Shown here piece after piece: positions 1 through 64,000 of a stretch of DNA of 64,000 bases; position 1 is the first letter of the stretch, and each line of letters opens with the position of its first letter. The position numbers were made by a program, and so were the translations under genes. The notes under the pieces were generated by a model. The model worked only from the letters and a program-made list of their open reading frames with translations. It had not been told where the DNA came from and did no database searches. This DNA is from Pantoea phytobeneficialis (GTDB taxonomy: Bacteria; Pseudomonadota; Gammaproteobacteria; Enterobacterales; Enterobacteriaceae), in contig NZ_CP024636.1 of assembly GCF_009728735.1 (NCBI RefSeq), positions 983,749 through 1,047,748 on the forward strand, read 5' to 3'.

Positions 1-294
1 GCGCACTGGCGTACAATCTCCTGCGCTTTATGATGGCGCAGATGGCTTACAGCCTGAAGAATGTGGAACCTTATCAGATGGGCTTTAAGCAGGCCGCGCT
101 TTATCTGACGGGCCAGCTAAGCATCCTGCCCGCCGTAGCACCGGGAAAAATCCCGCGAATAATAAATGAAATAATGGAGATGGCAGGAAGCTTCGTGCTT
201 CCGAAGCGAAGGCAGAGGCATTATCCACGGGCGGTAAAAAAGAGGCCGAAACGCTATGCGTTCCGGCATGACTGAGGCTTAACTGACAAGCATT
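1..294 (+). mobile_element. Right end of an IS4-family insertion sequence
   Basis: The transposase stop is followed at 278-294 by CTTAACTGACAAGCATT, whose reverse complement AATGCTTGTCAGTTAAG has the form of IS4-group terminal inverted repeats (AATGCCGATCAGTTAAG in those I remember). The element therefore ends near base 294. Immediately beyond it lies half of the local palindromic intergenic repeat (297-316), so the insertion appears to have landed in or beside a repeat copy. The left end and target duplication are outside the window. Confidence 0.7.
3..275 (+). CDS. IS4-family transposase, C-terminal part (cut by window edge)
   Basis: The reading frame is already open at the first bases of the window and ends with TGA at 273-275, so only about 90 C-terminal residues are seen. 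The pattern is typical of IS4-group DDE transposases: a hydrophobic ALAYNLLRF stretch, then A-P-G-K-I-P-R and a basic tail with RRQRHYPRAVKKRP. The family catalyses cut-and-paste movement of its own element. The catalytic DDE residues lie upstream and cannot be checked, so whether the gene is intact is unknown. The matching IS end follows 3 bases after the stop. Confidence 0.85.
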   Translation, partial: ALAYNLLRFMMAQMAYSLKNVEPYQMGFKQAALYLTGQLSILPAVAPGKIPRIINEIMEMAGSFVLPKRRQRHYPRAVKKRPKRYAFRHD

Positions 295-296
295 AC

Positions 297-316
297 GCGA
301 TAAATTGCGCCGCTAC
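297..316. repeat. Half copy of the GTAGCGGCGCGAT palindromic repeat
   Basis: The sequence reads GCGATAAATTGCGCCGCTAC, the right arm of the repeat family found throughout this window. The left arm is missing, and the IS end lies directly beside it. That fits disruption by the insertion. Confidence 0.8.
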
Positions 317-372
317 GAGTTCTCCCTTGCACTCTCTCTGCGTCTCAGGTCAAATAGCGCCCAGGCAAACGG

Positions 373-426
373 TTGCGTGCGTGCATCGTGCATTTTTAGA
401 TGATAAATGCATCGTATTGCACGCAA
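373..426. promoter_or_regulatory. Imperfect palindrome in the sdaC upstream region
   Basis: The 276-569 interval has no gene. It holds the IS end, the half repeat and this symmetric element: TTGCGTGC (373-380) pairs with GCACGCAA (419-426), and TGCATTT (389-395) with AAATGCA (405-411), around a centre near base 400. It lies about 145 bases before the sdaC start. A regulator site or a cruciform are both possible. I cannot assign it to a known regulator. Confidence 0.45.
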
Positions 427-569
427 GTGCTGACTTTATGCACTGATTTTTGCGTTTAAGTCATGCGCGCCGATAAAAAACGGTTAGCATGATCACGTCG
501 CGCCAACCGCGTCATAATTCGCAGCCCTGGCGGCTGTGCTTTTGATTAAGAGTAATTCTGGAGAGACAG

Positions 570-1859
570 ATGGAAACCTCGCAAACCGGCACATTAGGTG
601 CCGTTGAGGCGCCCGCAAAGGGCTGGCGTAAAAGTGACACCGTGTGGATGCTGGGGCTGTATGGCACGGCAATTGGCGCAGGCGTGCTGTTTCTGCCCAT
701 CAATGCCGGTGCAGGTGGTTTGATTCCGTTAATTATCATGGCCGTTCTCGCCTTCCCGATGACGTTTTATGCCCATCGTGCCCTGACGCGCTTTGTTCTC
801 TCCGGAAAAAACCCCGGCGAAGATATAACCGAGGTGGTGGAAGAGCATTTTGGCGCAGGTGCCGGTAAGATCATCACGCTGCTCTACTTTTTTGCTATCT
901 ATCCCATTCTGTTGATGTACAGCGTGGCGATTACCAACACCGTTGACAGCTTCATCGTGCATCAGCTGGGCCTGGTATCGCCACCGCGTGCGGTGCTGTC
1001 GCTGATTTTGATTGTCGGCATGATGACCGTGGTGCGGTTTGGCGAGCAGATGATCGTAAAAGCGATGAGCGTGCTGGTGTTCCCGTTTGTTGCGGTGCTG
1101 ATGTTGCTGGCCTGCTATCTGGTGCCACACTGGCACGGTGCCGCGCTGGAGACATTGTCATCCGGCCAAAGCAGTGGCGACAGCAATATCTGGATGACGC
1201 TGTGGTTAGCCATCCCGGTGATGGTGTTTTCCTTCAACCATTCTCCGATCATTTCTTCATTCGCGGTGGCGAAGCGTGAAGAGTATGGCGCTGCGGCGGA
1301 GCAAAAGTGCTCACGTATCCTCGCCAGTGCGCATTTGATGATGGTGCTGACAGTAATGTTCTTTGTCTTTAGCTGCGTACTGAGCCTGTCACCCGCCGAC
1401 CTTGATGCGGCCAAAGCGCAGAACATCACCATCCTGTCTTATCTGGCGAACCACTTTAATGTGCCGATGATCGCCTGGCTGGGACCGATTGTGGCGATGG
1501 TGGCGATCACCAAATCGTTCCTCGGTCACTATCTTGGTGCGCGTGAAGGTTTTAACGGCCTGGTGATTAAGTCACTGCGCAGCCGTGGCAAGAGCGTTGC
1601 GCCACAACGTCTGAACCAAATGACGTCGTTGTTTATGCTGCTGACCACCTGGCTGGTGGCGACAATGAATCCGAGTATTCTGGGGATGATTGAGACGCTT
1701 GGCGGGCCAGTGATTGCTATGCTGTTGTTCCTGATGCCGATGTATGCCATCCAGAAAGTACCGGCGATGCGCAAGTACAGCGGCAAAATCAGCAATGGAT
1801 TTGTGGTGATTGTCGGGCTGCTGGCAATCTCTTCGATTTTCTATTCGCTGGCGAATTAA
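570..1859 (+). CDS. sdaC: Serine/proton symporter SdaC
   Basis: Inner-membrane HAAAP-family transporter that imports L-serine with protons. The 429 residues match the E. coli protein in length and nearly throughout, including WMLGLYGTAIGAGVLFLPIN near the N-terminus, SGKNPGEDITEVVEEHFG, FNHSPIISSFAVAKREEYG and the C-terminal MYAIQKVPAMRKYSG. About eleven membrane segments are evident. The start has a good ribosome site (GGAGAGAC) just before ATG. In E. coli sdaC is followed by the serine deaminase gene sdaB. Here the next gene is a chemoreceptor on the other strand, so any serine deaminase must be encoded elsewhere. Confidence 0.95.
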   Translation: METSQTGTLGAVEAPAKGWRKSDTVWMLGLYGTAIGAGVLFLPINAGAGGLIPLIIMAVLAFPMTFYAHRALTRFVLSGKNPGEDITEVVEEHFGAGAGKIITLLYFFAIYPILLMYSVAITNTVDSFIVHQLGLVSPPRAVLSLILIVGMMTVVRFGEQMIVKAMSVLVFPFVAVLMLLACYLVPHWHGAALETLSSGQSSGDSNIWMTLWLAIPVMVFSFNHSPIISSFAVAKREEYGAAAEQKCSRILASAHLMMVLTVMFFVFSCVLSLSPADLDAAKAQNITILSYLANHFNVPMIAWLGPIVAMVAITKSFLGHYLGAREGFNGLVIKSLRSRGKSVAPQRLNQMTSLFMLLTTWLVATMNPSILGMIETLGGPVIAMLLFLMPMYAIQKVPAMRKYSGKISNGFVVIVGLLAISSIFYSLAN

Positions 1860-1869
1860 ACCCAAATCC

Positions 1870-1898
1870 GTAACGGCGCGATTCATCGCGCCGCCACG
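1870..1898. repeat. Short form of the palindromic repeat between sdaC and the chemoreceptor gene
   Basis: A variant copy, GTAACGGCGCGAT followed by TCATCGCGCCGCCAC, sits between two convergent genes. It can fold as a single strong GC hairpin and may help end transcription from both sides, although no T run follows. Confidence 0.75.
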
Positions 1899-1911
1899 GT
1901 TGAACGGGTGG

Positions 1912-3486
1912 TTACACCACGCTCAGTTCCATGCTTCGACCGGTCTTAAACACGCTCATCGACTGCGCCAGACGCTCGGCCTGTTCCTGCAAGGCCTGTG
2001 AGGCTGCCGAGGCTTCCTGCACCAGTGCGGCGTTCTGCTGCGTCACCGCTTCCATCTGGGTAATCGCCAGATTGATCTCGCTGATACCGCTACTCTGCTC
2101 GCTGCTGGCGATGGTGATTTCACTCATGATATCCGCCACGCTCTTCACGCTGTTCACCACTTCACCAATGGTTGAACCGGCATGAGAGACCAGGCGGCTC
2201 CCTTCATCCACTTTCGCGACAGAATCTTCAATCAACACTTTGATCTCTTTGGCTGCGGAAGCTGAACGTTGTGCGAGGTTACGCACTTCGCTGGCCACCA
2301 CGGCAAAGCCGCGTCCCTGTTCACCGGCACGCGCCGCTTCCACCGCCGCATTAAGCGACAGGATGTTAGTCTGGAAGGCGATAGAGTCGATGACGCTGAT
2401 AATGTCGACGATCTTCTTCGAGGAGAGCGCAATGGCTTCCATCTTCTCAATCACCTGTTCCATCACCACGCCACCTTCTTTCGCCACATCAGAGGTGTTG
2501 GCGACCAGTTTATTGGCTTCGCGCGCGTTTTCGGCATTGTGCTTCACGGTGGAGGTCATCTGCTCCATGGCAGAAGCGGTCTCCTCCAGTGAGCTGGCCT
2601 GCTGCTCGGTACGTGAAGAGAGGTCAAGGTTGCCGCTGGAAATCTGATTTGATGCCACGGCGATGGTGTCGGAACCGGCGCGCACATCCGAAACGATGGT
2701 CAGCAGGTTGTCGTTCATGCTTTGCAGCGCACGCATCAGCACGCCTGTTTCATCGGTGCTTTTGACTTCGATATGGGTGCTGAGATCGCCTGCTGCCACT
2801 TTCCCGGCAATCTCCACTGCTTCATTCAGCGGGCGCACAATCGAACGGGTCAGCAGGAAGCCGAGGATAATGGAGGCCACAATCGCCACGGCGGAGAACA
2901 CCAGCGTTACCATGATGGCGGTGGAACCATCGGCAATGATGTTAATACCTTCATTCTGTAACTGCTCGGACTGAGAAGCGGCAAAAGCATTGGCGCTATC
3001 CAGAAAGGCGTTTTGAGTGTCGGTAATCTTTTTCAGCACAAAGGTGCTGGAGGCTTCCAGATCGCCCGATTTGACCAGCGCAACCAGTTGGTCTTTCTGT
3101 TGTTCAAACAGATGGCTGGCATCCAGCAGACCAGCAATCTTCTTTTTACCCACAACCGTGGTCTGGATGGCTTCGATCTTTTTCATCGCGCTGTTGGTAC
3201 GGTCAGTCGCCTCGGCCAACTGCTGGAAGCGTTTGACGTTATTTTCCGGGCGAGTGGTATCAATCACGATGCCGCGCAGGTATTTGATCTGATCGTTCAC
3301 ACCATCACGCACATCATAGGCCAGTCGTACTTTTACATAACGATCTTCCACGATCGAGGTGATGCCGTTTTTAATATTGCTGATTTTGGTGATGGAGGTG
3401 ATCCCCACCACGACCAGCAACGCCACGACCAGGCCAAAGGCGATGCCCAGCCGGACACCGACCTTCAGGTTCTTAAAGCTCAACAT
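1912..3486 (-). CDS. Methyl-accepting chemotaxis protein
   Basis: Membrane chemoreceptor of the Tsr/Tar type that signals through CheA and CheW. The chosen ATG at 3486 gives 524 residues and has a GGGGAGA ribosome site; the open frame continues 22 codons upstream without support. Order: short cytoplasmic N-terminus, membrane segment near 10-30, four-helix-bundle periplasmic sensor, second membrane segment near 185-210, HAMP linker, then the long coiled-coil signalling domain with the hairpin tip sequence IAFQTNILSLNAAVEAARAG. The C-terminus ends MELSVV without the NWETF-type CheR/CheB tether, so it probably depends on other receptors for adaptation. The ligand cannot be read from the sequence. 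A sigma-28-like promoter lies upstream. Confidence 0.93.
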   Translation of the reverse strand: MLSFKNLKVGVRLGIAFGLVVALLVVVGITSITKISNIKNGITSIVEDRYVKVRLAYDVRDGVNDQIKYLRGIVIDTTRPENNVKRFQQLAEATDRTNSAMKKIEAIQTTVVGKKKIAGLLDASHLFEQQKDQLVALVKSGDLEASSTFVLKKITDTQNAFLDSANAFAASQSEQLQNEGINIIADGSTAIMVTLVFSAVAIVASIILGFLLTRSIVRPLNEAVEIAGKVAAGDLSTHIEVKSTDETGVLMRALQSMNDNLLTIVSDVRAGSDTIAVASNQISSGNLDLSSRTEQQASSLEETASAMEQMTSTVKHNAENAREANKLVANTSDVAKEGGVVMEQVIEKMEAIALSSKKIVDIISVIDSIAFQTNILSLNAAVEAARAGEQGRGFAVVASEVRNLAQRSASAAKEIKVLIEDSVAKVDEGSRLVSHAGSTIGEVVNSVKSVADIMSEITIASSEQSSGISEINLAITQMEAVTQQNAALVQEASAASQALQEQAERLAQSMSVFKTGRSMELSVV

Positions 3487-3632
3487 AGGTTTCTCCCCGT
3501 GATGCCAAAAAGTTTGGTTTGCAAGATAGAAAAGCAGATGGAACATCTGCATCAGGTTGATGTTTTTTAAGCGAAAATTGCTTACTTACTGCGGCGGGGG
3601 AAGCCTTGACCCGCACGCGCAAGCGCTATGGG

Positions 3633-3659
3633 TTATCGGATGTTAATGTTTTTACTTTA
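3633..3659 (-). promoter_or_regulatory. Sigma-28 (FliA) promoter of the chemoreceptor gene
   Basis: On the minus strand TAAAGTAA, 11 bases, then TCCGATAA matches the FliA consensus TAAAGTTT-N11-GCCGATAA at 13 of 16 positions with exact spacing. It lies about 145 bases before the start codon. The leader between them contains a small perfect hairpin (GCAGATG/CATCTGC, 3534-3550). Confidence 0.75.
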
Positions 3660-3699
3660 ATTTTTTAGAGGTTTGTCACAAAAACTTCGCAGGGGAGTT

Positions 3700-3751
3700 G
3701 TAGCGGCGCGATTTATCGCGCGGGTTTTGACGGGATAAATCGCGCCGCTAC
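3700..3751. repeat. Long form of the palindromic repeat between cheV and the chemoreceptor gene
   Basis: Left arm GTAGCGGCGCGATTTATCGC and right arm ending AAATCGCGCCGCTAC are separated by a short spacer. It starts 15 bases after the cheV stop codon on the minus strand. Confidence 0.9.
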
Positions 3752-3765
3752 GGCAAGGGTAAGCA

Positions 3766-4728
3766 TTAACGTGCTGCTTCCAGTACCCGATAAATCACAT
3801 TCGACAGTTCATTGATTTCAAATTTTGCCACGTAGCCATCGGCACCCACTTTACGCACATGGTCTTCGTTGGCACTACCGGAGAGTGAAGAGTGGATCAC
3901 CACCGGGATATGACGCAGCACATCATCGCGTTTAATGTTACGCGTCAGGGTGAAGCCGTCCATTTCGGGCATTTCGAGGTCGGTCAGCACCAGCGCGATT
4001 TTGTCGTGGATCGACTCACCTGCCGCCTGCGCTTCCTGTTGCATCTGGGTGATTTTCTGCCATGCCTCAAGACCGGTGTTATGCATCAGTGCCGGAATGC
4101 CCATACTTTTCAGGCCTTGCTCCAGTAGCTGGCGCGCCACTTTGGAGTCTTCTGCCACAATCGCGACCTGACCCGGTTTCAGGTTGAAGTTTTTCACGGT
4201 TTCTTCACCCGGCTCGACACCACGAACAGACGGAATGATGTCATACAGGATCTGTTCCACGTCCAGTACCAGCGCCAGATTGTTGCTTTCTCCGTCGCTG
4301 TCGAGACAGGCGATACTGGTGATATTGCGGCTACCAATGCCCGCTTCCGCGGTATGCACCTGATTCCAGTCGAGGCGCACAATATTTTCTACCGATTCCA
4401 CCGCAAATGCCTGGGTGCTGCGGGCATATTCGGTCACAAGCAGCAGGTTGAGGCCGGTTTCCGGGGTGCAACCGGTCACCGCCGGTAGATCAATCACCGG
4501 GATAAACTGGTCGCGGATGCTGGCCATGCCCAACAACGGCGATTGCATTCCGGCAGCACGGGTGATGTTCGGCATCGGCACGATTTCACGCAGTTTGAAT
4601 ACGTTAATCCCGTACAGCTCGGATTTGCCTTTCCGCTGATCTGAGCCGAGGCGGAACAACAACAGTTCGAATTTGTTTGATAACGCGAGGTTAGCGCGTT
4701 CATCGATCTCTTTCTGGAAATTATCCAT
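3766..4728 (-). CDS. cheV: Chemotaxis coupling protein CheV
   Basis: 320-residue cytoplasmic protein joining a CheW-like coupling domain (about residues 15-170) to a CheY-like receiver (about 188-318). The receiver shows the acidic pair in AEDSK, the phosphoacceptor Asp250 in VLTDLEMPEMDG and the conserved lysine region YVAKFE. CheV couples receptors to CheA and is thought to tune adaptation through phosphorylation. E. coli K-12 lacks it; Salmonella and Erwinia relatives have it. It lies next to a chemoreceptor gene on the same strand, and each has its own sigma-28-like promoter. Confidence 0.95.
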   Translation of the reverse strand: MDNFQKEIDERANLALSNKFELLLFRLGSDQRKGKSELYGINVFKLREIVPMPNITRAAGMQSPLLGMASIRDQFIPVIDLPAVTGCTPETGLNLLLVTEYARSTQAFAVESVENIVRLDWNQVHTAEAGIGSRNITSIACLDSDGESNNLALVLDVEQILYDIIPSVRGVEPGEETVKNFNLKPGQVAIVAEDSKVARQLLEQGLKSMGIPALMHNTGLEAWQKITQMQQEAQAAGESIHDKIALVLTDLEMPEMDGFTLTRNIKRDDVLRHIPVVIHSSLSGSANEDHVRKVGADGYVAKFEINELSNVIYRVLEAAR

Positions 4729-4781
4729 CCTGGCCTCGCTCAGGGCTGCGTTAAGGGCATGGCAACATCGCCGTGATGGAG

Positions 4782-4808
4782 TTATCGGCAGGATGGTTAA
4801 AAAATAGA
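4782..4808 (-). promoter_or_regulatory. Sigma-28 (FliA) promoter of cheV
   Basis: The minus strand carries a perfect GCCGATAA -10 element, an 11-base spacer and TCTATTTT in place of TAAAGTTT (5 of 8). It lies about 55 bases before the cheV start. This supports flagellar-regulon control of cheV. Confidence 0.7.
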
Positions 4809-4829
4809 GAGCGGCGGGTGGAATTTTGA

Positions 4830-4851
4830 CGTGAGGGCGAGCGCCCTCACG
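4830..4851 (-). terminator. Hairpin after dbpA
   Basis: A perfect GC-rich inverted repeat (CGTGAGGGCG/CGCCCTCACG) lies 10 bases after the dbpA stop. The T tract on the minus strand is poor (TCAAAATT), so the call is tentative. Confidence 0.5.
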
Positions 4852-4861
4852 TTTTAGCGAC

Positions 4862-6241
4862 TTATTTCAACAGGATGGCACGTACGCTTTTCCCTTTGAT
4901 CTTGCCTTCTTTTAGCTTGATCAATGCGGCTTTGGCCTGGGAGGCGGCAATCGCCACATAGGCATGGGTTGGGGTCAGATCGATCTTACCGATCTGATCG
5001 GCACTGAATCCGGCCTCACCGGTCAGCGCACCGAGAATATCGCCAGGGCGAATTTTCGCTTTACGACCACCATCAATGCATAACGTCATCATGGTAGCTG
5101 GCAGCGCCTTCGCCGCACTGCCTTTCAGCGTGCTGGCGGCAACCCAGTTGAGTGATTGTTGCAGATAATCTTCCAGCGCATGGGCGCGCGCCATCTCATC
5201 GGCGGCGACCAGACTGACCGCCAGACCAGACTCACCGGCGCGGCCGGTACGACCAATGCGGTGCAGATGCACTTCCGGGTCCCACGCCAGATGGAAATTC
5301 ACCACCAGCGCCAGCGATTTAATGTCCAGACCGCGTGCTGCCACGTCGGTGGCAATCAGCACCCGGATGCTGCCGTTGGCAAAACGGATCAGCACACGCT
5401 CGCGGTCACGCTGCTCAAGATCGCCATGCAGCGCAAGGGCGCTGATTTGGCGATCGTTCAGGGCGGCGGCAATATCATCACACTCACGTTTGGTGTTGCA
5501 GAACACCACGCAGGAGGTGGGCTGCTGCTGGCTGAGCAGGGCGCTCAACAGATTGATGCGTTCACTGGCGTTGACTTCAATAAAGCGTTGCTCAATCGCT
5601 GGCAACTCGGCTTCGGTTTCGGTCGCCACCGCCAGTGCATCACGCTGGTAGCGTTCGCTCAGGCTGGCAATGGTATCGGGCCAGGTGGCGGAAAACAGCA
5701 GCGTCTGGCGTGACGAGGGGGTAAAGCCGATGATGGCTTCCATATCATCACGGAACCCCATCTCCAGCATACGGTCGGCCTCATCCAGCACCAGAGTTTG
5801 CAATTGGCTGAGATCGAGGTTATCGCGTTTCAGATGATCAAGAATGCGTCCCGGCGTGCCGACCACAATATGCGGGGCGTGCACCAGCGAATCACGCTGA
5901 GCGCTCATCGGCTGGCCGCCACACAGCGTCAGGATCTTAATGTTACGCGTGAAACGCGCCAGCTGACGCAGCACATTGCTGACCTGATCGGCCAGTTCGC
6001 GTGTCGGGCAGAGCACCAGCGCCTGAGTATGAAACTGGCTGTTATCAATCCGCTGAAGCAGGCCGATACCAAAGGCGGCGGTTTTGCCGCTACCGGTTTT
6101 CGCCTGAGCACGCACATCGCGCCCCTGCAAAATGGCGGGCAGGGCGGCAGCCTGGATTGGCGTCATGGCGTCAAACCCCATCTCGCGCAGGTTGTCGAGT
6201 TGGCTGGTGGGCAGTTGCGTCAGGGTAGAAAAAGCAGTCAC
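4862..6241 (-). CDS. dbpA: ATP-dependent RNA helicase DbpA
   Basis: DEAD-box helicase that remodels 23S rRNA hairpin 92 during large-subunit assembly. Seen in order: Q motif near MTPIQAAALPA, Walker A AKTGSGKT, PTRELADQ, VLDEADRMLEMGF (DEAD), SAT in LLFSATWPD, DVAARGLD, HRIGRTGRAG, and a C-terminal DbpA-type RNA-binding domain with CIDGGRKAKIRPGDILGALTG. I chose the GTG at 6241 because it gives VTAFSTL, aligning with the known E. coli N-terminus and about 459 residues. The frame stays open to an ATG at 6325, which would add 28 unconserved residues. The ribosome site before GTG is weak. Confidence 0.93.
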   Translation of the reverse strand: MTAFSTLTQLPTSQLDNLREMGFDAMTPIQAAALPAILQGRDVRAQAKTGSGKTAAFGIGLLQRIDNSQFHTQALVLCPTRELADQVSNVLRQLARFTRNIKILTLCGGQPMSAQRDSLVHAPHIVVGTPGRILDHLKRDNLDLSQLQTLVLDEADRMLEMGFRDDMEAIIGFTPSSRQTLLFSATWPDTIASLSERYQRDALAVATETEAELPAIEQRFIEVNASERINLLSALLSQQQPTSCVVFCNTKRECDDIAAALNDRQISALALHGDLEQRDRERVLIRFANGSIRVLIATDVAARGLDIKSLALVVNFHLAWDPEVHLHRIGRTGRAGESGLAVSLVAADEMARAHALEDYLQQSLNWVAASTLKGSAAKALPATMMTLCIDGGRKAKIRPGDILGALTGEAGFSADQIGKIDLTPTHAYVAIAASQAKAALIKLKEGKIKGKSVRAILLK

Positions 6242-6633
6242 GGAACAGTCTCTGATATCGGGCGGAGTTGCGGCCGCCAGTCTGGCAGAAAGGGCCTGTC
6301 TCATCAATGATAAATCACGCGGCAATCAGGGAGATGATCACTGCGGGGAATCAATAAGCATCTGGCAATATTTGGTTTATTTTTCGACGGTTATTGTCGC
6401 AAAGTTCTAATGAATTTTCCGAAAACTCTCATGATCATAAAACCATCGCAACTGAAAAAAAGCTGAGTTAATCAGACGATAGCGGCATGCTGGCGGCACG
6501 ATGGCGACCATTTGCTGCTGTTATGTTTATGTGTCCCGTCTGTTACAGGAAATTCCGATTAAAATCGTTCTCTGGATTGTTTTATATTTAGCGCGCCATT
6601 TGGCGATATAAAACAACTTCAGAGGTCACTTCA
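6242..6633. other. Intergenic region between dbpA and the ymgB-like gene
   Basis: No convincing gene. It is AT-rich toward the right and must hold divergent promoters. Its one striking structure is the inverted repeat at 6579-6614, annotated separately. Confidence 0.6.
6579..6614 (+). promoter_or_regulatory. Inverted repeat in the leader of the ymgB-like gene
   Basis: A perfect 9-base pair GTTTTATAT (6579-6587) / ATATAAAAC (6606-6614) encloses a smaller CGCC-ATTT-GGCG hairpin. It ends 7 bases before the ribosome site. It could be an operator or a hairpin controlling translation. Confidence 0.5.
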
Positions 6634-6831
6634 TTGAGTCACTACGTCCAGGGACAAAACGAGGACATTCTGAAAATCGTCGGCCGCGCCGTGTTAACCC
6701 TACACATTCACGGAGAGACGCTGTCATCTGACAAAGTCAGCTCCATGATTGCCTGTTACGCGGAAGAAGAGCCTGTCAGCGACGAAGAAAACCAGCGGCT
6801 CTATGCGCTGGCTATTCAGATGTTATCGTAA
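6634..6831 (+). CDS. YmgB/AriR-family small regulatory protein
   Basis: 65 residues starting at TTG with an AGAGG ribosome site 8-9 bases before it. The pattern ILKIVGRAVLTLHIHGETLSSDKVSSMIACYAEEE followed by a helix ending LYALAIQML fits the YmgB/AriR/YcgZ family: small helical proteins linked in E. coli to acid resistance, biofilm control and the Rcs phosphorelay. It is shorter than E. coli YmgB at the N-terminus. In E. coli these genes form one operon under the BluR repressor; here it stands alone, and a second family member lies at 20287-20538. A strong terminator follows. Confidence 0.75.
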   Translation: MSHYVQGQNEDILKIVGRAVLTLHIHGETLSSDKVSSMIACYAEEEPVSDEENQRLYALAIQMLS

Positions 6832-6880
6832 TAATCCAGTACGGCAGGGGACGCACCTTGTCCCAGCCTTTACGTTCATA

Positions 6881-6905
6881 AAGCCTCCTTCCCGGAGGCT
6901 TTTTT
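6881..6905 (+). terminator. Terminator of the ymgB-like gene
   Basis: AAGCCTCC-TTCCC-GGAGGCTT followed by TTTTT. It lies 50 bases after the stop and also borders the 3' end of the convergent amidohydrolase gene. Confidence 0.9.
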
Positions 6906-6908
6906 GCT

Positions 6909-8270
6909 TCAGGCGGCGTACACGGCGGTACCGCGTCGGAATGTGGCGTGAACCGGCGCAATGCGCGCCACCGCTTCGGCGGAGCAACTGGCTGCCACCA
7001 GCATCATGCTGGCCTCATCCTGGAGCTGTGGCCACTGACGTTCACCCTGATTGGATAACGGCAGAATACCGCCGGTGGCGATATGCAATGCCCGGCTCAG
7101 GCCAAACTCATCGGAGCCGCGGTACAGTTGCGCATACAAATTGGCTTTCTCCAGCATGCTACCGCTGCCAAACGGCGACCAGTGATCGATCACGCTATCG
7201 GTGCCGGTCATCACCGTAATTCCTGCCGCCTGCAATTGCGGCAGCGGCATAGTCAGCTTGCCGATAGGGATGGTGGAGGCCACACTCATCTGCTGCTCGG
7301 CCATCCCGTCAATCATTTGATCCAACGCTTTTCCTTCCAGCGTGCCCAGTGCAAAGCCGTGACTCAGGGTCACTTTCCCCTTGAGCTGCGGGTTTTTCGC
7401 GATGGTATCCACCATATATTGAATCGCCGCCACGCCTGCCGGGGAGGTTTCATGCAAATGGATATCCACGCCGCGCTGGTAATCAAGGGCGATCTGGAAC
7501 ATCGCATCCAGCGATGCCTGCATGGCGCCGTCCACGTTAGTGGGATCGAGGCCGCCGACATATTGCACGCCAAGCGCCATCGCTTCGCGCATCAGGCCAT
7601 CCACCTTTGAATGCAGCAAGCCGTGCTGGGGAAAGGCGACAATTTCGCAGTCGAAATCCGGGTGATTCGCCAGCGCCAGCTTGAGGTGTTCCAGGCTTTT
7701 CAGGCCGCTGACGGGATCGATATTGCAGTGGCTGCGCGCTGCGGTGCTGCCCTTACTTTGCAGCAGGCCAATCAGTGCTTCGGCCCGTGCCTGCGAGGTG
7801 GGCAGCAGTTGTGGGATCAGTACCTGTTCACGGGCGATCATATCCATAATGGTTTTGCCCTGACGTGGCCGGGGTGCCTGCCAGGGGCCGCTGTAAAAGG
7901 TTTTGTCGAGATGGATATGCATATCGCGGGTGCGTGGCAGCAGCAATAAACCCTGCGCATCCCAGTTGGCTAAGTCGCTGTTACGCGCGCTTCCGGCCGG
8001 ATCGATGGCGATAAATTTCCCGTCGTTAATGGTGATGTCATATAACGCGGTACGCGTGGCAATCACCTCGTTACCTTCACGTTCGAAACCTTCTTCGAGG
8101 CGTACATTCAACAATTGGTAATGGCGGGTGCGGGGCAGGGCTGGACGTTCGGAGTGGGTGACAACGGTCTGGCTGGCGTGGCCCATACCCGCCGCCAGCA
8201 GGCTACCGGCGGCGGTCCAGCGAACTGTCTGGCTAAGGAAATCACGACGGCTGGGGGAAGAGAGTTGCAT
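6909..8270 (-). CDS. Tat-exported amidohydrolase, cytosine-deaminase-like
   Basis: 453 residues. The N-terminus carries a twin-arginine signal (SRRDFLSQ followed by a hydrophobic stretch and A-S), so the folded enzyme is predicted to be exported to the periplasm. The rest is an amidohydrolase barrel related to cytosine deaminases and N-isopropylammelide hydrolases. Metal and catalytic motifs visible: DMHIHLDKT, DIHLHETSP, LSHGFALG and VMTGTDSV. Substrates in this superfamily are cyclic amides, amidines or related N-heterocycles; the exact one cannot be read here. A LysR regulator lies upstream on the same strand and a CynX-type transporter is divergent from that. Confidence 0.8.
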   Translation of the reverse strand: MQLSSPSRRDFLSQTVRWTAAGSLLAAGMGHASQTVVTHSERPALPRTRHYQLLNVRLEEGFEREGNEVIATRTALYDITINDGKFIAIDPAGSARNSDLANWDAQGLLLLPRTRDMHIHLDKTFYSGPWQAPRPRQGKTIMDMIAREQVLIPQLLPTSQARAEALIGLLQSKGSTAARSHCNIDPVSGLKSLEHLKLALANHPDFDCEIVAFPQHGLLHSKVDGLMREAMALGVQYVGGLDPTNVDGAMQASLDAMFQIALDYQRGVDIHLHETSPAGVAAIQYMVDTIAKNPQLKGKVTLSHGFALGTLEGKALDQMIDGMAEQQMSVASTIPIGKLTMPLPQLQAAGITVMTGTDSVIDHWSPFGSGSMLEKANLYAQLYRGSDEFGLSRALHIATGGILPLSNQGERQWPQLQDEASMMLVAASCSAEAVARIAPVHATFRRGTAVYAA

Positions 8271-8359
8271 CAGAGGCTCCAGTCAAAAGGGAAAAACCTA
8301 ATCTGGCAAAAGCCTCGCCGCTGCGCTGCGATATTTACCACTGGCTGGCAGTGGAAAAA

Positions 8360-9220
8360 TCACTGCCAACGCAACTGACAAAAATCCACCAGCGCGGCGG
8401 CCAGTGCCTGTTGCAGAGCGTCCTGTGGCTGACGGCAAAACAGCGCCAGCTCGAAATGGCTGATTACCGGCAATCCCTCGGCCTCGCCCAGCACACGATG
8501 TTGCGGCAGGCGGCAACTGGCGGGGAGTAATGTCAGCCCCAGACCCGCCGCCGCCGCGCTGGCTAACGCCACCAGGCTGGTGCTGCTGTAGCTGATGCGC
8601 CAGCTACGACCCAGACTATCCAGCGTCTGGCACATCTCCTCGCGATACAAGCCCAGTTGCGGAAAAACCACCAGCGGCAGCGGGTTTTGTGCAAAGCAGG
8701 GGTGATCGGCGCTATCGAGCCACAGCAGCGGTTCCGGTCTGGCTGCCAGCGGGCGTTCGCCGCCCGGCTGCTTAATCAGCATGATATCGAGCTCTTCTCG
8801 CTGCCATGCCGCGTGCAAATCAACATACATTCCGCTCATCACATCCAGCCGCAATTGCGGGTGCTGGCGGCTAAAATCGGCCAGCAGACCCGCCGTGGGG
8901 GCGGCAAAATCTTCCGGCACACCGAGACGCAAAACACCATCCCGCCATTTGTCGCTCAGCACATCGTGTGCCTCACCGTTCAACGCAATGATGCGGCGCG
9001 CGTAGCCCAGCAGTTTTTCCCCCTCTTCGGTGACGGCCACCTGATGTGAGGTGCGTTGCAGCAGCGCTTTGCCCACCATCTCCTCCAGACGTCGCACCTG
9101 CTGGCTGACGGTAGATTGCGACAAATGCACCCGGTCGGCGGCGCGGGTAAAGCTGGCGGTTTCACACACCGCGACAAAGCTTAATAACTGTTGCGGGGTA
9201 AACATGGGCTGACGATTCAT
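8360..9220 (-). CDS. LysR-family transcriptional regulator
   Basis: 286 residues. The N-terminal winged helix-turn-helix occupies roughly residues 6-65 (FTPQQLLSFVAVCETASFTRAADRVHLSQSTVSQQVRRLE), and a periplasmic-binding-protein-like effector domain follows. It lies upstream of the amidohydrolase gene on the same strand and is divergent from the MFS gene, with 87 bases between the two starts. That is the usual LysR layout for control of the divergent gene, and the amidohydrolase is a second likely target. The effector is unknown. The first residues MNRQPMFTPQQL make the start at 9220 reasonable. Confidence 0.9.
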   Translation of the reverse strand: MNRQPMFTPQQLLSFVAVCETASFTRAADRVHLSQSTVSQQVRRLEEMVGKALLQRTSHQVAVTEEGEKLLGYARRIIALNGEAHDVLSDKWRDGVLRLGVPEDFAAPTAGLLADFSRQHPQLRLDVMSGMYVDLHAAWQREELDIMLIKQPGGERPLAARPEPLLWLDSADHPCFAQNPLPLVVFPQLGLYREEMCQTLDSLGRSWRISYSSTSLVALASAAAAGLGLTLLPASCRLPQHRVLGEAEGLPVISHFELALFCRQPQDALQQALAAALVDFCQLRWQ

Positions 9221-9307
9221 TTTTCCACTGTTCGCTATGGTGTTATTTCATTTCCAAATAGTAACCGTCCCTGCCATCCTGACAACCTTTTCCCCGCAGG
9301 ATTGTGT

Positions 9308-10480
9308 ATGACCCGACATTCCAACGGACCGACGCTCGCCGCCCTGGTGCTGGCCGGGCTGAATATGCGTCCGTTACTCACCTCCGTCAGCCCGTTGCTG
9401 GGACAGTTACGTCAAAGTATCGGCCTCTCTCCGCTGGCAGCGTCGTTATTGCCCGCCGTCCCGATGATGATGATGGGCGCGGTTGCGCTGCTGGGCGCAC
9501 CGCTGATGCAGCGCCTGCCATTGCGACGCCTGCTGCTGGCAGGATTAACGTTATTGCTGGTGGCGTTGGCGGTGCGTGGCGTGATCGCCGAGGGACGCTG
9601 GCTGGTGTTGAGCGCATTATGCGGTGGGCTGGGCATTGGTATCGTGCAGATGGTGATGCCAGGGCTGATTCGTCAGCGCTTTTCCCGACGCAGCACGGCG
9701 GTGACCGGCTTATGGGCCGGGGCGTTGATGGGCGGCGGCGGCCTGGGGGCGGCATTATCGCCGTGGTTGAGTACGCATCTTGGCTGGTCGCTGGCGTTAA
9801 GTGATTGGGCGCTGCCGGTGTTGCTGGCGATCCTCATCTGGCTTTGGCTCCGGGTGCCGGGCACTCACGAGAGCAACCCGCTGCCGTTGCCGTCCTTGTG
9901 GCGCAAGCCCCGAGCCTGGACTTTGGCGCTGAGTTTTGGCCTGGTGAATGGTGGCTATGCCACCTGTGTCGCCTGGTTGCCGGATGCGTATCAACAACTG
10001 GGCTGGTCGGCACAGGCCGGTGGCGCGTTACTCGCGGTGATGATTGCGTTACAGGTGACGGGCGCGTTGCTGATGCCGTTGCTGGCGCGCGGCAGCGATC
10101 GTCGTCCACAACTGATATTTAGCCTGGCGTGCCAGCTGATCGGTATGGCTGGTTTTCTGCTCGACCCGTTGTTGGTTCCGTGGTTATGGGCGGCGATTGC
10201 CGGTTTTGGTCTTGGCGCGGCCTTTCCATTGGCAATGGTGCTGGCGCTGGAGCATCTGCCGCAGCCACAGGCTGGCGCGCGGTTGGTGGCTTTTATGCAG
10301 GGCTGGGGCTTTATCATCGCGGGCTGCATGCCGTTTATTGCCGGCCAACTGCATACCGTCACCGACAGTTTTACCTCCGTGTGGTTGATGCAGGGAGCGG
10401 TGGTTGTGGGGCTGATCGCGCTTAATTTTCGCTTCCATCCCCGCAGTTATCGTCAGGCCTTTGGTCAACCAGGTCTTTAA
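9308..10480 (+). CDS. CynX/NimT-family MFS transporter
   Basis: 390 residues and about twelve membrane segments. It is related to CynX (cyanate region) and NimT-type transporters: NMRPLLTSVSPLL near the start and repeated GxGLGAAFPLAM-type segments are characteristic. The ATG at 9308 has a GCAGGA ribosome site; the frame stays open upstream to 9191 but that would overlap the divergent lysR start. The stop codon at 10478-10480 touches the first lactate operator. With the adjacent LysR and amidohydrolase genes it could move a small N-containing compound, but the substrate is not visible. Confidence 0.85.
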   Translation: MTRHSNGPTLAALVLAGLNMRPLLTSVSPLLGQLRQSIGLSPLAASLLPAVPMMMMGAVALLGAPLMQRLPLRRLLLAGLTLLLVALAVRGVIAEGRWLVLSALCGGLGIGIVQMVMPGLIRQRFSRRSTAVTGLWAGALMGGGGLGAALSPWLSTHLGWSLALSDWALPVLLAILIWLWLRVPGTHESNPLPLPSLWRKPRAWTLALSFGLVNGGYATCVAWLPDAYQQLGWSAQAGGALLAVMIALQVTGALLMPLLARGSDRRPQLIFSLACQLIGMAGFLLDPLLVPWLWAAIAGFGLGAAFPLAMVLALEHLPQPQAGARLVAFMQGWGFIIAGCMPFIAGQLHTVTDSFTSVWLMQGAVVVGLIALNFRFHPRSYRQAFGQPGL

Positions 10481-10494
10481 TTGGTCCTACCAAT
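10480..10494. promoter_or_regulatory. LldR operator 1
   Basis: ATTGGTC-C-TACCAAT, a near-perfect palindrome of the TTGGT/ACCAA type bound by LldR. It begins at the last base of the upstream MFS stop codon and lies 127 bases, centre to centre, from the second operator. In E. coli LldR also uses two operators that flank the promoter. Confidence 0.85.
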
Positions 10495-10607
10495 GTAGCA
10501 AAAATGTTTCCGGGAGGTCACATAACACGAAAAATCACGCCAGTTCCGTTGCTTTAGATTAACAATGCGTTAACTATCTGGAGCCAGAAAGTCCGGGAAA
10601 CTGATTT

Positions 10608-10620
10608 TTGGTCCGACCAA
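10608..10620. promoter_or_regulatory. LldR operator 2
   Basis: A perfect palindrome, TTGGTC-C-GACCAA, lies about 75 bases before the lldP start. With the upstream site it brackets the presumed promoter, allowing loop formation when lactate is absent. Confidence 0.85.
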
Positions 10621-10695
10621 TTCAGTGATAAACACGGGCAGTAACGCGTGGCGTAACCGTCACGCAGGCTTCTGATGACCTCTGGAGATCACGCT

Positions 10696-12351
10696 ATGCA
10701 GGTCTGGCAACAAAATTACGATCCTCTCAATAATATCTGGCTCTCCAGCCTGGTGGCGGTGATCCCGATTGTGTTCTTTTTCTTCGCACTGATTAAGCTC
10801 AAGCTGAAGGGCTATCAGGCGGGCACGGCAACGGTGGTGATAGCGCTACTGGTGGCGCTGCTGTTGTACGGCATGCCGGTGGGACAGGCGCTGGCCTCGG
10901 TGGCGTATGGGTTTCTTTATGGTTTGTGGCCAATTGCCTGGATCATTGTCGCTGCGGTCTTTGTCTACAAAATCTCGGTTAAAACCGGCCAGTTCGATAT
11001 CATTCGTGCCTCGATCCTGTCGATCACCCCTGACCAGCGTTTGCAGATGCTGATTGTCGGCTTCTCTTTTGGCGCTTTCCTCGAAGGGGCGGCGGGTTTT
11101 GGCGCACCGGTGGCGATCACCGCAGCCTTGTTGGTGGGGTTGGGCTTCAATCCGTTATATGCTGCCGGGCTGTGCTTGATCGTCAATACCGCGCCGGTGG
11201 CATTTGGCGCGATGGGGATTCCAATTATCGTTGCCGGGCAGGTGACCGGGCTGGACAGTTTTCATATCGGACAGATGGCCGGACGTCAGTTGCCATTCCT
11301 GACCATCATCGTGCTGTTCTGGATCATGGCGATCATGGATGGCTGGCGTGGAGTGAAAGAAACCTGGCCTGCGGTGATGGTGGCGGGGGGATCGTTTGCC
11401 ATTGCGCAGTTCCTCAGTTCTAACTTCCTTGGCCCGGAATTGCCGGACATCATTTCGTCACTGGCTTCCCTGATTTGCCTGACCTTGTTCCTGCGCCGCT
11501 GGAAGCCGGTCCGTATTTTCCGTTTTAACGACATGGGCGCTTCCATAGTGGATCAGGATCTGTCGCGCCAGCGCTATAGCGCCGCTCAGGTGATCCGTGC
11601 CTGGATGCCGTTCCTGTTCCTCACGGCAACCGTGACGCTGTGGAGCATTCCGCCGTTCAAAGCGTTGTTCGCCAAAGGCGGGGCGCTGTATGACTGGGTG
11701 TTTACCGTGCCGGTGCCGCTGCTGCACGAGCTGGTGGCACGTATGCCGCCGGTGGTGGCAAATGCCACGCCTTACCCGGCGCTGTTCAAGTTTGATGTGG
11801 TGTCAGCGACCGGCACCGCGATTCTGGTGGCGGCGGTGCTGTCGGTACTGTGGTTACGTATGAAGCCAAAAGCGGCGATTGAGACCTTCGGCGAAACCCT
11901 GAAAGAACTGGCGCTGCCGATTTACTCGATTGGTATGGTGCTGGCCTTTGCCTTCATCTCCAACTATTCCGGTCTTTCCGCCACTTTAGCCCTGGCGCTG
12001 GCCCATACCGGCGATGCATTCACCTTTTTCTCACCGTTCCTCGGTTGGCTGGGCGTGTTCCTCACCGGCTCGGATACCTCCTCCAATGCGTTGTTTGCGG
12101 CACTCCAGGCCACCACCGCGCAGCAGATTGGCGTATCGGATGTGCTGCTGGTGGCGGCCAACACCACCGGTGGCGTAACGGGTAAGATGATTTCACCCCA
12201 GTCGATCGCCATTGCCTGTGCGGCCGTGGGCCTGGTGGGCAAAGAGTCGGATCTGTTCCGTTTTACCGTCAAACATAGCCTGATTTTTACCTGTATGGTC
12301 GGCGTGATCACCACGCTTCAGGCGTATGTCCTAACCTGGATGATTCCATGA
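10696..12351 (+). CDS. lldP: L-lactate permease LldP
   Basis: Inner-membrane proton symporter for L-lactate (also D-lactate and glycolate in E. coli). From the ATG at 10696, which has a TGGAGA ribosome site, the protein is 551 residues, the same length as E. coli LldP and nearly superimposable on it: [30 protein letters not shown] loop, [34 protein letters not shown]. The frame extends 7 codons upstream without support. It is the first gene of lldPRD; its stop overlaps the lldR start (ATGA). Confidence 0.97.
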
Positions 12352-13133
12352 CTGAAAACACGCCGCGCTTAGCGGATACGTTGCGGGCGCGGCTGCGCGC
12401 CTGGATTGATGAGCATCAGTTGCAACCCGGTATGCGTTTACCGGCGGAGCGGCGGCTGGCGGCGGAATTCGGCGTCTCACGATCGTCGTTGCGCGAGGCG
12501 ATTCAGCAACTTATCAGCAGCGGCGTGTTAATCAGCCGGCGGGGCGGCGGCACCTGGCTGCGTCAGCCGCAGGAGCCGTGGTCAGAGCAACGTATCGTCG
12601 AACCGATTCGTCAGTTACTGGCCGCCGACCCGGATTATCGCTATGACATCCTCGAAGCGCGCCACGCCATCGAAGCCAGCACCGCCTGGCACGCGGCGTT
12701 ACGCGCCACCGAGGCAGATAAAGAGAAGCTGCAATACGCCTTTGACGCCACGCTGAAACTGAAAGAGAGCGACGACCCCGACCTGGCGGCTCAGGCGGAT
12801 GTGCGCTTCCATCTCGCCATCGCCGAAGCCTCGCACAACGTGGTGTTGTTGCAGACCATGCGAGGTTTCTTCGATCTGCTGCAATCCTCGGTGATGCAAA
12901 GCCGTCAGCGCATGTACACCCAACCGGTGATTTTTGACCGCCTGACTGAACAGCATCAGGCGCTGCTGAACGCCATTCTGGCGGGCGATGCCGAAGCCGC
13001 ACGCCTGGCGGCAATGGACCACCTCGGGTTTGTGCACACCACGCTAAAAACCCTGCATGAAGATGAAGCGCGACAGGCGCGCATTACCCGCCTGCCGGGC
13101 CATGACCTGGATAAACGCAAGGAAAAACCCTGA
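12348..13133 (+). CDS. lldR: Lactate-responsive GntR-family regulator LldR
   Basis: 261 residues: an N-terminal GntR winged helix (about 8-75, with [25 protein letters not shown]) and a FadR-type all-helical FCD effector domain (about 95-235) that binds L-lactate. It represses or activates lldPRD through the TTGGT-N3-ACCAA operators upstream of lldP. The start overlaps the lldP stop and its TGA overlaps the lldD ATG (TGATG), so the three genes are translationally coupled. Confidence 0.95.
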
Positions 13134-14323
13134 TGATCATTTCTGCTGCAAGTGACTACCGCGCCGCGGCGCAACGTATTCTGCCGCCATTCCTGTTTCA
13201 TTACATTGACGGGGGAGCTTATGCGGAGCATACGTTGCAGCGCAACGTGGCGGATCTTGCTGATGTGGCGTTGCGTCAGCGCGTGCTGAAAAACATGTCC
13301 GATCTCAGCCTTGAGACCAAATTGTTTAATGAAACCTTATCGATGCCGGTGGCGCTGGCACCGGTTGGTCTGTGCGGCATGTACGCGCGGCGCGGCGAGG
13401 TACAGGCGGCGCGTGCTGCGGCGCTGAAAGGTATCCCCTTTACCCTGTCGACGGTGTCGGTGTGCCCGATTGAAGAGGTGGCGCCGACGATTAACCGCCC
13501 GATGTGGTTCCAGTTGTATGTGCTGCGCGATCGCGGGTTTATGCGTAACGCCCTGGAGCGCGCCAAAGCGGCGGGGTGCTCAACGCTGGTGTTCACCGTG
13601 GATATGCCGACACCGGGCGCGCGCTACCGCGATGCGCATTCCGGTATGAGCGGCCCGCATGCTGCGCTGCGTCGTTACTGGCAGGCGGCGACCCATCCGC
13701 AATGGGCATGGGATGTGGGCCTGCATGGTCGCCCGCACGATCTCGGTAATATCTCCACTTATCTCGGTAAACCCACCGGGCTGGAAGATTATATTGGCTG
13801 GCTGGCGAACAACTTTGATCCGTCGATCTCATGGCAGGATCTGGAGTGGATCCGCGAATTCTGGGATGGTCCGATGGTGATCAAGGGCATCCTCGATCCG
13901 GAAGATGCCCGCGATGCGGTGCGCTTTGGGGCTGACGGGATCGTGGTATCGAATCACGGTGGGCGTCAGTTGGATGGTGTGCTGTCATCGGCGCGTGCGT
14001 TACCGGCTATTGCCGACGCGGTGAAGGGCGATATCACCATTCTGGCCGACAGCGGCATTCGTAACGGTCTGGATGTGGTGAGCATGATCGCCCTGGGTGC
14101 CGACAGCGTGCTGCTTGGACGTGCCTTCCTTTATGCCCTCGCCACCCACGGTCAACGTGGGGTGGAAAACCTGCTAAATCTTATCGAGAAAGAGATGAAG
14201 GTGGCGATGACGCTGACCGGAGCGAAAACTATCGCCGATATCACGCGAGATTCGCTGGTGCAGGCCAATGCGTTGTTGTCCGAGGCGGGGTTGGCCCCGG
14301 CGCGTCCGCGTGCGGTGAGTTGA
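13133..14323 (+). CDS. lldD: L-lactate dehydrogenase (quinone), LldD
   Basis: 396-residue FMN-dependent membrane-associated enzyme that oxidises L-lactate to pyruvate and passes electrons to quinones. It follows E. coli LldD closely: [45 protein letters not shown], the long hydrophobic middle segment and the catalytic-histidine motif [12 protein letters not shown]. Last gene of the operon. No clear intrinsic terminator is visible before osmC. Confidence 0.97.
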
Positions 14324-14384
14324 TCCGTCAGAGTGAAGGGGGTTGGCTATACTTACTCCCTGTCTGACTAACCGGAGGAATGAT

Positions 14385-14813
14385 ATGACCATTCACAAGA
14401 AAGGATCTGCCCATTGGGAAGGTGACATCAAAGGGAAAGGCACCGTAAGCACCGAGAGCGGCGTACTGAGCAATCAGCCTTATGGCTTCAATACGCGCTT
14501 CGAAGGCGCAAAGGGGACCAATCCGGAAGAGTTGATTGGTGCTGCGCACGCCGCCTGTTTTTCCATGGCGCTGTCGTTGATGCTGGGTCAGGCGGGACAT
14601 CCGCCGGAAAGCATTGATACCACTGCGGATGTGTCGCTGGACAAAAAAGGCGAGGGATTTGCCATCACAAAAATCGCGCTGACCAGCAGCGTGACGTTGC
14701 CAGGCATTGATAACGCCAGATTTGATGAGATTATTCAGCAGGCGAAAGCCGGTTGCCCGGTTTCCCAGGTATTGAATGCCGAGATCACCCTCGACTACAC
14801 GCTGAATAATTGA
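14385..14813 (+). CDS. osmC: Peroxiredoxin OsmC
   Basis: 142-residue organic hydroperoxide reductase induced by osmotic and stationary-phase stress in E. coli. The catalytic cysteine pair is present: Cys58 in HAACFSMAL and Cys124 in AGCPVSQ, at essentially the same positions as in E. coli OsmC. The N-terminus MTIHKKGSAHWEGDIKGKG is typical. The ATG at 14385 is preceded by CCGGAGGAA, an excellent ribosome site. It lies downstream of lldD on the same strand with 61 bases between, and probably has its own promoter. Confidence 0.95.
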   Translation: MTIHKKGSAHWEGDIKGKGTVSTESGVLSNQPYGFNTRFEGAKGTNPEELIGAAHAACFSMALSLMLGQAGHPPESIDTTADVSLDKKGEGFAITKIALTSSVTLPGIDNARFDEIIQQAKAGCPVSQVLNAEITLDYTLNN

Positions 14814-14846
14814 TCGCCTCAATGGCAGACCAGAGCTAGAATCGAT

Positions 14847-14866
14847 GATGCGCTTACGGGCGCATC
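14847..14866 (+). terminator. Possible hairpin after osmC
   Basis: GATGCGC-TTACGG-GCGCATC, 34 bases after the osmC stop. The following sequence (GTTGCTTTC) is a weak T tract, so termination is uncertain. Confidence 0.4.
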
Positions 14867-14893
14867 GTTGCTTTCTGCTGATCGGGAGGAGAC

Positions 14894-15001
14894 TTGGCAA
14901 AATATCTGGCTGCGAAAAAACACTGGAAAATGGTTTTGGTGTTGCTGTGTATTTGCGGTGCGCTGCTATTGATTCGCTGGGCGGCGATGATATGGGCTTA
15001 A
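14894..15001 (+). CDS. yniD: YniD-like small membrane protein
   Basis: 35 codons beginning at TTG, with GGGAGGAG immediately upstream (short spacing). The product AKKHWKMVLVLLCICGALLL plus IRWAAMIWA corresponds to E. coli YniD, also 35 residues, which has KKHWKMVVVLLAICGAM then LLLRWAAMIWG by memory. It is a single-span inner-membrane protein of unknown function. The TTG start is inferred from this alignment. Its stop overlaps the start of another tiny membrane ORF at 14992. Confidence 0.8.
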   Translation: MAKYLAAKKHWKMVLVLLCICGALLLIRWAAMIWA

Positions 15002-15111
15002 AGGATTGGATCAGCCGACATAAGCTGGGTGTGCTGGTGATGGTGATTCTGGCCCTGGAGCTGGTGCATTACCTGCTGACCGCCAGTTGGCTACCCTGGC
15101 AACTGGGCTAA
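14992..15111 (+). CDS. Hypothetical 39-residue membrane protein overlapping yniD
   Basis: The ATG at 14992 overlaps the last codons of the YniD-like gene in another frame. The product begins MGLKDWISRHKLG, then a single hydrophobic span VLVMVILALELVHYLLTASW and ends LPWQLG. Charged N-terminus, one span and aromatic edge are typical of real small membrane proteins. The overlap suggests translational coupling. No strong ribosome site is visible, and I do not recognise the family, so it is tentative. Confidence 0.5.
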   Translation: MGLKDWISRHKLGVLVMVILALELVHYLLTASWLPWQLG

Positions 15112-15116
15112 GATTC

Positions 15117-15347
15117 TCAGGCGTATTCGTTGTCAGGGCGCGCCGTACGGATGTTACTGCGGGCGATACGATAGGCTTTGCGCGGGTCCCCCACCACAAA
15201 TTCAAAGGTCGGCGAGTAATAAAACGGCAGCCAGCCTCCATAGCCGCTCTCCCACTCCCAGCGCACCGGGCACGGCCAGAGAATGCCATCATACAAAATG
15301 TAATAAACCCAGCGTCCGTTAGGACGGCGGGGGCGAGTTGTTTTCAT
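15117..15347 (-). CDS. Hypothetical 76-residue aromatic-rich protein
   Basis: Begins MKTTRPRRPNGRW and is unusually rich in Trp and Tyr (WVYYILYDGILWPCP, GYGGWLPFYYSP). No signal peptide or membrane span is clear. The ATG at 15347 is preferred over a GTG three codons earlier; neither has a good ribosome site. It converges on the mini-membrane ORF, with 5 bases between their stops. Family not recognised. Confidence 0.55.
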   Translation of the reverse strand: MKTTRPRRPNGRWVYYILYDGILWPCPVRWEWESGYGGWLPFYYSPTFEFVVGDPRKAYRIARSNIRTARPDNEYA

Positions 15348-15459
15348 GGGAGTCACAACAGTAATAGTGTAAATCTGCTTATATTTTGAACGCTAAACCC
15401 GGCACTTGCAACGCCAGTGGCGTAATTTATCTGCACCTGATTGCCTTGCTGGTAGCAAA

Positions 15460-15630
15460 TTAACGGTGTACCTCGCCGCAAATCAGGACCACGTTAGGGC
15501 GCACTTTATGAATGCGTGCCGCCATCTGCTCACAGGCCACTTTGGTCGGATAAATGTATTCCGACACTGGCAACGCGTCACAGGCATCATGTCCACACGC
15601 GCTCACTAACAATACAAAACCAATCAGCAT
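15460..15630 (-). CDS. Small cysteine-rich secreted protein or lipoprotein
   Basis: 56 residues starting MLIGFVLLVSACGHDAC. The ATG at 15630 has an excellent ribosome site (CAGGAG, 7-base spacing). The N-terminus resembles a very short lipoprotein signal with lipobox LVSAC but lacks a basic residue. An ATG at 15651 would add MCIRSQT, which supplies one. Four cysteines follow or lie within the mature part (C-G-H-D-A-C, VACEQ, LICGE). Family not recognised; export is an inference. Confidence 0.6.
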   Translation of the reverse strand: MLIGFVLLVSACGHDACDALPVSEYIYPTKVACEQMAARIHKVRPNVVLICGEVHR

Positions 15631-15845
15631 GGTTTGGCTCCTGATACACATTTTCTCTGGCACGGAAAGTGTGGCTGTTTGTTCCCTTTTAACGATCCAG
15701 TATAGCCAAACGAAACGGGAGCGGGTTATCACCCTGAGCGGCTTTTTTTTGCCCTAACGACCGGATTATACCTGGGCCGGTGCACAACATCAGCGCATTC
15801 TGAGCTAAACTGTGCGGCCCTGGAAAAATGAGAAGTGAGTAACAC

Positions 15846-16013
15846 ATGTCGATTGAAATTGCCCATCCGGCCAGCAGCCCGAAACAAGCCGCTCTGCAAC
15901 TGGTGATTGAACTGGTGCGCGCCGGAAAACTTAGCCCGCTGCACGGCGACGCCTCGAATATGATTTCCATCTACGAACAGTTTAAAAACCACTTCGAAGC
16001 GGAAAAAGAGTAA
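15846..16013 (+). CDS. Hypothetical 55-residue protein ending in a palindromic repeat
   Basis: ATG at 15846, preceded by GAAGTGAG. The product MSIEIAHPASSPKQAALQLV continues IELVRAGKLSPLHGDASNM and ends with a charged tail FKNHFEAEKE. It looks like a small soluble helical protein. No family recognised. Its TAA stop (16011-16013) is the TAA inside the GTAACGGCGCG end of a palindromic repeat copy. The regular codon pattern and start context support a real gene, but evidence is modest. Confidence 0.6.
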   Translation: MSIEIAHPASSPKQAALQLVIELVRAGKLSPLHGDASNMISIYEQFKNHFEAEKE

Positions 16014-16097
16014 CGGCGCGATACCCGAAAAGTCCGCGCGATAAATCGCGCCGCTACGGAATGGGAGTCGCCCTGTAGCGGCGCGATTTATCGCGCG
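16010..16097. repeat. Palindromic repeat, one and a half copies
   Basis: A full copy runs from GTAACGGCGCG (16010) to GCCGCTAC (16057), and a further left arm GTAGCGGCGCGATTTATCGC follows at 16075. It fills the gap between the 55-residue ORF and the CPBP protease gene, reaching to within 2 bases of the protease stop codon. Confidence 0.9.
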
Positions 16098-16098
16098 T

Positions 16099-16749
16099 CT
16101 ACCCGGCGTAATACCAGACCGGCAGAATCGCGATCAGGTTATTTAGCGTGTGCAGGAACACCGGCAGTGCCAGGCTGTTGCTGCGCAGGCGTGCATAGCA
16201 CAGCAGCAGTGAGAACAGTGTCAGTGCCACAATGGTTTCCCAATGCACGTATTGGGTATGCATGGCGGCGAACAGCAGCGAGGTCAGCAACATGCAGGCA
16301 AAGCGGCTTTTCGGTGCCCACAGCAGGAACCCCTGCAACAGAAAACCGCGAAACAACACCTCTTCAAATACCGGAGCCAGCAACACCGCCGTCAGCAACA
16401 GGATCAGCATCGAGCTGCGCCCCTGCTGCGTTTGCGCCACCAGCCATCCTTCCGGTTGCATAAACTGCGTTTGTGCCGCCATCAAAATGAATAACGCGCC
16501 AATAAACAATAGGGTCTGACCGGGACGGAGATAGCCGAGCGGGATGTCATTACGACGCTGGCAATAGAAGCGGTACAGCGGATAGATCACCGCAAATTCG
16601 AACAGACAAAGTACCGGCACCAGCAAACCGTCATTACGCAGCACGCCGTAGTTAGGAAACAGCGTAATCAGCATGGTAACGAGGTAATAAACCACAAAGC
16701 TGCCAACGTAAAACAGCGTCAACGTGACTTTGTCGGATTGGGTGTCCAT
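16099..16749 (-). CDS. CPBP-family intramembrane metalloprotease
   Basis: Using the ATG at 16749 the protein is 216 residues with about six to eight membrane segments. The CPBP/Abi (Rce1-like) motifs are visible: LLAPVFEEVLFRGFLLQG (the EExxxR motif), FAAMHTQ and VFLHTLNNL, the last two supplying metal-binding histidines. Such enzymes cleave membrane-bound substrates; in bacteria substrates are mostly unknown. Longer starts in the frame up to 16986 would overlap the divergent GGDEF-EAL gene and lack ribosome sites. Confidence 0.8.
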   Translation of the reverse strand: MDTQSDKVTLTLFYVGSFVVYYLVTMLITLFPNYGVLRNDGLLVPVLCLFEFAVIYPLYRFYCQRRNDIPLGYLRPGQTLLFIGALFILMAAQTQFMQPEGWLVAQTQQGRSSMLILLLTAVLLAPVFEEVLFRGFLLQGFLLWAPKSRFACMLLTSLLFAAMHTQYVHWETIVALTLFSLLLCYARLRSNSLALPVFLHTLNNLIAILPVWYYAG

Positions 16750-16968
16750 AGGCGACTCAGCGAGCAGAGGAAATCGCATAGTAGCAATGGCGATGATCGC
16801 TGTCGAGGGCGCGGTGGGGAGATTTCTGCTGCTCAAATATTCTGCCATTGGGCTAAATCTGGCGCGCGCCGCGCCGATAATCGAAAAAATCATTACAGGG
16901 TACAGTTGCGTGATGAATGCGACCTGCATCCTCTTTTTTGCAGTCTGTTTTTTTCGCGAGCATTGCGC

Positions 16969-19542
16969 ATGAATTCTGAGTCTCACTGGTTTGCCAGGGC
17001 CAACAGGGAAGCACTTACGGTACGCGTGACACGGCGTAGCCTGCGTACGCTCACCGCATTGCTGTTTGGTGTGCTGGTGCTCTCAATGGTGATGGTGATG
17101 GCGATTGCCCATCATCAAAATAATGTTTCCATCGAACATGACGAGATGCTGCTACGTCAGGCGTGGCATGCCCGTCAGCAGGAGATGTTGATCGATGTGC
17201 GCGATTACGCCTTCTGGGGGGAGGGCTATAAAAACCTGCATCTTCAGCTCAACAAGGTCTGGGCGTTTGATGAAGAGAACCTTGGCGCGAACCTGTACAA
17301 GGAGTACCACTACGAAGGGGTGTTTGTGGTTGATGGCGCGGGTCAGACGCGTTACGCGATCATCAATGGTGAGATGGTAGACACTCCGCTGGAAAGCTGG
17401 CTGGGCGCACAAACCGCCACGCTGTTGACGGTAACGCGCAAATTAGGGCACGAAGCAATTGCCCGTAACGTGCAGATATTTGGCCAGCCCGCGTTGGTCG
17501 TCTCTGCTCCGATTACTCCAGGTAAAGTCCCCAATTTACCCACTCTCCCCGGCCCGCCATCGGTGCTGGTATTTGTGAATATTTTTACCCCGGCGAAACT
17601 TCAGGCGATGGGCAAAGCGATGGATGTCATCAATCCACATGCCCCCACCAGCAGTGATGATGCGCAGGATGAGCCCCGGTTGGTGGAGACGACTGTGGGG
17701 GGGGAACCGGTGGTGATTCGCTGGCAGGCCAAGTCCCCAGGCATGGGGTTGATTTGGTTACTGCTGCCGCTGTTGGTGTTGATGGCGCTGACCATTGCGC
17801 TGGTGACCCGTCGGGTGGTGCGTCATGCGTTATATAACGCGGTCCTGTCCGATCGCCGTTTTGAAATGCTCACCATCAGCCAGCGCGAACTGGCCGACAG
17901 TGAGGAGCGTTTTCGCGATCTGGCTGAAGCGGCATCCGACTGGATCTGGGAAACGGATGACCAGGGGCGTTTATGCTACCTTTCCGCGCGGTTTACCGAG
18001 GTCACCGGGCATGAGGTGAAACGCTGGCTTGGCCGTCATCTTGATCATCTGCTCAGTCATCCCAGCCATTCACTGGTGACCTGGTTGATGCGCCAGGGGG
18101 AAGATGTCCCTCGCGTGCCGTTGCGTTGTCAGTTTATGTCGGCAACCGGTGAACGGCGCATTGGGCAACTGATGGCAAAAACCATTCGTCGCAACGGCTT
18201 GCGGTCCGGCTTCCGTGGCACCGTGTCGGATATCACCTATGAAGTGGACGCACAGGCGCGTATTCAGTTTCTGTCACGTCACGACATGCTGACTGGTCTG
18301 GCAAATCGCATGCAGTTGCAGGAGTTTCTTACCTCACATCTCAACCAGGCGACGGATGATGACCCGTTGATTGTTATCAGTCTCGATCTTGATCAGTTCA
18401 AGCCCATCAACGACACCTGGGGACATACGGTAGGGGATGCGGTCCTGAACCAGATTTCCCAACGGTTGCAAAGTCTGATGGGCGCGCATGAACTGGCGGC
18501 GCGCCTGGGAGGCGACGAGTTTATTTTGGTGATGCGTGAGGCATCTCGCGCCGGGGTTGAGTATCGTTGCCGTGCGCTGCAACGTGCGATCCACCAGCCG
18601 GTGCTGAGTGGTTCACACCAGCTCAGCCTGACGGCCAGCATGGGGATCGTCTGTGCGCCGCAGGATGCCAGCCATCCAGAGGCGTTGCTACGCCTGGCGG
18701 ATATTGCGCTGGGGCAGGCACGCGCTGCCGGGCGTAATCAATGGGTGTGGTACTCCAATGAGATGGCGAGTCATTTGCAATCGAAGCGTGAAATGGTACA
18801 GGCGATTGAAGTCGCGCTCGGCAGTGAGGCCTTCAGCCTGCATTATCAACCACGTTATCAGTTGCAAAATGGTCAGTTGGCCGGTGCTGAAGCCTTGATT
18901 CGCTGGCAGGTGGCTGAGGACAAATGGATCTCCCCTGACCGTTTTATTCCCCTCGCCGAAGAGAATGGTTTGATCAATGCCATCAGTGATTGGGTGCTGA
19001 TGCGCGCCTGTACTGATGCACGCGACTGGGGGGATCAACGGTACGTTTCCGTTAATATCTCGCCGGTGGAGTTTCGTGGCAGCGATTTGGTGCAGCGCGT
19101 CGCTCGTGCGCTGGAGGCCAGCGGTTTACCGGCGACCCGGCTGGAGCTGGAAATCACCGAAAACATCACTTTTGAGCACCCGGATCGCGCCCTGGAAATC
19201 ATGCAGGGACTGCGCGCTCTGGGGGTACGGTTAACGGTGGATGATTTTGGTACCGGCTATGCGGCGCTGGGTTATTTGAAAACGTTCCCGTTTAACGGCC
19301 TGAAGATTGATCGCTCGTGGATGAAGGAGTTTCCTGAGTCGCCACAGGCGCAATCGGTGGTCGCGGGGATTGTCGGGTTGGCGCGCGCGTTTGCGCTGAC
19401 CATCACAGCCGAAGGGATTGAAACCGAAGCGCAACTGAACGAATTGAAAGTGTTGTCTTGCGAAGAAGGGCAGGGCTACTTTCTTGGGCGACCGATGCCG
19501 CTGGCGGCGTTCAGAGCGCTACTGAATCAACAAGATGTTTAA
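16969..19542 (+). CDS. Membrane GGDEF-EAL cyclic-di-GMP protein with PAS domain
   Basis: 857 residues from the ATG at 16969. Order: membrane segment 28-47, a periplasmic CHASE4-like sensor (about 50-255), membrane segment 262-279, PAS domain (about 313-427), GGDEF domain (about 430-590) with intact LGGDEF and LDLDQFKPINDTWGH, then an EAL domain (about 605-850) with EALIRW, NISPVEF, LEITEN, DDFGTGYA, KIDRSWM and AEGIE. All residues normally needed for both diguanylate cyclase and phosphodiesterase activity appear present, so the balance of activities cannot be decided from sequence. It probably senses a periplasmic signal to control motility versus biofilm. The in-frame extension upstream to 16738 overlaps the protease gene and is rejected. 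Confidence 0.92.
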   Translation: MNSESHWFARANREALTVRVTRRSLRTLTALLFGVLVLSMVMVMAIAHHQNNVSIEHDEMLLRQAWHARQQEMLIDVRDYAFWGEGYKNLHLQLNKVWAFDEENLGANLYKEYHYEGVFVVDGAGQTRYAIINGEMVDTPLESWLGAQTATLLTVTRKLGHEAIARNVQIFGQPALVVSAPITPGKVPNLPTLPGPPSVLVFVNIFTPAKLQAMGKAMDVINPHAPTSSDDAQDEPRLVETTVGGEPVVIRWQAKSPGMGLIWLLLPLLVLMALTIALVTRRVVRHALYNAVLSDRRFEMLTISQRELADSEERFRDLAEAASDWIWETDDQGRLCYLSARFTEVTGHEVKRWLGRHLDHLLSHPSHSLVTWLMRQGEDVPRVPLRCQFMSATGERRIGQLMAKTIRRNGLRSGFRGTVSDITYEVDAQARIQFLSRHDMLTGLANRMQLQEFLTSHLNQATDDDPLIVISLDLDQFKPINDTWGHTVGDAVLNQISQRLQSLMGAHELAARLGGDEFILVMREASRAGVEYRCRALQRAIHQPVLSGSHQLSLTASMGIVCAPQDASHPEALLRLADIALGQARAAGRNQWVWYSNEMASHLQSKREMVQAIEVALGSEAFSLHYQPRYQLQNGQLAGAEALIRWQVAEDKWISPDRFIPLAEENGLINAISDWVLMRACTDARDWGDQRYVSVNISPVEFRGSDLVQRVARALEASGLPATRLELEITENITFEHPDRALEIMQGLRALGVRLTVDDFGTGYAALGYLKTFPFNGLKIDRSWMKEFPESPQAQSVVAGIVGLARAFALTITAEGIETEAQLNELKVLSCEEGQGYFLGRPMPLAAFRALLNQQDV

Positions 19543-19604
19543 CGCACTTTAATGGCCAAACAGGTCATCAAAATTGCAAAACCAATAAAAATTGCGAGTT
19601 CCAT
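19539..19604 (-). CDS. Possible 21-residue membrane peptide
   Basis: On the minus strand, ATG at 19602-19604 encodes MELAIFIGFAILMTCLAIKV followed by R and TAA. A GAGG ribosome site lies 8 bases upstream; an alternative ATG at 19610 adds MI. The product is almost entirely one hydrophobic span with a basic end, as in known enterobacterial mini membrane proteins. The 3' end overlaps the last codons of the convergent GGDEF-EAL gene by 4 bases. I do not recognise the family. Confidence 0.5.
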   Translation of the reverse strand: MELAIFIGFAILMTCLAIKVR

Positions 19605-19813
19605 AATCATCACCTCAGATAAATCTTAGGTAATTTTACTCAATGGTTGCTGAAATATTGGGCAGATTGTGTGATTAATCCGAAAAAGTGCGATCGCGAT
19701 CGCCTCGGGATGCGGTTTTTCTGCGATACGTCTGATGGTAATTTTTATGTTTCACAGGCACGCTTGGCTACTCTCGGGCAACCGGTTGTCTGATTATCCA
19801 GGAGGAGAAAAAC

Positions 19814-20113
19814 GTGAAACATTATGGAAAAGCGCTGCTGGTGATGGGGTTCCTGACCCTGACTGCCTGCCAGTCGGCGAGTAAACCTGACACCGCTGCG
19901 AGCACGGCCCAGGACGCGGAAAACGATATGTGTGGCGCATCGCAGTATCAGAATTACATCGGCCAGCCTTTATCGGCCTTGCAGAAGCAACGTTTTGACG
20001 TGCCAGTGCGCGCCATTCCGTGGAATTCTGCGGTGACGATGGACTTCAATCTGCGCCGCCTGAATTTTACCGCTGATCAAAGCGGCAAGATTGACAAGGT
20101 CTACTGCGGGTAA
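19814..20113 (+). CDS. I78-family peptidase-inhibitor-like lipoprotein
   Basis: 99 residues from a GTG with a GGAGGAG ribosome site. The signal peptide ends in lipobox LTAC, giving a lipid-modified Cys19. The mature domain has the I78 inhibitor pattern: CGASQYQNYIGQPL, a central VRAIPWNSAVTMDF and the C-terminal I-D-K-V-Y-C-G with the paired cysteine. Characterised members of this family inhibit serine proteases. Residues after Cys19 (Q-S) favour the outer membrane. A strong terminator follows. Confidence 0.85.
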   Translation: MKHYGKALLVMGFLTLTACQSASKPDTAASTAQDAENDMCGASQYQNYIGQPLSALQKQRFDVPVRAIPWNSAVTMDFNLRRLNFTADQSGKIDKVYCG

Positions 20114-20223
20114 CATCAAACCGACATCGCATTGTCATCGCGCTGTCACAGCGTCGGGCGAGGATAGCTGCGCATTACGGAGATTTCCTCGTCACTCTCG
20201 AATATGCAATGCTCGTCTTGTTT

Positions 20224-20247
20224 TCCCGCCTCTGGCGGGATTTTTTT
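20224..20247 (+). terminator. Terminator of the I78 lipoprotein gene
   Basis: TCCCGCC-TCT-GGCGGGA followed by seven T residues, about 110 bases after the stop. The gap is long for a simple 3' end. Confidence 0.9.
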
Positions 20248-20267
20248 ATGTCTGAATGCACGAAACC

Positions 20268-20280
20268 GTAGCGGCGCGAT
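20268..20280. repeat. Half copy of the palindromic repeat
   Basis: Only the left arm GTAGCGGCGCGAT is present, 6 bases beyond the 3' end of the ycgZ-like gene. Confidence 0.75.
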
Positions 20281-20286
20281 GGGGTT

Positions 20287-20538
20287 TTATTCATGCGGTC
20301 GCGCTTCCAGCAGTTGGGCCAGTAAGTTGCGATAACTTTGCAGGCGCTGCTCATCTCCCTCAAACTCCAGTTTCGCGATCACCCGCGCGATCACCGCCTT
20401 GCTGGTCGCGGGCTGACCCGCATCCATCAGTTCGCGCATAATGGCCGCCAGCAGATCGCCCTCATGCGGCGCATGCCAGGCTGGACTGTTAAAATAATCG
20501 GTAATCGCCCGACTGGCGCTGTTGGGATGCACTCTCAT
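20287..20538 (-). CDS. YcgZ-like small regulatory protein
   Basis: 83 residues from the ATG at 20538, which has a GGAGGT ribosome site. The pattern ITDYFNSPAWHAPHEGDLLA, then TSKAVIARVIAKLE and YRNLLAQLLE follows E. coli YcgZ, a member of the YmgB/AriR/YcgZ group of small connector proteins tied to Rcs signalling and biofilm. No ymgA or ymgB neighbour is present. The leader on the minus strand is unusually structured (hairpins at 20570-20657). Confidence 0.7.
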   Translation of the reverse strand: MRVHPNSASRAITDYFNSPAWHAPHEGDLLAAIMRELMDAGQPATSKAVIARVIAKLEFEGDEQRLQSYRNLLAQLLEARPHE

Positions 20539-20917
20539 GGCTGACCTCCGCAGAGACAACGATGCCCGCTGCCTGGGACAGGCAACCGCGGGGAGATTTC
20601 GGGTTAAGTCTGCATACTGCCCAGAACGGGCAGCGCCCCACCAGCGGCGGCTGGTGGTTTTTTAAACATAGTTGCGGCGTCAAAAATTGTCAGTAACCGT
20701 CAGAAATATTTTTTCACGATTTGAGCTATGGACGATTTAGCAATTTTTTTTCGGGTTTGTTTTTGCACATTAACCCGCTGTAAATCGCCCTCTGCGTAAT
20801 ATTTGCTGTGCACAGAGGTAAGCTGACTAGCGGAAAACTGCGTTTTTATCCCTATGCCATGTTTTGCCGTCCGGCCCTGTCAATGGATTGTTAAACTGAA
20901 CCCTCATTTCAATTTTG
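20539..20917. other. Intergenic region between the ycgZ-like gene and mdtG
   Basis: No protein gene seen. The left part has three consecutive hairpins: TGCCTG/CAGGCA (20570-20584), CTGCCC/GGGCAG (20617-20633) and the terminator-like CCACCAGC/GCTGGTGG (20638-20657). The right part is AT-rich with long T runs and must carry the mdtG promoter. Confidence 0.6.
20638..20663 (+). terminator. Plus-strand terminator without an upstream plus-strand gene
   Basis: CCACCAGC-GGCG-GCTGGTGG followed by six T residues is a textbook intrinsic terminator. The previous plus-strand gene already has its own terminator at 20224-20247, so this one should end a separate short transcript, possibly a small RNA opposite the ycgZ-like leader. 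Confidence 0.75.
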
Positions 20918-25250
<4,333 letters not shown>

Positions 25251-25255
25251 TCATT

Positions 25256-25299
25256 AATTGTAATGCGCTCACATTGCGTTAAATTGCGCCAACTGTAAA
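25256..25299 (-). promoter_or_regulatory. lacZ promoter with lac-type operator
   Basis: On the minus strand TTTACA (25294-25299), the same -35 as E. coli lac, is followed at about 18 bases by AATGTG and then the operator-like TGTGAGCGCATTACA. That core matches E. coli lac O1 (TGTGAGCGGATAACA) at 13 of 15 bases and sits where O1 would, just at the transcript start. It lies 15 bases before the lacZ ATG. No CRP site was evident. Confidence 0.7.
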
Positions 25300-25494
25300 G
25301 CGCTGCGACCTGCTGTTGGGCAGGAATTTTTATCGCTTTTATTACGCCTTTGTCGGTTTTCTCCTGGCGTAGTGCCAGTAAATTGTTAAGCATGGTGAGC
25401 AGAGATGAATAGCGCCGGGTTGCGGAGAATTCTGTATTGTCGGGCGCGCTGGCGACTCATACACTCAGCGCGATTTCTCCATCCTGAGGTAATT

Positions 25495-25653
25495 ATGGTC
25501 CGTATTGTTAAAATCGCAGCCGTTGTGGCATTGGTGACCGCGCTGAGCGGTTGTATTTTCCCGCCTCCGGGTGGCGGTGGTGGTTGGGGCGGCGGTGGCG
25601 GCGGTTGGGGTGGCCACGGTGGCGGTCCGGGTCGCGGATTTATGGGGCCATAA
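25495..25653 (+). CDS. Small glycine-rich lipoprotein
   Basis: 52 residues from the ATG at 25495, with a TGAGGT ribosome site. A signal peptide MVRIVKIAAVVALVTALSGC ends in lipobox LSGC. The mature part is almost only Gly, Pro, Trp and His (PPPGGGGGWGG, GGHGGGPGRG). Such short Gly-rich lipoproteins are frequent in Erwiniaceae; no function is known to me. An upstream in-frame start at 25405 is less likely. Confidence 0.75.
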   Translation: MVRIVKIAAVVALVTALSGCIFPPPGGGGGWGGGGGGWGGHGGGPGRGFMGP

Positions 25654-25691
25654 GCCATTAACCTCCCGGGTTAATTGCTGCTATAGCGCGC

Positions 25692-25732
25692 GAAACGTTT
25701 CACAAAAGCATTATTTATCAGAGAAACGTTTC
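25692..25732. promoter_or_regulatory. Two identical LacI/PurR-type operators upstream of iraP
   Basis: The perfect palindrome GAAACGTTTC occurs at 25692-25701 and again at 25723-25732, with centres 31 bases apart (about three helical turns). The core AAACGTTT is typical of PurR and other LacI-family operators. The flanks (GCGC.. and ..GCCGC) extend the symmetry, so the pair also forms a larger inverted repeat. They lie about 140-180 bases before iraP. Confidence 0.6.
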
Positions 25733-25873
25733 GCCGCTTAATAATAAAATCCTGCATCAAGTTTTCTTTCCCGCCTTTTTTAACTGAGTTAACAGGATCG
25801 CATAAAAATCCCTGTTGTTTTATTCTGCTCAATGCTAACGTCAGCATTTCCCTCAACTAATTGAGTTGGTCGC

Positions 25874-26128
25874 ATGAAAAATCTGATTGCGGAACTCCTG
25901 CTTAAGCTGGCTGAAAAAGAAGAAGAGTCTAAAGAATTAGTGGTCCAGGTTGAGGCGCTGGAAATTGTGGTTACGGCCTTGTTACGCAAACTTGAGCCGG
26001 AACAATTAAAAGGGATTACTTTGGGTATTGAAAACGCGATGGCACCGGCAACCGAGCCAGAAACGTCTCCCGATGCCCTGTTGCTACGTAATTACGTTGA
26101 AAAACTGCTTAACCATCCCCGCATATGA
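25874..26128 (+). CDS. iraP: Anti-adaptor protein IraP
   Basis: 84 residues. IraP binds the adaptor RssB and so protects sigma-S from ClpXP during phosphate starvation. The N-terminal half, MKNLIAELLLKLAEKEEESK then ELVVQVEALEIVVTALLRKL, is nearly that of E. coli IraP and forms a coiled coil. The C-terminal end LLRNYVEKLLNHPR also matches. As in E. coli it lies upstream of psiF, but phoA, normally between them, is missing. A terminator follows. Confidence 0.95.
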   Translation: MKNLIAELLLKLAEKEEESKELVVQVEALEIVVTALLRKLEPEQLKGITLGIENAMAPATEPETSPDALLLRNYVEKLLNHPRI

Positions 26129-26135
26129 TTTTCTC

Positions 26136-26163
26136 AACGCCTGTGATCGCCACAGGCGTTTTT
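26136..26163 (+). terminator. Terminator of iraP
   Basis: AACGCCTGTG-ATCGC-CACAGGCGTT followed by TTTC, right after the iraP stop. Confidence 0.85.
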
Positions 26164-26234
26164 CATTATATTTATTTCTGCTTTGCTTATCTCATGCCAG
26201 GCTTATCAGGCGATAACTCTATGGAGAAGATGCA

Positions 26235-26537
26235 ATGAAATCGTTTTTTATGGCAATGATGGCTGCGGGCTTATTGTTAGCGGGTACTGCGGGTGCCGCA
26301 GAGAAAACGGCGCAGCAGGAAAAAATGACCATGTGTAATCAACATGCGTCATCGCAAAACCTGAAAGGTGATGCGCGTAAAAGCTTTATGAGCGACTGTC
26401 TGAAAAAAGACAGCAAAATGGGCAGCATGACGCCGCAGCAAATGAAGATGAAAACCTGTAACACCGAAGCGGGTGATAAAAAACTCAGCGGCGATGCACG
26501 TAAAACCTTTATGAGTTCGTGCCTGAAAAAAAGTTAA
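26235..26537 (+). CDS. psiF: Phosphate-starvation-inducible protein PsiF
   Basis: 100 residues with a cleavable signal peptide (MKSFFMAMMAAGLLLAGTAGAA). The mature protein has two copies of the PsiF repeat, each of the form M-C-N...L-K-G-D-A-R-K-x-F-M-S-x-C-L-K-K, with two cysteines per copy. Periplasmic, of unknown function. In E. coli it is cotranscribed with phoA under PhoB. Here phoA is absent and I see no convincing Pho box immediately upstream. AGAAG lies before the ATG. A terminator follows. Confidence 0.93.
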   Translation: MKSFFMAMMAAGLLLAGTAGAAEKTAQQEKMTMCNQHASSQNLKGDARKSFMSDCLKKDSKMGSMTPQQMKMKTCNTEAGDKKLSGDARKTFMSSCLKKS

Positions 26538-26544
26538 TCTCCTG

Positions 26545-26571
26545 ATAGCGGTCTGAGGGCCGCTATTTTTT
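26545..26571 (+). terminator. Terminator of psiF
   Basis: ATAGCGG-TCTGAGGG-CCGCTAT followed by a run of T residues, 7 bases after the stop codon. Confidence 0.88.
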
Positions 26572-26713
26572 ATTTCCTGCTAAAAACCTCTGCTTAACAG
26601 ACTGTTACCCGTCTCTCTTTAATATCAGCCCGCCAAATTATCAGGTTTTGCCAAACTTACTGTTTGTAGGGATTTAGGGCATCGCACCTGACTACAGTTA
26701 AGGGAGGCCAAAC

Positions 26714-28240
26714 GTGAGCTATCAATCTGTCGTTGAGTTGAAAAAGCTTAAGCAACATAAACCGACCAAATTTACCGTCGGTGACAAAGATATTTTGCTG
26801 ATCCGTGAAGGTGATCGTGTCCATGCTTTGCAAGCCAAATGCCCCCATGCTGGCGCACCACTCGAACAAGGGGCGGTATGCGGAGATGAATTGGTGTGCC
26901 CCTGGCATAAGGCGGTGTTTGGCATTGAAGATGGCAGGATGCGTGAGCCGCTGGCTCTGGCGGATTTGAAAAACTATCCGGTACGTATCGAACAGGGGCA
27001 GGTCTGGGTCAACACCAAAGCCATGTCCTCAGCCACGCTGCCTGCGACTGAACGAGAAAAACCGGTTTGCGTAGTGCTGGGATCGGGGGCGGCAGGCAGC
27101 GCAGCATTGTGGACGCTGCGACACGAAGGCTTCACCGGGCATCTGGTTCTGATTGAGCGCGAAGCTGAGGCACCCTACGATCGTACCGCGTTAAGTAAGT
27201 TTGTCCCGGCGGGAAAAATGGCTATCGAAGAGGTGCCGCGTTTACTGAAAGACGATGTGCTGGGGCATGTTGAGCGTATTCAGGCCAACGTGGTGGAGCT
27301 GGACAGTGCGGCGCAACAGTTGACGTTCTCCAATGGTCAGACCTTACCCTTTGATCAGCTCCTGATTGCCAGCGGTGGTAGCGCGCAGCCACTGGACATT
27401 CCTGGACGGGATTTGCCTGGTGTTCACCTGTTGCACTCGCTCAGCCAGGCCGCGTCGCTGCTGGAGGATGTTGATGAAACCCATCAGATCGTGATTGTTG
27501 GCAATAGCTTCATTGGTATGGAGTTGGCGGGCGCGCTGCGAAACCGGGATGTTGATGTCACCGTATTGGCGCGTCACCCACTGCCGTTTGCTAAACAATT
27601 TGGTGATGAAATTGGCCAATATTTTCGCGAACTGCACACCGGAAATGGGGTGAAGATGGTGCAGGGGGAACCGCAGGCGCTGATCGGTACTGAACACGTT
27701 GAAGCCATCACGCTGAAAAATGGTAAGCAACTCACGGCAGGTCTGGTGCTGTTTGCAACCGGTATTCAGCCAGTTACCGGATTTATCCATGATCTGGCAA
27801 TGCAGGCAGATGGCAGCCTGACCACGGATAGTCAGCTACAGGTGGCGAAAAATATCTGGGCAGCGGGTGATATTGCCTGTTATCCCACGCCAAATGGGCC
27901 ACTGCGTATCGAGCACTATCGGGTGGCGCAGCAACAGGGTCGAATTGCTGCTCTGAACATGTTGGGGCAACGCCAGCTGTTTGACCGTGTGCCCTTTTTC
28001 TGGACCGCACACTACGGCACGCGCTACGAATATCTGGGACATGCCACAGAATGGGATGAATACCGTTTACTGGGATCATTACAGGACAAGCGTTTTATCG
28101 CCTTTTATGGGCAGCAGGGAAAGCTGGCGGCAGCTTGTTCAGCGGGCATGTATACCTTGACGGCAGCGCTGGTAGAACTGATGCAGCAGCCGATGACAAT
28201 GGCGCAGGGAATAGCGCTGTTTGAAGAACATCAAGGTTAA
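26714..28240 (+). CDS. FAD-dependent oxidoreductase with N-terminal Rieske domain
   Basis: 508 residues. The first 95 form a Rieske 2Fe-2S domain with Cys43-x-His45 (KCPHAGAPL) and Cys62-x2-His65 (VCPWHK). Then a two-nucleotide-fold flavoprotein: FAD-binding VVLGSGAAGSAALW near 115, NAD(P)H-binding IVIVGNSFIGMELAG in the middle, ATG motif LFATGIQP and the second FAD motif IWAAGDIACYP. The architecture is that of AIFM3/ferredoxin-reductase-like proteins that pass electrons from NADH through FAD to an iron-sulphur centre. The electron acceptor is unknown. It lies in the slot where E. coli has dgcC, between psiF and proC. Confidence 0.85.
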   Translation: MSYQSVVELKKLKQHKPTKFTVGDKDILLIREGDRVHALQAKCPHAGAPLEQGAVCGDELVCPWHKAVFGIEDGRMREPLALADLKNYPVRIEQGQVWVNTKAMSSATLPATEREKPVCVVLGSGAAGSAALWTLRHEGFTGHLVLIEREAEAPYDRTALSKFVPAGKMAIEEVPRLLKDDVLGHVERIQANVVELDSAAQQLTFSNGQTLPFDQLLIASGGSAQPLDIPGRDLPGVHLLHSLSQAASLLEDVDETHQIVIVGNSFIGMELAGALRNRDVDVTVLARHPLPFAKQFGDEIGQYFRELHTGNGVKMVQGEPQALIGTEHVEAITLKNGKQLTAGLVLFATGIQPVTGFIHDLAMQADGSLTTDSQLQVAKNIWAAGDIACYPTPNGPLRIEHYRVAQQQGRIAALNMLGQRQLFDRVPFFWTAHYGTRYEYLGHATEWDEYRLLGSLQDKRFIAFYGQQGKLAAACSAGMYTLTAALVELMQQPMTMAQGIALFEEHQG

Positions 28241-28251
28241 ATACGAATGTC

Positions 28252-28279
28252 GTAGCGGCGCGATAAATCGTGCCGCTAC
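28252..28279. repeat. Short form of the palindromic repeat
   Basis: GTAGCGGCGCGAT and ATCGTGCCGCTAC meet directly around AA, making a single 28-base palindrome. It separates two convergent genes. Confidence 0.9.
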
Positions 28280-28295
28280 GACAGAAGGGGCTAAA

Positions 28296-29108
28296 TTACT
28301 GCTTACTTAGCGCATCGGATTTCTTCATACATTGCTGCATCGCTTCGATCACCGCAGCACGGAAGCCTTTCTCCTCCAACACTTTCACCGCTTCAATGGT
28401 GGTGCCGCCGGGAGAACACACCATATCTTTCAGTTCACCGGGATGTTTGCCGGTCTCCAGCACCATCTGCGCCGACCCCTTAACTGCCTGCGCGGCAAAT
28501 TGATAGGCCTGGGCGCGGGGCATGCCGCCCAGTACCGCAGCATCGGCCATCGCCTCAATAAACATAAACACGTAGGCCGGGGCTGAACCGCTGACGCCGA
28601 CCACCGCGTGAATCAGATATTCGCTGACCACTGCGGCCTTACCGAAGCTTTCGAAAATCGCCACCACTTCATCCGTTTCATGCTGCTCAACCAGCACATT
28701 CGGTGTCACCGATGTCATCCCTTCATTTACCAGCGAGGGTGTGTTCGGCATCACGCGGATGATTTTACGATCGTGGCCCAGCACGGCAGCCAGCGAATCC
28801 AGCGTCACTCCGGCGGCAATCGACACCACCAGCGCCTCTTTTTTTAGCTGACTCGCCAGATCCTTCAGCACTTTGAGAATGACATTGGGTTTCACCGCGC
28901 CAAACAGGATATCGACTTCCGCTGCCAGGCTTTCGGCACTCTCTGCCGCCGTCACGCCATACTGCTGCGCCAGAGCCTGATTGGTTGCCGGTTTGCGATC
29001 ATAAACCAGGATATTGGCCGGGGCGATCTGCCCGCTGTTTACCAGACCGCTGATAATCGCTTTTGCCATATTACCGGCACCGATAAACCCGATTTTCTTC
29101 TCCAGCAT
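28296..29108 (-). CDS. proC: Pyrroline-5-carboxylate reductase ProC
   Basis: Last step of proline synthesis, reducing pyrroline-5-carboxylate with NAD(P)H. The ATG at 29108 has an AAGGAT ribosome site and gives 270 residues. Conserved features: Rossmann motif KIGFIGAGNMAKAI, VVSIAAGVTL, MPNTPSLVNEGMTSVTPN, the catalytic-domain VGVSGSAPAYVFMFIEAMADA and DMVCSPGGTTIEAV. The frame extends 8 codons upstream. Divergent from yaiI, as in E. coli. Confidence 0.96.
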   Translation of the reverse strand: MLEKKIGFIGAGNMAKAIISGLVNSGQIAPANILVYDRKPATNQALAQQYGVTAAESAESLAAEVDILFGAVKPNVILKVLKDLASQLKKEALVVSIAAGVTLDSLAAVLGHDRKIIRVMPNTPSLVNEGMTSVTPNVLVEQHETDEVVAIFESFGKAAVVSEYLIHAVVGVSGSAPAYVFMFIEAMADAAVLGGMPRAQAYQFAAQAVKGSAQMVLETGKHPGELKDMVCSPGGTTIEAVKVLEEKGFRAAVIEAMQQCMKKSDALSKQ

Positions 29109-29241
29109 TGCGTGATCCTTAAGATGGTTCAATTTTCTGTATCGGCTAGCTTACGTGGCTGGACGGCGCGATCAAATTAAATTTGCCATTCTGGCGCAGA
29201 ACGGCAAGATCACACCCATTCACTGTAAGAAAGGATCCATT

Positions 29242-29688
29242 ATGTCGATTTGGGTTGATGCTGATGCCTGCCCCAATGTCATCAAAGAAGTGTTGTACCG
29301 CGCCGCAGAACGCACACAAACCCTGGTGACCTTTGTGGCTAACCAGCCGCTGCGCGTGCCACCTTCACCGTGGCTGAAAACCTTGCAGGTTGCGGCAGGT
29401 TTTGATGTGGCTGATAACGAGATTGTCAAACGCGTTGAGCCGGGTGAGTTGGTGATCACCGGTGATATTCCGCTGGCAGCGGAGGTGCTGGAGAAGGGGG
29501 CGGCGGCGCTGAATCCGCGTGGTGAACGTTATTCGCCGGATACCATTCGTCAGCGCTTAACCATGCGCGACTTTATGGAAACCATGCGCGCCAGCGGGAT
29601 TCAAAGCGGCGGCCCGTCGGCTCTCAGCCCACGCGACCGCCAGCAGTTTGCTAATGAACTGGATAAATGGTTACGTCAACGGCGTTAG
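29242..29688 (+). CDS. yaiI: UPF0178 family protein YaiI
   Basis: 148 residues from the ATG at 29242 (AAGGAT ribosome site). It opens with [20 protein letters not shown], the signature of the family, and includes [21 protein letters not shown]. The fold is a PIN/NYN-like putative nuclease; the biochemical role is not established. Same position as in E. coli, divergent from proC. Its stop overlaps the convergent DUF2076 gene by 4 bases. Confidence 0.93.
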
Positions 29689-30389
29689 ACAAAGCTGTCG
29701 TCGTCGTTAAAATCGTCACTGCCGCCGAAATCGCTGAAGTCATTGTTGTCGGCGAAGCTGTTATCCCAGCCGCTGGTATTATCGTTCAGGAACGCGTTGT
29801 TGCTGTCGTTGACACCATTAAAGGTATCAAGATTGTCATCAACTTGTGGCAGCGCTGGCTCGTTGATGATGTTCACAATCTCTTCCGGCTGCGAATGATG
29901 GAACAGGCTGGTCAACATATCCGCCATCACCACACCACCGGCCACACCCACTGCGGTCTGCAATGCACCGCCGAGAAAACCGGTGCCACGCGCCGCTGGA
30001 GCACTGGCATACTGCGGCTGCTGATATTGCGGCTGCTGGGGTGGTGCGCTGTTCCACACCGGTTGCTGTTGCTGCGGTTGTGCCGCCGGACGTGAACCGC
30101 CGCCAAACAGGCTGGAGAGGAAACCGCCGCTGCTCTGCTGCGGTGCCTGCTGCTGTTGCTGCGCCTGCGCCAGACGATTCTCCAGCTCACCGATTTGCGC
30201 ATTGAGCTTTTTCATCGCGGCTTCCTGAATCAGGATCGCCTGCGCCATGTAATAAGGTGCACCGGGCTGTGACAGCAAGTGTTGTTTGATTAACTGCTCT
30301 GCGCCCGCATCACGCGGGCCACTTTGACTCTCAGCCTGTTTCAGACGGCTGAACAGGCTTTCAATTAACTGTTGTTCTTCGCTCTGCAT
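29685..30389 (-). CDS. DUF2076 domain protein
   Basis: 234 residues. The N-terminal helical part ([20 protein letters not shown]...) and coiled coil are followed by a Gln/Pro-rich stretch, a short Gly-rich hydrophobic segment ([20 protein letters not shown]) and an acidic Asn/Asp-rich tail ending [10 protein letters not shown]. Typical of DUF2076 proteins, thought to be periplasmic or membrane-tethered ligand-binding proteins of unknown role. GGAGG lies upstream. Not present at this place in E. coli. Confidence 0.82.
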
Positions 30390-30673
30390 GGTAAACCTCC
30401 GTTTGCGAGTTATCCCACTATATGCGGGCGGGATGACAGAAAGTAAATCAACGCGCTGGTAAGCAAATGTTGCCCGAACTTACACTTTTGCGGATGCACA
30501 AAACTCGCATGATTTTTCCTTTATTAATTATATAGATATGAGATTGTATGGGCAAGATACGCGTAAATCGTGCTTCGCCGGTGGCTGATGAAATGAAATC
30601 CAGGTATCATGCGACGCAATATTGACCTGATGACAATGCCCGTGCGGCAAAACACGGCGGAGGATGAGCCAGG

Positions 30674-31198
30674 ATGTCATTACCCATCTATCTGATCGGC
30701 GCACGCGGTTGCGGTAAAACCACCATTGGCCAGGCGCTGTCGCAGGCGCTCGGTTACGCCTTTCGTGATACCGACCATCACCTGCAAATCACCACTCAGC
30801 GTACCGTGGCGGAAATCGTGGCGGCTGAAGGCTGGGATAGCTTTCGCGCGCGCGAAAGCGAGTCGCTTCAGGCGGTCACTGCGCCCGGTACAATCATTGC
30901 CACCGGTGGCGGTATGGTGCTGGCCGAGGTGAATCGTCGCTTTATGCGTGAGCATGGCCAGGTTATCTGGTTGAATGCGCCTTCAACGGTGCTGGCCGAC
31001 CGACTGGTGCGTCAGCCAGAAGCGGCGCAACGCCCGACCTTAACCGGCCGTCCGATTGCCGAAGAGATGGGCGATATCCTGCGTCAGCGTGCGCATCTTT
31101 ACCATCAGGCGGCGCACCATGAGGTGAATGCCATGCAGTCGCCGGATTTGGTGGTGGAAGCGATCCTGCAATCCCTTTCTCTGGCGCGTGCCAGCTAA
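30674..31198 (+). CDS. aroL: Shikimate kinase II AroL
   Basis: 174-residue cytoplasmic kinase that phosphorylates shikimate with ATP. Walker A is [11 protein letters not shown] at residues 8-18, the shikimate site includes FRDTDHH, the lid region is around [15 protein letters not shown], and the Walker-B-like TGGGMVL is present. Length and position before yaiA match E. coli. In E. coli it is under TyrR and TrpR. I could not pick out a convincing TyrR box in the 284-base upstream gap, which otherwise holds no gene and only weak promoter-like AT-rich sequence. Confidence 0.96.
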
Positions 31199-31214
31199 CG
31201 TCTGCAAATTCCCC

Positions 31215-31271
31215 GTAACGGCGCGTTAAATCGCGCGCTTTTAAACCCCGCGCGATTAATCGCGCCGCTCC
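31215..31271. repeat. Palindromic repeat between aroL and yaiA
   Basis: A diverged long copy: GTAACGGCGCGTTAAATCGC, spacer, then GCGCGATTAATCGCGCCGCT. The repeat interrupts what is a tight gene pair in E. coli. Confidence 0.8.
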
Positions 31272-31363
31272 GTAAATTATCGTGATCCTCATTGTCTATA
31301 CTTAAAAACGGACAGGGGATTACTGCTGTCCGTTTGGATAACTGAGTTACCCAGGAGGGCAAT

Positions 31364-31555
31364 ATGCCATCAAGACCACCTTACCCGCGCCAGGCCCGCA
31401 TCGTCACCGTTGAAAAAGGCACGGCGGGCAATACCGTCACCTGGTACGAATTACGCGCCGATCATCCACGCCCGGACTCGCTAATTAGCGAACATAAAAC
31501 TGAAGCGGAAGCGCAGGATGCCAAAAATCGCTATGAAGATGTGGAAAAAGAGTAA
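31364..31555 (+). CDS. yaiA: Small conserved protein YaiA
   Basis: 63 residues, the same length as E. coli YaiA and clearly homologous: [45 protein letters not shown]. Cytoplasmic, function unknown. CAGGAGG precedes the ATG. It retains its place after aroL, where the TyrR-regulated aroL-yaiA-aroM cluster lies in E. coli. Confidence 0.93.
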
Positions 31556-31836
31556 TATCGGCTGGCAAGGATGCCAGTAATGACTTGCCGTTATTAACCA
31601 TATTTTTCTCTTCCCGTGAATTCGCTGCAAAGCGGCCAGAAAGTTATCGTCTTTTCTGCGCTTAATTCTCTCTGCCTGATAAAATCACTCAGTTTTTACT
31701 TTATTCCTCATTTTATGCTGCCTTAATTTCCTGCCATTTTTGCTGGTACAAAATTTGCGCTTGACCACAAAAACCTGACGTTTTAATTTCGGGGTATTGA
31801 ATCAGGAACTCAGTTCCAGATAGTGAAACTACTTTT

Positions 31837-32589
31837 ATGACCACACTCGAAAATGCCGCCGCAGTGCTTAAGTTATTCCAGCGCTTTGGCGTGACGCAGG
31901 GGCATCCCGGCCTCACCTTCACCGAGGTGGTTGAGGCATTAGAACTGCCAAAAAGTACCGTTTCCCGTCTACTGGCGACGATGGAAAGTCAGGGGTTACT
32001 GGAACGCGATCCAGACAGCCGCTGCTTCCATATTGGTCGCGTACTGCTGTCGGTTGCGGGGCATTATCTCTCCACACCGTTGGTGGATAGTGCTTCGGGC
32101 GCGATGGCGCGCCTGGCCTCCAGCACCGGATGCATGGGGTATATCTCGGTGTTGGATGGGCACGATATCCTTGTGATGCGTATGTATCACGGACGCCTGT
32201 TTACCCAGTTGATTACCCCTCCGGGCACGCGGATGCCGGCGGCGGGGACGTCCACCGGTCGCGTGTTGCTGGCACAAAGCAGCGATGAAGAAGTTCGGGC
32301 GCGCTTTGCCGACGAGTGGCATGCCGCCTCACTTAACTCTCCGCTGGATGTTGATGCGCTTTGTACCGAGCTGGCCACTATTCGTCGCCAGGGGTGGGCG
32401 CTGGCACGCAATGAAACGTTACCGGGCATCAGTTCGATGGCGGTTGCTGTCACCAATAAACATCGCGGCGAAAGTGTCGCGCTCTGTCTCTCATTTCTTT
32501 CACAGGAAGCAGCCCCGGGTTATCCGGAAGCGCTGCTCAATGAATTACGCGCCACTGCGGCCATCATGGCCGAAAAATATGGTGCCTGA
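31837..32589 (+). CDS. IclR-family transcriptional regulator
   Basis: 250 residues: winged helix-turn-helix at about 1-70 (LTFTEVVEALELPKSTVSRLLATMESQGLLERD) and an IclR effector domain (about 80-245, with GMxxRTGC-like segment around LASSTGCMGYISVLD and GRVLLAQSS). It lies directly upstream of the OPT transporter-DUF1177-aroM genes on the same strand and is the obvious candidate regulator of them. It has no counterpart here in E. coli, where yaiA is followed by aroM. The 281-base gap upstream (31556-31836) is AT-rich, with no gene seen. Confidence 0.9.
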   Translation: MTTLENAAAVLKLFQRFGVTQGHPGLTFTEVVEALELPKSTVSRLLATMESQGLLERDPDSRCFHIGRVLLSVAGHYLSTPLVDSASGAMARLASSTGCMGYISVLDGHDILVMRMYHGRLFTQLITPPGTRMPAAGTSTGRVLLAQSSDEEVRARFADEWHAASLNSPLDVDALCTELATIRRQGWALARNETLPGISSMAVAVTNKHRGESVALCLSFLSQEAAPGYPEALLNELRATAAIMAEKYGA

Positions 32590-32749
32590 TTTTACGGCGT
32601 AATATTTCGCGCCACACCAGGGAAATAACAGGCCTTCGGGCCTGCTTATTTCAACCGTCAGGGAATGATTATTTAACTCAATACCGCCGTCCCGCGTGTC
32701 GGGCGGTGCGTAATCACGTTTTCGCCAGGGTGAATTTACGGGGAATAAC

Positions 32750-34309
32750 ATGCGTCACACCAATCCAATAAAAAGTCTCGGAGTGGGTTTAATGCTGGTA
32801 TTGCTGTCCGTTGCGGGCGCAATTATCGGCGTACAATTAATTACGACCATCGGGGTCACCCCCAATACCTCAATTATCGGCGCGCTCTTTGCCATGCTAC
32901 TGGCGCGTATTCCGTTGAAATGGTATCAAAGCTACCGTTCGGTCGAAGTGCAGAACCTGGCGCAAACGGCCATCTCTTCCGCCACTTTTGGTGCTGCCAA
33001 CAGTTTGCTGATGCCGATTGCTGTGCCCTGGGCGTTGGGTGAACCACAATTGGTGCTGCCGCTGTTTGTCGGCGTCAGCGCGGCGATGCTGCTGGATGCT
33101 TATCTGCTCTATCGCCTGTTTGATACCCGCGTATTCCCGGCCAGCAACGCCTGGCCGCCGGGCGTTGCGGCCGCCGAAGCGATCAAAGCCGGTGACAAAG
33201 GTGGCCGTCAGGCGTGGCTGCTGGTGGTGGGGATTGTCGGCGGGATTGTCGGCTCGATGCTGAAGATCCCGATGTCGGCATTTGGCACCGCGTTTATCGG
33301 CAATATCTGGGCGCTGACGATGCTCGGTGTTGGCTTCCTGTTGCGTGCTTATTCCCAGCCAGTGGCGGGCATTGATATCAACGCGCTGTATATCCCCCAC
33401 GGCGTAATGGTGGGTGCCGGTCTGGTGGCGTTGATTCAGGTGGTGCAGGTGATCCGCAGTGGTCGCAATGAGGCGATCAATGTCAGCCGTAGCGACAGCG
33501 AAGTGAAGCGCTCGCTCGGTTTCGGCACCGTTGGTTACATCGTTATCTCGGCATTACTGGCGCTGGCGGGCGGTTTGTGGAGTCAGATGGGCCTGCCGAT
33601 GCTGGTGTTATTTATCGTCTATGCCGCCTTTGCTGCCTTTGTGCATGAGTTGATTGTCGGTATTGCCGCGATGCACTCCGGCTGGTTCCCGGCGTTTGCT
33701 GTGGCGCTGATTACCTTAATCCTGGGTATTTTACTCGGCTTCCCGCCGTTGGCGCTGTGTCTGCTGTGTGGCTTTACCGCCGCTACCGGCCCGGCGTTTG
33801 CGGATATGGGCTACGACCTGAAAGCCGGTTTTATCCTGCGTGGTAACGGCGCGGATGTGCAGCAGGAGCTATGGGGGCGTCGCATCCAGCTGATTGCCGC
33901 GATGATCGCTTTTGTGATCGCCATTCCGGTGGTGTGGTACGCCCATAACCTGTTCTTCGCAGAGAACCTGCTGCCGCCAGTGGCGCGCGTATATGCCAAA
34001 ACCATTCAGGCCGGTGCAGAACCGGGTATCGCAGGCAGCCTGCTGATGTGGGCCATTCCTGGTGCGATCATTCAGTTGATTGGTGGACCGAAGCGTCAGC
34101 TTGGCGTTCTGCTGGCGACCGGCTTGCTGATTAACAACGCGGCTGCCGGATGGGCGGTGCTGGTAGGGATTGCGCTACGCGTTCTGATCCTGCGCGTCTG
34201 GGGCGAGCGTGGCCGGTCACCGATGGAGGTGATGGCGGCAGGTTTTATCGCCGGAGATGCGCTCTACAGTTTCTTCCATTCACTTTTTGCCAGTAGCAGT
34301 AAGAAATAA
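32750..34309 (+). CDS. OPT/YSL-family oligopeptide transporter-like protein
   Basis: 519 residues with about fourteen membrane segments. It shows the OPT-family layout of repeated glycine-rich hydrophobic helices and the motif NAWPPGVAAAEAIKAGDKGG, resembling the NPG/KxxG region of OPT proteins, plus LYIPHGVMVGAGLV. OPT proteins are proton-coupled importers of peptides or metal chelates. 160 bases separate it from the IclR gene; the start has a GGGGAATAAC leader. It is followed after 14 bases by the DUF1177 gene and then, 2 bases later, by aroM, so these three form one operon. Confidence 0.82.
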   Translation: MRHTNPIKSLGVGLMLVLLSVAGAIIGVQLITTIGVTPNTSIIGALFAMLLARIPLKWYQSYRSVEVQNLAQTAISSATFGAANSLLMPIAVPWALGEPQLVLPLFVGVSAAMLLDAYLLYRLFDTRVFPASNAWPPGVAAAEAIKAGDKGGRQAWLLVVGIVGGIVGSMLKIPMSAFGTAFIGNIWALTMLGVGFLLRAYSQPVAGIDINALYIPHGVMVGAGLVALIQVVQVIRSGRNEAINVSRSDSEVKRSLGFGTVGYIVISALLALAGGLWSQMGLPMLVLFIVYAAFAAFVHELIVGIAAMHSGWFPAFAVALITLILGILLGFPPLALCLLCGFTAATGPAFADMGYDLKAGFILRGNGADVQQELWGRRIQLIAAMIAFVIAIPVVWYAHNLFFAENLLPPVARVYAKTIQAGAEPGIAGSLLMWAIPGAIIQLIGGPKRQLGVLLATGLLINNAAAGWAVLVGIALRVLILRVWGERGRSPMEVMAAGFIAGDALYSFFHSLFASSSKK

Positions 34310-34323
34310 TCAGGGAATCCAAC

Positions 34324-35256
34324 ATGAGTTTACAGCAGACACTGCAAGTCTTTGAGTTACTCGATAGCGCTTTCGTCGATGGTCAGCAGGTGGTTGATTT
34401 GTTCGCCGCCTATCCGGGCGTCAGCGCCAGCACCAAACGCGTCAGCGGCCCGAAAGGACGTACCGACTTTGTGCGCATCGATATTCCGGGGGCACAGGGT
34501 AAAAGCAAGGGCGGCAGCGCCCCAACGCTCGGCATCATTGGCCGTCTGGGCGGTATCGGTGCGCGCCCGACGCGCATCGGCATGGTGTCGGACGCCGACG
34601 GTGCTGTGGCAGCGGTCAGCAGCGCGCTGAAGCTGGCGCAGATGCAGACCAAAGGCGATGTGTTGGCCGGGGATGTGATCATCACCACCCATATCTGCCC
34701 GGATGCGCCGACCCGTCCACATGAGCCGGTGGATTTTATGGATTCACCGATCGACGATGTCACCATGAACGATAACGAAGTGGTGGCGGGTGTGGATGCC
34801 ATCCTCTCCATCGATACCACCAAAGGCAACCGTATCCTCAATTACAAAGGTTATGCGCTGTCGCCGACGGTGAAAGAGGGTTACATCCTGCGCGTGTCGG
34901 AAGATCTGTTGCGTATTATGGAGATGACCAGCGGTCGCCCGGCGGTAACTTTCCCGATTACCACCCAGGACATCACGCCGTACGGTAACGGGGTTTATCA
35001 CCTCAACAGTATCCTGCAACCTTCAACCGCGACCGATGTGCCGGTGGTGGGTGTGGCAATTTGCGCGGAATCGGTGGTGCCAGGTTGTGGAACCGGAGCC
35101 AGCCACGAAGTGGACATCGCCAGCACGGTGAAGTTTGCCGTGGAAGTGGCGAAAGAGTTTGGCCGCGAAACCTGCCAGTTCTATGACGCGCAGGAGTACG
35201 CACTGCTGCTATCTTTGTATGGTAGCCTCAGCCATCTGCGTTCCCGGAAATCATAA
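34324..35256 (+). CDS. DUF1177 family protein
   Basis: 310 residues, cytoplasmic. Features: a Gly-rich LGIIGRLGGIGARPTRIGMVSDADGA, GDVIITTHICPDAPTRPHEP (possible metal or phosphate ligands), FMDSPIDD and VAICAESVVPGCGTGASHEV. The family has no assigned activity that I know. The conserved His, Asp and Cys residues and a fold-like pattern suggest an enzyme acting on the imported compound, but that is inference. GGGAATCC precedes its ATG. It sits between the OPT gene and aroM. Confidence 0.8.
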   Translation: MSLQQTLQVFELLDSAFVDGQQVVDLFAAYPGVSASTKRVSGPKGRTDFVRIDIPGAQGKSKGGSAPTLGIIGRLGGIGARPTRIGMVSDADGAVAAVSSALKLAQMQTKGDVLAGDVIITTHICPDAPTRPHEPVDFMDSPIDDVTMNDNEVVAGVDAILSIDTTKGNRILNYKGYALSPTVKEGYILRVSEDLLRIMEMTSGRPAVTFPITTQDITPYGNGVYHLNSILQPSTATDVPVVGVAICAESVVPGCGTGASHEVDIASTVKFAVEVAKEFGRETCQFYDAQEYALLLSLYGSLSHLRSRKS

Positions 35257-35258
35257 GT

Positions 35259-35936
35259 ATGAAAACATCCCTGATTACCCTGACCATCGGTCAGTCTCCG
35301 CGCAGCGACATTCTGCCGCTGTTGCAGGCCCATCTGCCAGTAGAGCAGGTGGAGCACGCCGGTTTGCTTGACGGCCTCACCCTTGCGGAAGTGGAGCAGC
35401 ACTATACGCCAGTTGCCGGTGAGAAAGTGCTGGTGTCGCGTATGCTGGATGGGCAGCAGGTGCGTCTGTCGGCGCATCAGGTTGAGCAGGGATTGCAGCA
35501 GAAGATCTATGCACTCGAGGATCAGGGTTACAACACGATCCTGCTGCTGTGCACTGGCGAATTTGGCTCGCTGAAAACCCATAAAGCGTTGCTGCTGGAG
35601 CCGGATCGTATTATCCCGCCGTTGGTCGGCGCGATTGTGCATGGGCACAAAGTCGGGATTGTGGTGCCGGTTGAGGAGCAGATCGCGGAACAGGCCAATA
35701 AGTGGCGCAATCTGGGTACGCCGCCGTGTTTTGCGGTAGCCAGCCCCTATCTGGCGCAACAGGCGGATCTGGTGGAGGCGGGGCTGTCGCTTCAGGAGCA
35801 GGGGGCTGATGTGGTGGTGCTCGATTGCATCGGTTATCACCAGAAGCATCGTGATTTTCTGCAAAAGATGTTGGGCATTCCGGTGCTGTTGTCCAACGTG
35901 CTGGTTGCCAAGCTGGCTGCGGAATTGATCGTTTAA
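35259..35936 (+). CDS. aroM: AroM family protein
   Basis: 225 residues, exactly the length of E. coli AroM, and alignable throughout: SLITLTIGQSPRSDILPLL, YNTILLLCTGEFGSL, LEPDRIIPPLVGAIV, VGIVVPVEEQ, ADVVVLDCIGYHQKHRDFLQ, PVLLSNVLVAKLAAELIV. The two cysteines (near residues 95 and 187) lie where Asp/Glu racemase-superfamily enzymes carry their catalytic pair. It starts 2 bases after the DUF1177 stop. E. coli AroM is named only for position next to aroL. Here it is the third gene of a transporter operon, which points away from aromatic synthesis. A terminator follows. Confidence 0.88.
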   Translation: MKTSLITLTIGQSPRSDILPLLQAHLPVEQVEHAGLLDGLTLAEVEQHYTPVAGEKVLVSRMLDGQQVRLSAHQVEQGLQQKIYALEDQGYNTILLLCTGEFGSLKTHKALLLEPDRIIPPLVGAIVHGHKVGIVVPVEEQIAEQANKWRNLGTPPCFAVASPYLAQQADLVEAGLSLQEQGADVVVLDCIGYHQKHRDFLQKMLGIPVLLSNVLVAKLAAELIV

Positions 35937-35942
35937 TGCATG

Positions 35943-35967
35943 GGGATCACAAGTTGTGATCCCTTTT
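35943..35967 (+). terminator. Terminator of the OPT-DUF1177-aroM operon
   Basis: GGGATCAC-AAGTT-GTGATCCC followed by TTTT, just after the aroM stop. Confidence 0.8.
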
Positions 35968-36040
35968 GTCATTTCGCGTGACAGATCAGCGAGTTCCCTT
36001 GTAATCTGCCTGTTATCTTAATGTGCTGTGAGGAAGTGAT

Positions 36041-36325
36041 ATGCTCAACGTGAGTGAGTATTTTGACGGAAAAGTGAAGTCCATTGGTTTCGATAGCGTC
36101 ACCATTGGTCGCGCAAGCGTGGGCGTAATGGCGGAAGGCGAATACACCTTCGGCACTGGCCAGCCGGAAGAGATGACTGTGGTCAGCGGCGCGCTGAAAG
36201 TGCTGCTGCCGGGTGAAAGCGAGTGGAAGTGGTATGAAGCAGGCAGCGTGTTCAACGTGCCGGGCCACAGCGAATTCCATTTGCAGGTGGCTGAGCCAAC
36301 GTCTTATCTGTGCCGCTATCTGTAA
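36041..36325 (+). CDS. ppnP: Pyrimidine/purine nucleoside phosphorylase PpnP (YaiE)
   Basis: 94 residues, a single small cupin domain. PpnP phosphorolyses several nucleosides to base plus ribose-1-phosphate. It matches E. coli Yai[69 protein letters not shown] precedes the ATG. Position after aroM is as in E. coli. A strong terminator follows. Confidence 0.95.
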
Positions 36326-36619
36326 GTATCCTATCCAGGCCGCAGCGTTTCGCTGCGGCCTTTTTTATTATCGGTAGCACAGGGATGGTGCTAACACCGT
36401 TAAATCGAAAATTCAGAAAATATTTTATCTGTATTTAAAACGGTTATTTGTTTTATTTTTCTTCATTCCTTTCAAGAAATTAAAAATGTTCTTAGTTACT
36501 TGGTGTTGTAATAATGCCATGAAAAATATAGCTTTTTCTTTATTGGCAAGGTTGCGATCGACGGTCATGTAGATTAAAAAGTATATTCACATCGCATGAT
36601 GTATTTATCTGGAGGCTGT
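36326..36619. other. AT-rich intergenic stretch before the orphan gene
   Basis: After the ppnP terminator (36338-36366) the sequence is strikingly AT-rich, with many A/T runs, and contains no ORF I would support. It probably holds the promoter of the 36620 gene and is the kind of DNA silenced by H-NS. Confidence 0.6.
36338..36366 (+). terminator. Terminator of ppnP
   Basis: GGCCGCAGCG-TTT-CGCTGCGGCC followed by TTTTTT. Confidence 0.95.
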
Positions 36620-37468
36620 ATGTCTTTTGCTAATGTCTATCGATTGCCGCCCGGGATAACCCGGCACTTATTTAATCCTGTTACAGCACGAGCAACCACG
36701 GAAATAAAGAAAGCGGTTAAGTTTATTGGTCATAACTGTGCCTGCCTGTCTACCAATCAATGCAAAAAGCACAGCGTGAACGAGGGGCTGAAAGAGTTAC
36801 AACCGACCAATAAACACTGGTTTATGAAGGATTCCCCTATGCTTCCGCGGCTGGTTGGCGTGCCGGGATCAGTGAAGTTAACCGGTAATGCGGTAACACC
36901 TTTCAGTGCAGGAACATTGAAGAATGAAAAAGAATCTGGCAAGGAGAAACTCAGCCTGAATAACTTGTGGGCCTGTTATCCCGAAAAAACAACACCATGC
37001 CCGGTGGAGTTGAAAAATAAGCCCGGTGCTACGTTGTCTGAGTCCGAACAGGCGGATTCCGGGGTTGAAAGTCTCTCGGAGTCGGAATCGCCGGATAACG
37101 TTTTTATTACTAACTGGGATAATCTTGGTAAGGAGAGTTTTTCGGTACAAAAAAATCCGGAGCAGACCAATAATTTACCGGAAGAAAGTGAACCGGGCGA
37201 GTATAACCCATTCCGTATTATCGTTGCGGAAAATGCCGGAAAGTTCTCGAATAAAAGGGCGTGGCAATTTAGTGAGAAGTTTGAGAATTATCATCCGCAG
37301 TTCAAAACGATAAAAGAAGAACCGTCTTCTCAGACACCTGTTGAAGAAACCGTTATCCGGCATGAGAAGGTGTTGGTCGTCGGCGAAAAATTAAAAATGA
37401 AGAATGTGCAGAATGTCTTTGCAATAAAAAGAGATGATCTATATCAGGAGGAAACGACACGACTTTAA
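36620..37468 (+). CDS. Orphan hypothetical protein, possibly horizontally acquired
   Basis: 282 residues from the ATG at 36620, which has a GGAGG ribosome site; an ATG at 36596 lacks one. No signal peptide or membrane span. The N-terminal third is basic with a small Cys cluster (NCACLSTNQCKKH). The middle is low-complexity, rich in Ser, Glu, Asn and Pro (SGVESLSESESPDN). The C-terminus is charged and Lys/Glu-rich. Base composition and codon use are visibly more AT-rich than neighbours. I recognise no family. It occupies the ppnP-rdgC slot where E. coli K-12 carries the remnant ykiA. A secreted effector or a phage-derived orphan are possibilities without direct support. Confidence 0.7.
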   Translation: MSFANVYRLPPGITRHLFNPVTARATTEIKKAVKFIGHNCACLSTNQCKKHSVNEGLKELQPTNKHWFMKDSPMLPRLVGVPGSVKLTGNAVTPFSAGTLKNEKESGKEKLSLNNLWACYPEKTTPCPVELKNKPGATLSESEQADSGVESLSESESPDNVFITNWDNLGKESFSVQKNPEQTNNLPEESEPGEYNPFRIIVAENAGKFSNKRAWQFSEKFENYHPQFKTIKEEPSSQTPVEETVIRHEKVLVVGEKLKMKNVQNVFAIKRDDLYQEETTRL

Positions 37469-37491
37469 ATCTCATCTCTAATGCACATTCT

Positions 37492-37564
37492 GTAGCGGCG
37501 CGATTTATCGCGCGCCATTGACGTTAATGTTGCGAACAACAAGCGCGATAAATCGCGCCGCTAC
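37492..37564. repeat. Long form of the palindromic repeat
   Basis: Left arm GTAGCGGCGCGATTTATCGC and right arm GCGCGATAAATCGCGCCGCT enclose a spacer of about 30 bases. It lies between the convergent orphan gene and rdgC, 7 bases from the rdgC stop. Confidence 0.92.
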
Positions 37565-37571
37565 GAATAAG

Positions 37572-38483
37572 TTAGCGCTGCGCTTCTCCGCCCAGAGCTT
37601 CCACCAGATTACTGATCAATGCCGCCAGTTCACTGGTCATCAGAATGAAATCAGCATCGAAACGCTGAGCAAAATCATCACGATCGATATCGTCATTTTG
37701 CTCACGCAGGGTATCGCTGAATTTCAGGCGTTTCACTGACGCATCATCAGCGATAACAAACTGAATCCGCTCCTGCCAGTCGAGCGCCAGTTTGGTGACC
37801 ACTTTACCGGCTTCGATATGGGTAGCGATTTCGTCCGACACCAGATCCTGCTTTTTACAGCGAATCACGCCGCCTTCTTCCAGCAGTGCTTTTAGCTCGG
37901 CTTCATCCATCAGCGCGAAACCAGCAGGCAGCTCGCCTGAACGCACCCACTCGGTCAGGGTCAGTTCAATCGGGCTTTCCAGGGTTAATGGCACCACCGG
38001 AAGCGAACCGAGGCTTTTGCGCAGCAGTGCCAGGGTATCTTCGGCTTTTTTTGCGCTGGCGCAGTCAACGATAATCAGATTGTTGACGGTGTCGATCCAC
38101 ATAAAGGTCTGGCTGAAACGGCTAAAGGCGCGTGGCAGCAAGCTGTGGAGCACTTCATCTTTCAACGAATCCTTTTCGGTCTTCTTCAGCTTGCGACTTT
38201 GTTCCGCTTCCAGCTTGTCGATTTTGGCTTCCAGCGCCTGCTTTACCACCGGCGAAGGCAGAATTTTTTGCTCGGTACGGGCACAGATCACAATCTGACC
38301 ATTAACTACGTGCGTCAGCGCCTCGCTACGGTTACCCATAGGGGAAACCCAACCGGTTTTTGCCATATCCTGGCTACCGCAGGGTGAGAAGGTGAAGGCA
38401 TCGAGCTGTTTTTCCAAATCGTCTGCGGACAGCGGAATGTCACGATTCAGACGATAAACCATCATATTTTTAAACCACAACAT
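37572..38483 (-). CDS. rdgC: Recombination-associated protein RdgC
   Basis: 303 residues, the usual length. RdgC forms a DNA-encircling ring dimer that inhibits RecA-promoted strand exchange. Start [19 protein letters not shown], followed by the conserved [19 protein letters not shown] and central helices, is diagnostic. Position divergent from mak is as in E. coli. Confidence 0.96.
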
Positions 38484-38613
38484 CGGGATTCCTTACCGGG
38501 GGAAATCTATCAGTCAGCGCGCATCATAGCGAAACATCGGCTGGGTTTCATTGCCTTTACCGCAACGGCTCTCTACTGTGTCTCTCAACCTAACGAATAA
38601 TGAGGAATAAAAC

Positions 38614-39525
38614 GTGCGTATTGGTATCGATTTAGGCGGCACCAAAATTGAAGTGATTGCACTCTCAGATCAGGGGCAGGAATTGTTTCGTCACCGCGTG
38701 AATACCCCGCGTGACGACTATGGTGCGACGGTACAGGCGATTGTTGATCTGGTGCATCTGGCAGAAGAGAAGACCGGGCAGCAGGGGACGGTGGGATTGG
38801 GTATTCCGGGCACCATTTCGCCCTATACCCAGCGGGTAAAAAATGCCAACTCCACCTGGCTCAATGGTCAGCCGTTGGATAAGGATTTGGCGCAGGCGCT
38901 GAATCGTGACGTGCGTATTGCCAACGACGCGAATTGTCTGGCGGTATCTGAAGCGGTTGATGGTGCCGGTGCGGGAAAACCGCTGGTATTTGCGGTGATT
39001 ATTGGCACCGGTTCTGGCGCCGGGGTGGCAATTAATGGTGAGTCACGCATTGGCGGTAACGGCAATGCCGGTGAATGGGGCCACAATCCACTGCCGTGGA
39101 TGGACGAAGATGAGCTGCGTTATCGTGCGGAAGTACCGTGCTATTGCGGCTTGCAGGGCTGCATCGAGACGTTTGTGTCCGGTACCGGATTTGCCATTGA
39201 TTATCAGCGCTTGAGCGGCAACGCGCTGAAAGGGGCGGAGATCATCAAGCTGATTGAGCAGCAGGATCCGGTGGCGGAGCTGGCGATGCGCCGTTATGAA
39301 ATGCGTCTGGCAAAATCGCTGGCGCAGGTGGTGAATCTATTGGACCCCGATGTGATCGTGCTGGGCGGCGGGATGAGCAATAACGATCGTTTGTATCAGA
39401 CCGTGCCGACGTTGATGAAGCAGTGGGTGTTTGGTCGTGAGTGCGAAACGCCAGTGTTGAAGGCGGTGCATGGTGATTCCAGTGGCGTGCGCGGTGCGGC
39501 GTGGCTGTGGCCTTTAAAAGACTAA
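38614..39525 (+). CDS. mak: Fructokinase Mak (ROK family)
   Basis: 303 residues from a GTG with a TGAGGAA ribosome site. It phosphorylates fructose (and weakly mannose) with ATP. Seen: N-terminal ATP motif [14 protein letters not shown], sugar-binding [11 protein letters not shown] and [11 protein letters not shown], and the ROK zinc site [17 protein letters not shown]. Very close to E. coli Mak. In E. coli araJ follows; here a repeat and a convergent permease do. Confidence 0.96.
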
Positions 39526-39540
39526 ATGTAGTGCTGTGAC

Positions 39541-39600
39541 GTAGCGGCGCAATTTATTGCGCGGTTTTTTCGTGTCTCGCGCGATAAATCGCGCCGCTAC
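39541..39600. repeat. Long form of the palindromic repeat
   Basis: Left arm GTAGCGGCGCAATTTATTGC and right arm GCGCGATAAATCGCGCCGCT. The compensating T/A changes in the left arm keep its own inner palindrome, which suggests selection on structure. Confidence 0.92.
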
Positions 39601-39611
39601 GTTACGTTTCC

Positions 39612-40976
39612 TTATTCCCCGACCAGCATCGAATCCTGTGGTGCGTTGTCGCGCTGCGCCTTGGTCGCGAGGAAGTAGATATAACCCACCACCATAATCG
39701 CGACAAACAGGCCGCCAATGACCGGGTTAAACCACAGCATCGCCACTAAACACACCAGCGACAGCACCAGGGCGATGCCCGGCACAATTGGGTAACCTGG
39801 TGCGCGGAAGCTGCGTTCCAGATCAGGCGCAGTACGACGCAGTTTGAACAGGCTCAGCATGCTCATCAGATACATCACAATCGCGCCAAATACCGCCATG
39901 GTGATCATGGCTGCGGTCAGGCTCATGCCTTGCAGGTTAATCCAGCCGTCGCTGTAAATCGCGGCGATACCGATCACGCCACCGGCGATAATGGCGCGAT
40001 GTGGCGTCTGGAAGCGGGACAGTTTCGCCAGACCCTGTGGCAGATAACCGGCACGCGCCAGGGCAAAGAACTGACGTGAATAGCCGAGGATGATGCCGTG
40101 GAAGCTGGCGACCAGACCGAACAGGCCAATCCACACCAACATATGCATCCAGTTGGAGTTTTCACCGACGATCATCTTCATCGCCTGCGGCAGCGGGTCG
40201 TTAATGTCGGACAGTTTGCGCCAGTCACCGGCACCGCCCGCCAGCAGCATCACGCCAATCGCCAGCACCACCAGCGTCAGAATACCGGTGATATAGGCTT
40301 TCGGAATGGTGCGCTTGGGATCTTTGGCTTCTTCTGCCGCCATCGCCGCGCCTTCAATGGCGAGGAAGAACCAGATGGCAAAAGGAATCGCGGCAAAAAT
40401 ACCCGACACCGCAGGCATACCAAAATGCTCGCTACCGGCCCAGCCGTTGGCGGCAAAGTTGGCAATGCTGAAGCCCGGAGACACCACGCCCATAAACACC
40501 AGCAGTTCCAGCACCGCCAGCACCGTCACTACCAGCTCAAACATTGCCGCCAGCTTCACGCCAAGGATATTCAGCGTCATAAACACCAGATAGGCACCGA
40601 CCGCTGCGGTTTTTGGGTTGAGTTCTGGATACTGTACGTTGAGATAAGCACCAATCGCCATAGCAATGGCCGGAGGGGCAAACACAAACTCGATCAGCGT
40701 TGCCAGACCGGCGATCAGGCCACCGGTTTCGCCAAAGGCGCGGCGGCTGTATGCAAACGGACCACCGGCATGTGGAATCGCGGTGGTCAGTTCGGTGAAG
40801 CTAAAAATAAAACAGGTGTACATGGTGGCGATCAGCGCCGTGGTAATGAGAAATCCCAGCGTCCCTGCTACGCCCCAGCCGTAACTCCAGCCGAAATACT
40901 CCCCGGAAATGACCAGGCCAACCGCGATACCCCAAAGATGCAGGGTTCCCAGGGTGGGTTTGAGCTTGCTCGTCAT
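39612..40976 (-). CDS. Ethanolamine permease-like amino acid transporter (APC family)
   Basis: 454 residues from the ATG at 40976 (GGGGATA ribosome site), about twelve membrane segments. It resembles Eat/EutP-type ethanolamine permeases: LHLWGIAVGLVISGEYFGWS, PHAGGPFAYSRRAFGETGG, FFLAIEGAAMAAEEAKDPKR and GYSRQFFALARAGYLP. It probably imports ethanolamine or a similar amino alcohol. It is divergent from an APH-fold kinase gene with 263 bases between the starts, and an AraC regulator follows the kinase. No eut operon genes are visible in the window. Confidence 0.82.
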   Translation of the reverse strand: MTSKLKPTLGTLHLWGIAVGLVISGEYFGWSYGWGVAGTLGFLITTALIATMYTCFIFSFTELTTAIPHAGGPFAYSRRAFGETGGLIAGLATLIEFVFAPPAIAMAIGAYLNVQYPELNPKTAAVGAYLVFMTLNILGVKLAAMFELVVTVLAVLELLVFMGVVSPGFSIANFAANGWAGSEHFGMPAVSGIFAAIPFAIWFFLAIEGAAMAAEEAKDPKRTIPKAYITGILTLVVLAIGVMLLAGGAGDWRKLSDINDPLPQAMKMIVGENSNWMHMLVWIGLFGLVASFHGIILGYSRQFFALARAGYLPQGLAKLSRFQTPHRAIIAGGVIGIAAIYSDGWINLQGMSLTAAMITMAVFGAIVMYLMSMLSLFKLRRTAPDLERSFRAPGYPIVPGIALVLSLVCLVAMLWFNPVIGGLFVAIMVVGYIYFLATKAQRDNAPQDSMLVGE

Positions 40977-41239
40977 AATCTTATCCCCGTCGTTATTGTT
41001 GAGTGCGGTTGATTCACCGCGCCGGTTTATCGTTTGCGCTACAGTGAAGGGGATAATGCCGCTGCCTCTCACGGGAAAACTTGACGCAGGCGCAGTGAGT
41101 TTTGTCCTCCACGGTCAACTCTGACGCAAGAAAAGTGCCAGATGCTCGCTGCGGTCAACTTTGGGTCATCTGCGGTCAAGCAGTCAGGACGACGTCATCC
41201 CATGCTGATAACACTGTTGTCATCCCTGGAGCCTGATGA

Positions 41240-42244
41240 ATGAGTGCCAAACAATCCGACACCCTGACAAATGCTGAAATCACCGTGCTGGCGCAACAGG
41301 CGCTGGCCTGCTATCCCGCCGCACTTCAGGGCGAGCTGAAATTGCTGTGCCGTTCCGAAAACGCCACTTTCCTGTTGCTGGCGGGAGGGAAACGTTACGC
41401 CCTGCGCCTGCATCGTCCTGACTACCACAGCAAAGCCGATATTCTCAGCGAACTGCTGTGGCTGGATGCACTGCGCGAAACCGGCATCATGGTGCCGGAA
41501 GCGATCCCGGCCAACGATGGCGAAACCGTGTTATCCCTGCGCCTGCCCGATGGCGAAATACGCCATGCGGTGCTGTTCCACTGGATCGAGGGTGACATGC
41601 CGACCACCGATGTCGATCCCAAAGCCTTCCAGCAGCTCGGTCATATCACTGCCCGCCTGCATCAGCACAGCAAAAACTGGCAGAAACCGCAGGGTTTCCA
41701 GCGCATCATTTGGGATCATCACACCATGGTGAGCGAGCAGAGCCACTGGGGACGCTGGCAGGATGCCCCCAACCTCAATCCGGCTGATCATCAGGTGGTG
41801 GAACAAGCGATCGCCCGGGTTGGTCAGGAGTTGCAGGGGTTTGGCAAAGGCGCGGATCGTTACGGGTTGATCCATGCCGATCTGCGTTTAACGAATCTGC
41901 TGCTGCACAAAGGGGAAACCCGGGTGATCGACTTTGACGATTGCGGTCTGGGTTGGTATTTGCACGATCTGGCGGCAGCGATCAGTTTCGTGGAACACCA
42001 TCCGCGTGCCGAAGAGTGGGTGGAGAACTGGATCCGGGGTTATGAGCGGGTGGGGCATATCAGCGATGCAGAGATGGCGCTGGTACCGACGCTGCTGATC
42101 CAGCGCCGTATCCAGCTTACCGCGTGGATGGGATCCCATGCCGAAACCGAGATGGCGTTGAGTCTTGGGCCACGCTGGGCGGATCATTCGGTACGCCTGT
42201 GTCGTCGCTATCTGGAAAACAGTCAGCTGCCGGTCGGGGCCTGA
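41240..42244 (+). CDS. APH/choline-kinase-fold small-molecule kinase
   Basis: 334 residues. The kinase motifs are HADLRLTNLLLHKG (catalytic Asp near 214) and VIDFDDCGLGWYLHD (metal-binding Asp near 231); the N-terminal lobe has YALRLHRPDYHS. This fold covers aminoglycoside, choline, ethanolamine, homoserine and hydroxylysine kinases. Context, next to an ethanolamine-type permease and an AraC regulator, makes an amino alcohol more likely than an antibiotic. It is closest in style to the phosphotransferases paired with ethanolamine-phosphate or hydroxylysine pathways. The substrate remains an inference. No strong ribosome site is obvious (CTGGAGCC, 8 bases before). Confidence 0.75.
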   Translation: MSAKQSDTLTNAEITVLAQQALACYPAALQGELKLLCRSENATFLLLAGGKRYALRLHRPDYHSKADILSELLWLDALRETGIMVPEAIPANDGETVLSLRLPDGEIRHAVLFHWIEGDMPTTDVDPKAFQQLGHITARLHQHSKNWQKPQGFQRIIWDHHTMVSEQSHWGRWQDAPNLNPADHQVVEQAIARVGQELQGFGKGADRYGLIHADLRLTNLLLHKGETRVIDFDDCGLGWYLHDLAAAISFVEHHPRAEEWVENWIRGYERVGHISDAEMALVPTLLIQRRIQLTAWMGSHAETEMALSLGPRWADHSVRLCRRYLENSQLPVGA

Positions 42245-42393
42245 TGCACCATCAGTGAGCGTGGCTGCGCCGTCACGGTGCTCGCCACGTTCACTATCCC
42301 GTCTGATCATTGTTTTTTCTGCGTTGCCCGCCTGGTACGAAAATTGCTGGATACGGTAATTCGATTCACTCCTGCGTATCCTGTGAGGTCAGC

Positions 42394-43461
42394 ATGAATT
42401 CACTGATGAGACAGTCCGAGGCGTTCAGCGCCATATCGGCTCAGGCCAGCGCCAGCAACCGTGGTGTGCTGGCGGCAGCGGCCACCGGCCTGAGCGACTT
42501 TATTACCGGCAAAGGCGGCGATGTGGATCGCATCTTTGGCATCAGCGGCATCGATTCCGAGCTGCTCGCCAGTCCGACCCTGAGTCTTGGTCTGGTTAAC
42601 TATTGCCGCGTGATGGAAGAGGCCGCGCGACATTCCGGTTTTGATAACTTCGGTTTGCACTACGGCAGGCAGTTCAAACCGCAGTCATTAGGCCTGATTG
42701 GCTACATCGGACTGTGCTCGCCGACGCTGGAGCAGGCGCTGCATAACGTGGTTAATGCTTTTCCGTGGCATCAGCACGATACCCTGACGCGGTTGGTGGA
42801 TAAAGGCGACTGCTGGCGGCTTGATTATCAGGTGCGTCACGGGGCGATTTTGTCGCGGCGTCAGGATGCGGAGTTGACGCTCGGCATGTTTCTCAACCTG
42901 ATTCGTCATGTGGCGGGGAAAAACTGGGCACCGCGTGAGGTGCATTTTGAACATCCGCGCCCGGAGCAGTGGCATGAGCACTGCAAAGTCTTTGATGCCC
43001 CGGTCTGGTTCGATCAACCTTTCAACTCGCTGGTGATCCCGAAACGCGATCTGCTGCGTGCAATGCCGGAGCAGGACCCGATGTTGCTGATGGTGATGCA
43101 GGATGCGATCCGTCGCCTTAACAGCAGCGCCAGCCAGCAGAGCGTGGTGGAGCAGGCACGCTCGCAGGTCAATCTGTCGCTGATCCAGGGCGAACCGGTA
43201 CTGGAAGAGATTGCCGATAAAATGGGGCTGTCGAGCTGGTCGTTGCAGCGTCGTCTGCGCGAGGAGGGCATCAGCTTCAGCGCGCTGGTGGACAAGGTAC
43301 GTTGCGAGATGGCAACCCATTACCTGCAACAGAAACAACTGCCGATTTCCGAAATGGCGCTGCTGCTGGGTTATTCCGAGGTGAGCGCCTTTTCCCGCGC
43401 CTTCCGTCGTTGGTTCGGCATCAGTCCGCGCCAGTGGCGGCAAGATGGACTGGCAAGCTGA
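42394..43461 (+). CDS. AraC-family transcriptional regulator
   Basis: 355 residues from the ATG at 42394 (TGAGGT ribosome site). The N-terminal two thirds form the arabinose-operon-regulator-like domain found in OruR/ArgR-type AraC proteins (LVNYCRVMEEAARHSG, FGLHYGRQFKP). The C-terminal double helix-turn-helix covers about residues 250-350, with ISEMALLLGYSEVSAFSRAF and FGISPRQWR. It follows the kinase gene on the same strand and probably controls both the kinase and the divergent permease. The 3' end overlaps a convergent lipoprotein gene by 41 bases. Confidence 0.88.
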   Translation: MNSLMRQSEAFSAISAQASASNRGVLAAAATGLSDFITGKGGDVDRIFGISGIDSELLASPTLSLGLVNYCRVMEEAARHSGFDNFGLHYGRQFKPQSLGLIGYIGLCSPTLEQALHNVVNAFPWHQHDTLTRLVDKGDCWRLDYQVRHGAILSRRQDAELTLGMFLNLIRHVAGKNWAPREVHFEHPRPEQWHEHCKVFDAPVWFDQPFNSLVIPKRDLLRAMPEQDPMLLMVMQDAIRRLNSSASQQSVVEQARSQVNLSLIQGEPVLEEIADKMGLSSWSLQRRLREEGISFSALVDKVRCEMATHYLQQKQLPISEMALLLGYSEVSAFSRAFRRWFGISPRQWRQDGLAS

Positions 43462-43849
43462 CCTGTTGCGGCGCAAAACCAAACCACGCTGGCTGCCCGC
43501 GATCGGGCGGCGGCGGTAATCCCTGCGATTGACCAATCAATTGCCAGGCCCGCAGACACAGTGGCTCATCGCCCTGTGTCTGGGTGACGGCATAGCGTCC
43601 ACTTTTTTCCCACTCCAGTTGCACCAGACAACGCTGGCCCGCATAGTGGCTGGCATCGTGGAAGGCCCGTACCAGTTTTTGCTGCATCTCATCAGCCCAT
43701 TTGCATGATACGCTACCCGGCGCAATTTCAGGCTGACACAAATTTGCTTGTGCATCTTTCTGATCGGATTGAAAATTTTGACAGGCGCTCAACGACACCA
43801 TCATCGCTATCCCGCCTGCCAGACTCGCCATTTTGTTAATTAAATTCAT
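43421..43849 (-). CDS. Lipoprotein with TolA C-terminal-like domain
   Basis: 142 residues with a signal peptide ending in lipobox LSAC. The rest resembles the TolA domain III / TonB-C fold: a first helix with KWADEMQQKLVRAFHD, then RCLVQLEWEKSGRYAV, GDEPLCLRAWQLIGQSQ, LPPPPDRG and AWFGFAPQ, including the paired cysteines. TolA domain III binds TolB, Pal-side partners and phage or colicin proteins; this copy has no TonB-like anchor or long helix. It could be a decoy or partner for the Tol system. Its last 14 codons overlap the end of the araC gene on the other strand. Confidence 0.72.
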   Translation of the reverse strand: MNLINKMASLAGGIAMMVSLSACQNFQSDQKDAQANLCQPEIAPGSVSCKWADEMQQKLVRAFHDASHYAGQRCLVQLEWEKSGRYAVTQTQGDEPLCLRAWQLIGQSQGLPPPPDRGQPAWFGFAPQQVSLPVHLAATGAD

Positions 43850-43972
43850 TCATGTGCCATAGTTTTCGCGAAAGTTCGGATTGCACCCGTTTTCCAGTCT
43901 ACAGACCGACTCTGCAAATGCTATGGCATTCATCCTGGTGTCGATAAAACCAGAATTTGCCGCACCGTGCGG

Positions 43973-46900
43973 TTACGGCAATTCCAGTTTGCTGTATCCC
44001 AGACCATTCATCTTACGTACCCTGATCTGCACCGGAATACGCTCCTTCATCGCTTCCACATGGCTGATAACGCCAATGGTTTTGCCGCTGGCGTTCAACG
44101 CATCGAGCGCGTCCAGCGCGGTGTCGAGCGTCTCGGCATCCAGCGTGCCAAAGCCTTCATCAAGGAACAGCGATTCGATGCGGGTTTTGCGGCTGACGAG
44201 GTCGGATAACGCCAGCGCCAGCGCCAGGCTGACCAGAAAACTCTCGCCACCGGACAGTGTGCGGGTGTCGCGGGTGGCATCGGCCTGCCAGGTATCCACC
44301 ACATCCAGTTCCAGCTCATCCGTGGCACGACGTTGCAGCAGATAACGACCATGCAGGCGATCGAGCTGACGGTTCGCCAGCCATACCAGGTGATCAAGGG
44401 TTAACCCCTGGGCGAAACGGCGGAATTTGTCACCTTTGGCGGAGCCGATTAACTCGTTAAGTTGGCTCCATTGCACCAGTTCCGCTTCGTGGCTGCTGAT
44501 TTGCGTCAACAGCGCCTGCTGCTGCTCACGTAGTTGCGTGTCGCTGGACAGCTGCTGCTGTGCCTCTCCCTGTTGACGTGCGTTGTCGCGCAGCGCCACG
44601 CGCAAGTTTTCCAGCCGGGGGCCGATCTCTGCCGCCAGTTCGTCGCTCAGTTCGGCCGGACGTTGTTGCTGGTGGGCAGTGACGCGCTGCGTCAGTTGTT
44701 GGCTCAGGGTGATGTGCTGTTGATGCTGTTGTTCCAGCGCCTGTAAACGCTGACGCAGTTGCTCAACATCGGTAGCATCAAGCAGCGCTGCGCGTAGTGC
44801 GGCTTCGTCGGCAAAATCACTGCGCTGCAAAGCGCTGAGGAAATCTCGGGTTGCTGCCTCCAGACGAGCGGTTTGTGCCTGTTGCTGCTGTTCGATTTGC
44901 GCGCGTTGGCCGTCCAGGCTGTGCGCGGCGCTTTGCGCCTGCTGCCAGGCCTGTAATTGCTGCGCTACTTCCTGTTCGCATTTGTGTAGCGCCGCCTGGT
45001 GCGCCTGACGTTCGGCCTGCACCTGGCGGTCGCCAAACAGTTGCTGCCGACGCTGTTGCTGTTCGCTGCATTGCTGTTGCAAGGTGCTGAACGTTTGTTG
45101 CAACGCCGCGAGACGCTGCTGTTCACGCGCAAGATTCTGTTGCAGGTTGTGGTGCTCGCTGTTGGCTTTCGCCAGCTGCGGTTGCAGGGTGGTGAGTAAC
45201 CGCTCACTCTCCTGCCATTTCTGCCAGCGTAGCTGCAACGCGCTCAACCAGTCTTCACGCGCCTCGCGCGCGGGTAGGGTGAGCTGATGTTGGGTCAGTT
45301 GCTGTGCCAGTTGTTGGCTGAGTTGCTGCCACGCAGCCCGCTCGGCTTCGCTACGCTGGTTGAGATCGTTCAGCGTCTGCTGCACGCTGGTAATTTGCTG
45401 CTGTGCCAGTTGCTGCTGTTGCAGATGCTCCAGCCATTCCCGTAGCTGATTTTCCTGCTGATCCTGCTCGCGTTGCCAGCGGGTCACATCGTCCTGCTGC
45501 TCCAGCGTGAAGGTGAGCGCGAGCTCACCGGTCAAGCTTTGCCACTGCTCACTCAGCGTGCTGAGCTGCTGCCCGATTTCCCTGAGTTCCTGCTGCAACG
45601 CCTGCTGTTGCAGCAATGACAGGCGTTGCTGCTCACCTTTGGCGGTGCCGGATTCTTTGAGCTGAGCAACACGAGTTTGCAATGCCGCAAGACGCTGTTG
45701 ATTCTCGCCAGGTTCCAGTTGGCGATATTGCTCAATGGCCGGATGCTGACAGGAACCACACAGCGGGCAAGGATGATTAGGCTGCAAGCGGGCACGTTCA
45801 TCGGCCAGTTGAGCGATTGTGCGTTCCTGGTCACATATGGTCTGCACATCAAGCATCGCCTGATTCTCACGCTTCCACTCCTCGCGCAGCGCCTGTAAAA
45901 CCTGTTCTTCCGCCTGATAGTGCCGGGTAAGCGTATCCAGTTTTGCCTGACGTTGTTGTTGCTGTGGCTGGAGTGAACGCCACTGCGCCGTCAACAGGGT
46001 CAGTTGCTGACGCGATGCACGTTGCACCTGATGTTGCGCTAACGTATCACGGACCTGATCGATAGCAGGAGGCGCGGCTGGCAGCGCCTGCTGACGGGCA
46101 GCGAAAGCTTGCTGGAGCTGCTCAAGCTGCTGTTGTTGCTGCTGTTGCTGATTGCTCAACTGGGTGACGGCCAGCTCACGTTCATCCAGCCGGGTAATGT
46201 CGGATTGCCAGCGCGCCAGATGCTCGCCCCAGGCCGCGACGCTGGCTTCGCGGGTGCGCCATTGTTGCTGCTCATCCCACAGTTGTTGTAAGCGTTCACT
46301 CTCCTGTTGTTGCTGGCTGAGTGCGGTGCTGTTTTGCTGCACCAACTGCTGTTGCGCCGTTATCTGGCGCTGCTGTTCGCTGACCTGCTGTTGCAGGGTC
46401 GCGATGTGTTGATCAAGTGGGATGACCTGCTCGGTCAGCAGCGTTTCCAGTTGTTGTTGTGCGTGCTGTGCCTGCTCGCGCGCCTGTTGGGCCGTGTGGA
46501 AACGTGCTTCACCTTGCTGCTGGGCATGGATCGCCTGTTGATGCTGCGCTTGCACCTGCTGCATTTGCCGGGCGAGGGCGATATTTTCCTGTTCCAGCTG
46601 TGTGCGCTGTTGCAGTTTATCGCGTAATTTTTCCGCCGGTTCGGCGCGCGCCAGCCTCTGACGTTCAGGTTCGGCCTGGTGCCACGCGTTTTCTGCCGCC
46701 TGCAACGCCTGTTGCGCCTGCTGCTGTTCGCCAGCCAATTGTTGTGACTGACTCAGCCACTGTTGTTGCTGCTGCGCAGTGGTGAGCTGCTGGTTCAGCG
46801 TGACCTCGGCTGCATTGAGTTGTTCCAACTGACTTGCCAGCTCAGCCCGCCGCGTCTCATCCAGCAACGACATTCCTCCGGCGCGGGCGCGCAGCGTGTC

Positions 46901-47500
46901 GAGATCGGCACGCGCGCTTTTGTAGCGCTCGAAAATCTGGATTGAGATTTGACCGTAGATCTCGGTGCCGGTCAGCTCCTCCAGCAGCTCGGCGCGCTCG
47001 CCAGGTTTGGCATTCAAAAAGGCAGCAAATTGCCCCTGCGACAGCATCATTGAGCGGGTAAAGCGGGCGAAATCAAGACCGGATAGGGTTTCGATCAGTT
47101 TTAATTTGTCGCCCACTTTGTCGGCAACAATTTGGTTGTCGGCACAGCGCGCCAGCTCAACGCGCGGAGCCTGCAATTTGCCGTCGGCCTGACCACGGGC
47201 GCGGTTCTGGCTCCAGAAGGCACGCCAGGCTTCACCCTTGATCTCAAACTCCACCTCGGCGAGGCATTCGGCGGTATCCCGGGTGATCAGTTCGTTCTGG
47301 GTTTGCGACAGCACGCCGAGGCGTGGCGTCTGGTGATACAGCGCCAGACAGATGGCGTCGAGCAGGGTGGTTTTACCGGCGCCGGTGGCCCCGGTAATGG
47401 CAAACAAACCGTTACTGGCAAATGGCTCACGGCGAAAATCGATAAACCATTCTCCGCGCAGGGCGTTGAGGTTTTTAAAACGCAGCGTCAGGATTTTCAT
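43973..47500 (-). CDS. sbcC: SbcCD nuclease ATPase subunit SbcC
   Basis: 1175 residues. SMC/Rad50-type ATPase; with SbcD it opens and cuts DNA hairpins and long palindromes and processes blocked ends. Walker A is GATGAGKT at 37-44; the zinc hook is CPLC near 578; the ABC signature [19 protein letters not shown] is near 1080 and Walker [13 protein letters not shown] near 1110. The two coiled-coil arms are unusually long and extremely rich in Gln, making the protein about 125 residues longer than E. coli SbcC. The start overlaps the sbcD stop (ATGA), so the pair is coupled. Confidence 0.95.
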
Positions 47501-48714
47501 GCAGAGGGGTTCTCCAGCGCGGCTAGGGTGGTGCGAAACAGTTGCGTAAGGTGTGCTGCCTGGTCGGCATCCAGATCCTCTTCCAGCGCCAGACGACGCG
47601 CAAACACCTCTTCAACCTGCAATTCGCTCAGGGTTTCGTTATCCAGTCGCGCCAGGCTGCGGCTGCGCTGTTCGCGACTGCGGCGTACCAGTAGCACCTC
47701 CACCGGTAAGTTTTCCGTCAGTTGTTCCACGCGGCGTTGCAGGTCGCTCAGGTGCTCCTGAGTGGTGATTTCAATATCCAGCCACACCGCCAGTTCGCCC
47801 TCTTTTTCTTTGAACAGCGCCAGTTGCCGTTCGATATCCGCCAGCGATCCTTTCAGCATCTGCATTGGCTGGAACAGCGGGATGGTCAGCGGCGTCACGG
47901 CATCAAGGCCGGTGCTGAAATCCAGCAGAAACACGCTCTTGTCGCGGCCCAACTCATCAAAGCTGAGTGGAATGGGCGAACCGCTGTAGCGAATATGATC
48001 GCTGTCAGCAATGCGTTGTGCTCGGTGAATATGGCCGAGTGCGATGTAATCCGCCGCAGGGAATGCCTGCGCCGGAAAGGCATCGAGGGTGCCGATGTAG
48101 ATATCACGCACCGAGTCGCTTTTGGTTACGCCGACGGTGGTGAGATGGCCGGTGGCGATAATCGGCAGTTTGCCCCCGAGTGCTGCGCGCTGCGCCTCTG
48201 CGGCGGCAAAGCAGTGCTGATAATGTTGTTCGATGGCTTCCAGCAGCGACAGCTGTTTTTCCCGCCCGGACTGTCCGGCCTGGCTGCGCAAAATATCGCG
48301 CGGGCGCAGATAAGGGATGGCGCACAGCAGCGCGCCTGGCGTACCGTCGCGCTGCTTCAGGGTCAGCACCTGCTGCTCGCCCTGCGGCGTAGCGCTGGTG
48401 ATCACCTGCGTGTTGAGGCAGGCAAGCAGTTCGCGTGATTCATTGAGCGTTGCCACCGAATCGTGGTTCCCTGCCAGAACGATCAACTGGCAGCGGCTGG
48501 CCTGCAACGCCACCACGAAGCGGTTAAACATTTCACGCGCATAGCTTGGCGGTGAGCCGGTATCAAACAGGTCACCGGCGATAATCAGCGCATCCACCTG
48601 ATGCTGGTCAATCTGCTGGCGCAGCCAGTCGAGAAATGCCTGATGTTCAGCAGCGCGACTTTTGCTGTAAAAGAACTGGCCCAGATGCCAGTCTGCCGTA
48701 TGGATGATGCGCAT
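47497..48714 (-). CDS. sbcD: SbcCD nuclease subunit SbcD
   Basis: 405 residues from the ATG at 48714 (AGGGAGC ribosome site); the frame continues 27 codons upstream without support. Mre11-type metallophosphoesterase with the expected motifs: [30 protein letters not shown] and ALGHIH. Divergent from phoB. Pho-box-like sequences lie between the two starts. Confidence 0.95.
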
Positions 48715-48788
48715 GGATGCTCCCTGCCAGAAAAAGCGATGGGGAATTATAACGACTTCACCACGAAAGCAAAAAAAACGCCTCACGG

Positions 48789-48810
48789 CTGTCACATTTC
48801 TGTTTTTCCA
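48789..48810. promoter_or_regulatory. Pho-box-like element nearer sbcD
   Basis: CTGTCACATTT followed by CTGTTTTTCCA, two 11-base units of the PhoB pattern CTGTCATAWAW. The second unit is degenerate. It lies about 75 bases from the sbcD start and 100 from phoB. Confidence 0.5.
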
Positions 48811-48841
48811 CTAAATTTCCAGGGTTGGGTTTTTCATAAAA

Positions 48842-48863
48842 GTGTCATAAAACTGACGCATAA
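48842..48863 (+). promoter_or_regulatory. Pho box of phoBR
   Basis: GTGTCATAAAA followed by CTGACGCATAA, two 11-base units close to the PhoB consensus, 47 bases before the phoB ATG. This fits autoregulation of phoBR by phosphate limitation as in E. coli. Confidence 0.75.
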
Positions 48864-48910
48864 TGACGCCGCAAATCCCAGTGACAGCCGTCATATCAGC
48901 AGGAGTAATA

Positions 48911-49600
48911 ATGGCTAAGCGCATTTTGGTTGTGGAAGACGAAGCTCCCATCCGTGAAATGTTATGTTTCGTGCTGGAACAGAACGATTACCAGCCGATT
49001 GAGGCGGAAGATTATGACAGCGCAGTAGGGAAGCTCATCGAACCCTGGCCGGATTTGATTTTGCTGGACTGGATGTTACCCGGCGGTAGCGGTATCCAGT
49101 TTATCAAGCACCTGAAACGTGAAGCCATGACGCGCGATATTCCGGTGATGATGCTGACGGCGCGTGGCGAAGAAGAAGATCGTGTACGCGGTCTGGAAGT
49201 GGGCGCTGACGATTACATCACCAAACCGTTCTCCCCGAAAGAGTTGATGGCGCGTATCAAAGCGGTGATGCGGCGTATTTCGCCGATGGCGGTGGAAGAG
49301 GTGATTGAGATGCAGGGACTGAGCCTCGACCCGTCATCACATCGCGTGATGTCCGAAGCCACGCCGCTGGAGATGGGACCGACTGAGTACAAATTGCTGC
49401 ACTTCTTTATGACGCACCCGGAACGCGTTTACAGCCGCGAACAACTGCTGAACCATGTCTGGGGTACCAATGTGTATGTCGAAGATCGTACTGTCGATGT
49501 GCATATCCGTCGTTTACGTAAAGCGCTGGAGGTCTCCGGCCACGATCGCATGGTACAAACCGTACGCGGAACAGGGTATCGTTTCTCTGCTCGCTACTAA
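48911..49600 (+). CDS. phoB: Phosphate regulon response regulator PhoB
   Basis: 229 residues from the ATG at 48911 (AGGAG ribosome site). Receiver domain with VVEDEAPI, phosphoacceptor Asp53 in [11 protein letters not shown] and the conserved Lys in YITKPF; OmpR-type winged-helix DNA-binding domain at about 130-229 with [12 protein letters not shown] and VRGTGYRFS. Almost identical to E. coli PhoB. Activates genes for phosphate uptake and release under phosphate limitation. It is followed after 14 bases by phoR. Confidence 0.98.
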
Positions 49601-49614
49601 ACGGAGTCTTTACC

Positions 49615-50928
49615 GTGCTGGAACGACTCTCCTGGAAGAGATTATTGACCGAACTGGTGCTGGTCTGTCTGCCGGCACTGATTTTAGGTCTGGTATTTGG
49701 CTATCTCCCCTGGCTGCTGCTGATCGCGGTCTTGGGTTTGCTGTTGTGGCATTTCTGGAACCTGATGCGACTCTCCCATTGGTTATGGGTTGATCGATCC
49801 ATGACGCCGCCCGGTGGACGCGCCAGCTGGGAACCGCTGTTTTACGGGCTGTATCAAATGCAGTTGCGTAACCGTCGTCGTCGTCGCGAGCTGGGCAACC
49901 TGATCAAACGCTTTCGCAGCGGTGCGGAATCGCTGCCGGATGCGGTGGTGCTAACCACCGAAGAGGGTATCATTTTCTGGTGTAACGGCCTGGCGCAACA
50001 GCATCTCGGCCTGCGTTGGCCGGAAGACAATGGTCAGAACATCCTCAACTTGCTGCGCTATCCTGAATTCTCCCGCTATATCCGCCAGCGTGACTTTAAT
50101 AAGCCGCTGACGTTGGTGCTGAATAATCAACGTCATATGGAGTTTCGCGTGATGCCCTACAGCGAAGGGCAGTGGCTGATGGTGGCGCGTGATGTGACGC
50201 AAATGCATCAACTGGAGGGCGCGCGACGTAACTTCTTCGCCAACGTCAGCCATGAGTTGCGTACCCCGCTGACGGTGTTGCAAGGCTATCTGGAGATGAT
50301 GAACGATTCGGTGATGAACGAACGTTCACGCAGCAAAGCGTTGCAAACCATGACGGAGCAAACACGACGTATGGATAGCCTGGTGAAGCAACTGCTGACG
50401 CTGTCGCGCATTGAAGCTGCTCCCGCCCTCGATATGAAAGAGACGGTAGATGTGCCGACCATGCTGTTGCTGCTCCAGCGCGAAGCGGAAACTTTGAGCC
50501 AGGGGCGTCATGAGATCCATTTTCACACCGATCCGCATCTCAAAGTGCTGGGTAATGATGAACAGTTGCGCAGCGCCATCTCCAACCTGGTGTATAACGC
50601 GGTCAACCATACGCCGGAAGGGACGCGCATTGATATCAGCTGGCTACGTAATAAACAAGGTGCCGAGTTTAAGGTGTGCGATAACGGGCCAGGGATCAGC
50701 CCGGAACATCTGCCACGTTTGACCGAACGTTTCTACCGGGTGGATAAAGCGCGTTCGCGCGCTACCGGTGGCAGCGGCCTTGGGCTGGCGATTGTTAAGC
50801 ATGCCCTCGGTCACCACAACGCCCGGCTGGAAATCACCAGCGTGCCGCATCAGGAAACGTGTTTCAGCTTTATCCTGCCGTCACGGTTGATCGTCGCCAG
50901 CCAGATACGGGAGAATGTGGCGCAATAA
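49615..50928 (+). CDS. phoR: Phosphate regulon sensor kinase PhoR
   Basis: 437 residues from a GTG (GGAGTC upstream). Two membrane segments in the first 60 residues, a PAS domain (about 95-190), the HisKA motif [16 protein letters not shown] with His213, and the ATPase motifs [13 protein letters not shown] (N box), DNGPGIS and [14 protein letters not shown]. It phosphorylates and dephosphorylates PhoB in response to the state of the Pst transporter. In E. coli the next gene is brnQ; here a repeat, a PstS-like gene and a MetE-like gene intervene. Confidence 0.98.
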
Positions 50929-50944
50929 GCGTTCTGATTTCCCC

Positions 50945-51039
50945 GTAGCGGCACGATTTATCGCGCGCCGTTCAATTGGAACACCAAAAAACTGCGCGAT
51001 AAATCGCTCAAAAGACTGCGCGATAAATCGCGCCGCTAC
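50945..51039. repeat. Extended palindromic repeat after phoR
   Basis: A left arm (GTAGCGGCACGATTTATCGC) is followed by two successive right arms (TGCGCGATAAATCGCTCAAA and GCGCGATAAATCGCGCCGCT). The inner segment ACTGCGCGATAAATCGC is thus tandemly duplicated, suggesting slippage or repeated insertion. Confidence 0.9.
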
Positions 51040-51052
51040 GTGGAATCCCTGC

Positions 51053-51979
51053 ATGAAATCGTTGCTGCTGTTCATTTTGCTGTCGTTCTCTGTGCTGGCG
51101 CAGGGGCAACAAACCATGCTGGCGGGCAATCTGAGCAGTGTCGGTTCTGATACCCTCGGTTATCTGATGACGTTGTGGGGCGAGGATTTCAGCCGTCAGT
51201 CACCGGGGGTGAATGTGCAGGTACAGGCGGCGGGTTCATCAACGGCACCCACTGCGCTGGCGGCGGGTGCTGCCCAGCTTGGCGCGATGAGCCGCCCGAT
51301 GCAGGTCGATGAGCGCCAACTGTTTATCGCGCGCTATGGCTATCCTCCGCTGGCGGTGCCGGTGGCAATGGATGCGCTGGTGGTGGTGGTCAATCAGGAC
51401 AATCCGCTGAAGCAAATTGCGCCACAGCAGCTTGATGCGCTGTTTTCAGTAACGCGTCTGTGCGGTGCGCAGCAGGTGCCGCAGCGCTGGGGGGATGTCG
51501 GTCTGACCGATCCACATTGGGCCACGCGTAGTATCCAACGCTACGGACGTAACTCCGCGTCCGGCACCTGGGGCTTCTTCAAGCAGCAGGTGCTGTGCAA
51601 GGGCGACTTCCGTGCTGATGTGGCGGAGTTTCCCGGATCGGCGGCGGTGGTGCAGGCGGTGGCAGCGACGCCCAACAGCATTGGTTACGCCAGCTTTGGC
51701 TTTCATCTCAGTGGGGTGAAGACGCTGCCGGTGGTCACCAATAGCGGTGAAAGCGTGATGCCGGATGCCGATTCTATCCGTAGCGGCCGCTATCCGTGGT
51801 CGCGCCCGCTATATATCTACGTCAATAAAGCGCCCGGGAAACCGTTGCCGCCGTTGGTTTCGGCATTTCTGCATCAGGTGCTGTCACCCCAGGGGCAGCG
51901 TCGGGTTAGTGAGGCGGGATATCTGCCGTTGTCTGAGAGTCAGATGGCGCAGGCGCGTGCCTCCATTGAGGAAAATTGA
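51053..51979 (+). CDS. PstS-like phosphate-binding protein, orphan
   Basis: 308 residues from the ATG at 51053, with a signal peptide (MKSLLLFILLSFSVLAQGQQ). Periplasmic binding-protein fold of the PstS type: VGSDTLGYLMTLWGEDF, the phosphate-loop region AAGSSTAPTALAAGAAQLGAMSR, RNSASGTWGFFKQQVL and NSIGYASFGF. It has two Cys (LCGAQQ, VLCKGD) that could form a disulfide. No pstC, pstA or pstB is nearby. Its place just after phoBR suggests a sensing role or service to the main Pst system, and PhoB control is possible; no Pho box was found upstream. The frame stays open back through the repeat, but that part is not conserved. Confidence 0.85.
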   Translation: MKSLLLFILLSFSVLAQGQQTMLAGNLSSVGSDTLGYLMTLWGEDFSRQSPGVNVQVQAAGSSTAPTALAAGAAQLGAMSRPMQVDERQLFIARYGYPPLAVPVAMDALVVVVNQDNPLKQIAPQQLDALFSVTRLCGAQQVPQRWGDVGLTDPHWATRSIQRYGRNSASGTWGFFKQQVLCKGDFRADVAEFPGSAAVVQAVAATPNSIGYASFGFHLSGVKTLPVVTNSGESVMPDADSIRSGRYPWSRPLYIYVNKAPGKPLPPLVSAFLHQVLSPQGQRRVSEAGYLPLSESQMAQARASIEEN

Positions 51980-51997
51980 AGAACGAACATCGCAACA

Positions 51998-52030
51998 TGA
52001 ATTTTCTTCATGTCACCTGAATTTTCTTCG
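51998..52030 (+). promoter_or_regulatory. Tandem MetR-type sites
   Basis: TGAATTTTCTTCA (51998-52010) matches the MetR consensus TGAA-N5-TTCA exactly, and TGAATTTTCTTCG (52018-52030) matches it except at the last base. They are spaced exactly 20 bases, about two helical turns, and lie about 125-155 bases before the MetE-like start. Confidence 0.65.
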
Positions 52031-52062
52031 TTTGCCCAAATCCGTTCAACATGTCACTCTCC

Positions 52063-52090
52063 TTGGCCATATAGCCATCCAGATGGCCAA
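52063..52090. promoter_or_regulatory. Perfect inverted repeat before the MetE-like gene
   Basis: TTGGCCAT (52063-52070) and ATGGCCAA (52083-52090) are separated by 12 bases. The internal ATAGCCATCCAGATGG is loosely reminiscent of MetJ half sites (AGACGTCT) but does not match well. It may be an operator or a leader hairpin. Confidence 0.4.
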
Positions 52091-52154
52091 AGATAACCAG
52101 GTGAAATTATTACCTGACGCAACCATGCGTTTACGGCTTTAGCCAGGAGTGATC

Positions 52155-53261
52155 ATGCAACGAGTAACCGCCCCGTTCCGCGCCGATACCGTCGGCAGTT
52201 TTCTGCGTCCCGCCGCTATCAAACAGGCACGCGAGCAGTTTGCTAAGGGTGAAATTGATGCCGCCGCGCTGCGTCAGGTCGAAGATGACGCTATCCGTCA
52301 TGTGGTGGAGCAGCAGCGTGCCAACGGTCTTAAAGTGGTTACCGATGGTGAATTTCGCCGTGCCTGGTGGCACTTCGACTTCTTTGATGATCTGATTGGC
52401 GTCGAGCGTTACGAAGCGGAGCAGGGCATTCAATTTAATGGCGTGCAGACGAAAGCGCGTGGCGTGAAAGTGACCGGCAAAGTGGCGTTTAACCCGAACC
52501 ACCCGATGCTGGAGCACTTCCGCTTCCTGCAAAGCATTGCCGGTGACGCAGTGCCGAAGATGACTATTCCCAGCCCGAGCGTGCTGCATTTCCGTGGTGG
52601 TCGCAAAGTGATCGACGCCAACGTTTACCCGGATCTGAAAGAGTACTTCGCCGATCTGGCTCAAACCTACAAAGATGCCATTCAGGCGTTTTACGCGGCT
52701 GGCTGCCGTTATCTGCAACTGGACGATACCGTCTGGGCCTATCTGTGTTCCACCGATCAGCAGCAGCAGATCCGCGAACGTGGTGAAGATCCGCAAGAAC
52801 TGGCGCGTATCTACGCTCAGGTGCTGAATACTGCGCTGGAAGGTAAACCGGCAGATCTGACCGTCGGCCTGCATGTGTGTCGTGGTAATTTCCGTTCCAC
52901 CTGGATCTCCGAAGGCGGCTACGAGCCGGTGGCTGAGGTGTTGTTTGGCGGGGTAAATATCGATGCCTTCTTCCTCGAATATGACAACGAGCGCTCTGGT
53001 GGTTTCGAGCCACTGCGCTTTATCAAGCCGGGCCATCAGCAGGTGGTACTGGGCCTGATTACCACCAAAACCGGTGAGCTGGAAGACCCGGCCCAGGTGA
53101 AGGCACGTTTGCAGGAAGCGGCACAATTCGTCAGCCTGGATCAGATTTGCCTCAGCCCGCAGTGCGGCTTTGCCTCAACAGAAGAGGGCAATAGCCTGAG
53201 CGAAGATCAGCAGTGGCAGAAAATCCGCCTGGTGGTCGACATCGCAAATCAGGTGTGGTGA
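52155..53261 (+). CDS. MetE-like methionine synthase II family protein
   Basis: 368 residues from the ATG at 52155 (AGGAG ribosome site); a GTG two codons earlier is in frame. It corresponds to the C-terminal catalytic half of cobalamin-independent methionine synthase, as in Bacillus YxjG/YxjH. Zinc ligands are visible in GLHVCRGN and LSPQCGFAS, with YLQLDDTVWAYL and TDGEFRRAWWHFDFF in the active site. Likely methylates homocysteine from a methyl donor other than, or in addition to, polyglutamyl methyl-folate. Upstream MetR-type sites support a methionine role. Not at this place in E. coli. Confidence 0.82.
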   Translation: MQRVTAPFRADTVGSFLRPAAIKQAREQFAKGEIDAAALRQVEDDAIRHVVEQQRANGLKVVTDGEFRRAWWHFDFFDDLIGVERYEAEQGIQFNGVQTKARGVKVTGKVAFNPNHPMLEHFRFLQSIAGDAVPKMTIPSPSVLHFRGGRKVIDANVYPDLKEYFADLAQTYKDAIQAFYAAGCRYLQLDDTVWAYLCSTDQQQQIRERGEDPQELARIYAQVLNTALEGKPADLTVGLHVCRGNFRSTWISEGGYEPVAEVLFGGVNIDAFFLEYDNERSGGFEPLRFIKPGHQQVVLGLITTKTGELEDPAQVKARLQEAAQFVSLDQICLSPQCGFASTEEGNSLSEDQQWQKIRLVVDIANQVW

Positions 53262-53663
53262 TGCTGTAAACTTGTGCAAACAGGCGCGTAAATCGCGCCT
53301 TTTGTGCATCTTAAACCTCGGTTATGCGCGGATATCTCCCGCGCTGTGGAAAGTTTAAGCAAATCATCTGATGTGATTTCGAGCTTATCTATATTGATTC
53401 ACTGCTTTTTATCTGTTTAGTGCTATATCCTTCTGGTTTTCCGATCCCGTATTGCCTTTCTCCGCTATAAACGTTTTACTACGCGCCGTTGTCGATTCTT
53501 CCCTCTGTGAACAGAAGAAAAGCAGTCTAAATCACCTGCGCTTTAACTATGTGACGAGCATAACGCACTGGCGTTGATGGATAAGTCGTTGTTTTGGCGC
53601 GGTCAGGGGGCAACACAAACTCAACTTTCACCGCAACATCAGCTACAGGCCGTACAGAAGTTT
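53262..53663. other. Intergenic region and long leader of brnQ
   Basis: Contains the terminator of the MetE-like gene, then AT-rich sequence with likely promoters around 53370-53430, and a long leader. In-frame starts at 53574 and 53577 would extend BrnQ by about 30 residues not found in E. coli. No separate gene is supported. Confidence 0.6.
53282..53303 (+). terminator. Terminator of the MetE-like gene
   Basis: AGGCGCG-TAAAT-CGCGCCT followed by TTT, 20 bases after the stop. Confidence 0.75.
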
Positions 53664-54983
53664 ATGACTTATCGTTTAACCCCGAAGGATATCCTCGCGC
53701 TGGGCTTTATGACGTTTGCCCTGTTTGTTGGCGCAGGAAACATCATTTTCCCACCGATGGTGGGTATTCAGTCTGGCGAACACGTTTGGATTGCTGCCAT
53801 TGGTTTCCTGATCACTGCCGTGGGTCTACCGGTGATGACCGTTATCGCGCTGGCGCGCGTTGGCGGCGGTATCGATGCCCTCAGCTCGCCGATTGGTAAA
53901 GCCGCCGGTTTGCTGCTGGCTACCGTCTGTTATCTGGCTGTTGGCCCGCTGTTTGCTACACCGCGTACCGCGACCGTGTCATTTGAAGTGGGTATCGCCC
54001 CGCTGACCGGTGACGGCGCGCTGCCGCTGTTTATCTACAGCCTGATTTACTTTTCGCTGGTGATCGTGATCTCCCTCTATCCGGGCAAACTGCTGGATAC
54101 CGTGGGTCACTTCCTCGCACCGCTGAAAATTGTTGCCCTGACGGTGCTGGGTGTTGCCGCGCTGCTGTGGCCTGCGGGTGGCCTTTCCCCGGCGACGGCA
54201 GATTATCAGCGTGCGGCGTTCTCCAGCGGCTTTGTTAACGGCTATCTGACTATGGATACCTTGGGTGCGCTGGTGTTCGGTATCGTTATCGTTAACGCGG
54301 CGCGTTCACGCGGCGTGGAAGATTCCGGCCTGTTGACCCGCTACACCATGCTGGCAGGTATTATTGCCGGTGTGGGGCTGACGCTGGTGTATCTGTGCCT
54401 GTTCAAGCTGGGTTCAGACAGTGGCGCGATTGTTGATCAGAACGCCAACGGCGCGGCGATTCTGCACGCTTACGTGCAGCAGACCTTCGGCGGCATGGGC
54501 AGCTTCTTCCTTGCGGCACTGATCTTCGTGGCCTGTATGGTGACGGCGGTCGGCCTGACCTGCGCCTGTGCAGAATTTTTTGCGCAATACCTGCCGTTGT
54601 CGTATAAAGCGCTGGTCTTTATCCTCGGCCTGTTCTCAATGGTGGTGTCAAACCTGGGTCTGAGCCATCTGATTCAGATTTCCATTCCGGTGCTGACGGC
54701 GATTTATCCGCCCTGCATCGTGCTGGTGGTGCTGAGCTTCACCCTGAACTGGTGGAACAAGAGCAGCCGTATTATCGCCCCGGCGATGCTGGTGAGTCTG
54801 TTGTTCGGCATTGTCGATGCCATCAAAACCACCAGCTTTAAAGACGCGCTGCCGTTGTTCAGTCAGCACCTGCCTCTGGCCGATCAGGGACTCTCCTGGT
54901 TGCCGCCGTCGCTGGTGATGCTGCTGATTGCAGCGGTGGTAGATCGCGTAAAAGGACGCGAACAAGTCGCCGTTCACCAGTAA
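53664..54983 (+). CDS. brnQ: Branched-chain amino acid transporter BrnQ
   Basis: Inner-membrane carrier of the LIVCS family importing leucine, valine and isoleucine with a cation. The ATG at 53664 gives 439 residues, the same as E. coli, and the alignment [68 protein letters not shown] is nearly complete. The ribosome site is weak (CAGAAG). About twelve membrane segments. Followed by a terminator and proY, as in E. coli. Confidence 0.96.
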
Positions 54984-55005
54984 GCGACATTGCTGTTAAT
55001 TTCGA

Positions 55006-55029
55006 CCACGGGCCTGCCCGTGGTTTTTT
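55006..55029 (+). terminator. Terminator between brnQ and proY
   Basis: CCACGGGC-CT-GCCCGTGG followed by six T residues. It indicates that proY has its own promoter or depends on read-through. Confidence 0.93.
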
Positions 55030-55050
55030 CATTTGCAAGGTACTGTAGTT

Positions 55051-56403
55051 ATGCAAGAAACCAATAAGCTCAAACGCGGACTGAGCACGCGCCACATTCG
55101 TTTTATGGCACTGGGTTCGGCGATTGGCACCGGGTTGTTTTATGGATCGGCAGATGCCATCAAAATGGCCGGTCCCAGTGTGCTGCTGGCGTACATCATT
55201 GGCGGGGCGGTCGCCTATATCATCATGCGTGCGTTGGGGGAGATGTCGGTCAACAACCCCCAGGCCAGCTCCTTCTCGCGTTATGCGCAGGATTATCTTG
55301 GCCCACTGGCGGGGTATATCACCGGCTGGACTTACTGCTTTGAAATTCTGATCGTCGCCATTGCCGATGTCACCGCGTTTGGTATCTACATGGGGGTATG
55401 GTTCCCCGAGGTACCGCACTGGATTTGGGTGCTGAGCGTGGTGCTGATTATTGGTGCCATCAACCTGATGAGCGTGAAGGTGTTTGGTGAGGTGGAGTTC
55501 TGGTTCTCCTTCTTTAAAGTCGCCACCATCATCATCATGATCATTGCCGGTTTCGGTATGATTTTCTGGGGCATCGGCAATGGCGGGCAGCCAACCGGTA
55601 TCCATAACCTGTGGACCAACGGCGGGTTCTTTGCCCACGGCGTGGTCGGTATGCTGCTCTCCTTGCAGATGGTGATGTTTGCTTACGGCGGCATCGAGAT
55701 TATCGGCATCACCGCCGGTGAAGCCAAAGACCCGAGCAAATCTATCCCGCGTGCGATTAATTCCGTGCCGTGGCGTATCCTGGTGTTCTATGTCGGTACG
55801 CTGTTTGTGATTATGTCGATCTATCCGTGGAACCAGGTGGGTACAGCGGGCAGCCCCTTTGTCCTGACTTTCCAGCATCTCGGTATTGCCGCAGCAGCCT
55901 CGATCCTCAACTTTGTGGTGCTGACGGCGTCCTTGTCGGCTATCAACAGCGACGTGTTCGGTGTGGGACGTATGCTGCACGGTATGGCGCAGCAGGGACA
56001 TGCACCGAAGATGTTTATGAAGGTGTCCGAGCGTGGTATTCCGTGGGTTACGGTACTGGTGATGATGGTGGCGATGCTGGTCGCGGTTTACCTTAACTAC
56101 CTGATGCCGGAAAAAGTGTTCCTGGTGATCGCCTCCCTCGCCACCTTTGCCACCGTGTGGGTGTGGATCATGATTTTGCTGTCGCAGATTGCCTTCCGCC
56201 GCAAAATTGGTAAGCAGGAAGCCGGGAAGCTGCAATTTGCTCTGCCGGGTGGCAGCACCACGGCATGGGTTGGGGTGATATTCCTGGCCTTCATTATCGT
56301 GTTGATCGGTTACTTCCCGGATACGCGCGTGTCGTTGTATGTCGGATTTGCATGGATTGTGCTGTTGCTGCTGGCCTGGCCATTGGTGAAACGTAACAAG
56401 TAA
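55051..56403 (+). CDS. proY: Proline-specific permease ProY
   Basis: 450 residues from the ATG at 55051. APC-family amino acid permease with the signature [38 protein letters not shown], the [16 protein letters not shown] loop and [21 protein letters not shown]. coli and Salmonella ProY transports proline, being cryptic in wild type in some strains. The gap after the brnQ terminator is only about 20 bases, so promoter elements would have to lie inside brnQ. malZ, which follows in E. coli, is missing. Confidence 0.94.
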
Positions 56404-56418
56404 AATTCGCAAACATTT

Positions 56419-56490
56419 GTAGCGGCGCGATTTATCGCGCTGTTGTTTTTTTGTCCCCTGAAGGCATTGCGCGATAAATTGCGCCGCTAC
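56419..56490. repeat. Long form of the palindromic repeat
   Basis: Left arm GTAGCGGCGCGATTTATCGC and right arm GCGCGATAAATTGCGCCGCT enclose about 28 bases, between convergent proY and the acyltransferase gene. Confidence 0.92.
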
Positions 56491-56506
56491 AATAACTTGC
56501 GAATAA

Positions 56507-58459
56507 TTACCAGCTCTTGCCTAATGCTATCTCACCACCATAAGGGCTAAGGTGGTTGTTGTCGTAATACAGTGGCAGACCACCGTTGGCGAACATGCAA
56601 CCGTGGTCATTGCAAAGCTTGTCACGCAAAGACAGCACCCGTACCCCTGACGCCTGATAACTTTGCAAGAGTTCATCCACAGCGGCTTCCGGGTACTGGA
56701 ACAGTTTGGTGCGCGCGGTGGGTAAGGGCGGCGTATCCCAGCGGCCCAGCCAGTCACTTAACTCGCGACGGATCGGGATATTGCGATTGTTGCTGTAACG
56801 CAACGGATCGATATCCAGCGATGGAGCGTCTTCGATGATGGTGATTTTTTTCCCCGCCTTGCGCAGTGCAGCAATCACGTTATCCATGCCGAATTTCAGC
56901 GCTTCCAGATTGTCCTTCTCAGGGTTTGCCAGTTCACGGAAGCCTGCTCCGGGCAGGATACTCATGCCGGATGCCCAGAAGGCGCTGATCACTACTTCAT
57001 CAATCTTGTCACTCAGCACCATCTTCAGTACCTCGCGATTAAAATCGACGCATTGTTGTGCGTGTGTCGGCACCTGGCTCACCACACGCGTTACGCCTAC
57101 CAGAAACGGGCAGGAGGCTTTGGTGAGCTGGAATAAGGGCTTGTGCTGACGCAGGGCATACGCGGCCACCGTGGCGCGCAGCGCCGCAGCGTGGCTGTCG
57201 CCGATTAACGCGATACCGGGTTGGTCAGTAACCGGGTGGCACTGCGCATCGGACGACGGGAAATTGGCACCATAATCCAGCAGGCAGGGATTGCGCTGCG
57301 CTGAAATCTTCCAGGATTCGCCGTTGACCACCAACTCGCTGACACGGTATTTCATCCCACCGGTTTGCCACACCACCAGCATGGCACCGGCAGCCACCAG
57401 CGATGAGGCGCAGTAAACTGGGATCACCAGGCGAGTGCCACGCTGGGGATGACGGAAAGGTTGTTCGACAAAGCGCCATGACAGCCAGGCAATCAGTAAG
57501 GCAAGGGCGCTGATCATCAGACCCTGCCACGCGGTCAGGGGATGATCGCTAAAGATCCGCGCCAGACTGAGCAGTGGCCAGTGCCACAGGTACCAGGAGT
57601 AGGAGACGGTGCCGATAAAACGCATCACGCGGTTTTCCAGCAGCAACTGGTTCAGGCGACCACGCGCGCCTATCATCAGGCAACCTGCCGCGACCGGCAA
57701 TATCGCCAGCCAGCCGGGGAAGTCGTCATCGCGCGTCAGGACCGTGGCGCTGACAACGATCAACAGCCAGCCCAGCAGATTGCACAGGTTGGCGGCGCGT
57801 CCGTTGATGGGTTGTGGTTGCCACAGCGCCAGCAGCACGCCGGCCCCCAATTCCCAGGCGCGGGTGGGGAGCAGGTAGAAGGCATGGGTGCTGTCAGTGG
57901 GTGTCAGCCACAGGCAGGCGGCCAGTGAAGCGATGCTGATGACTAAAATCACCCCAGCCATCGAGCGCTTGAAACGTGCCGCCAGCAGCAGGATAAAGGG
58001 GAGCACCACGTAGAACTGTTCTTCGATACCGAGCGACCAGGTCATCAGCAGCGGGTTTAAATCAGAATCGCTGCTGAAGTAGTCACCGCTTTTCATCAGT
58101 AGCATATTAGGCACGGAGATAAACACCGCCACGCTGTATTTTGCCAGTTGGCTGAATTCAAGTGGTGACAGCAGGATATAGCCGAGCAGCAGCAATATGC
58201 TCATCATAAAAAACAATGCAGGCGCGATACGACGAATACGCCGTAAATAGAATTGATAAAAGGAGAAGCGCCCAGCGGAGATTTCCCGACTGATAATGCC
58301 ACCGATTAAAAAACCGGAAATAACAAAGAAAATATCAACACCGATAAAGCCACCCGGCAGAAAGCTGACACCGGAATGGAACAACACCACTGACAGAATG
58401 GCGACAGCGCGCAGGCCGTCAATATCCGCGCGATAACGGAAGCTGTCCGATTTGGTCAT
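56507..58459 (-). CDS. OafA/YrhL-type acyltransferase with C-terminal SGNH domain
   Basis: 650 residues from the ATG at 58459. The N-terminal part is an acyltransferase-3 membrane domain of about ten spans with the family start RYRADIDGLRAVAILSVVLFH, PGGFIGVDIFFVISGFLIGG and RRIRRIAP. The C-terminal periplasmic part is SGNH-hydrolase-like, with ALIGDSHAAALR and the catalytic DNNHLSPYG. Such proteins O-acetylate surface polysaccharides such as O-antigen. No polysaccharide gene cluster is next to it. A terminator-like hairpin precedes the start. The ribosome site is weak (GGGCGG). Confidence 0.88.
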   Translation of the reverse strand: MTKSDSFRYRADIDGLRAVAILSVVLFHSGVSFLPGGFIGVDIFFVISGFLIGGIISREISAGRFSFYQFYLRRIRRIAPALFFMMSILLLLGYILLSPLEFSQLAKYSVAVFISVPNMLLMKSGDYFSSDSDLNPLLMTWSLGIEEQFYVVLPFILLLAARFKRSMAGVILVISIASLAACLWLTPTDSTHAFYLLPTRAWELGAGVLLALWQPQPINGRAANLCNLLGWLLIVVSATVLTRDDDFPGWLAILPVAAGCLMIGARGRLNQLLLENRVMRFIGTVSYSWYLWHWPLLSLARIFSDHPLTAWQGLMISALALLIAWLSWRFVEQPFRHPQRGTRLVIPVYCASSLVAAGAMLVVWQTGGMKYRVSELVVNGESWKISAQRNPCLLDYGANFPSSDAQCHPVTDQPGIALIGDSHAAALRATVAAYALRQHKPLFQLTKASCPFLVGVTRVVSQVPTHAQQCVDFNREVLKMVLSDKIDEVVISAFWASGMSILPGAGFRELANPEKDNLEALKFGMDNVIAALRKAGKKITIIEDAPSLDIDPLRYSNNRNIPIRRELSDWLGRWDTPPLPTARTKLFQYPEAAVDELLQSYQASGVRVLSLRDKLCNDHGCMFANGGLPLYYDNNHLSPYGGEIALGKSW

Positions 58460-58776
58460 AATACCGCCCGTTGATTTTTTAATTACCTGACGCAGATGGC
58501 GCAAAAAAAATAAATCGGCGACTCCTTGTCGCCGAAAAACAAGGGTAAAAAATAATGAATCAAGGGATGATTGACGTTGACAGGTTAACCCGAGGTTAAG
58601 GGAATACGAACGCCTGACGGGAAATATAGAAAATCCTCAGAAAAGGCTGACAAATAGCTAACGAAATCTTAATGGTTGTATTTTGTTCAGATAAGCCACA
58701 GGCACAGCGGCGCGATTTATCGCGCGCCCGTTAGGTGACCACCAATCCGTGAAAAACCGCGCGATAAATCGCGCCG
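58460..58776. other. Intergenic region between the acyltransferase and phytase genes
   Basis: Contains the acyltransferase leader with its hairpin at 58503-58535, an AT-rich stretch with no gene seen, and a long palindromic repeat (58705-58780) reaching into the phytase stop codon. Confidence 0.6.
58503..58535 (-). terminator. Terminator-like hairpin in the acyltransferase leader
   Basis: On the minus strand TCGGCGAC-AAGGA-GTCGCCGA is followed by TTTATTTTTTTTG. It lies about 44 bases before the acyltransferase ATG and faces it. It may end the phytase transcript or act as an attenuator. Confidence 0.75.
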
Positions 58777-58780
58777 CTAC
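58705..58780. repeat. Palindromic repeat supplying the phytase stop codon
   Basis: Arms CAGCGGCGCGATTTATCGCG and GCGCGATAAATCGCGCCGCT are separated by about 30 bases. The right end, GCCGCTAC on the plus strand, is GTAGCGGC on the minus strand, and its TAG (58777-58779) is the stop codon of the phytase gene. Confidence 0.92.
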
Positions 58781-60054
58781 GGATAATTGACGGGAATAAT
58801 GGCCTGCTTATCCAGCGCCTGCCGGAAGGAATCCAGGGTGGATTGATAAGGACATAAGGTGCCGACTTCCGTCACTCTACAGTTTTTCTCATGCCACTCC
58901 TGACGCAGTAACGGATGACGATCATCCACCGGCGTTAAATGTCGCAGGTCATCGAGGCTTTGTGCCTGGAAATAGATACGCACGAAACGTTGTCCGCTTT
59001 GTGTATCGCGCCAGCGTTCAAACACCAGGCTGCTGCCGGGCGGGACATTGCCGCGCGAATATCCCGGGAGCTGCCAACTGAAGTTCATCAGGGTGCGCAC
59101 CCGCGCGATATTGGTATCGTGCGCCACCAGCAGTAACCAGCGGGTATCCGGTGAGCTATTGCCGTCGCGGTTGATGCCTTGTTCCAGCCCTTTTATCACC
59201 GCATCCAGCAAGATCGAGCCACGGCGTTGCGCCATGTAGGGGACATCGTTGCTGAGGTCATAGCTGGCGGTCAGAATCGGCAACAAGGCGCTGATCTGAG
59301 CGGAAGAGGTGATATTGCCCCAGGCCAGTTGGTTTAACGGCAGGTTTTCGCTCCAGCCAAGGCGCAGCGTTTCGACCATGCTGGCCAGCACGCTCAGCCC
59401 TTGTACCCAGGTATGGCCTGATTTGGTTTCTTTTAATTGCCACGGACGGGTGAATGCCGTGCAGTCGCTACCGGGGGCGCATACTGCCTGCCTGAGTTGT
59501 TGGATGGCGGGCTGGAGTTGCTGTTGCAGCGCGGCTAAATCACCGGCTTTGGCGACCAGTGCGGTGCGTTCTTTGGTCGGGTCAAGCTGGGCAAATGGCT
59601 CCTTTTCGCTCTGGAACAGCGGATCGATATCGCCATCCACATGATGAATTGCCACGCCACAGCCAGGAAAGGCACCATCCACCAACGCTTCAGCGGTGGC
59701 GCGCGTGCGTTGCAACGGACTGGCGCGTACGTAAATATCCGCACCAGTCGGGCATCCAGGGGGGAGCAAGCCCAGTTGACGGTAATGCTCACCTTCCCAA
59801 CGACCTTTGTTAACCACCGCGGCGTAGCCGTGACCGGTCAGCTCACCATCGTGGGTGGTCCATTGGGTCCAGGGGCGTTGTGTGGCGGCTTCGATCTCTT
59901 TACGGTTACCTGGGGTCGGTGGCCGCACGCCGTGTCGGCTGATTTCGACTACCTTTTCCAGTTGATAGTGTTCCGCCGCCTGGCTATTGCCGAACAACAA
60001 CCACAGAAAACTTGCCAGCAGCAGGCGTACTGACAGAGAGCATCGAACGGACAT
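58777..60054 (-). CDS. appA: Periplasmic histidine acid phosphatase, phytase (AppA-like)
   Basis: 425 residues with a signal peptide cleaved near Ala27. Histidine acid phosphatase: catalytic SRHGVRPPTPGN with His41, and the proton donor motif VAHDTNIARV near 311 (HD followed by TN, as in phytases). Removes phosphates from phytate or other phosphomonoesters at acid pH in the periplasm. It lies 15 bases downstream of an inositol monophosphatase gene on the same strand. An AAGGAT ribosome site precedes the ATG. AppA versus Agp cannot be fully settled, but HDTN favours AppA. Confidence 0.85.
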   Translation of the reverse strand: MSVRCSLSVRLLLASFLWLLFGNSQAAEHYQLEKVVEISRHGVRPPTPGNRKEIEAATQRPWTQWTTHDGELTGHGYAAVVNKGRWEGEHYRQLGLLPPGCPTGADIYVRASPLQRTRATAEALVDGAFPGCGVAIHHVDGDIDPLFQSEKEPFAQLDPTKERTALVAKAGDLAALQQQLQPAIQQLRQAVCAPGSDCTAFTRPWQLKETKSGHTWVQGLSVLASMVETLRLGWSENLPLNQLAWGNITSSAQISALLPILTASYDLSNDVPYMAQRRGSILLDAVIKGLEQGINRDGNSSPDTRWLLLVAHDTNIARVRTLMNFSWQLPGYSRGNVPPGSSLVFERWRDTQSGQRFVRIYFQAQSLDDLRHLTPVDDRHPLLRQEWHEKNCRVTEVGTLCPYQSTLDSFRQALDKQAIIPVNYP

Positions 60055-60069
60055 CCGCGCATCCTTTTA

Positions 60070-60879
60070 TTACAAGGGGAAAGAGGCAGGCAGCATCGCT
60101 TTTAATTGTGGATAAAGCGTCGCATTGGCGAGCAGTACCGGATTACCGTTCTTCAGCCCGTCATTGTGCAGATAATCATTGGTGACGCCACCCGCTTCAC
60201 GCATCAGCACGATGCCGGGCAGGCCATCCCACGGATTCATATGCGCTTCGTAATAGCCAATCAAACGCCCGGCGGCTGCCCAGGCGCTCATCAATGCGCC
60301 CGAACCGGTGCGTATAAACATGCCACCCTGGTGCAGCAGTGCGGAGATAAAGCTGGTAAGCGGTTCAGCGGGCTGGCTGTTAGAACTGCTGATGCCCAGT
60401 ACGCCCTGATTAAGCTGTTGGGCGCTGTGGGCCTGAATCCGTTTGTCGTTAACCCAGGCACCTTTGCCACGGCAGGCGTGGAACAGCTCGTGATGATTGG
60501 GATCGCACACCACGCCAATTACCGCCTCATCTTCACACACGATAGCCAGCGATACGCACCAGTTATGCAGACCGTTAATGAAGCTGCTGGTGCCGTCAAT
60601 CGGATCAACCACCCAGACAAAACGGGCACCCTGGGTATCGCCGCCACTCTCCTCACCCAACACCGCATCATCCGGAAAACGCTCGGTGATCATGTACTTA
60701 ATCAGTTGTTCGACATTACGATCAGCTTCGCTGACCACATCCTGTGGGTCCTTCTTGTGCTCGACCACCAGTTGCTGACGTTGCTGATACCAGGAGAAGG
60801 CGCGGCTGGCAGCGGCGGTGGCGACATCACGAGCAAAGTGGTAACGCGCGTCAAGTTCAGTAAGTGATGCTGATGACAT
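60070..60879 (-). CDS. Inositol monophosphatase family protein
   Basis: 269 residues, no signal peptide. The metal-binding motifs are present: GEESGG, VVDPIDGTSSFINGLHNWC and NPWDGLPGIVLMREAGG. The family hydrolyses myo-inositol phosphates, histidinol phosphate or related compounds. It is not the canonical SuhB. It is the first gene of a pair with the phytase gene, 15 bases apart, which suggests that inositol phosphate released by phytase is dephosphorylated inside the cell. GAGGGAAAG precedes the ATG. Confidence 0.88.
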   Translation of the reverse strand: MSSASLTELDARYHFARDVATAAASRAFSWYQQRQQLVVEHKKDPQDVVSEADRNVEQLIKYMITERFPDDAVLGEESGGDTQGARFVWVVDPIDGTSSFINGLHNWCVSLAIVCEDEAVIGVVCDPNHHELFHACRGKGAWVNDKRIQAHSAQQLNQGVLGISSSNSQPAEPLTSFISALLHQGGMFIRTGSGALMSAWAAAGRLIGYYEAHMNPWDGLPGIVLMREAGGVTNDYLHNDGLKNGNPVLLANATLYPQLKAMLPASFPL

Positions 60880-61044
60880 CTTTCCCTCTTATGATTTATA
60901 CCCTTCGTGTTTCAAGCCCCATTCAGGGGATAGGGAAGGGTGACAGGCGAAATGACTGTGTGATCCAGGTAACGAAAGATAAGAAAGGCTTCATTAAGCC
61001 GCAGATGTTTGCGGCTGGCAAGAGGGGAGAGGATTCAGAATATG

Positions 61045-61626
61045 TTACAGCTGCTGCGTACGTGCCAGTTCCATCAGTCGCGGATAAAGCTGGAAGAATT
61101 GTTGCTCCAGTGCGGCATAATTTTCGACGAAATCCTGATACGAATCGCGTAACGCGGCGAGACGGGGACGACGCATCGCCATGCCATTCAGCACGCGCGC
61201 CAGACGGGTGGGTTCAGCGTAATGTTCCAGCCAGCGCTCGCGCCACATTATCGCGTTCAACTCGACAAAGCCTTCCGGTGTACCCGATAACTGCGGCGTA
61301 ATTTCCCGCTCTGCCGCCGCGGAAAAAGCGGCCAGTGACTGGGCAGGATGGAACTGATCCCAGTGCCGTGCAAGGAAATGGTCCCAGATGACATCGAGGG
61401 TGATTGGTGCCACGCGGCGGGTTTCGGCGCGGAACCATTGCCGTGCTTCGCGTACTTCCGGCAGGCTATCAGTCAGGCTATCGAGACGTCGATGCAGCAA
61501 AATGCCGTCGGCAATCGGAGTTGACCATTGCTGATGGGGGTTGCCGCGTACAAAGTCGGCCATTAAGTTGCCAAGCAGCGAGCTGTCAGCCAACTGGGCC
61601 AGATGGAGGTGAGCGAGAAAGTTCAT
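61045..61626 (-). CDS. acpH: Acyl carrier protein phosphodiesterase AcpH
   Basis: 193 residues, the length of E. coli AcpH. Removes the phosphopantetheine group from acyl carrier protein. HD-type metal-binding residues: MNFLAHLHLA, GNLMADFVRG, GILLHRRLDSLTDS and DVIWDHFLARHW. Divergent from queA with 102 bases between the starts, as in E. coli. Confidence 0.95.
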   Translation of the reverse strand: MNFLAHLHLAQLADSSLLGNLMADFVRGNPHQQWSTPIADGILLHRRLDSLTDSLPEVREARQWFRAETRRVAPITLDVIWDHFLARHWDQFHPAQSLAAFSAAAEREITPQLSGTPEGFVELNAIMWRERWLEHYAEPTRLARVLNGMAMRRPRLAALRDSYQDFVENYAALEQQFFQLYPRLMELARTQQL

Positions 61627-61728
61627 GCCGCATTATAGGCAGAATCAACGAGGCGCAGCCAGTTGTTCAGAATTGGTCGCTTTTCCGCTAAACTATGCCG
61701 CCTGTTTTTAGTCCTGAAGAAGTTGAGC

Positions 61729-62799
61729 ATGCGTGTAGCGGATTTTTCTTTTGAATTGCCGGAATCTTTGATCGCCCATTACCCCCAGGCGCAGCGAAGT
61801 GGTTGCCGTCTGTTGTCGCTGGATGGCCCAAGCGGTGCGCTGAGTCATGGCGTGTTTACCGATGTGCTGGAGAAGCTCAATCCGGGCGACCTGCTGGTAT
61901 TCAATAATACCCGCGTTATCCCGGCGCGCGTTTATGGTCGTAAAGCCAGCGGCGGTAAAATCGAGATGCTGGTGGAGCGCATGCTGGACGACAAACGTGT
62001 GCTGGCGCATGTTCGGGCGTCAAAAGCACCGAAGCCGGGTGCAGAATTGCTGCTGGGCGATGACGAAAGTGTCAAAGCGACGATGGTGGCGCGTCACGAT
62101 ACGTTGTTTGAAATTGCGTTCGAAGATGACCGTGCGGTGCTGGATATTCTTAACAGCGTCGGCCATATGCCATTGCCGCCGTACATCGATCGCCCGGACG
62201 AAGAAGCTGACCGCGAGTTGTACCAGACGGTGTACAGCGCTCGCCCCGGCGCGGTTGCTGCGCCGACGGCCGGTTTGCACTTCGACGATCCGCTGTTGCA
62301 GGCGTTAAAGGCGAAAGGCGTCGAGATGGCCTTTGTCACGCTGCACGTAGGGGCCGGGACCTTCCAGCCGGTGCGTGTGGAGAGTATTGAAGATCACACC
62401 ATGCACTCCGAATACGCCGAAGTGCCGCAAGAGGTGGTGGATGCGGTGCTGGCCTGTAAAGCTCGCGGCAATAAAGTGGTGGCGGTAGGGACGACCTCGG
62501 TACGCTCGCTGGAGAGCGCCGCGCAGGCAAGTAAAGACGCGCTGATTGCACCGTTCTTCGATGATACCCAGATTTTTATCTATCCCGGCTATCAGTATCA
62601 GGTGATCGATGCCTTGATCACCAATTTCCACCTGCCGGAATCGACCCTGATTATGCTGGTGTCGGCGTTTGCCGGTTATCAGCACACTATGGCGGCCTAT
62701 CAGGCGGCGGTGGCTGAGCAGTACCGTTTCTTTAGCTACGGGGATGCCATGTTCATTACCCGTAATGTGAATGCACCTGACGAGAGCGTTGGGTCTTAA
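61729..62799 (+). CDS. queA: S-adenosylmethionine:tRNA ribosyltransferase-isomerase QueA
   Basis: 356 residues from the ATG at 61729 (GAAGAAG ribosome site), the E. coli length. It transfers the ribosyl part of SAM to preQ1 in tRNA, making epoxyqueuosine. Diagnostic: [59 protein letters not shown] and [16 protein letters not shown]. First gene of the queA-tgt-yajC group. Confidence 0.97.
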
Positions 62800-63954
<1,155 letters not shown>

Positions 63955-63978
63955 TAATTCATCAATGAGGGAAATTTA

Positions 63979-64000
63979 ATGAGCTTTTTCATTTCTGACG
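63979..64000 (+). CDS. yajC: Preprotein translocase subunit YajC (start only)
   Basis: The window ends after MSFFISD, which is the N-terminus of YajC, and the position after tgt is as in E. coli. GAGGGAAATTTA precedes the ATG. YajC is a small membrane partner of SecDF. Confidence 0.85.

Follow-up and report, generated by a model that had tools for sequence, protein, structure and literature searches.

On sequence evidence, the four-gene operon IclR-OPT-DUF1177-AroM of Pantoea phytobeneficialis belongs to a widespread, uncharacterised pathway predicted to serve uptake. Its AroM protein is predicted to be a cofactor-free two-cysteine racemase/epimerase; whereas the E. coli AroM is probably a relic that keeps the fold and has lost its partners and most of the active-site-like residues. 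The architecture of the operon, its recurrence, the AroM clade, the residue differences and a conserved upstream palindrome can be read directly in the sequences. A preliminary description of the locus had proposed an uptake and racemase-type pathway in the ancestral setting of AroM. The recurrence, the racemase likeness and (under a midpoint root) the ancestral setting were supported; the racemase idea does not extend to the E. coli AroM.

Gene organization and regulatory sites

The window is a stretch of 64,000 nucleotides of contig NZ_CP024636.1, in which the ORF calls place IclR, OPT, DUF1177 and AroM in this order, all on the + strand, between yaiA and ppnP. Nine window proteins encoded from 30674 to 39522 were scanned against Pfam, and the IclR, OPT, DUF1177 and AroM proteins all scored above the curated cut-offs. 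The IclR-family regulator (31837..32589, +) has a winged helix and a C-terminal effector domain, both over the Pfam cut-off (HTH_IclR, 3.3e-13; IclR_C, 1e-22). The OPT-family importer of 519 aa (32750..34309, +; PF03169, 7.4e-28, 98 bits vs a cut-off of 25.8) is matched best over residues 212-513. It is followed by the DUF1177 protein of 310 aa (34324..35256, +; PF06675, 3.1e-133, 443 bits vs 25), and by AroM of 225 aa (35259..35936, +; PF07302, 5.2e-76, 255.4 bits vs 23.8), the match of which spans positions 3-219 of the 219 in the profile. The intergenic gaps are 160 bases (iclR/OPT), 14 bases (OPT/DUF1177) and 2 bases (DUF1177/AroM); the last two agree with the spacing given earlier for the structural genes.

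The flanking genes include the shikimate kinase gene aroL (30674..31198, +; SKI, 3.7e-43) and yaiA (31364..31555, +), which was called from its place, same-place homologues and the E. coli order. Downstream are ppnP (yaiE; 36041..36325, +; Ppnp, 2.8e-34) and, beyond it, rdgC and mak. The E. coli order aroL-yaiA-aroM-ppnP-rdgC-mak is kept in Pantoea, with three additional genes separating yaiA from aroM. Among the four operon genes, aroM alone is present between yaiA and ppnP in the E. coli comparison record, which is filed as a plasmid and carries chromosomal genes.

A probable iclR promoter (31761..31789, +) was read by eye as TTGACC, 17 bases and TAATTT; it has no entry in the consensus promoter scan of the window, and a CTTGAC block is conserved across the aligned yaiA-iclR spacers of 20 loci. 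Next to it is a putative IclR operator (31805..31829, +), composed of GGAACTCAGTTCC at 31805-31817 and the half-site GAAAC at 31825-31829. The palindrome GGAAC-N2-5-GTTCC precedes iclR in 54 of the 59 operons at the aroL locus and in 6 of the 33 operons at other sites, counting near-copies. The one at 31805 is the sole exact match in the window; about 1.5 matches with at most one mismatch are expected by chance. The IclR protein might regulate the operon through this palindrome. A hairpin between iclR and the OPT gene (32629..32644, +) is a possible partial terminator, and is not above chance alone. After aroM, the hairpin scan revealed a terminator-like hairpin with a T-run (35942..35964, +). 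The terminator proposed there is thus plausible; however, it is not significant alone, with 8 terminator-like sites observed in the scan vs 6.4 (sd 2.6) in shuffles.

Recurrence of the DUF1177-AroM linkage

The nearest 80 of 561 relatives were examined, together with the best 120 matches of 8000, of 757 and of 1272 in the protein searches. Raw locus counts include near-copies, since several loci come from one genome entered twice (e.g. L002/L117, L009/L110 and L118/L161). In one locus (L122) the AroM annotated in the record was dropped by greedy gene calling. Among 149 genomes of the GTDB family of the window, AroM adjoins DUF1177 in 14 of the 17 that carry DUF1177. In a Bacillota sample, DUF1177 was found in 33 of 299 genomes (about 1 in 9), and AroM matched in 32 of 298, of which 28 were strong (>100 bits); 24 of these 28 also carry DUF1177. 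The Bacillota loci fetched numbered 31, two of the 33 DUF1177 genomes being left out for their fragmented hits, and AroM lies within 8 kb of DUF1177 in 21 of them. Neighbours within this distance were labelled by BLAST to reference proteins, and at the same 31 loci they include a peptide importer (24), an Asp/Glu racemase (19), an exopeptidase (18), DUF917 (14) and a PucR-type regulator (14). A control of 47 enterobacterial aroL loci without DUF1177, not phylum-matched to the Bacillota loci, gave no OPT, racemase, exopeptidase or DUF917, and four Dpp-like genes. Chance adjacency of AroM and DUF1177 is ruled out by the GTDB-family and Bacillota surveys, and the recurrent co-occurrence anticipated in the preliminary description was thus found in both.

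The linkage is not universal. DUF1177 has no AroM nearby in 3 of the 17 GTDB-family genomes and 10 of the 31 Bacillota loci. Of 12 genomes or records that carry DUF1177 loci and were searched for AroM, 4 have none at all (two Serratia, Chromobacterium haemolyticum and Hydromonas); the control genome of Sulfolobus acidocaldarius also has DUF1177 and no AroM match. Some DUF1177 genes are instead grouped with NCS1 and a nitrilase-like enzyme. The gene set varies in other ways too: OPT versions are carried by Klebsiella and Sodalis plasmids, dipeptide ABC importers replace OPT at some other loci, and on a haloarchaeal plasmid a comparable group of genes includes a dipeptide ABC importer. A labelled peptidase or second racemase lies within 8 kb in none of 56 loci of the aroL-locus form.

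AroM and the Asp/Glu/hydantoin racemases

Enzymes of the Asp/Glu/hydantoin racemase superfamily act without a cofactor and have a functional pair of cysteines at motif positions, one per half, which face each other in a two-lobed pseudo-symmetric fold. Of the three cysteines of the Pantoea AroM (C98, C157 and C190), C98 and C190 are conserved throughout operon AroM and C157 is not; in alignments with the racemase profile and with PDB 2eq5, C98 and C190 fall on the two Cys motifs. The similarity to 2eq5 (PF01177 superfamily; also 5lfd) is a weak profile similarity (E 0.0012), and the match to Pfam PF01177 (Asp_Glu_race) reached 18.5 bits, under the 31-bit cut-off. Comparison with the racemases of the module clusters gave an hhalign probability of 94.6% and a pairwise E of 6.6e-8.

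The E. coli AroM is 45% identical to that of Pantoea, with matching genomic site and surrounding order; however, it has Ser at position 98, where Pantoea has C98, and most of the conserved polar residues are gone. This difference extends to AroM proteins without the operon (orphans). Both C98 and C190 are present in 57 of 57 aroL-locus operon AroM and 56 of 56 other DUF1177-linked AroM, or 113 of 113 vs 2 of 46 orphans (near-copies included); these cysteine counts use corrected groups, since aroL-locus loci without a labelled AroL (e.g. L075 and L095) had earlier been counted as free. After dereplication, C98 and C190 each occur in 70 of 70 operon AroM, whereas the orphans keep C98 in 3 and C190 in 34 of 45. 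The active-site-like residues Q12, R15, D38, R61, C98, Q141 and Y164 fall from 69-70 of 70 operon AroM to 2-5 of 45 orphans; the presumed fold residues G133, D189, P208 and V209 are kept in 45 of 45 orphans. The cysteine pair and other residues of operon AroM are common to Bacillota and archaeal AroM, and are mostly absent in orphans. The earlier claim of racemase likeness with two cysteines thus applies to operon AroM, and the racemase idea is limited to it because the E. coli-type AroM has no cysteine pair.

The orphan aroM looks to be under purifying selection, as judged from median dN/dS values of 0.225 for orphans (33 pairs), 0.217 for aroL-locus operons (584) and 0.44 for other operons (265). 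These values were obtained with an in-house Nei-Gojobori script and used solely to gauge purifying selection.

Proposed pathway

We infer the substrate, the reactions and the order of steps as follows, and hold the whole explanation with moderate confidence. The operon would represent a widespread catabolic module in the form that it takes at the enterobacterial aroL locus, under the control of an autoregulatory IclR protein. A peptide or cyclic peptide is the likeliest substrate: OPT, or elsewhere the dipeptide ABC importer, would take up a small molecule resembling a peptide, with a dipeptide that is cyclic or modified in its stereochemistry as the best candidate. AroM, as a two-cysteine epimerase, would invert or isomerise one carbon of the imported molecule, and DUF1177, its main partner, would probably perform an amide- or ring-opening step. 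A dipeptidase would complete the breakdown, encoded in the module elsewhere and supplied in trans by an S51 protein in Pantoea. The module would have entered the aroL-yaiA/ppnP site once; the E. coli lineage would then have lost IclR, OPT and DUF1177, and its remaining AroM most of the active-site-like residues, with the fold kept.

No relative of DUF1177 was detected: PDB searches by sequence and by profile yielded chance-level matches only, a Pfam scan with E values up to 10 listed DUF1177 alone, and hhalign against the partner families gave a best probability of 3%. An M20-like metallopeptidase was also considered for DUF1177; the hhalign probability was 2-3% over 32-47 residues around D90, which is not significant, and the M20 likeness may serve as a lead only.

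A bolder form of the proposal is tentative, and we lean against it. It describes a bacterial and archaeal OPT-racemase-DUF917-DUF1177-AroM-peptidase pathway importing cyclic or epimerised dipeptides, in which two cysteine racemases would correct the stereochemistry and DUF1177 would represent a new class of ring-opening amide hydrolases; the E. coli AroM would be a pseudoenzyme that lost its active site and was kept for a second function.

The module might instead degrade hydantoins, ureides or small cyclic amides tied to purine breakdown, with AroM as a hydantoin-type racemase. The PucR-type regulators and DUF917, each at 14 of the 31 Bacillota loci, are consistent with such a role, as are DUF917-hydantoinase/oxoprolinase-AroM units with ABC importers and NCS1-nitrilase-IclR-DUF1177 units among the surveyed loci; a purine or hydantoin role for similar clusters is also proposed in the part of PMC11055893 covered here. 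However, importers of the peptide type and exopeptidases of several families (M29, S51, M20 and M18) are the most frequent partners, and a purine route would not need them, and hydantoinase is absent among the nine window proteins scanned. We regard this route as rather unlikely.

Salvage of peptides with isoAsp, D-Asp or succinimide, in which AroM would epimerise the Asp carbon and PepE would remove Asp, appears quite improbable. PepE prefers N-terminal Asp, and of 34 dereplicated loci outside aroL, 22 have an S51 (PepE-type) gene, and 11 an Asp/Glu racemase, at most 8 kb from DUF1177; this set still contains the Paenibacillus locus L114 as well as L075 and L095. The haloarchaeal cluster also has an aspartoacylase-like gene. 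At the 31 Bacillota loci the peptidases are of the M29, M20 or M18 family, and S51 is absent; therefore the Asp specificity is not general.

Evolutionary history at the aroL locus

Midpoint rooting was the sole rooting used for the phylogenetic trees. A single clade unites the aroL-linked AroM, with an SH-aLRT of 100 in the quick tree and support of 100/99 in the careful tree. The careful tree kept 13 of 47 free-operon rows, omitted four orphan rows that were long or odd (L029, L031, L032 and L035, which the quick trees include) and thinned the large orphan clade; in the trees, as in the 8-kb counts, a small number of loci at aroL that lack an AroL label (e.g. L075 and L095) are grouped as free. 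Given the midpoint root, this clade is nested among OPT/DUF1177-linked AroM, and the OPT+DUF1177 tree agrees with the AroM tree. The nested position favours the operon as the ancestral setting of AroM, as had been suggested; however, by the AU test a single clade of the operon-bearing aroL-locus AroM together with L028 is not rejected (p 0.158). We infer that the operon came first and was then lost.

The reverse history, in which the aroL locus began with a lone AroM that acquired the importer and DUF1177 as partners later, draws on the same AU result and midpoint rooting. It is already disfavoured and very unlikely: the root nests the aroL-locus AroM among AroM already linked to OPT/DUF1177, the OPT-DUF1177 phylogeny matches that of AroM, and the residues common with Bacillota and archaeal AroM sit in the operon forms. 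Decay also fits L028, the sole orphan aroL locus retaining iclR, which keeps the palindrome and an AroM with both cysteines and has neither OPT nor DUF1177. No OPT or DUF1177 remnants were found by tblastn at orphan aroL loci. Operon loss and cysteine loss gave only two independent pairs, too few for significance; the association is not statistically independent because orphaning amounts to about two events on the tree.

Relationship to known gene clusters

The Klebsiella and Sodalis plasmid operons (IclR-OPT-DUF1177-AroM-PepE-racemase) share the first four genes and their order with Pantoea; however, they have two extra genes (PepE and the racemase), which the Pantoea operon does not have, and are not located at aroL. 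Their proteins are 76-77% (DUF1177, over 292 residues) and 46-48% (AroM) identical to those of Pantoea, and the OPT of locus L005, taken as the Sodalis plasmid, is 65% identical. The OPT/YSL annotation in these two records would agree with the import of metal chelates (YSL-like) and a chelator modified by AroM and DUF1177, an idea that is barely credible, as no metal-related partner recurs among the labelled or scanned neighbours and dipeptide ABC importers substitute for OPT elsewhere.

In cyclodipeptide-oxidase (CDO) gene clusters outside CDPS loci, AroM, OPT importers, DUF917, hydantoin racemases and peptidases were enriched or found, according to the part of PMC11055893 covered here; the predicted racemase-like structure of AroM and its association with OPT and DUF917 genes are published there already. 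That part makes no mention of the aroL locus or of cysteine loss in orphan AroM, and a full-text search for DUF1177 in an open-access library listed a single paper, on another DUF, and not PMC11055893. Among the papers listed by that library on AroM, its aroL-yaiA neighbourhood, peptidase E and cyclic dipeptide hydrolases, no other directly relevant work was noticed. A CDO-type cluster needs CDOA (nitroreductase-like) and CDOB; whereas the Pantoea neighbourhood has neither among the nine proteins from 30674 to 39522.

What emerges from the survey is a recurrent set of uptake and peptide-processing genes, centred on DUF1177 and reaching a haloarchaeal plasmid. In E. coli, aroM matches 5375 of 5426 genomes, and the DUF1177 gene of the Klebsiella plasmid has no blastn match among the E. 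coli genomes. We know of no established function for the E. coli aroM, and a remnant left after partner loss would be a testable account of this near-universal gene. Experiments on the E. coli AroM would probe the wrong protein because it is probably such a remnant; the original chemistry should be sought in operon AroM, for example of the Pantoea or Klebsiella-plasmid type.

Organization of the IclR-OPT-DUF1177-AroM operon

In the window, which is Pantoea DNA, the operon lies on the + strand between yaiA and ppnP. Its four genes, IclR (31837-32589), OPT (32750-34309), DUF1177 (34324-35256) and AroM (35259-35936), are ORFs with clear Pfam matches, confirming the positions in the preliminary description and its gaps of 14 bases (OPT-DUF1177) and 2 bases (DUF1177-AroM). 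A terminator had also been noted after aroM; the hairpin scan found a hairpin with a T-run at 35942-35964 (+ strand), but hairpins of this type were about equally common in shuffled sequence. The flanking genes in the window (aroL, yaiA, ppnP, rdgC and mak) follow the E. coli order aroL-yaiA-aroM-ppnP-rdgC-mak, with three additional genes placed between yaiA and aroM in the window.

The palindrome GGAAC-N2-5-GTTCC, in most cases with a half-site after it, is located upstream of iclR in 54/59 aroL-locus operons, compared with 6/33 operons elsewhere; these six represent four distinct loci, Burkholderia and Pandoraea among them. In the window, the palindrome GGAACTCAGTTCC (31805-31817, + strand) is the sole exact match in 64 kb. 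The palindrome suggests autoregulation, and the regulated unit may span iclR to aroM. The iclR-OPT gap is some 30 bases in several operons elsewhere and 160 bases here, with a weak hairpin between.

Some other features of the region were also observed. A 290-aa ORF without a Pfam match (36596-37468, between ppnP and rdgC) was present, among the loci compared, only in the near-identical locus of Pantoea sp. AS-PWVM4 (L042). At 26714-28240, a 508-aa protein joins a Rieske-type ferredoxin part at its N terminus to a ferredoxin reductase-like part. Loci in two records titled Enterobacter ludwigii and E. cancerogenus (L044 and L047) are 85-99% identical to the window's proteins over the whole region, and these species labels look wrong.

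Recurrence of the DUF1177-AroM linkage

The preliminary description had set recurrent co-occurrence in other genomes as one of its tests, and such co-occurrence was found in two samples. Within the window's GTDB family, DUF1177 was found in 17 and AroM in 57 of 149 genomes; the AroM gene adjoins DUF1177 in 14 of the 17 (the copies being broken in one genome, G219), and the remaining three have no AroM. In the Bacillota, the phylum of a Paenibacillus genome, DUF1177 was found in 33 of 299 genomes. AroM matched in 32 genomes of the 298-genome Bacillota sample, 28 of them strongly (over 100 bits); DUF1177 is also present in 24 of these 28. Loci were obtained for 31 of the 33, and neighbours within 8 kb of DUF1177 were labelled by BLAST to reference proteins. 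These include AroM (21/31), a peptide-type importer, either OPT or dipeptide ABC (24/31), a second Asp/Glu racemase (19/31), an exopeptidase of the M29, M20 (including ArgE) or M18 families (18/31), and DUF917 (14/31). In a control of 47 enterobacterial aroL loci without DUF1177, which is not phylum-matched, the OPT, racemase, DUF917 and peptidase labels were all 0/47, and a Dpp-like ABC gene was present in four.

One arrangement typical of the Bacillota runs PucR, OPT, racemase, DUF917, DUF1177, AroM and M29. In the haloarchaeon Salinigranum rubrum, a plasmid carries dipeptide ABC genes, DUF917, DUF1177 and AroM along with an M29-type aminopeptidase, a racemase and an aspartoacylase-like gene. 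In Klebsiella pneumoniae and Sodalis praecaptivus, plasmids have one run of IclR, OPT, DUF1177, AroM, PepE and racemase. This six-gene version lies between insertion sequences on K. pneumoniae plasmid pRHB26-C08_2 (L126), which is typed conjugative, and therefore the module can probably move. Both families are rare in the wider phylum sample (DUF1177 in 2/349 genomes and AroM in 11/349, the window's own genome counted in both), so abundance does not explain their adjacency. Among 14 control genomes, both were found in Haloferax volcanii, DUF1177 only in Sulfolobus acidocaldarius, and AroM only in E. coli. AroM was missing from 4 of the 12 genomes or records that were reached by way of DUF1177 loci and searched.

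DUF1177 also occurs in other settings. Three loci (L013, L014 and L015) combine it with an NCS1 permease, a nitrilase-like CN_hydrolase and IclR, without OPT or AroM, and represent a second DUF1177 setting. Genome G627, of the window's class, has two distinct DUF1177 clusters (L018 and L019). In one, DUF1177 is accompanied by a class V aminotransferase and OPT; in the other, by AroM and a TctC receptor. In six Bacillota loci (L163:6155-7000, L166, L171, L174, L176 and L178), a protein of ~280 aa adjoins DUF1177, in five of them between DUF1177 and AroM; the one scanned (L163) had no Pfam match. It is possibly a further pathway member.

AroM as a distant racemase relative and the proposed pathway

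The proposed resemblance of AroM to the racemase superfamily was borne out by profile similarity, but AroM falls below the Pfam racemase cut-off. The AroM profile matched PDB 2eq5, a hypothetical hydantoin racemase (E 0.0012). When 60 AroM rows were compared by hhalign with 37 racemase rows of the fetched loci, the probability was 94.6% and the pairwise E 6.6e-8; C98 and C190 aligned with the two racemase cysteine motifs. By these profile comparisons, AroM is a distant relative of the Asp/Glu/hydantoin racemases. In a 2024 report on cyclodipeptide oxidase (CDO) clusters, AroM was predicted to be racemase-like, was linked with CDOs, and was enriched beside OPT and DUF917 genes (PMC11055893).

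The importer families (OPT or dipeptide ABC) and peptidase families (M29, S51, M20 and M18) vary by lineage while their roles persist, suggesting that the substrate is peptide-like. A cyclic amide is suggested by DUF917 (S-Me-THD-like under current Pfam naming), the hydantoinase-like partners, the two racemases and the published CDO link. Taken together, these clues make a cyclic or epimerised dipeptide the most economical candidate. It would be taken up by the importer and epimerised by AroM, helped by the second racemase where one exists; the ring or amide would then be opened, perhaps by DUF1177, and a dipeptidase would act last. No labelled peptidase was found within 8 kb in the aroL-locus form, and one S51 protein is encoded away from the operon in the Pantoea genome. 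In DUF1177, 39 polar residues are ≥97% conserved across 135 sequences (near-copies included). Sequence-based comparison found no recognisable fold, and the stretch around D90 resembled M20 peptidases at chance level only.

Evolution at the aroL locus

Loci with AroL and DUF1177 have OPT and IclR in 56/56 and AroM in 54/56; these counts include near-copies, and the named loci compared were the closest 80 among 561 relatives. In the tree of 124 dereplicated AroM (midpoint root), every aroL-linked AroM falls in one clade (SH-aLRT 100), nested among AroM accompanied by OPT and DUF1177 elsewhere. A careful tree built on 65 of them separated the aroL-linked from the other operon AroM (100/99) and placed the lone aroL-linked AroM within the operon-bearing set, which required two changes; a single change was enough in 0/200 bootstrap trees. 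The tree of OPT and DUF1177 (49 rows) gave the same aroL-locus group, plus two Chromobacterium loci and one Buttiauxella locus. The AU test rejected a single clade of all lone AroM (p 0.0007); a clade uniting operon-bearing aroL-locus AroM with L028 was not rejected (p 0.158), and thus the exact event order within the aroL clade is not proved. L028, a neighbour of Rahnella in the tree, keeps iclR and the palindrome without OPT and DUF1177, the look expected from a half-decayed operon. OPT or DUF1177 remnants were not found in orphan loci by tblastn. On the simplest reading, the whole operon reached aroL once and its front part was then lost at least twice, including once in the line leading to E. 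coli, Salmonella, Klebsiella and their kin.

Loss of the reverse kind is seen in Serratia oryzae (L086) and Serratia sp. Ag1 (L091), where the aroL-site operon has IclR, OPT and DUF1177 without AroM, and neither genome has an AroM match elsewhere. The ordinary chromosomal aroL-aroM-rdgC region is found at loci L193-L196, in plasmid-filed records of E. coli, Klebsiella, Enterobacter and Salmonella, and some plasmid labels therefore appear doubtful.

Residue loss in orphan AroM

With near-copies included, C98 and C190 are both present in 57/57 aroL-locus operon AroM, 56/56 other DUF1177-linked AroM and 7/9 AroM of neither kind, and in only 2/46 orphan aroL-linked AroM, whose commonest state is S98/C190 (28/46). 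Among the best 120 relatives listed for each query, taken irrespective of operon state, both cysteines occur in 115 for the window AroM and in none for E. coli AroM. Since operon loss occurred only about twice on the tree, the association of operon loss with cysteine loss is strong by sequence count and weak by independent events. In the dereplicated set (70 operon and 45 orphan AroM), Q12, R15, D17, G35, D38, R61, C98, Q141, S162 and Y164 fall from 68-70/70 to 1-6/45; C190 is retained in 34/45 orphans, and G133, D189, P208 and V209 in all 45. The core is retained and one coherent residue set is gone, which argues that orphan AroM is not merely drifting.

No account of the DUF1177-AroM module, its capture at aroL or the cysteine-pair loss in orphan AroM was found in searches of an open-access library, and to that extent all three are new here. 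The aroM gene matched 5375 of 5426 E. coli genomes, among which the plasmid-borne Klebsiella DUF1177 gene had no blastn match, and the dN/dS of orphan AroM is low. From these sequence patterns, orphan AroM may be read as a protein that has lost its original reaction and been retained for something else.
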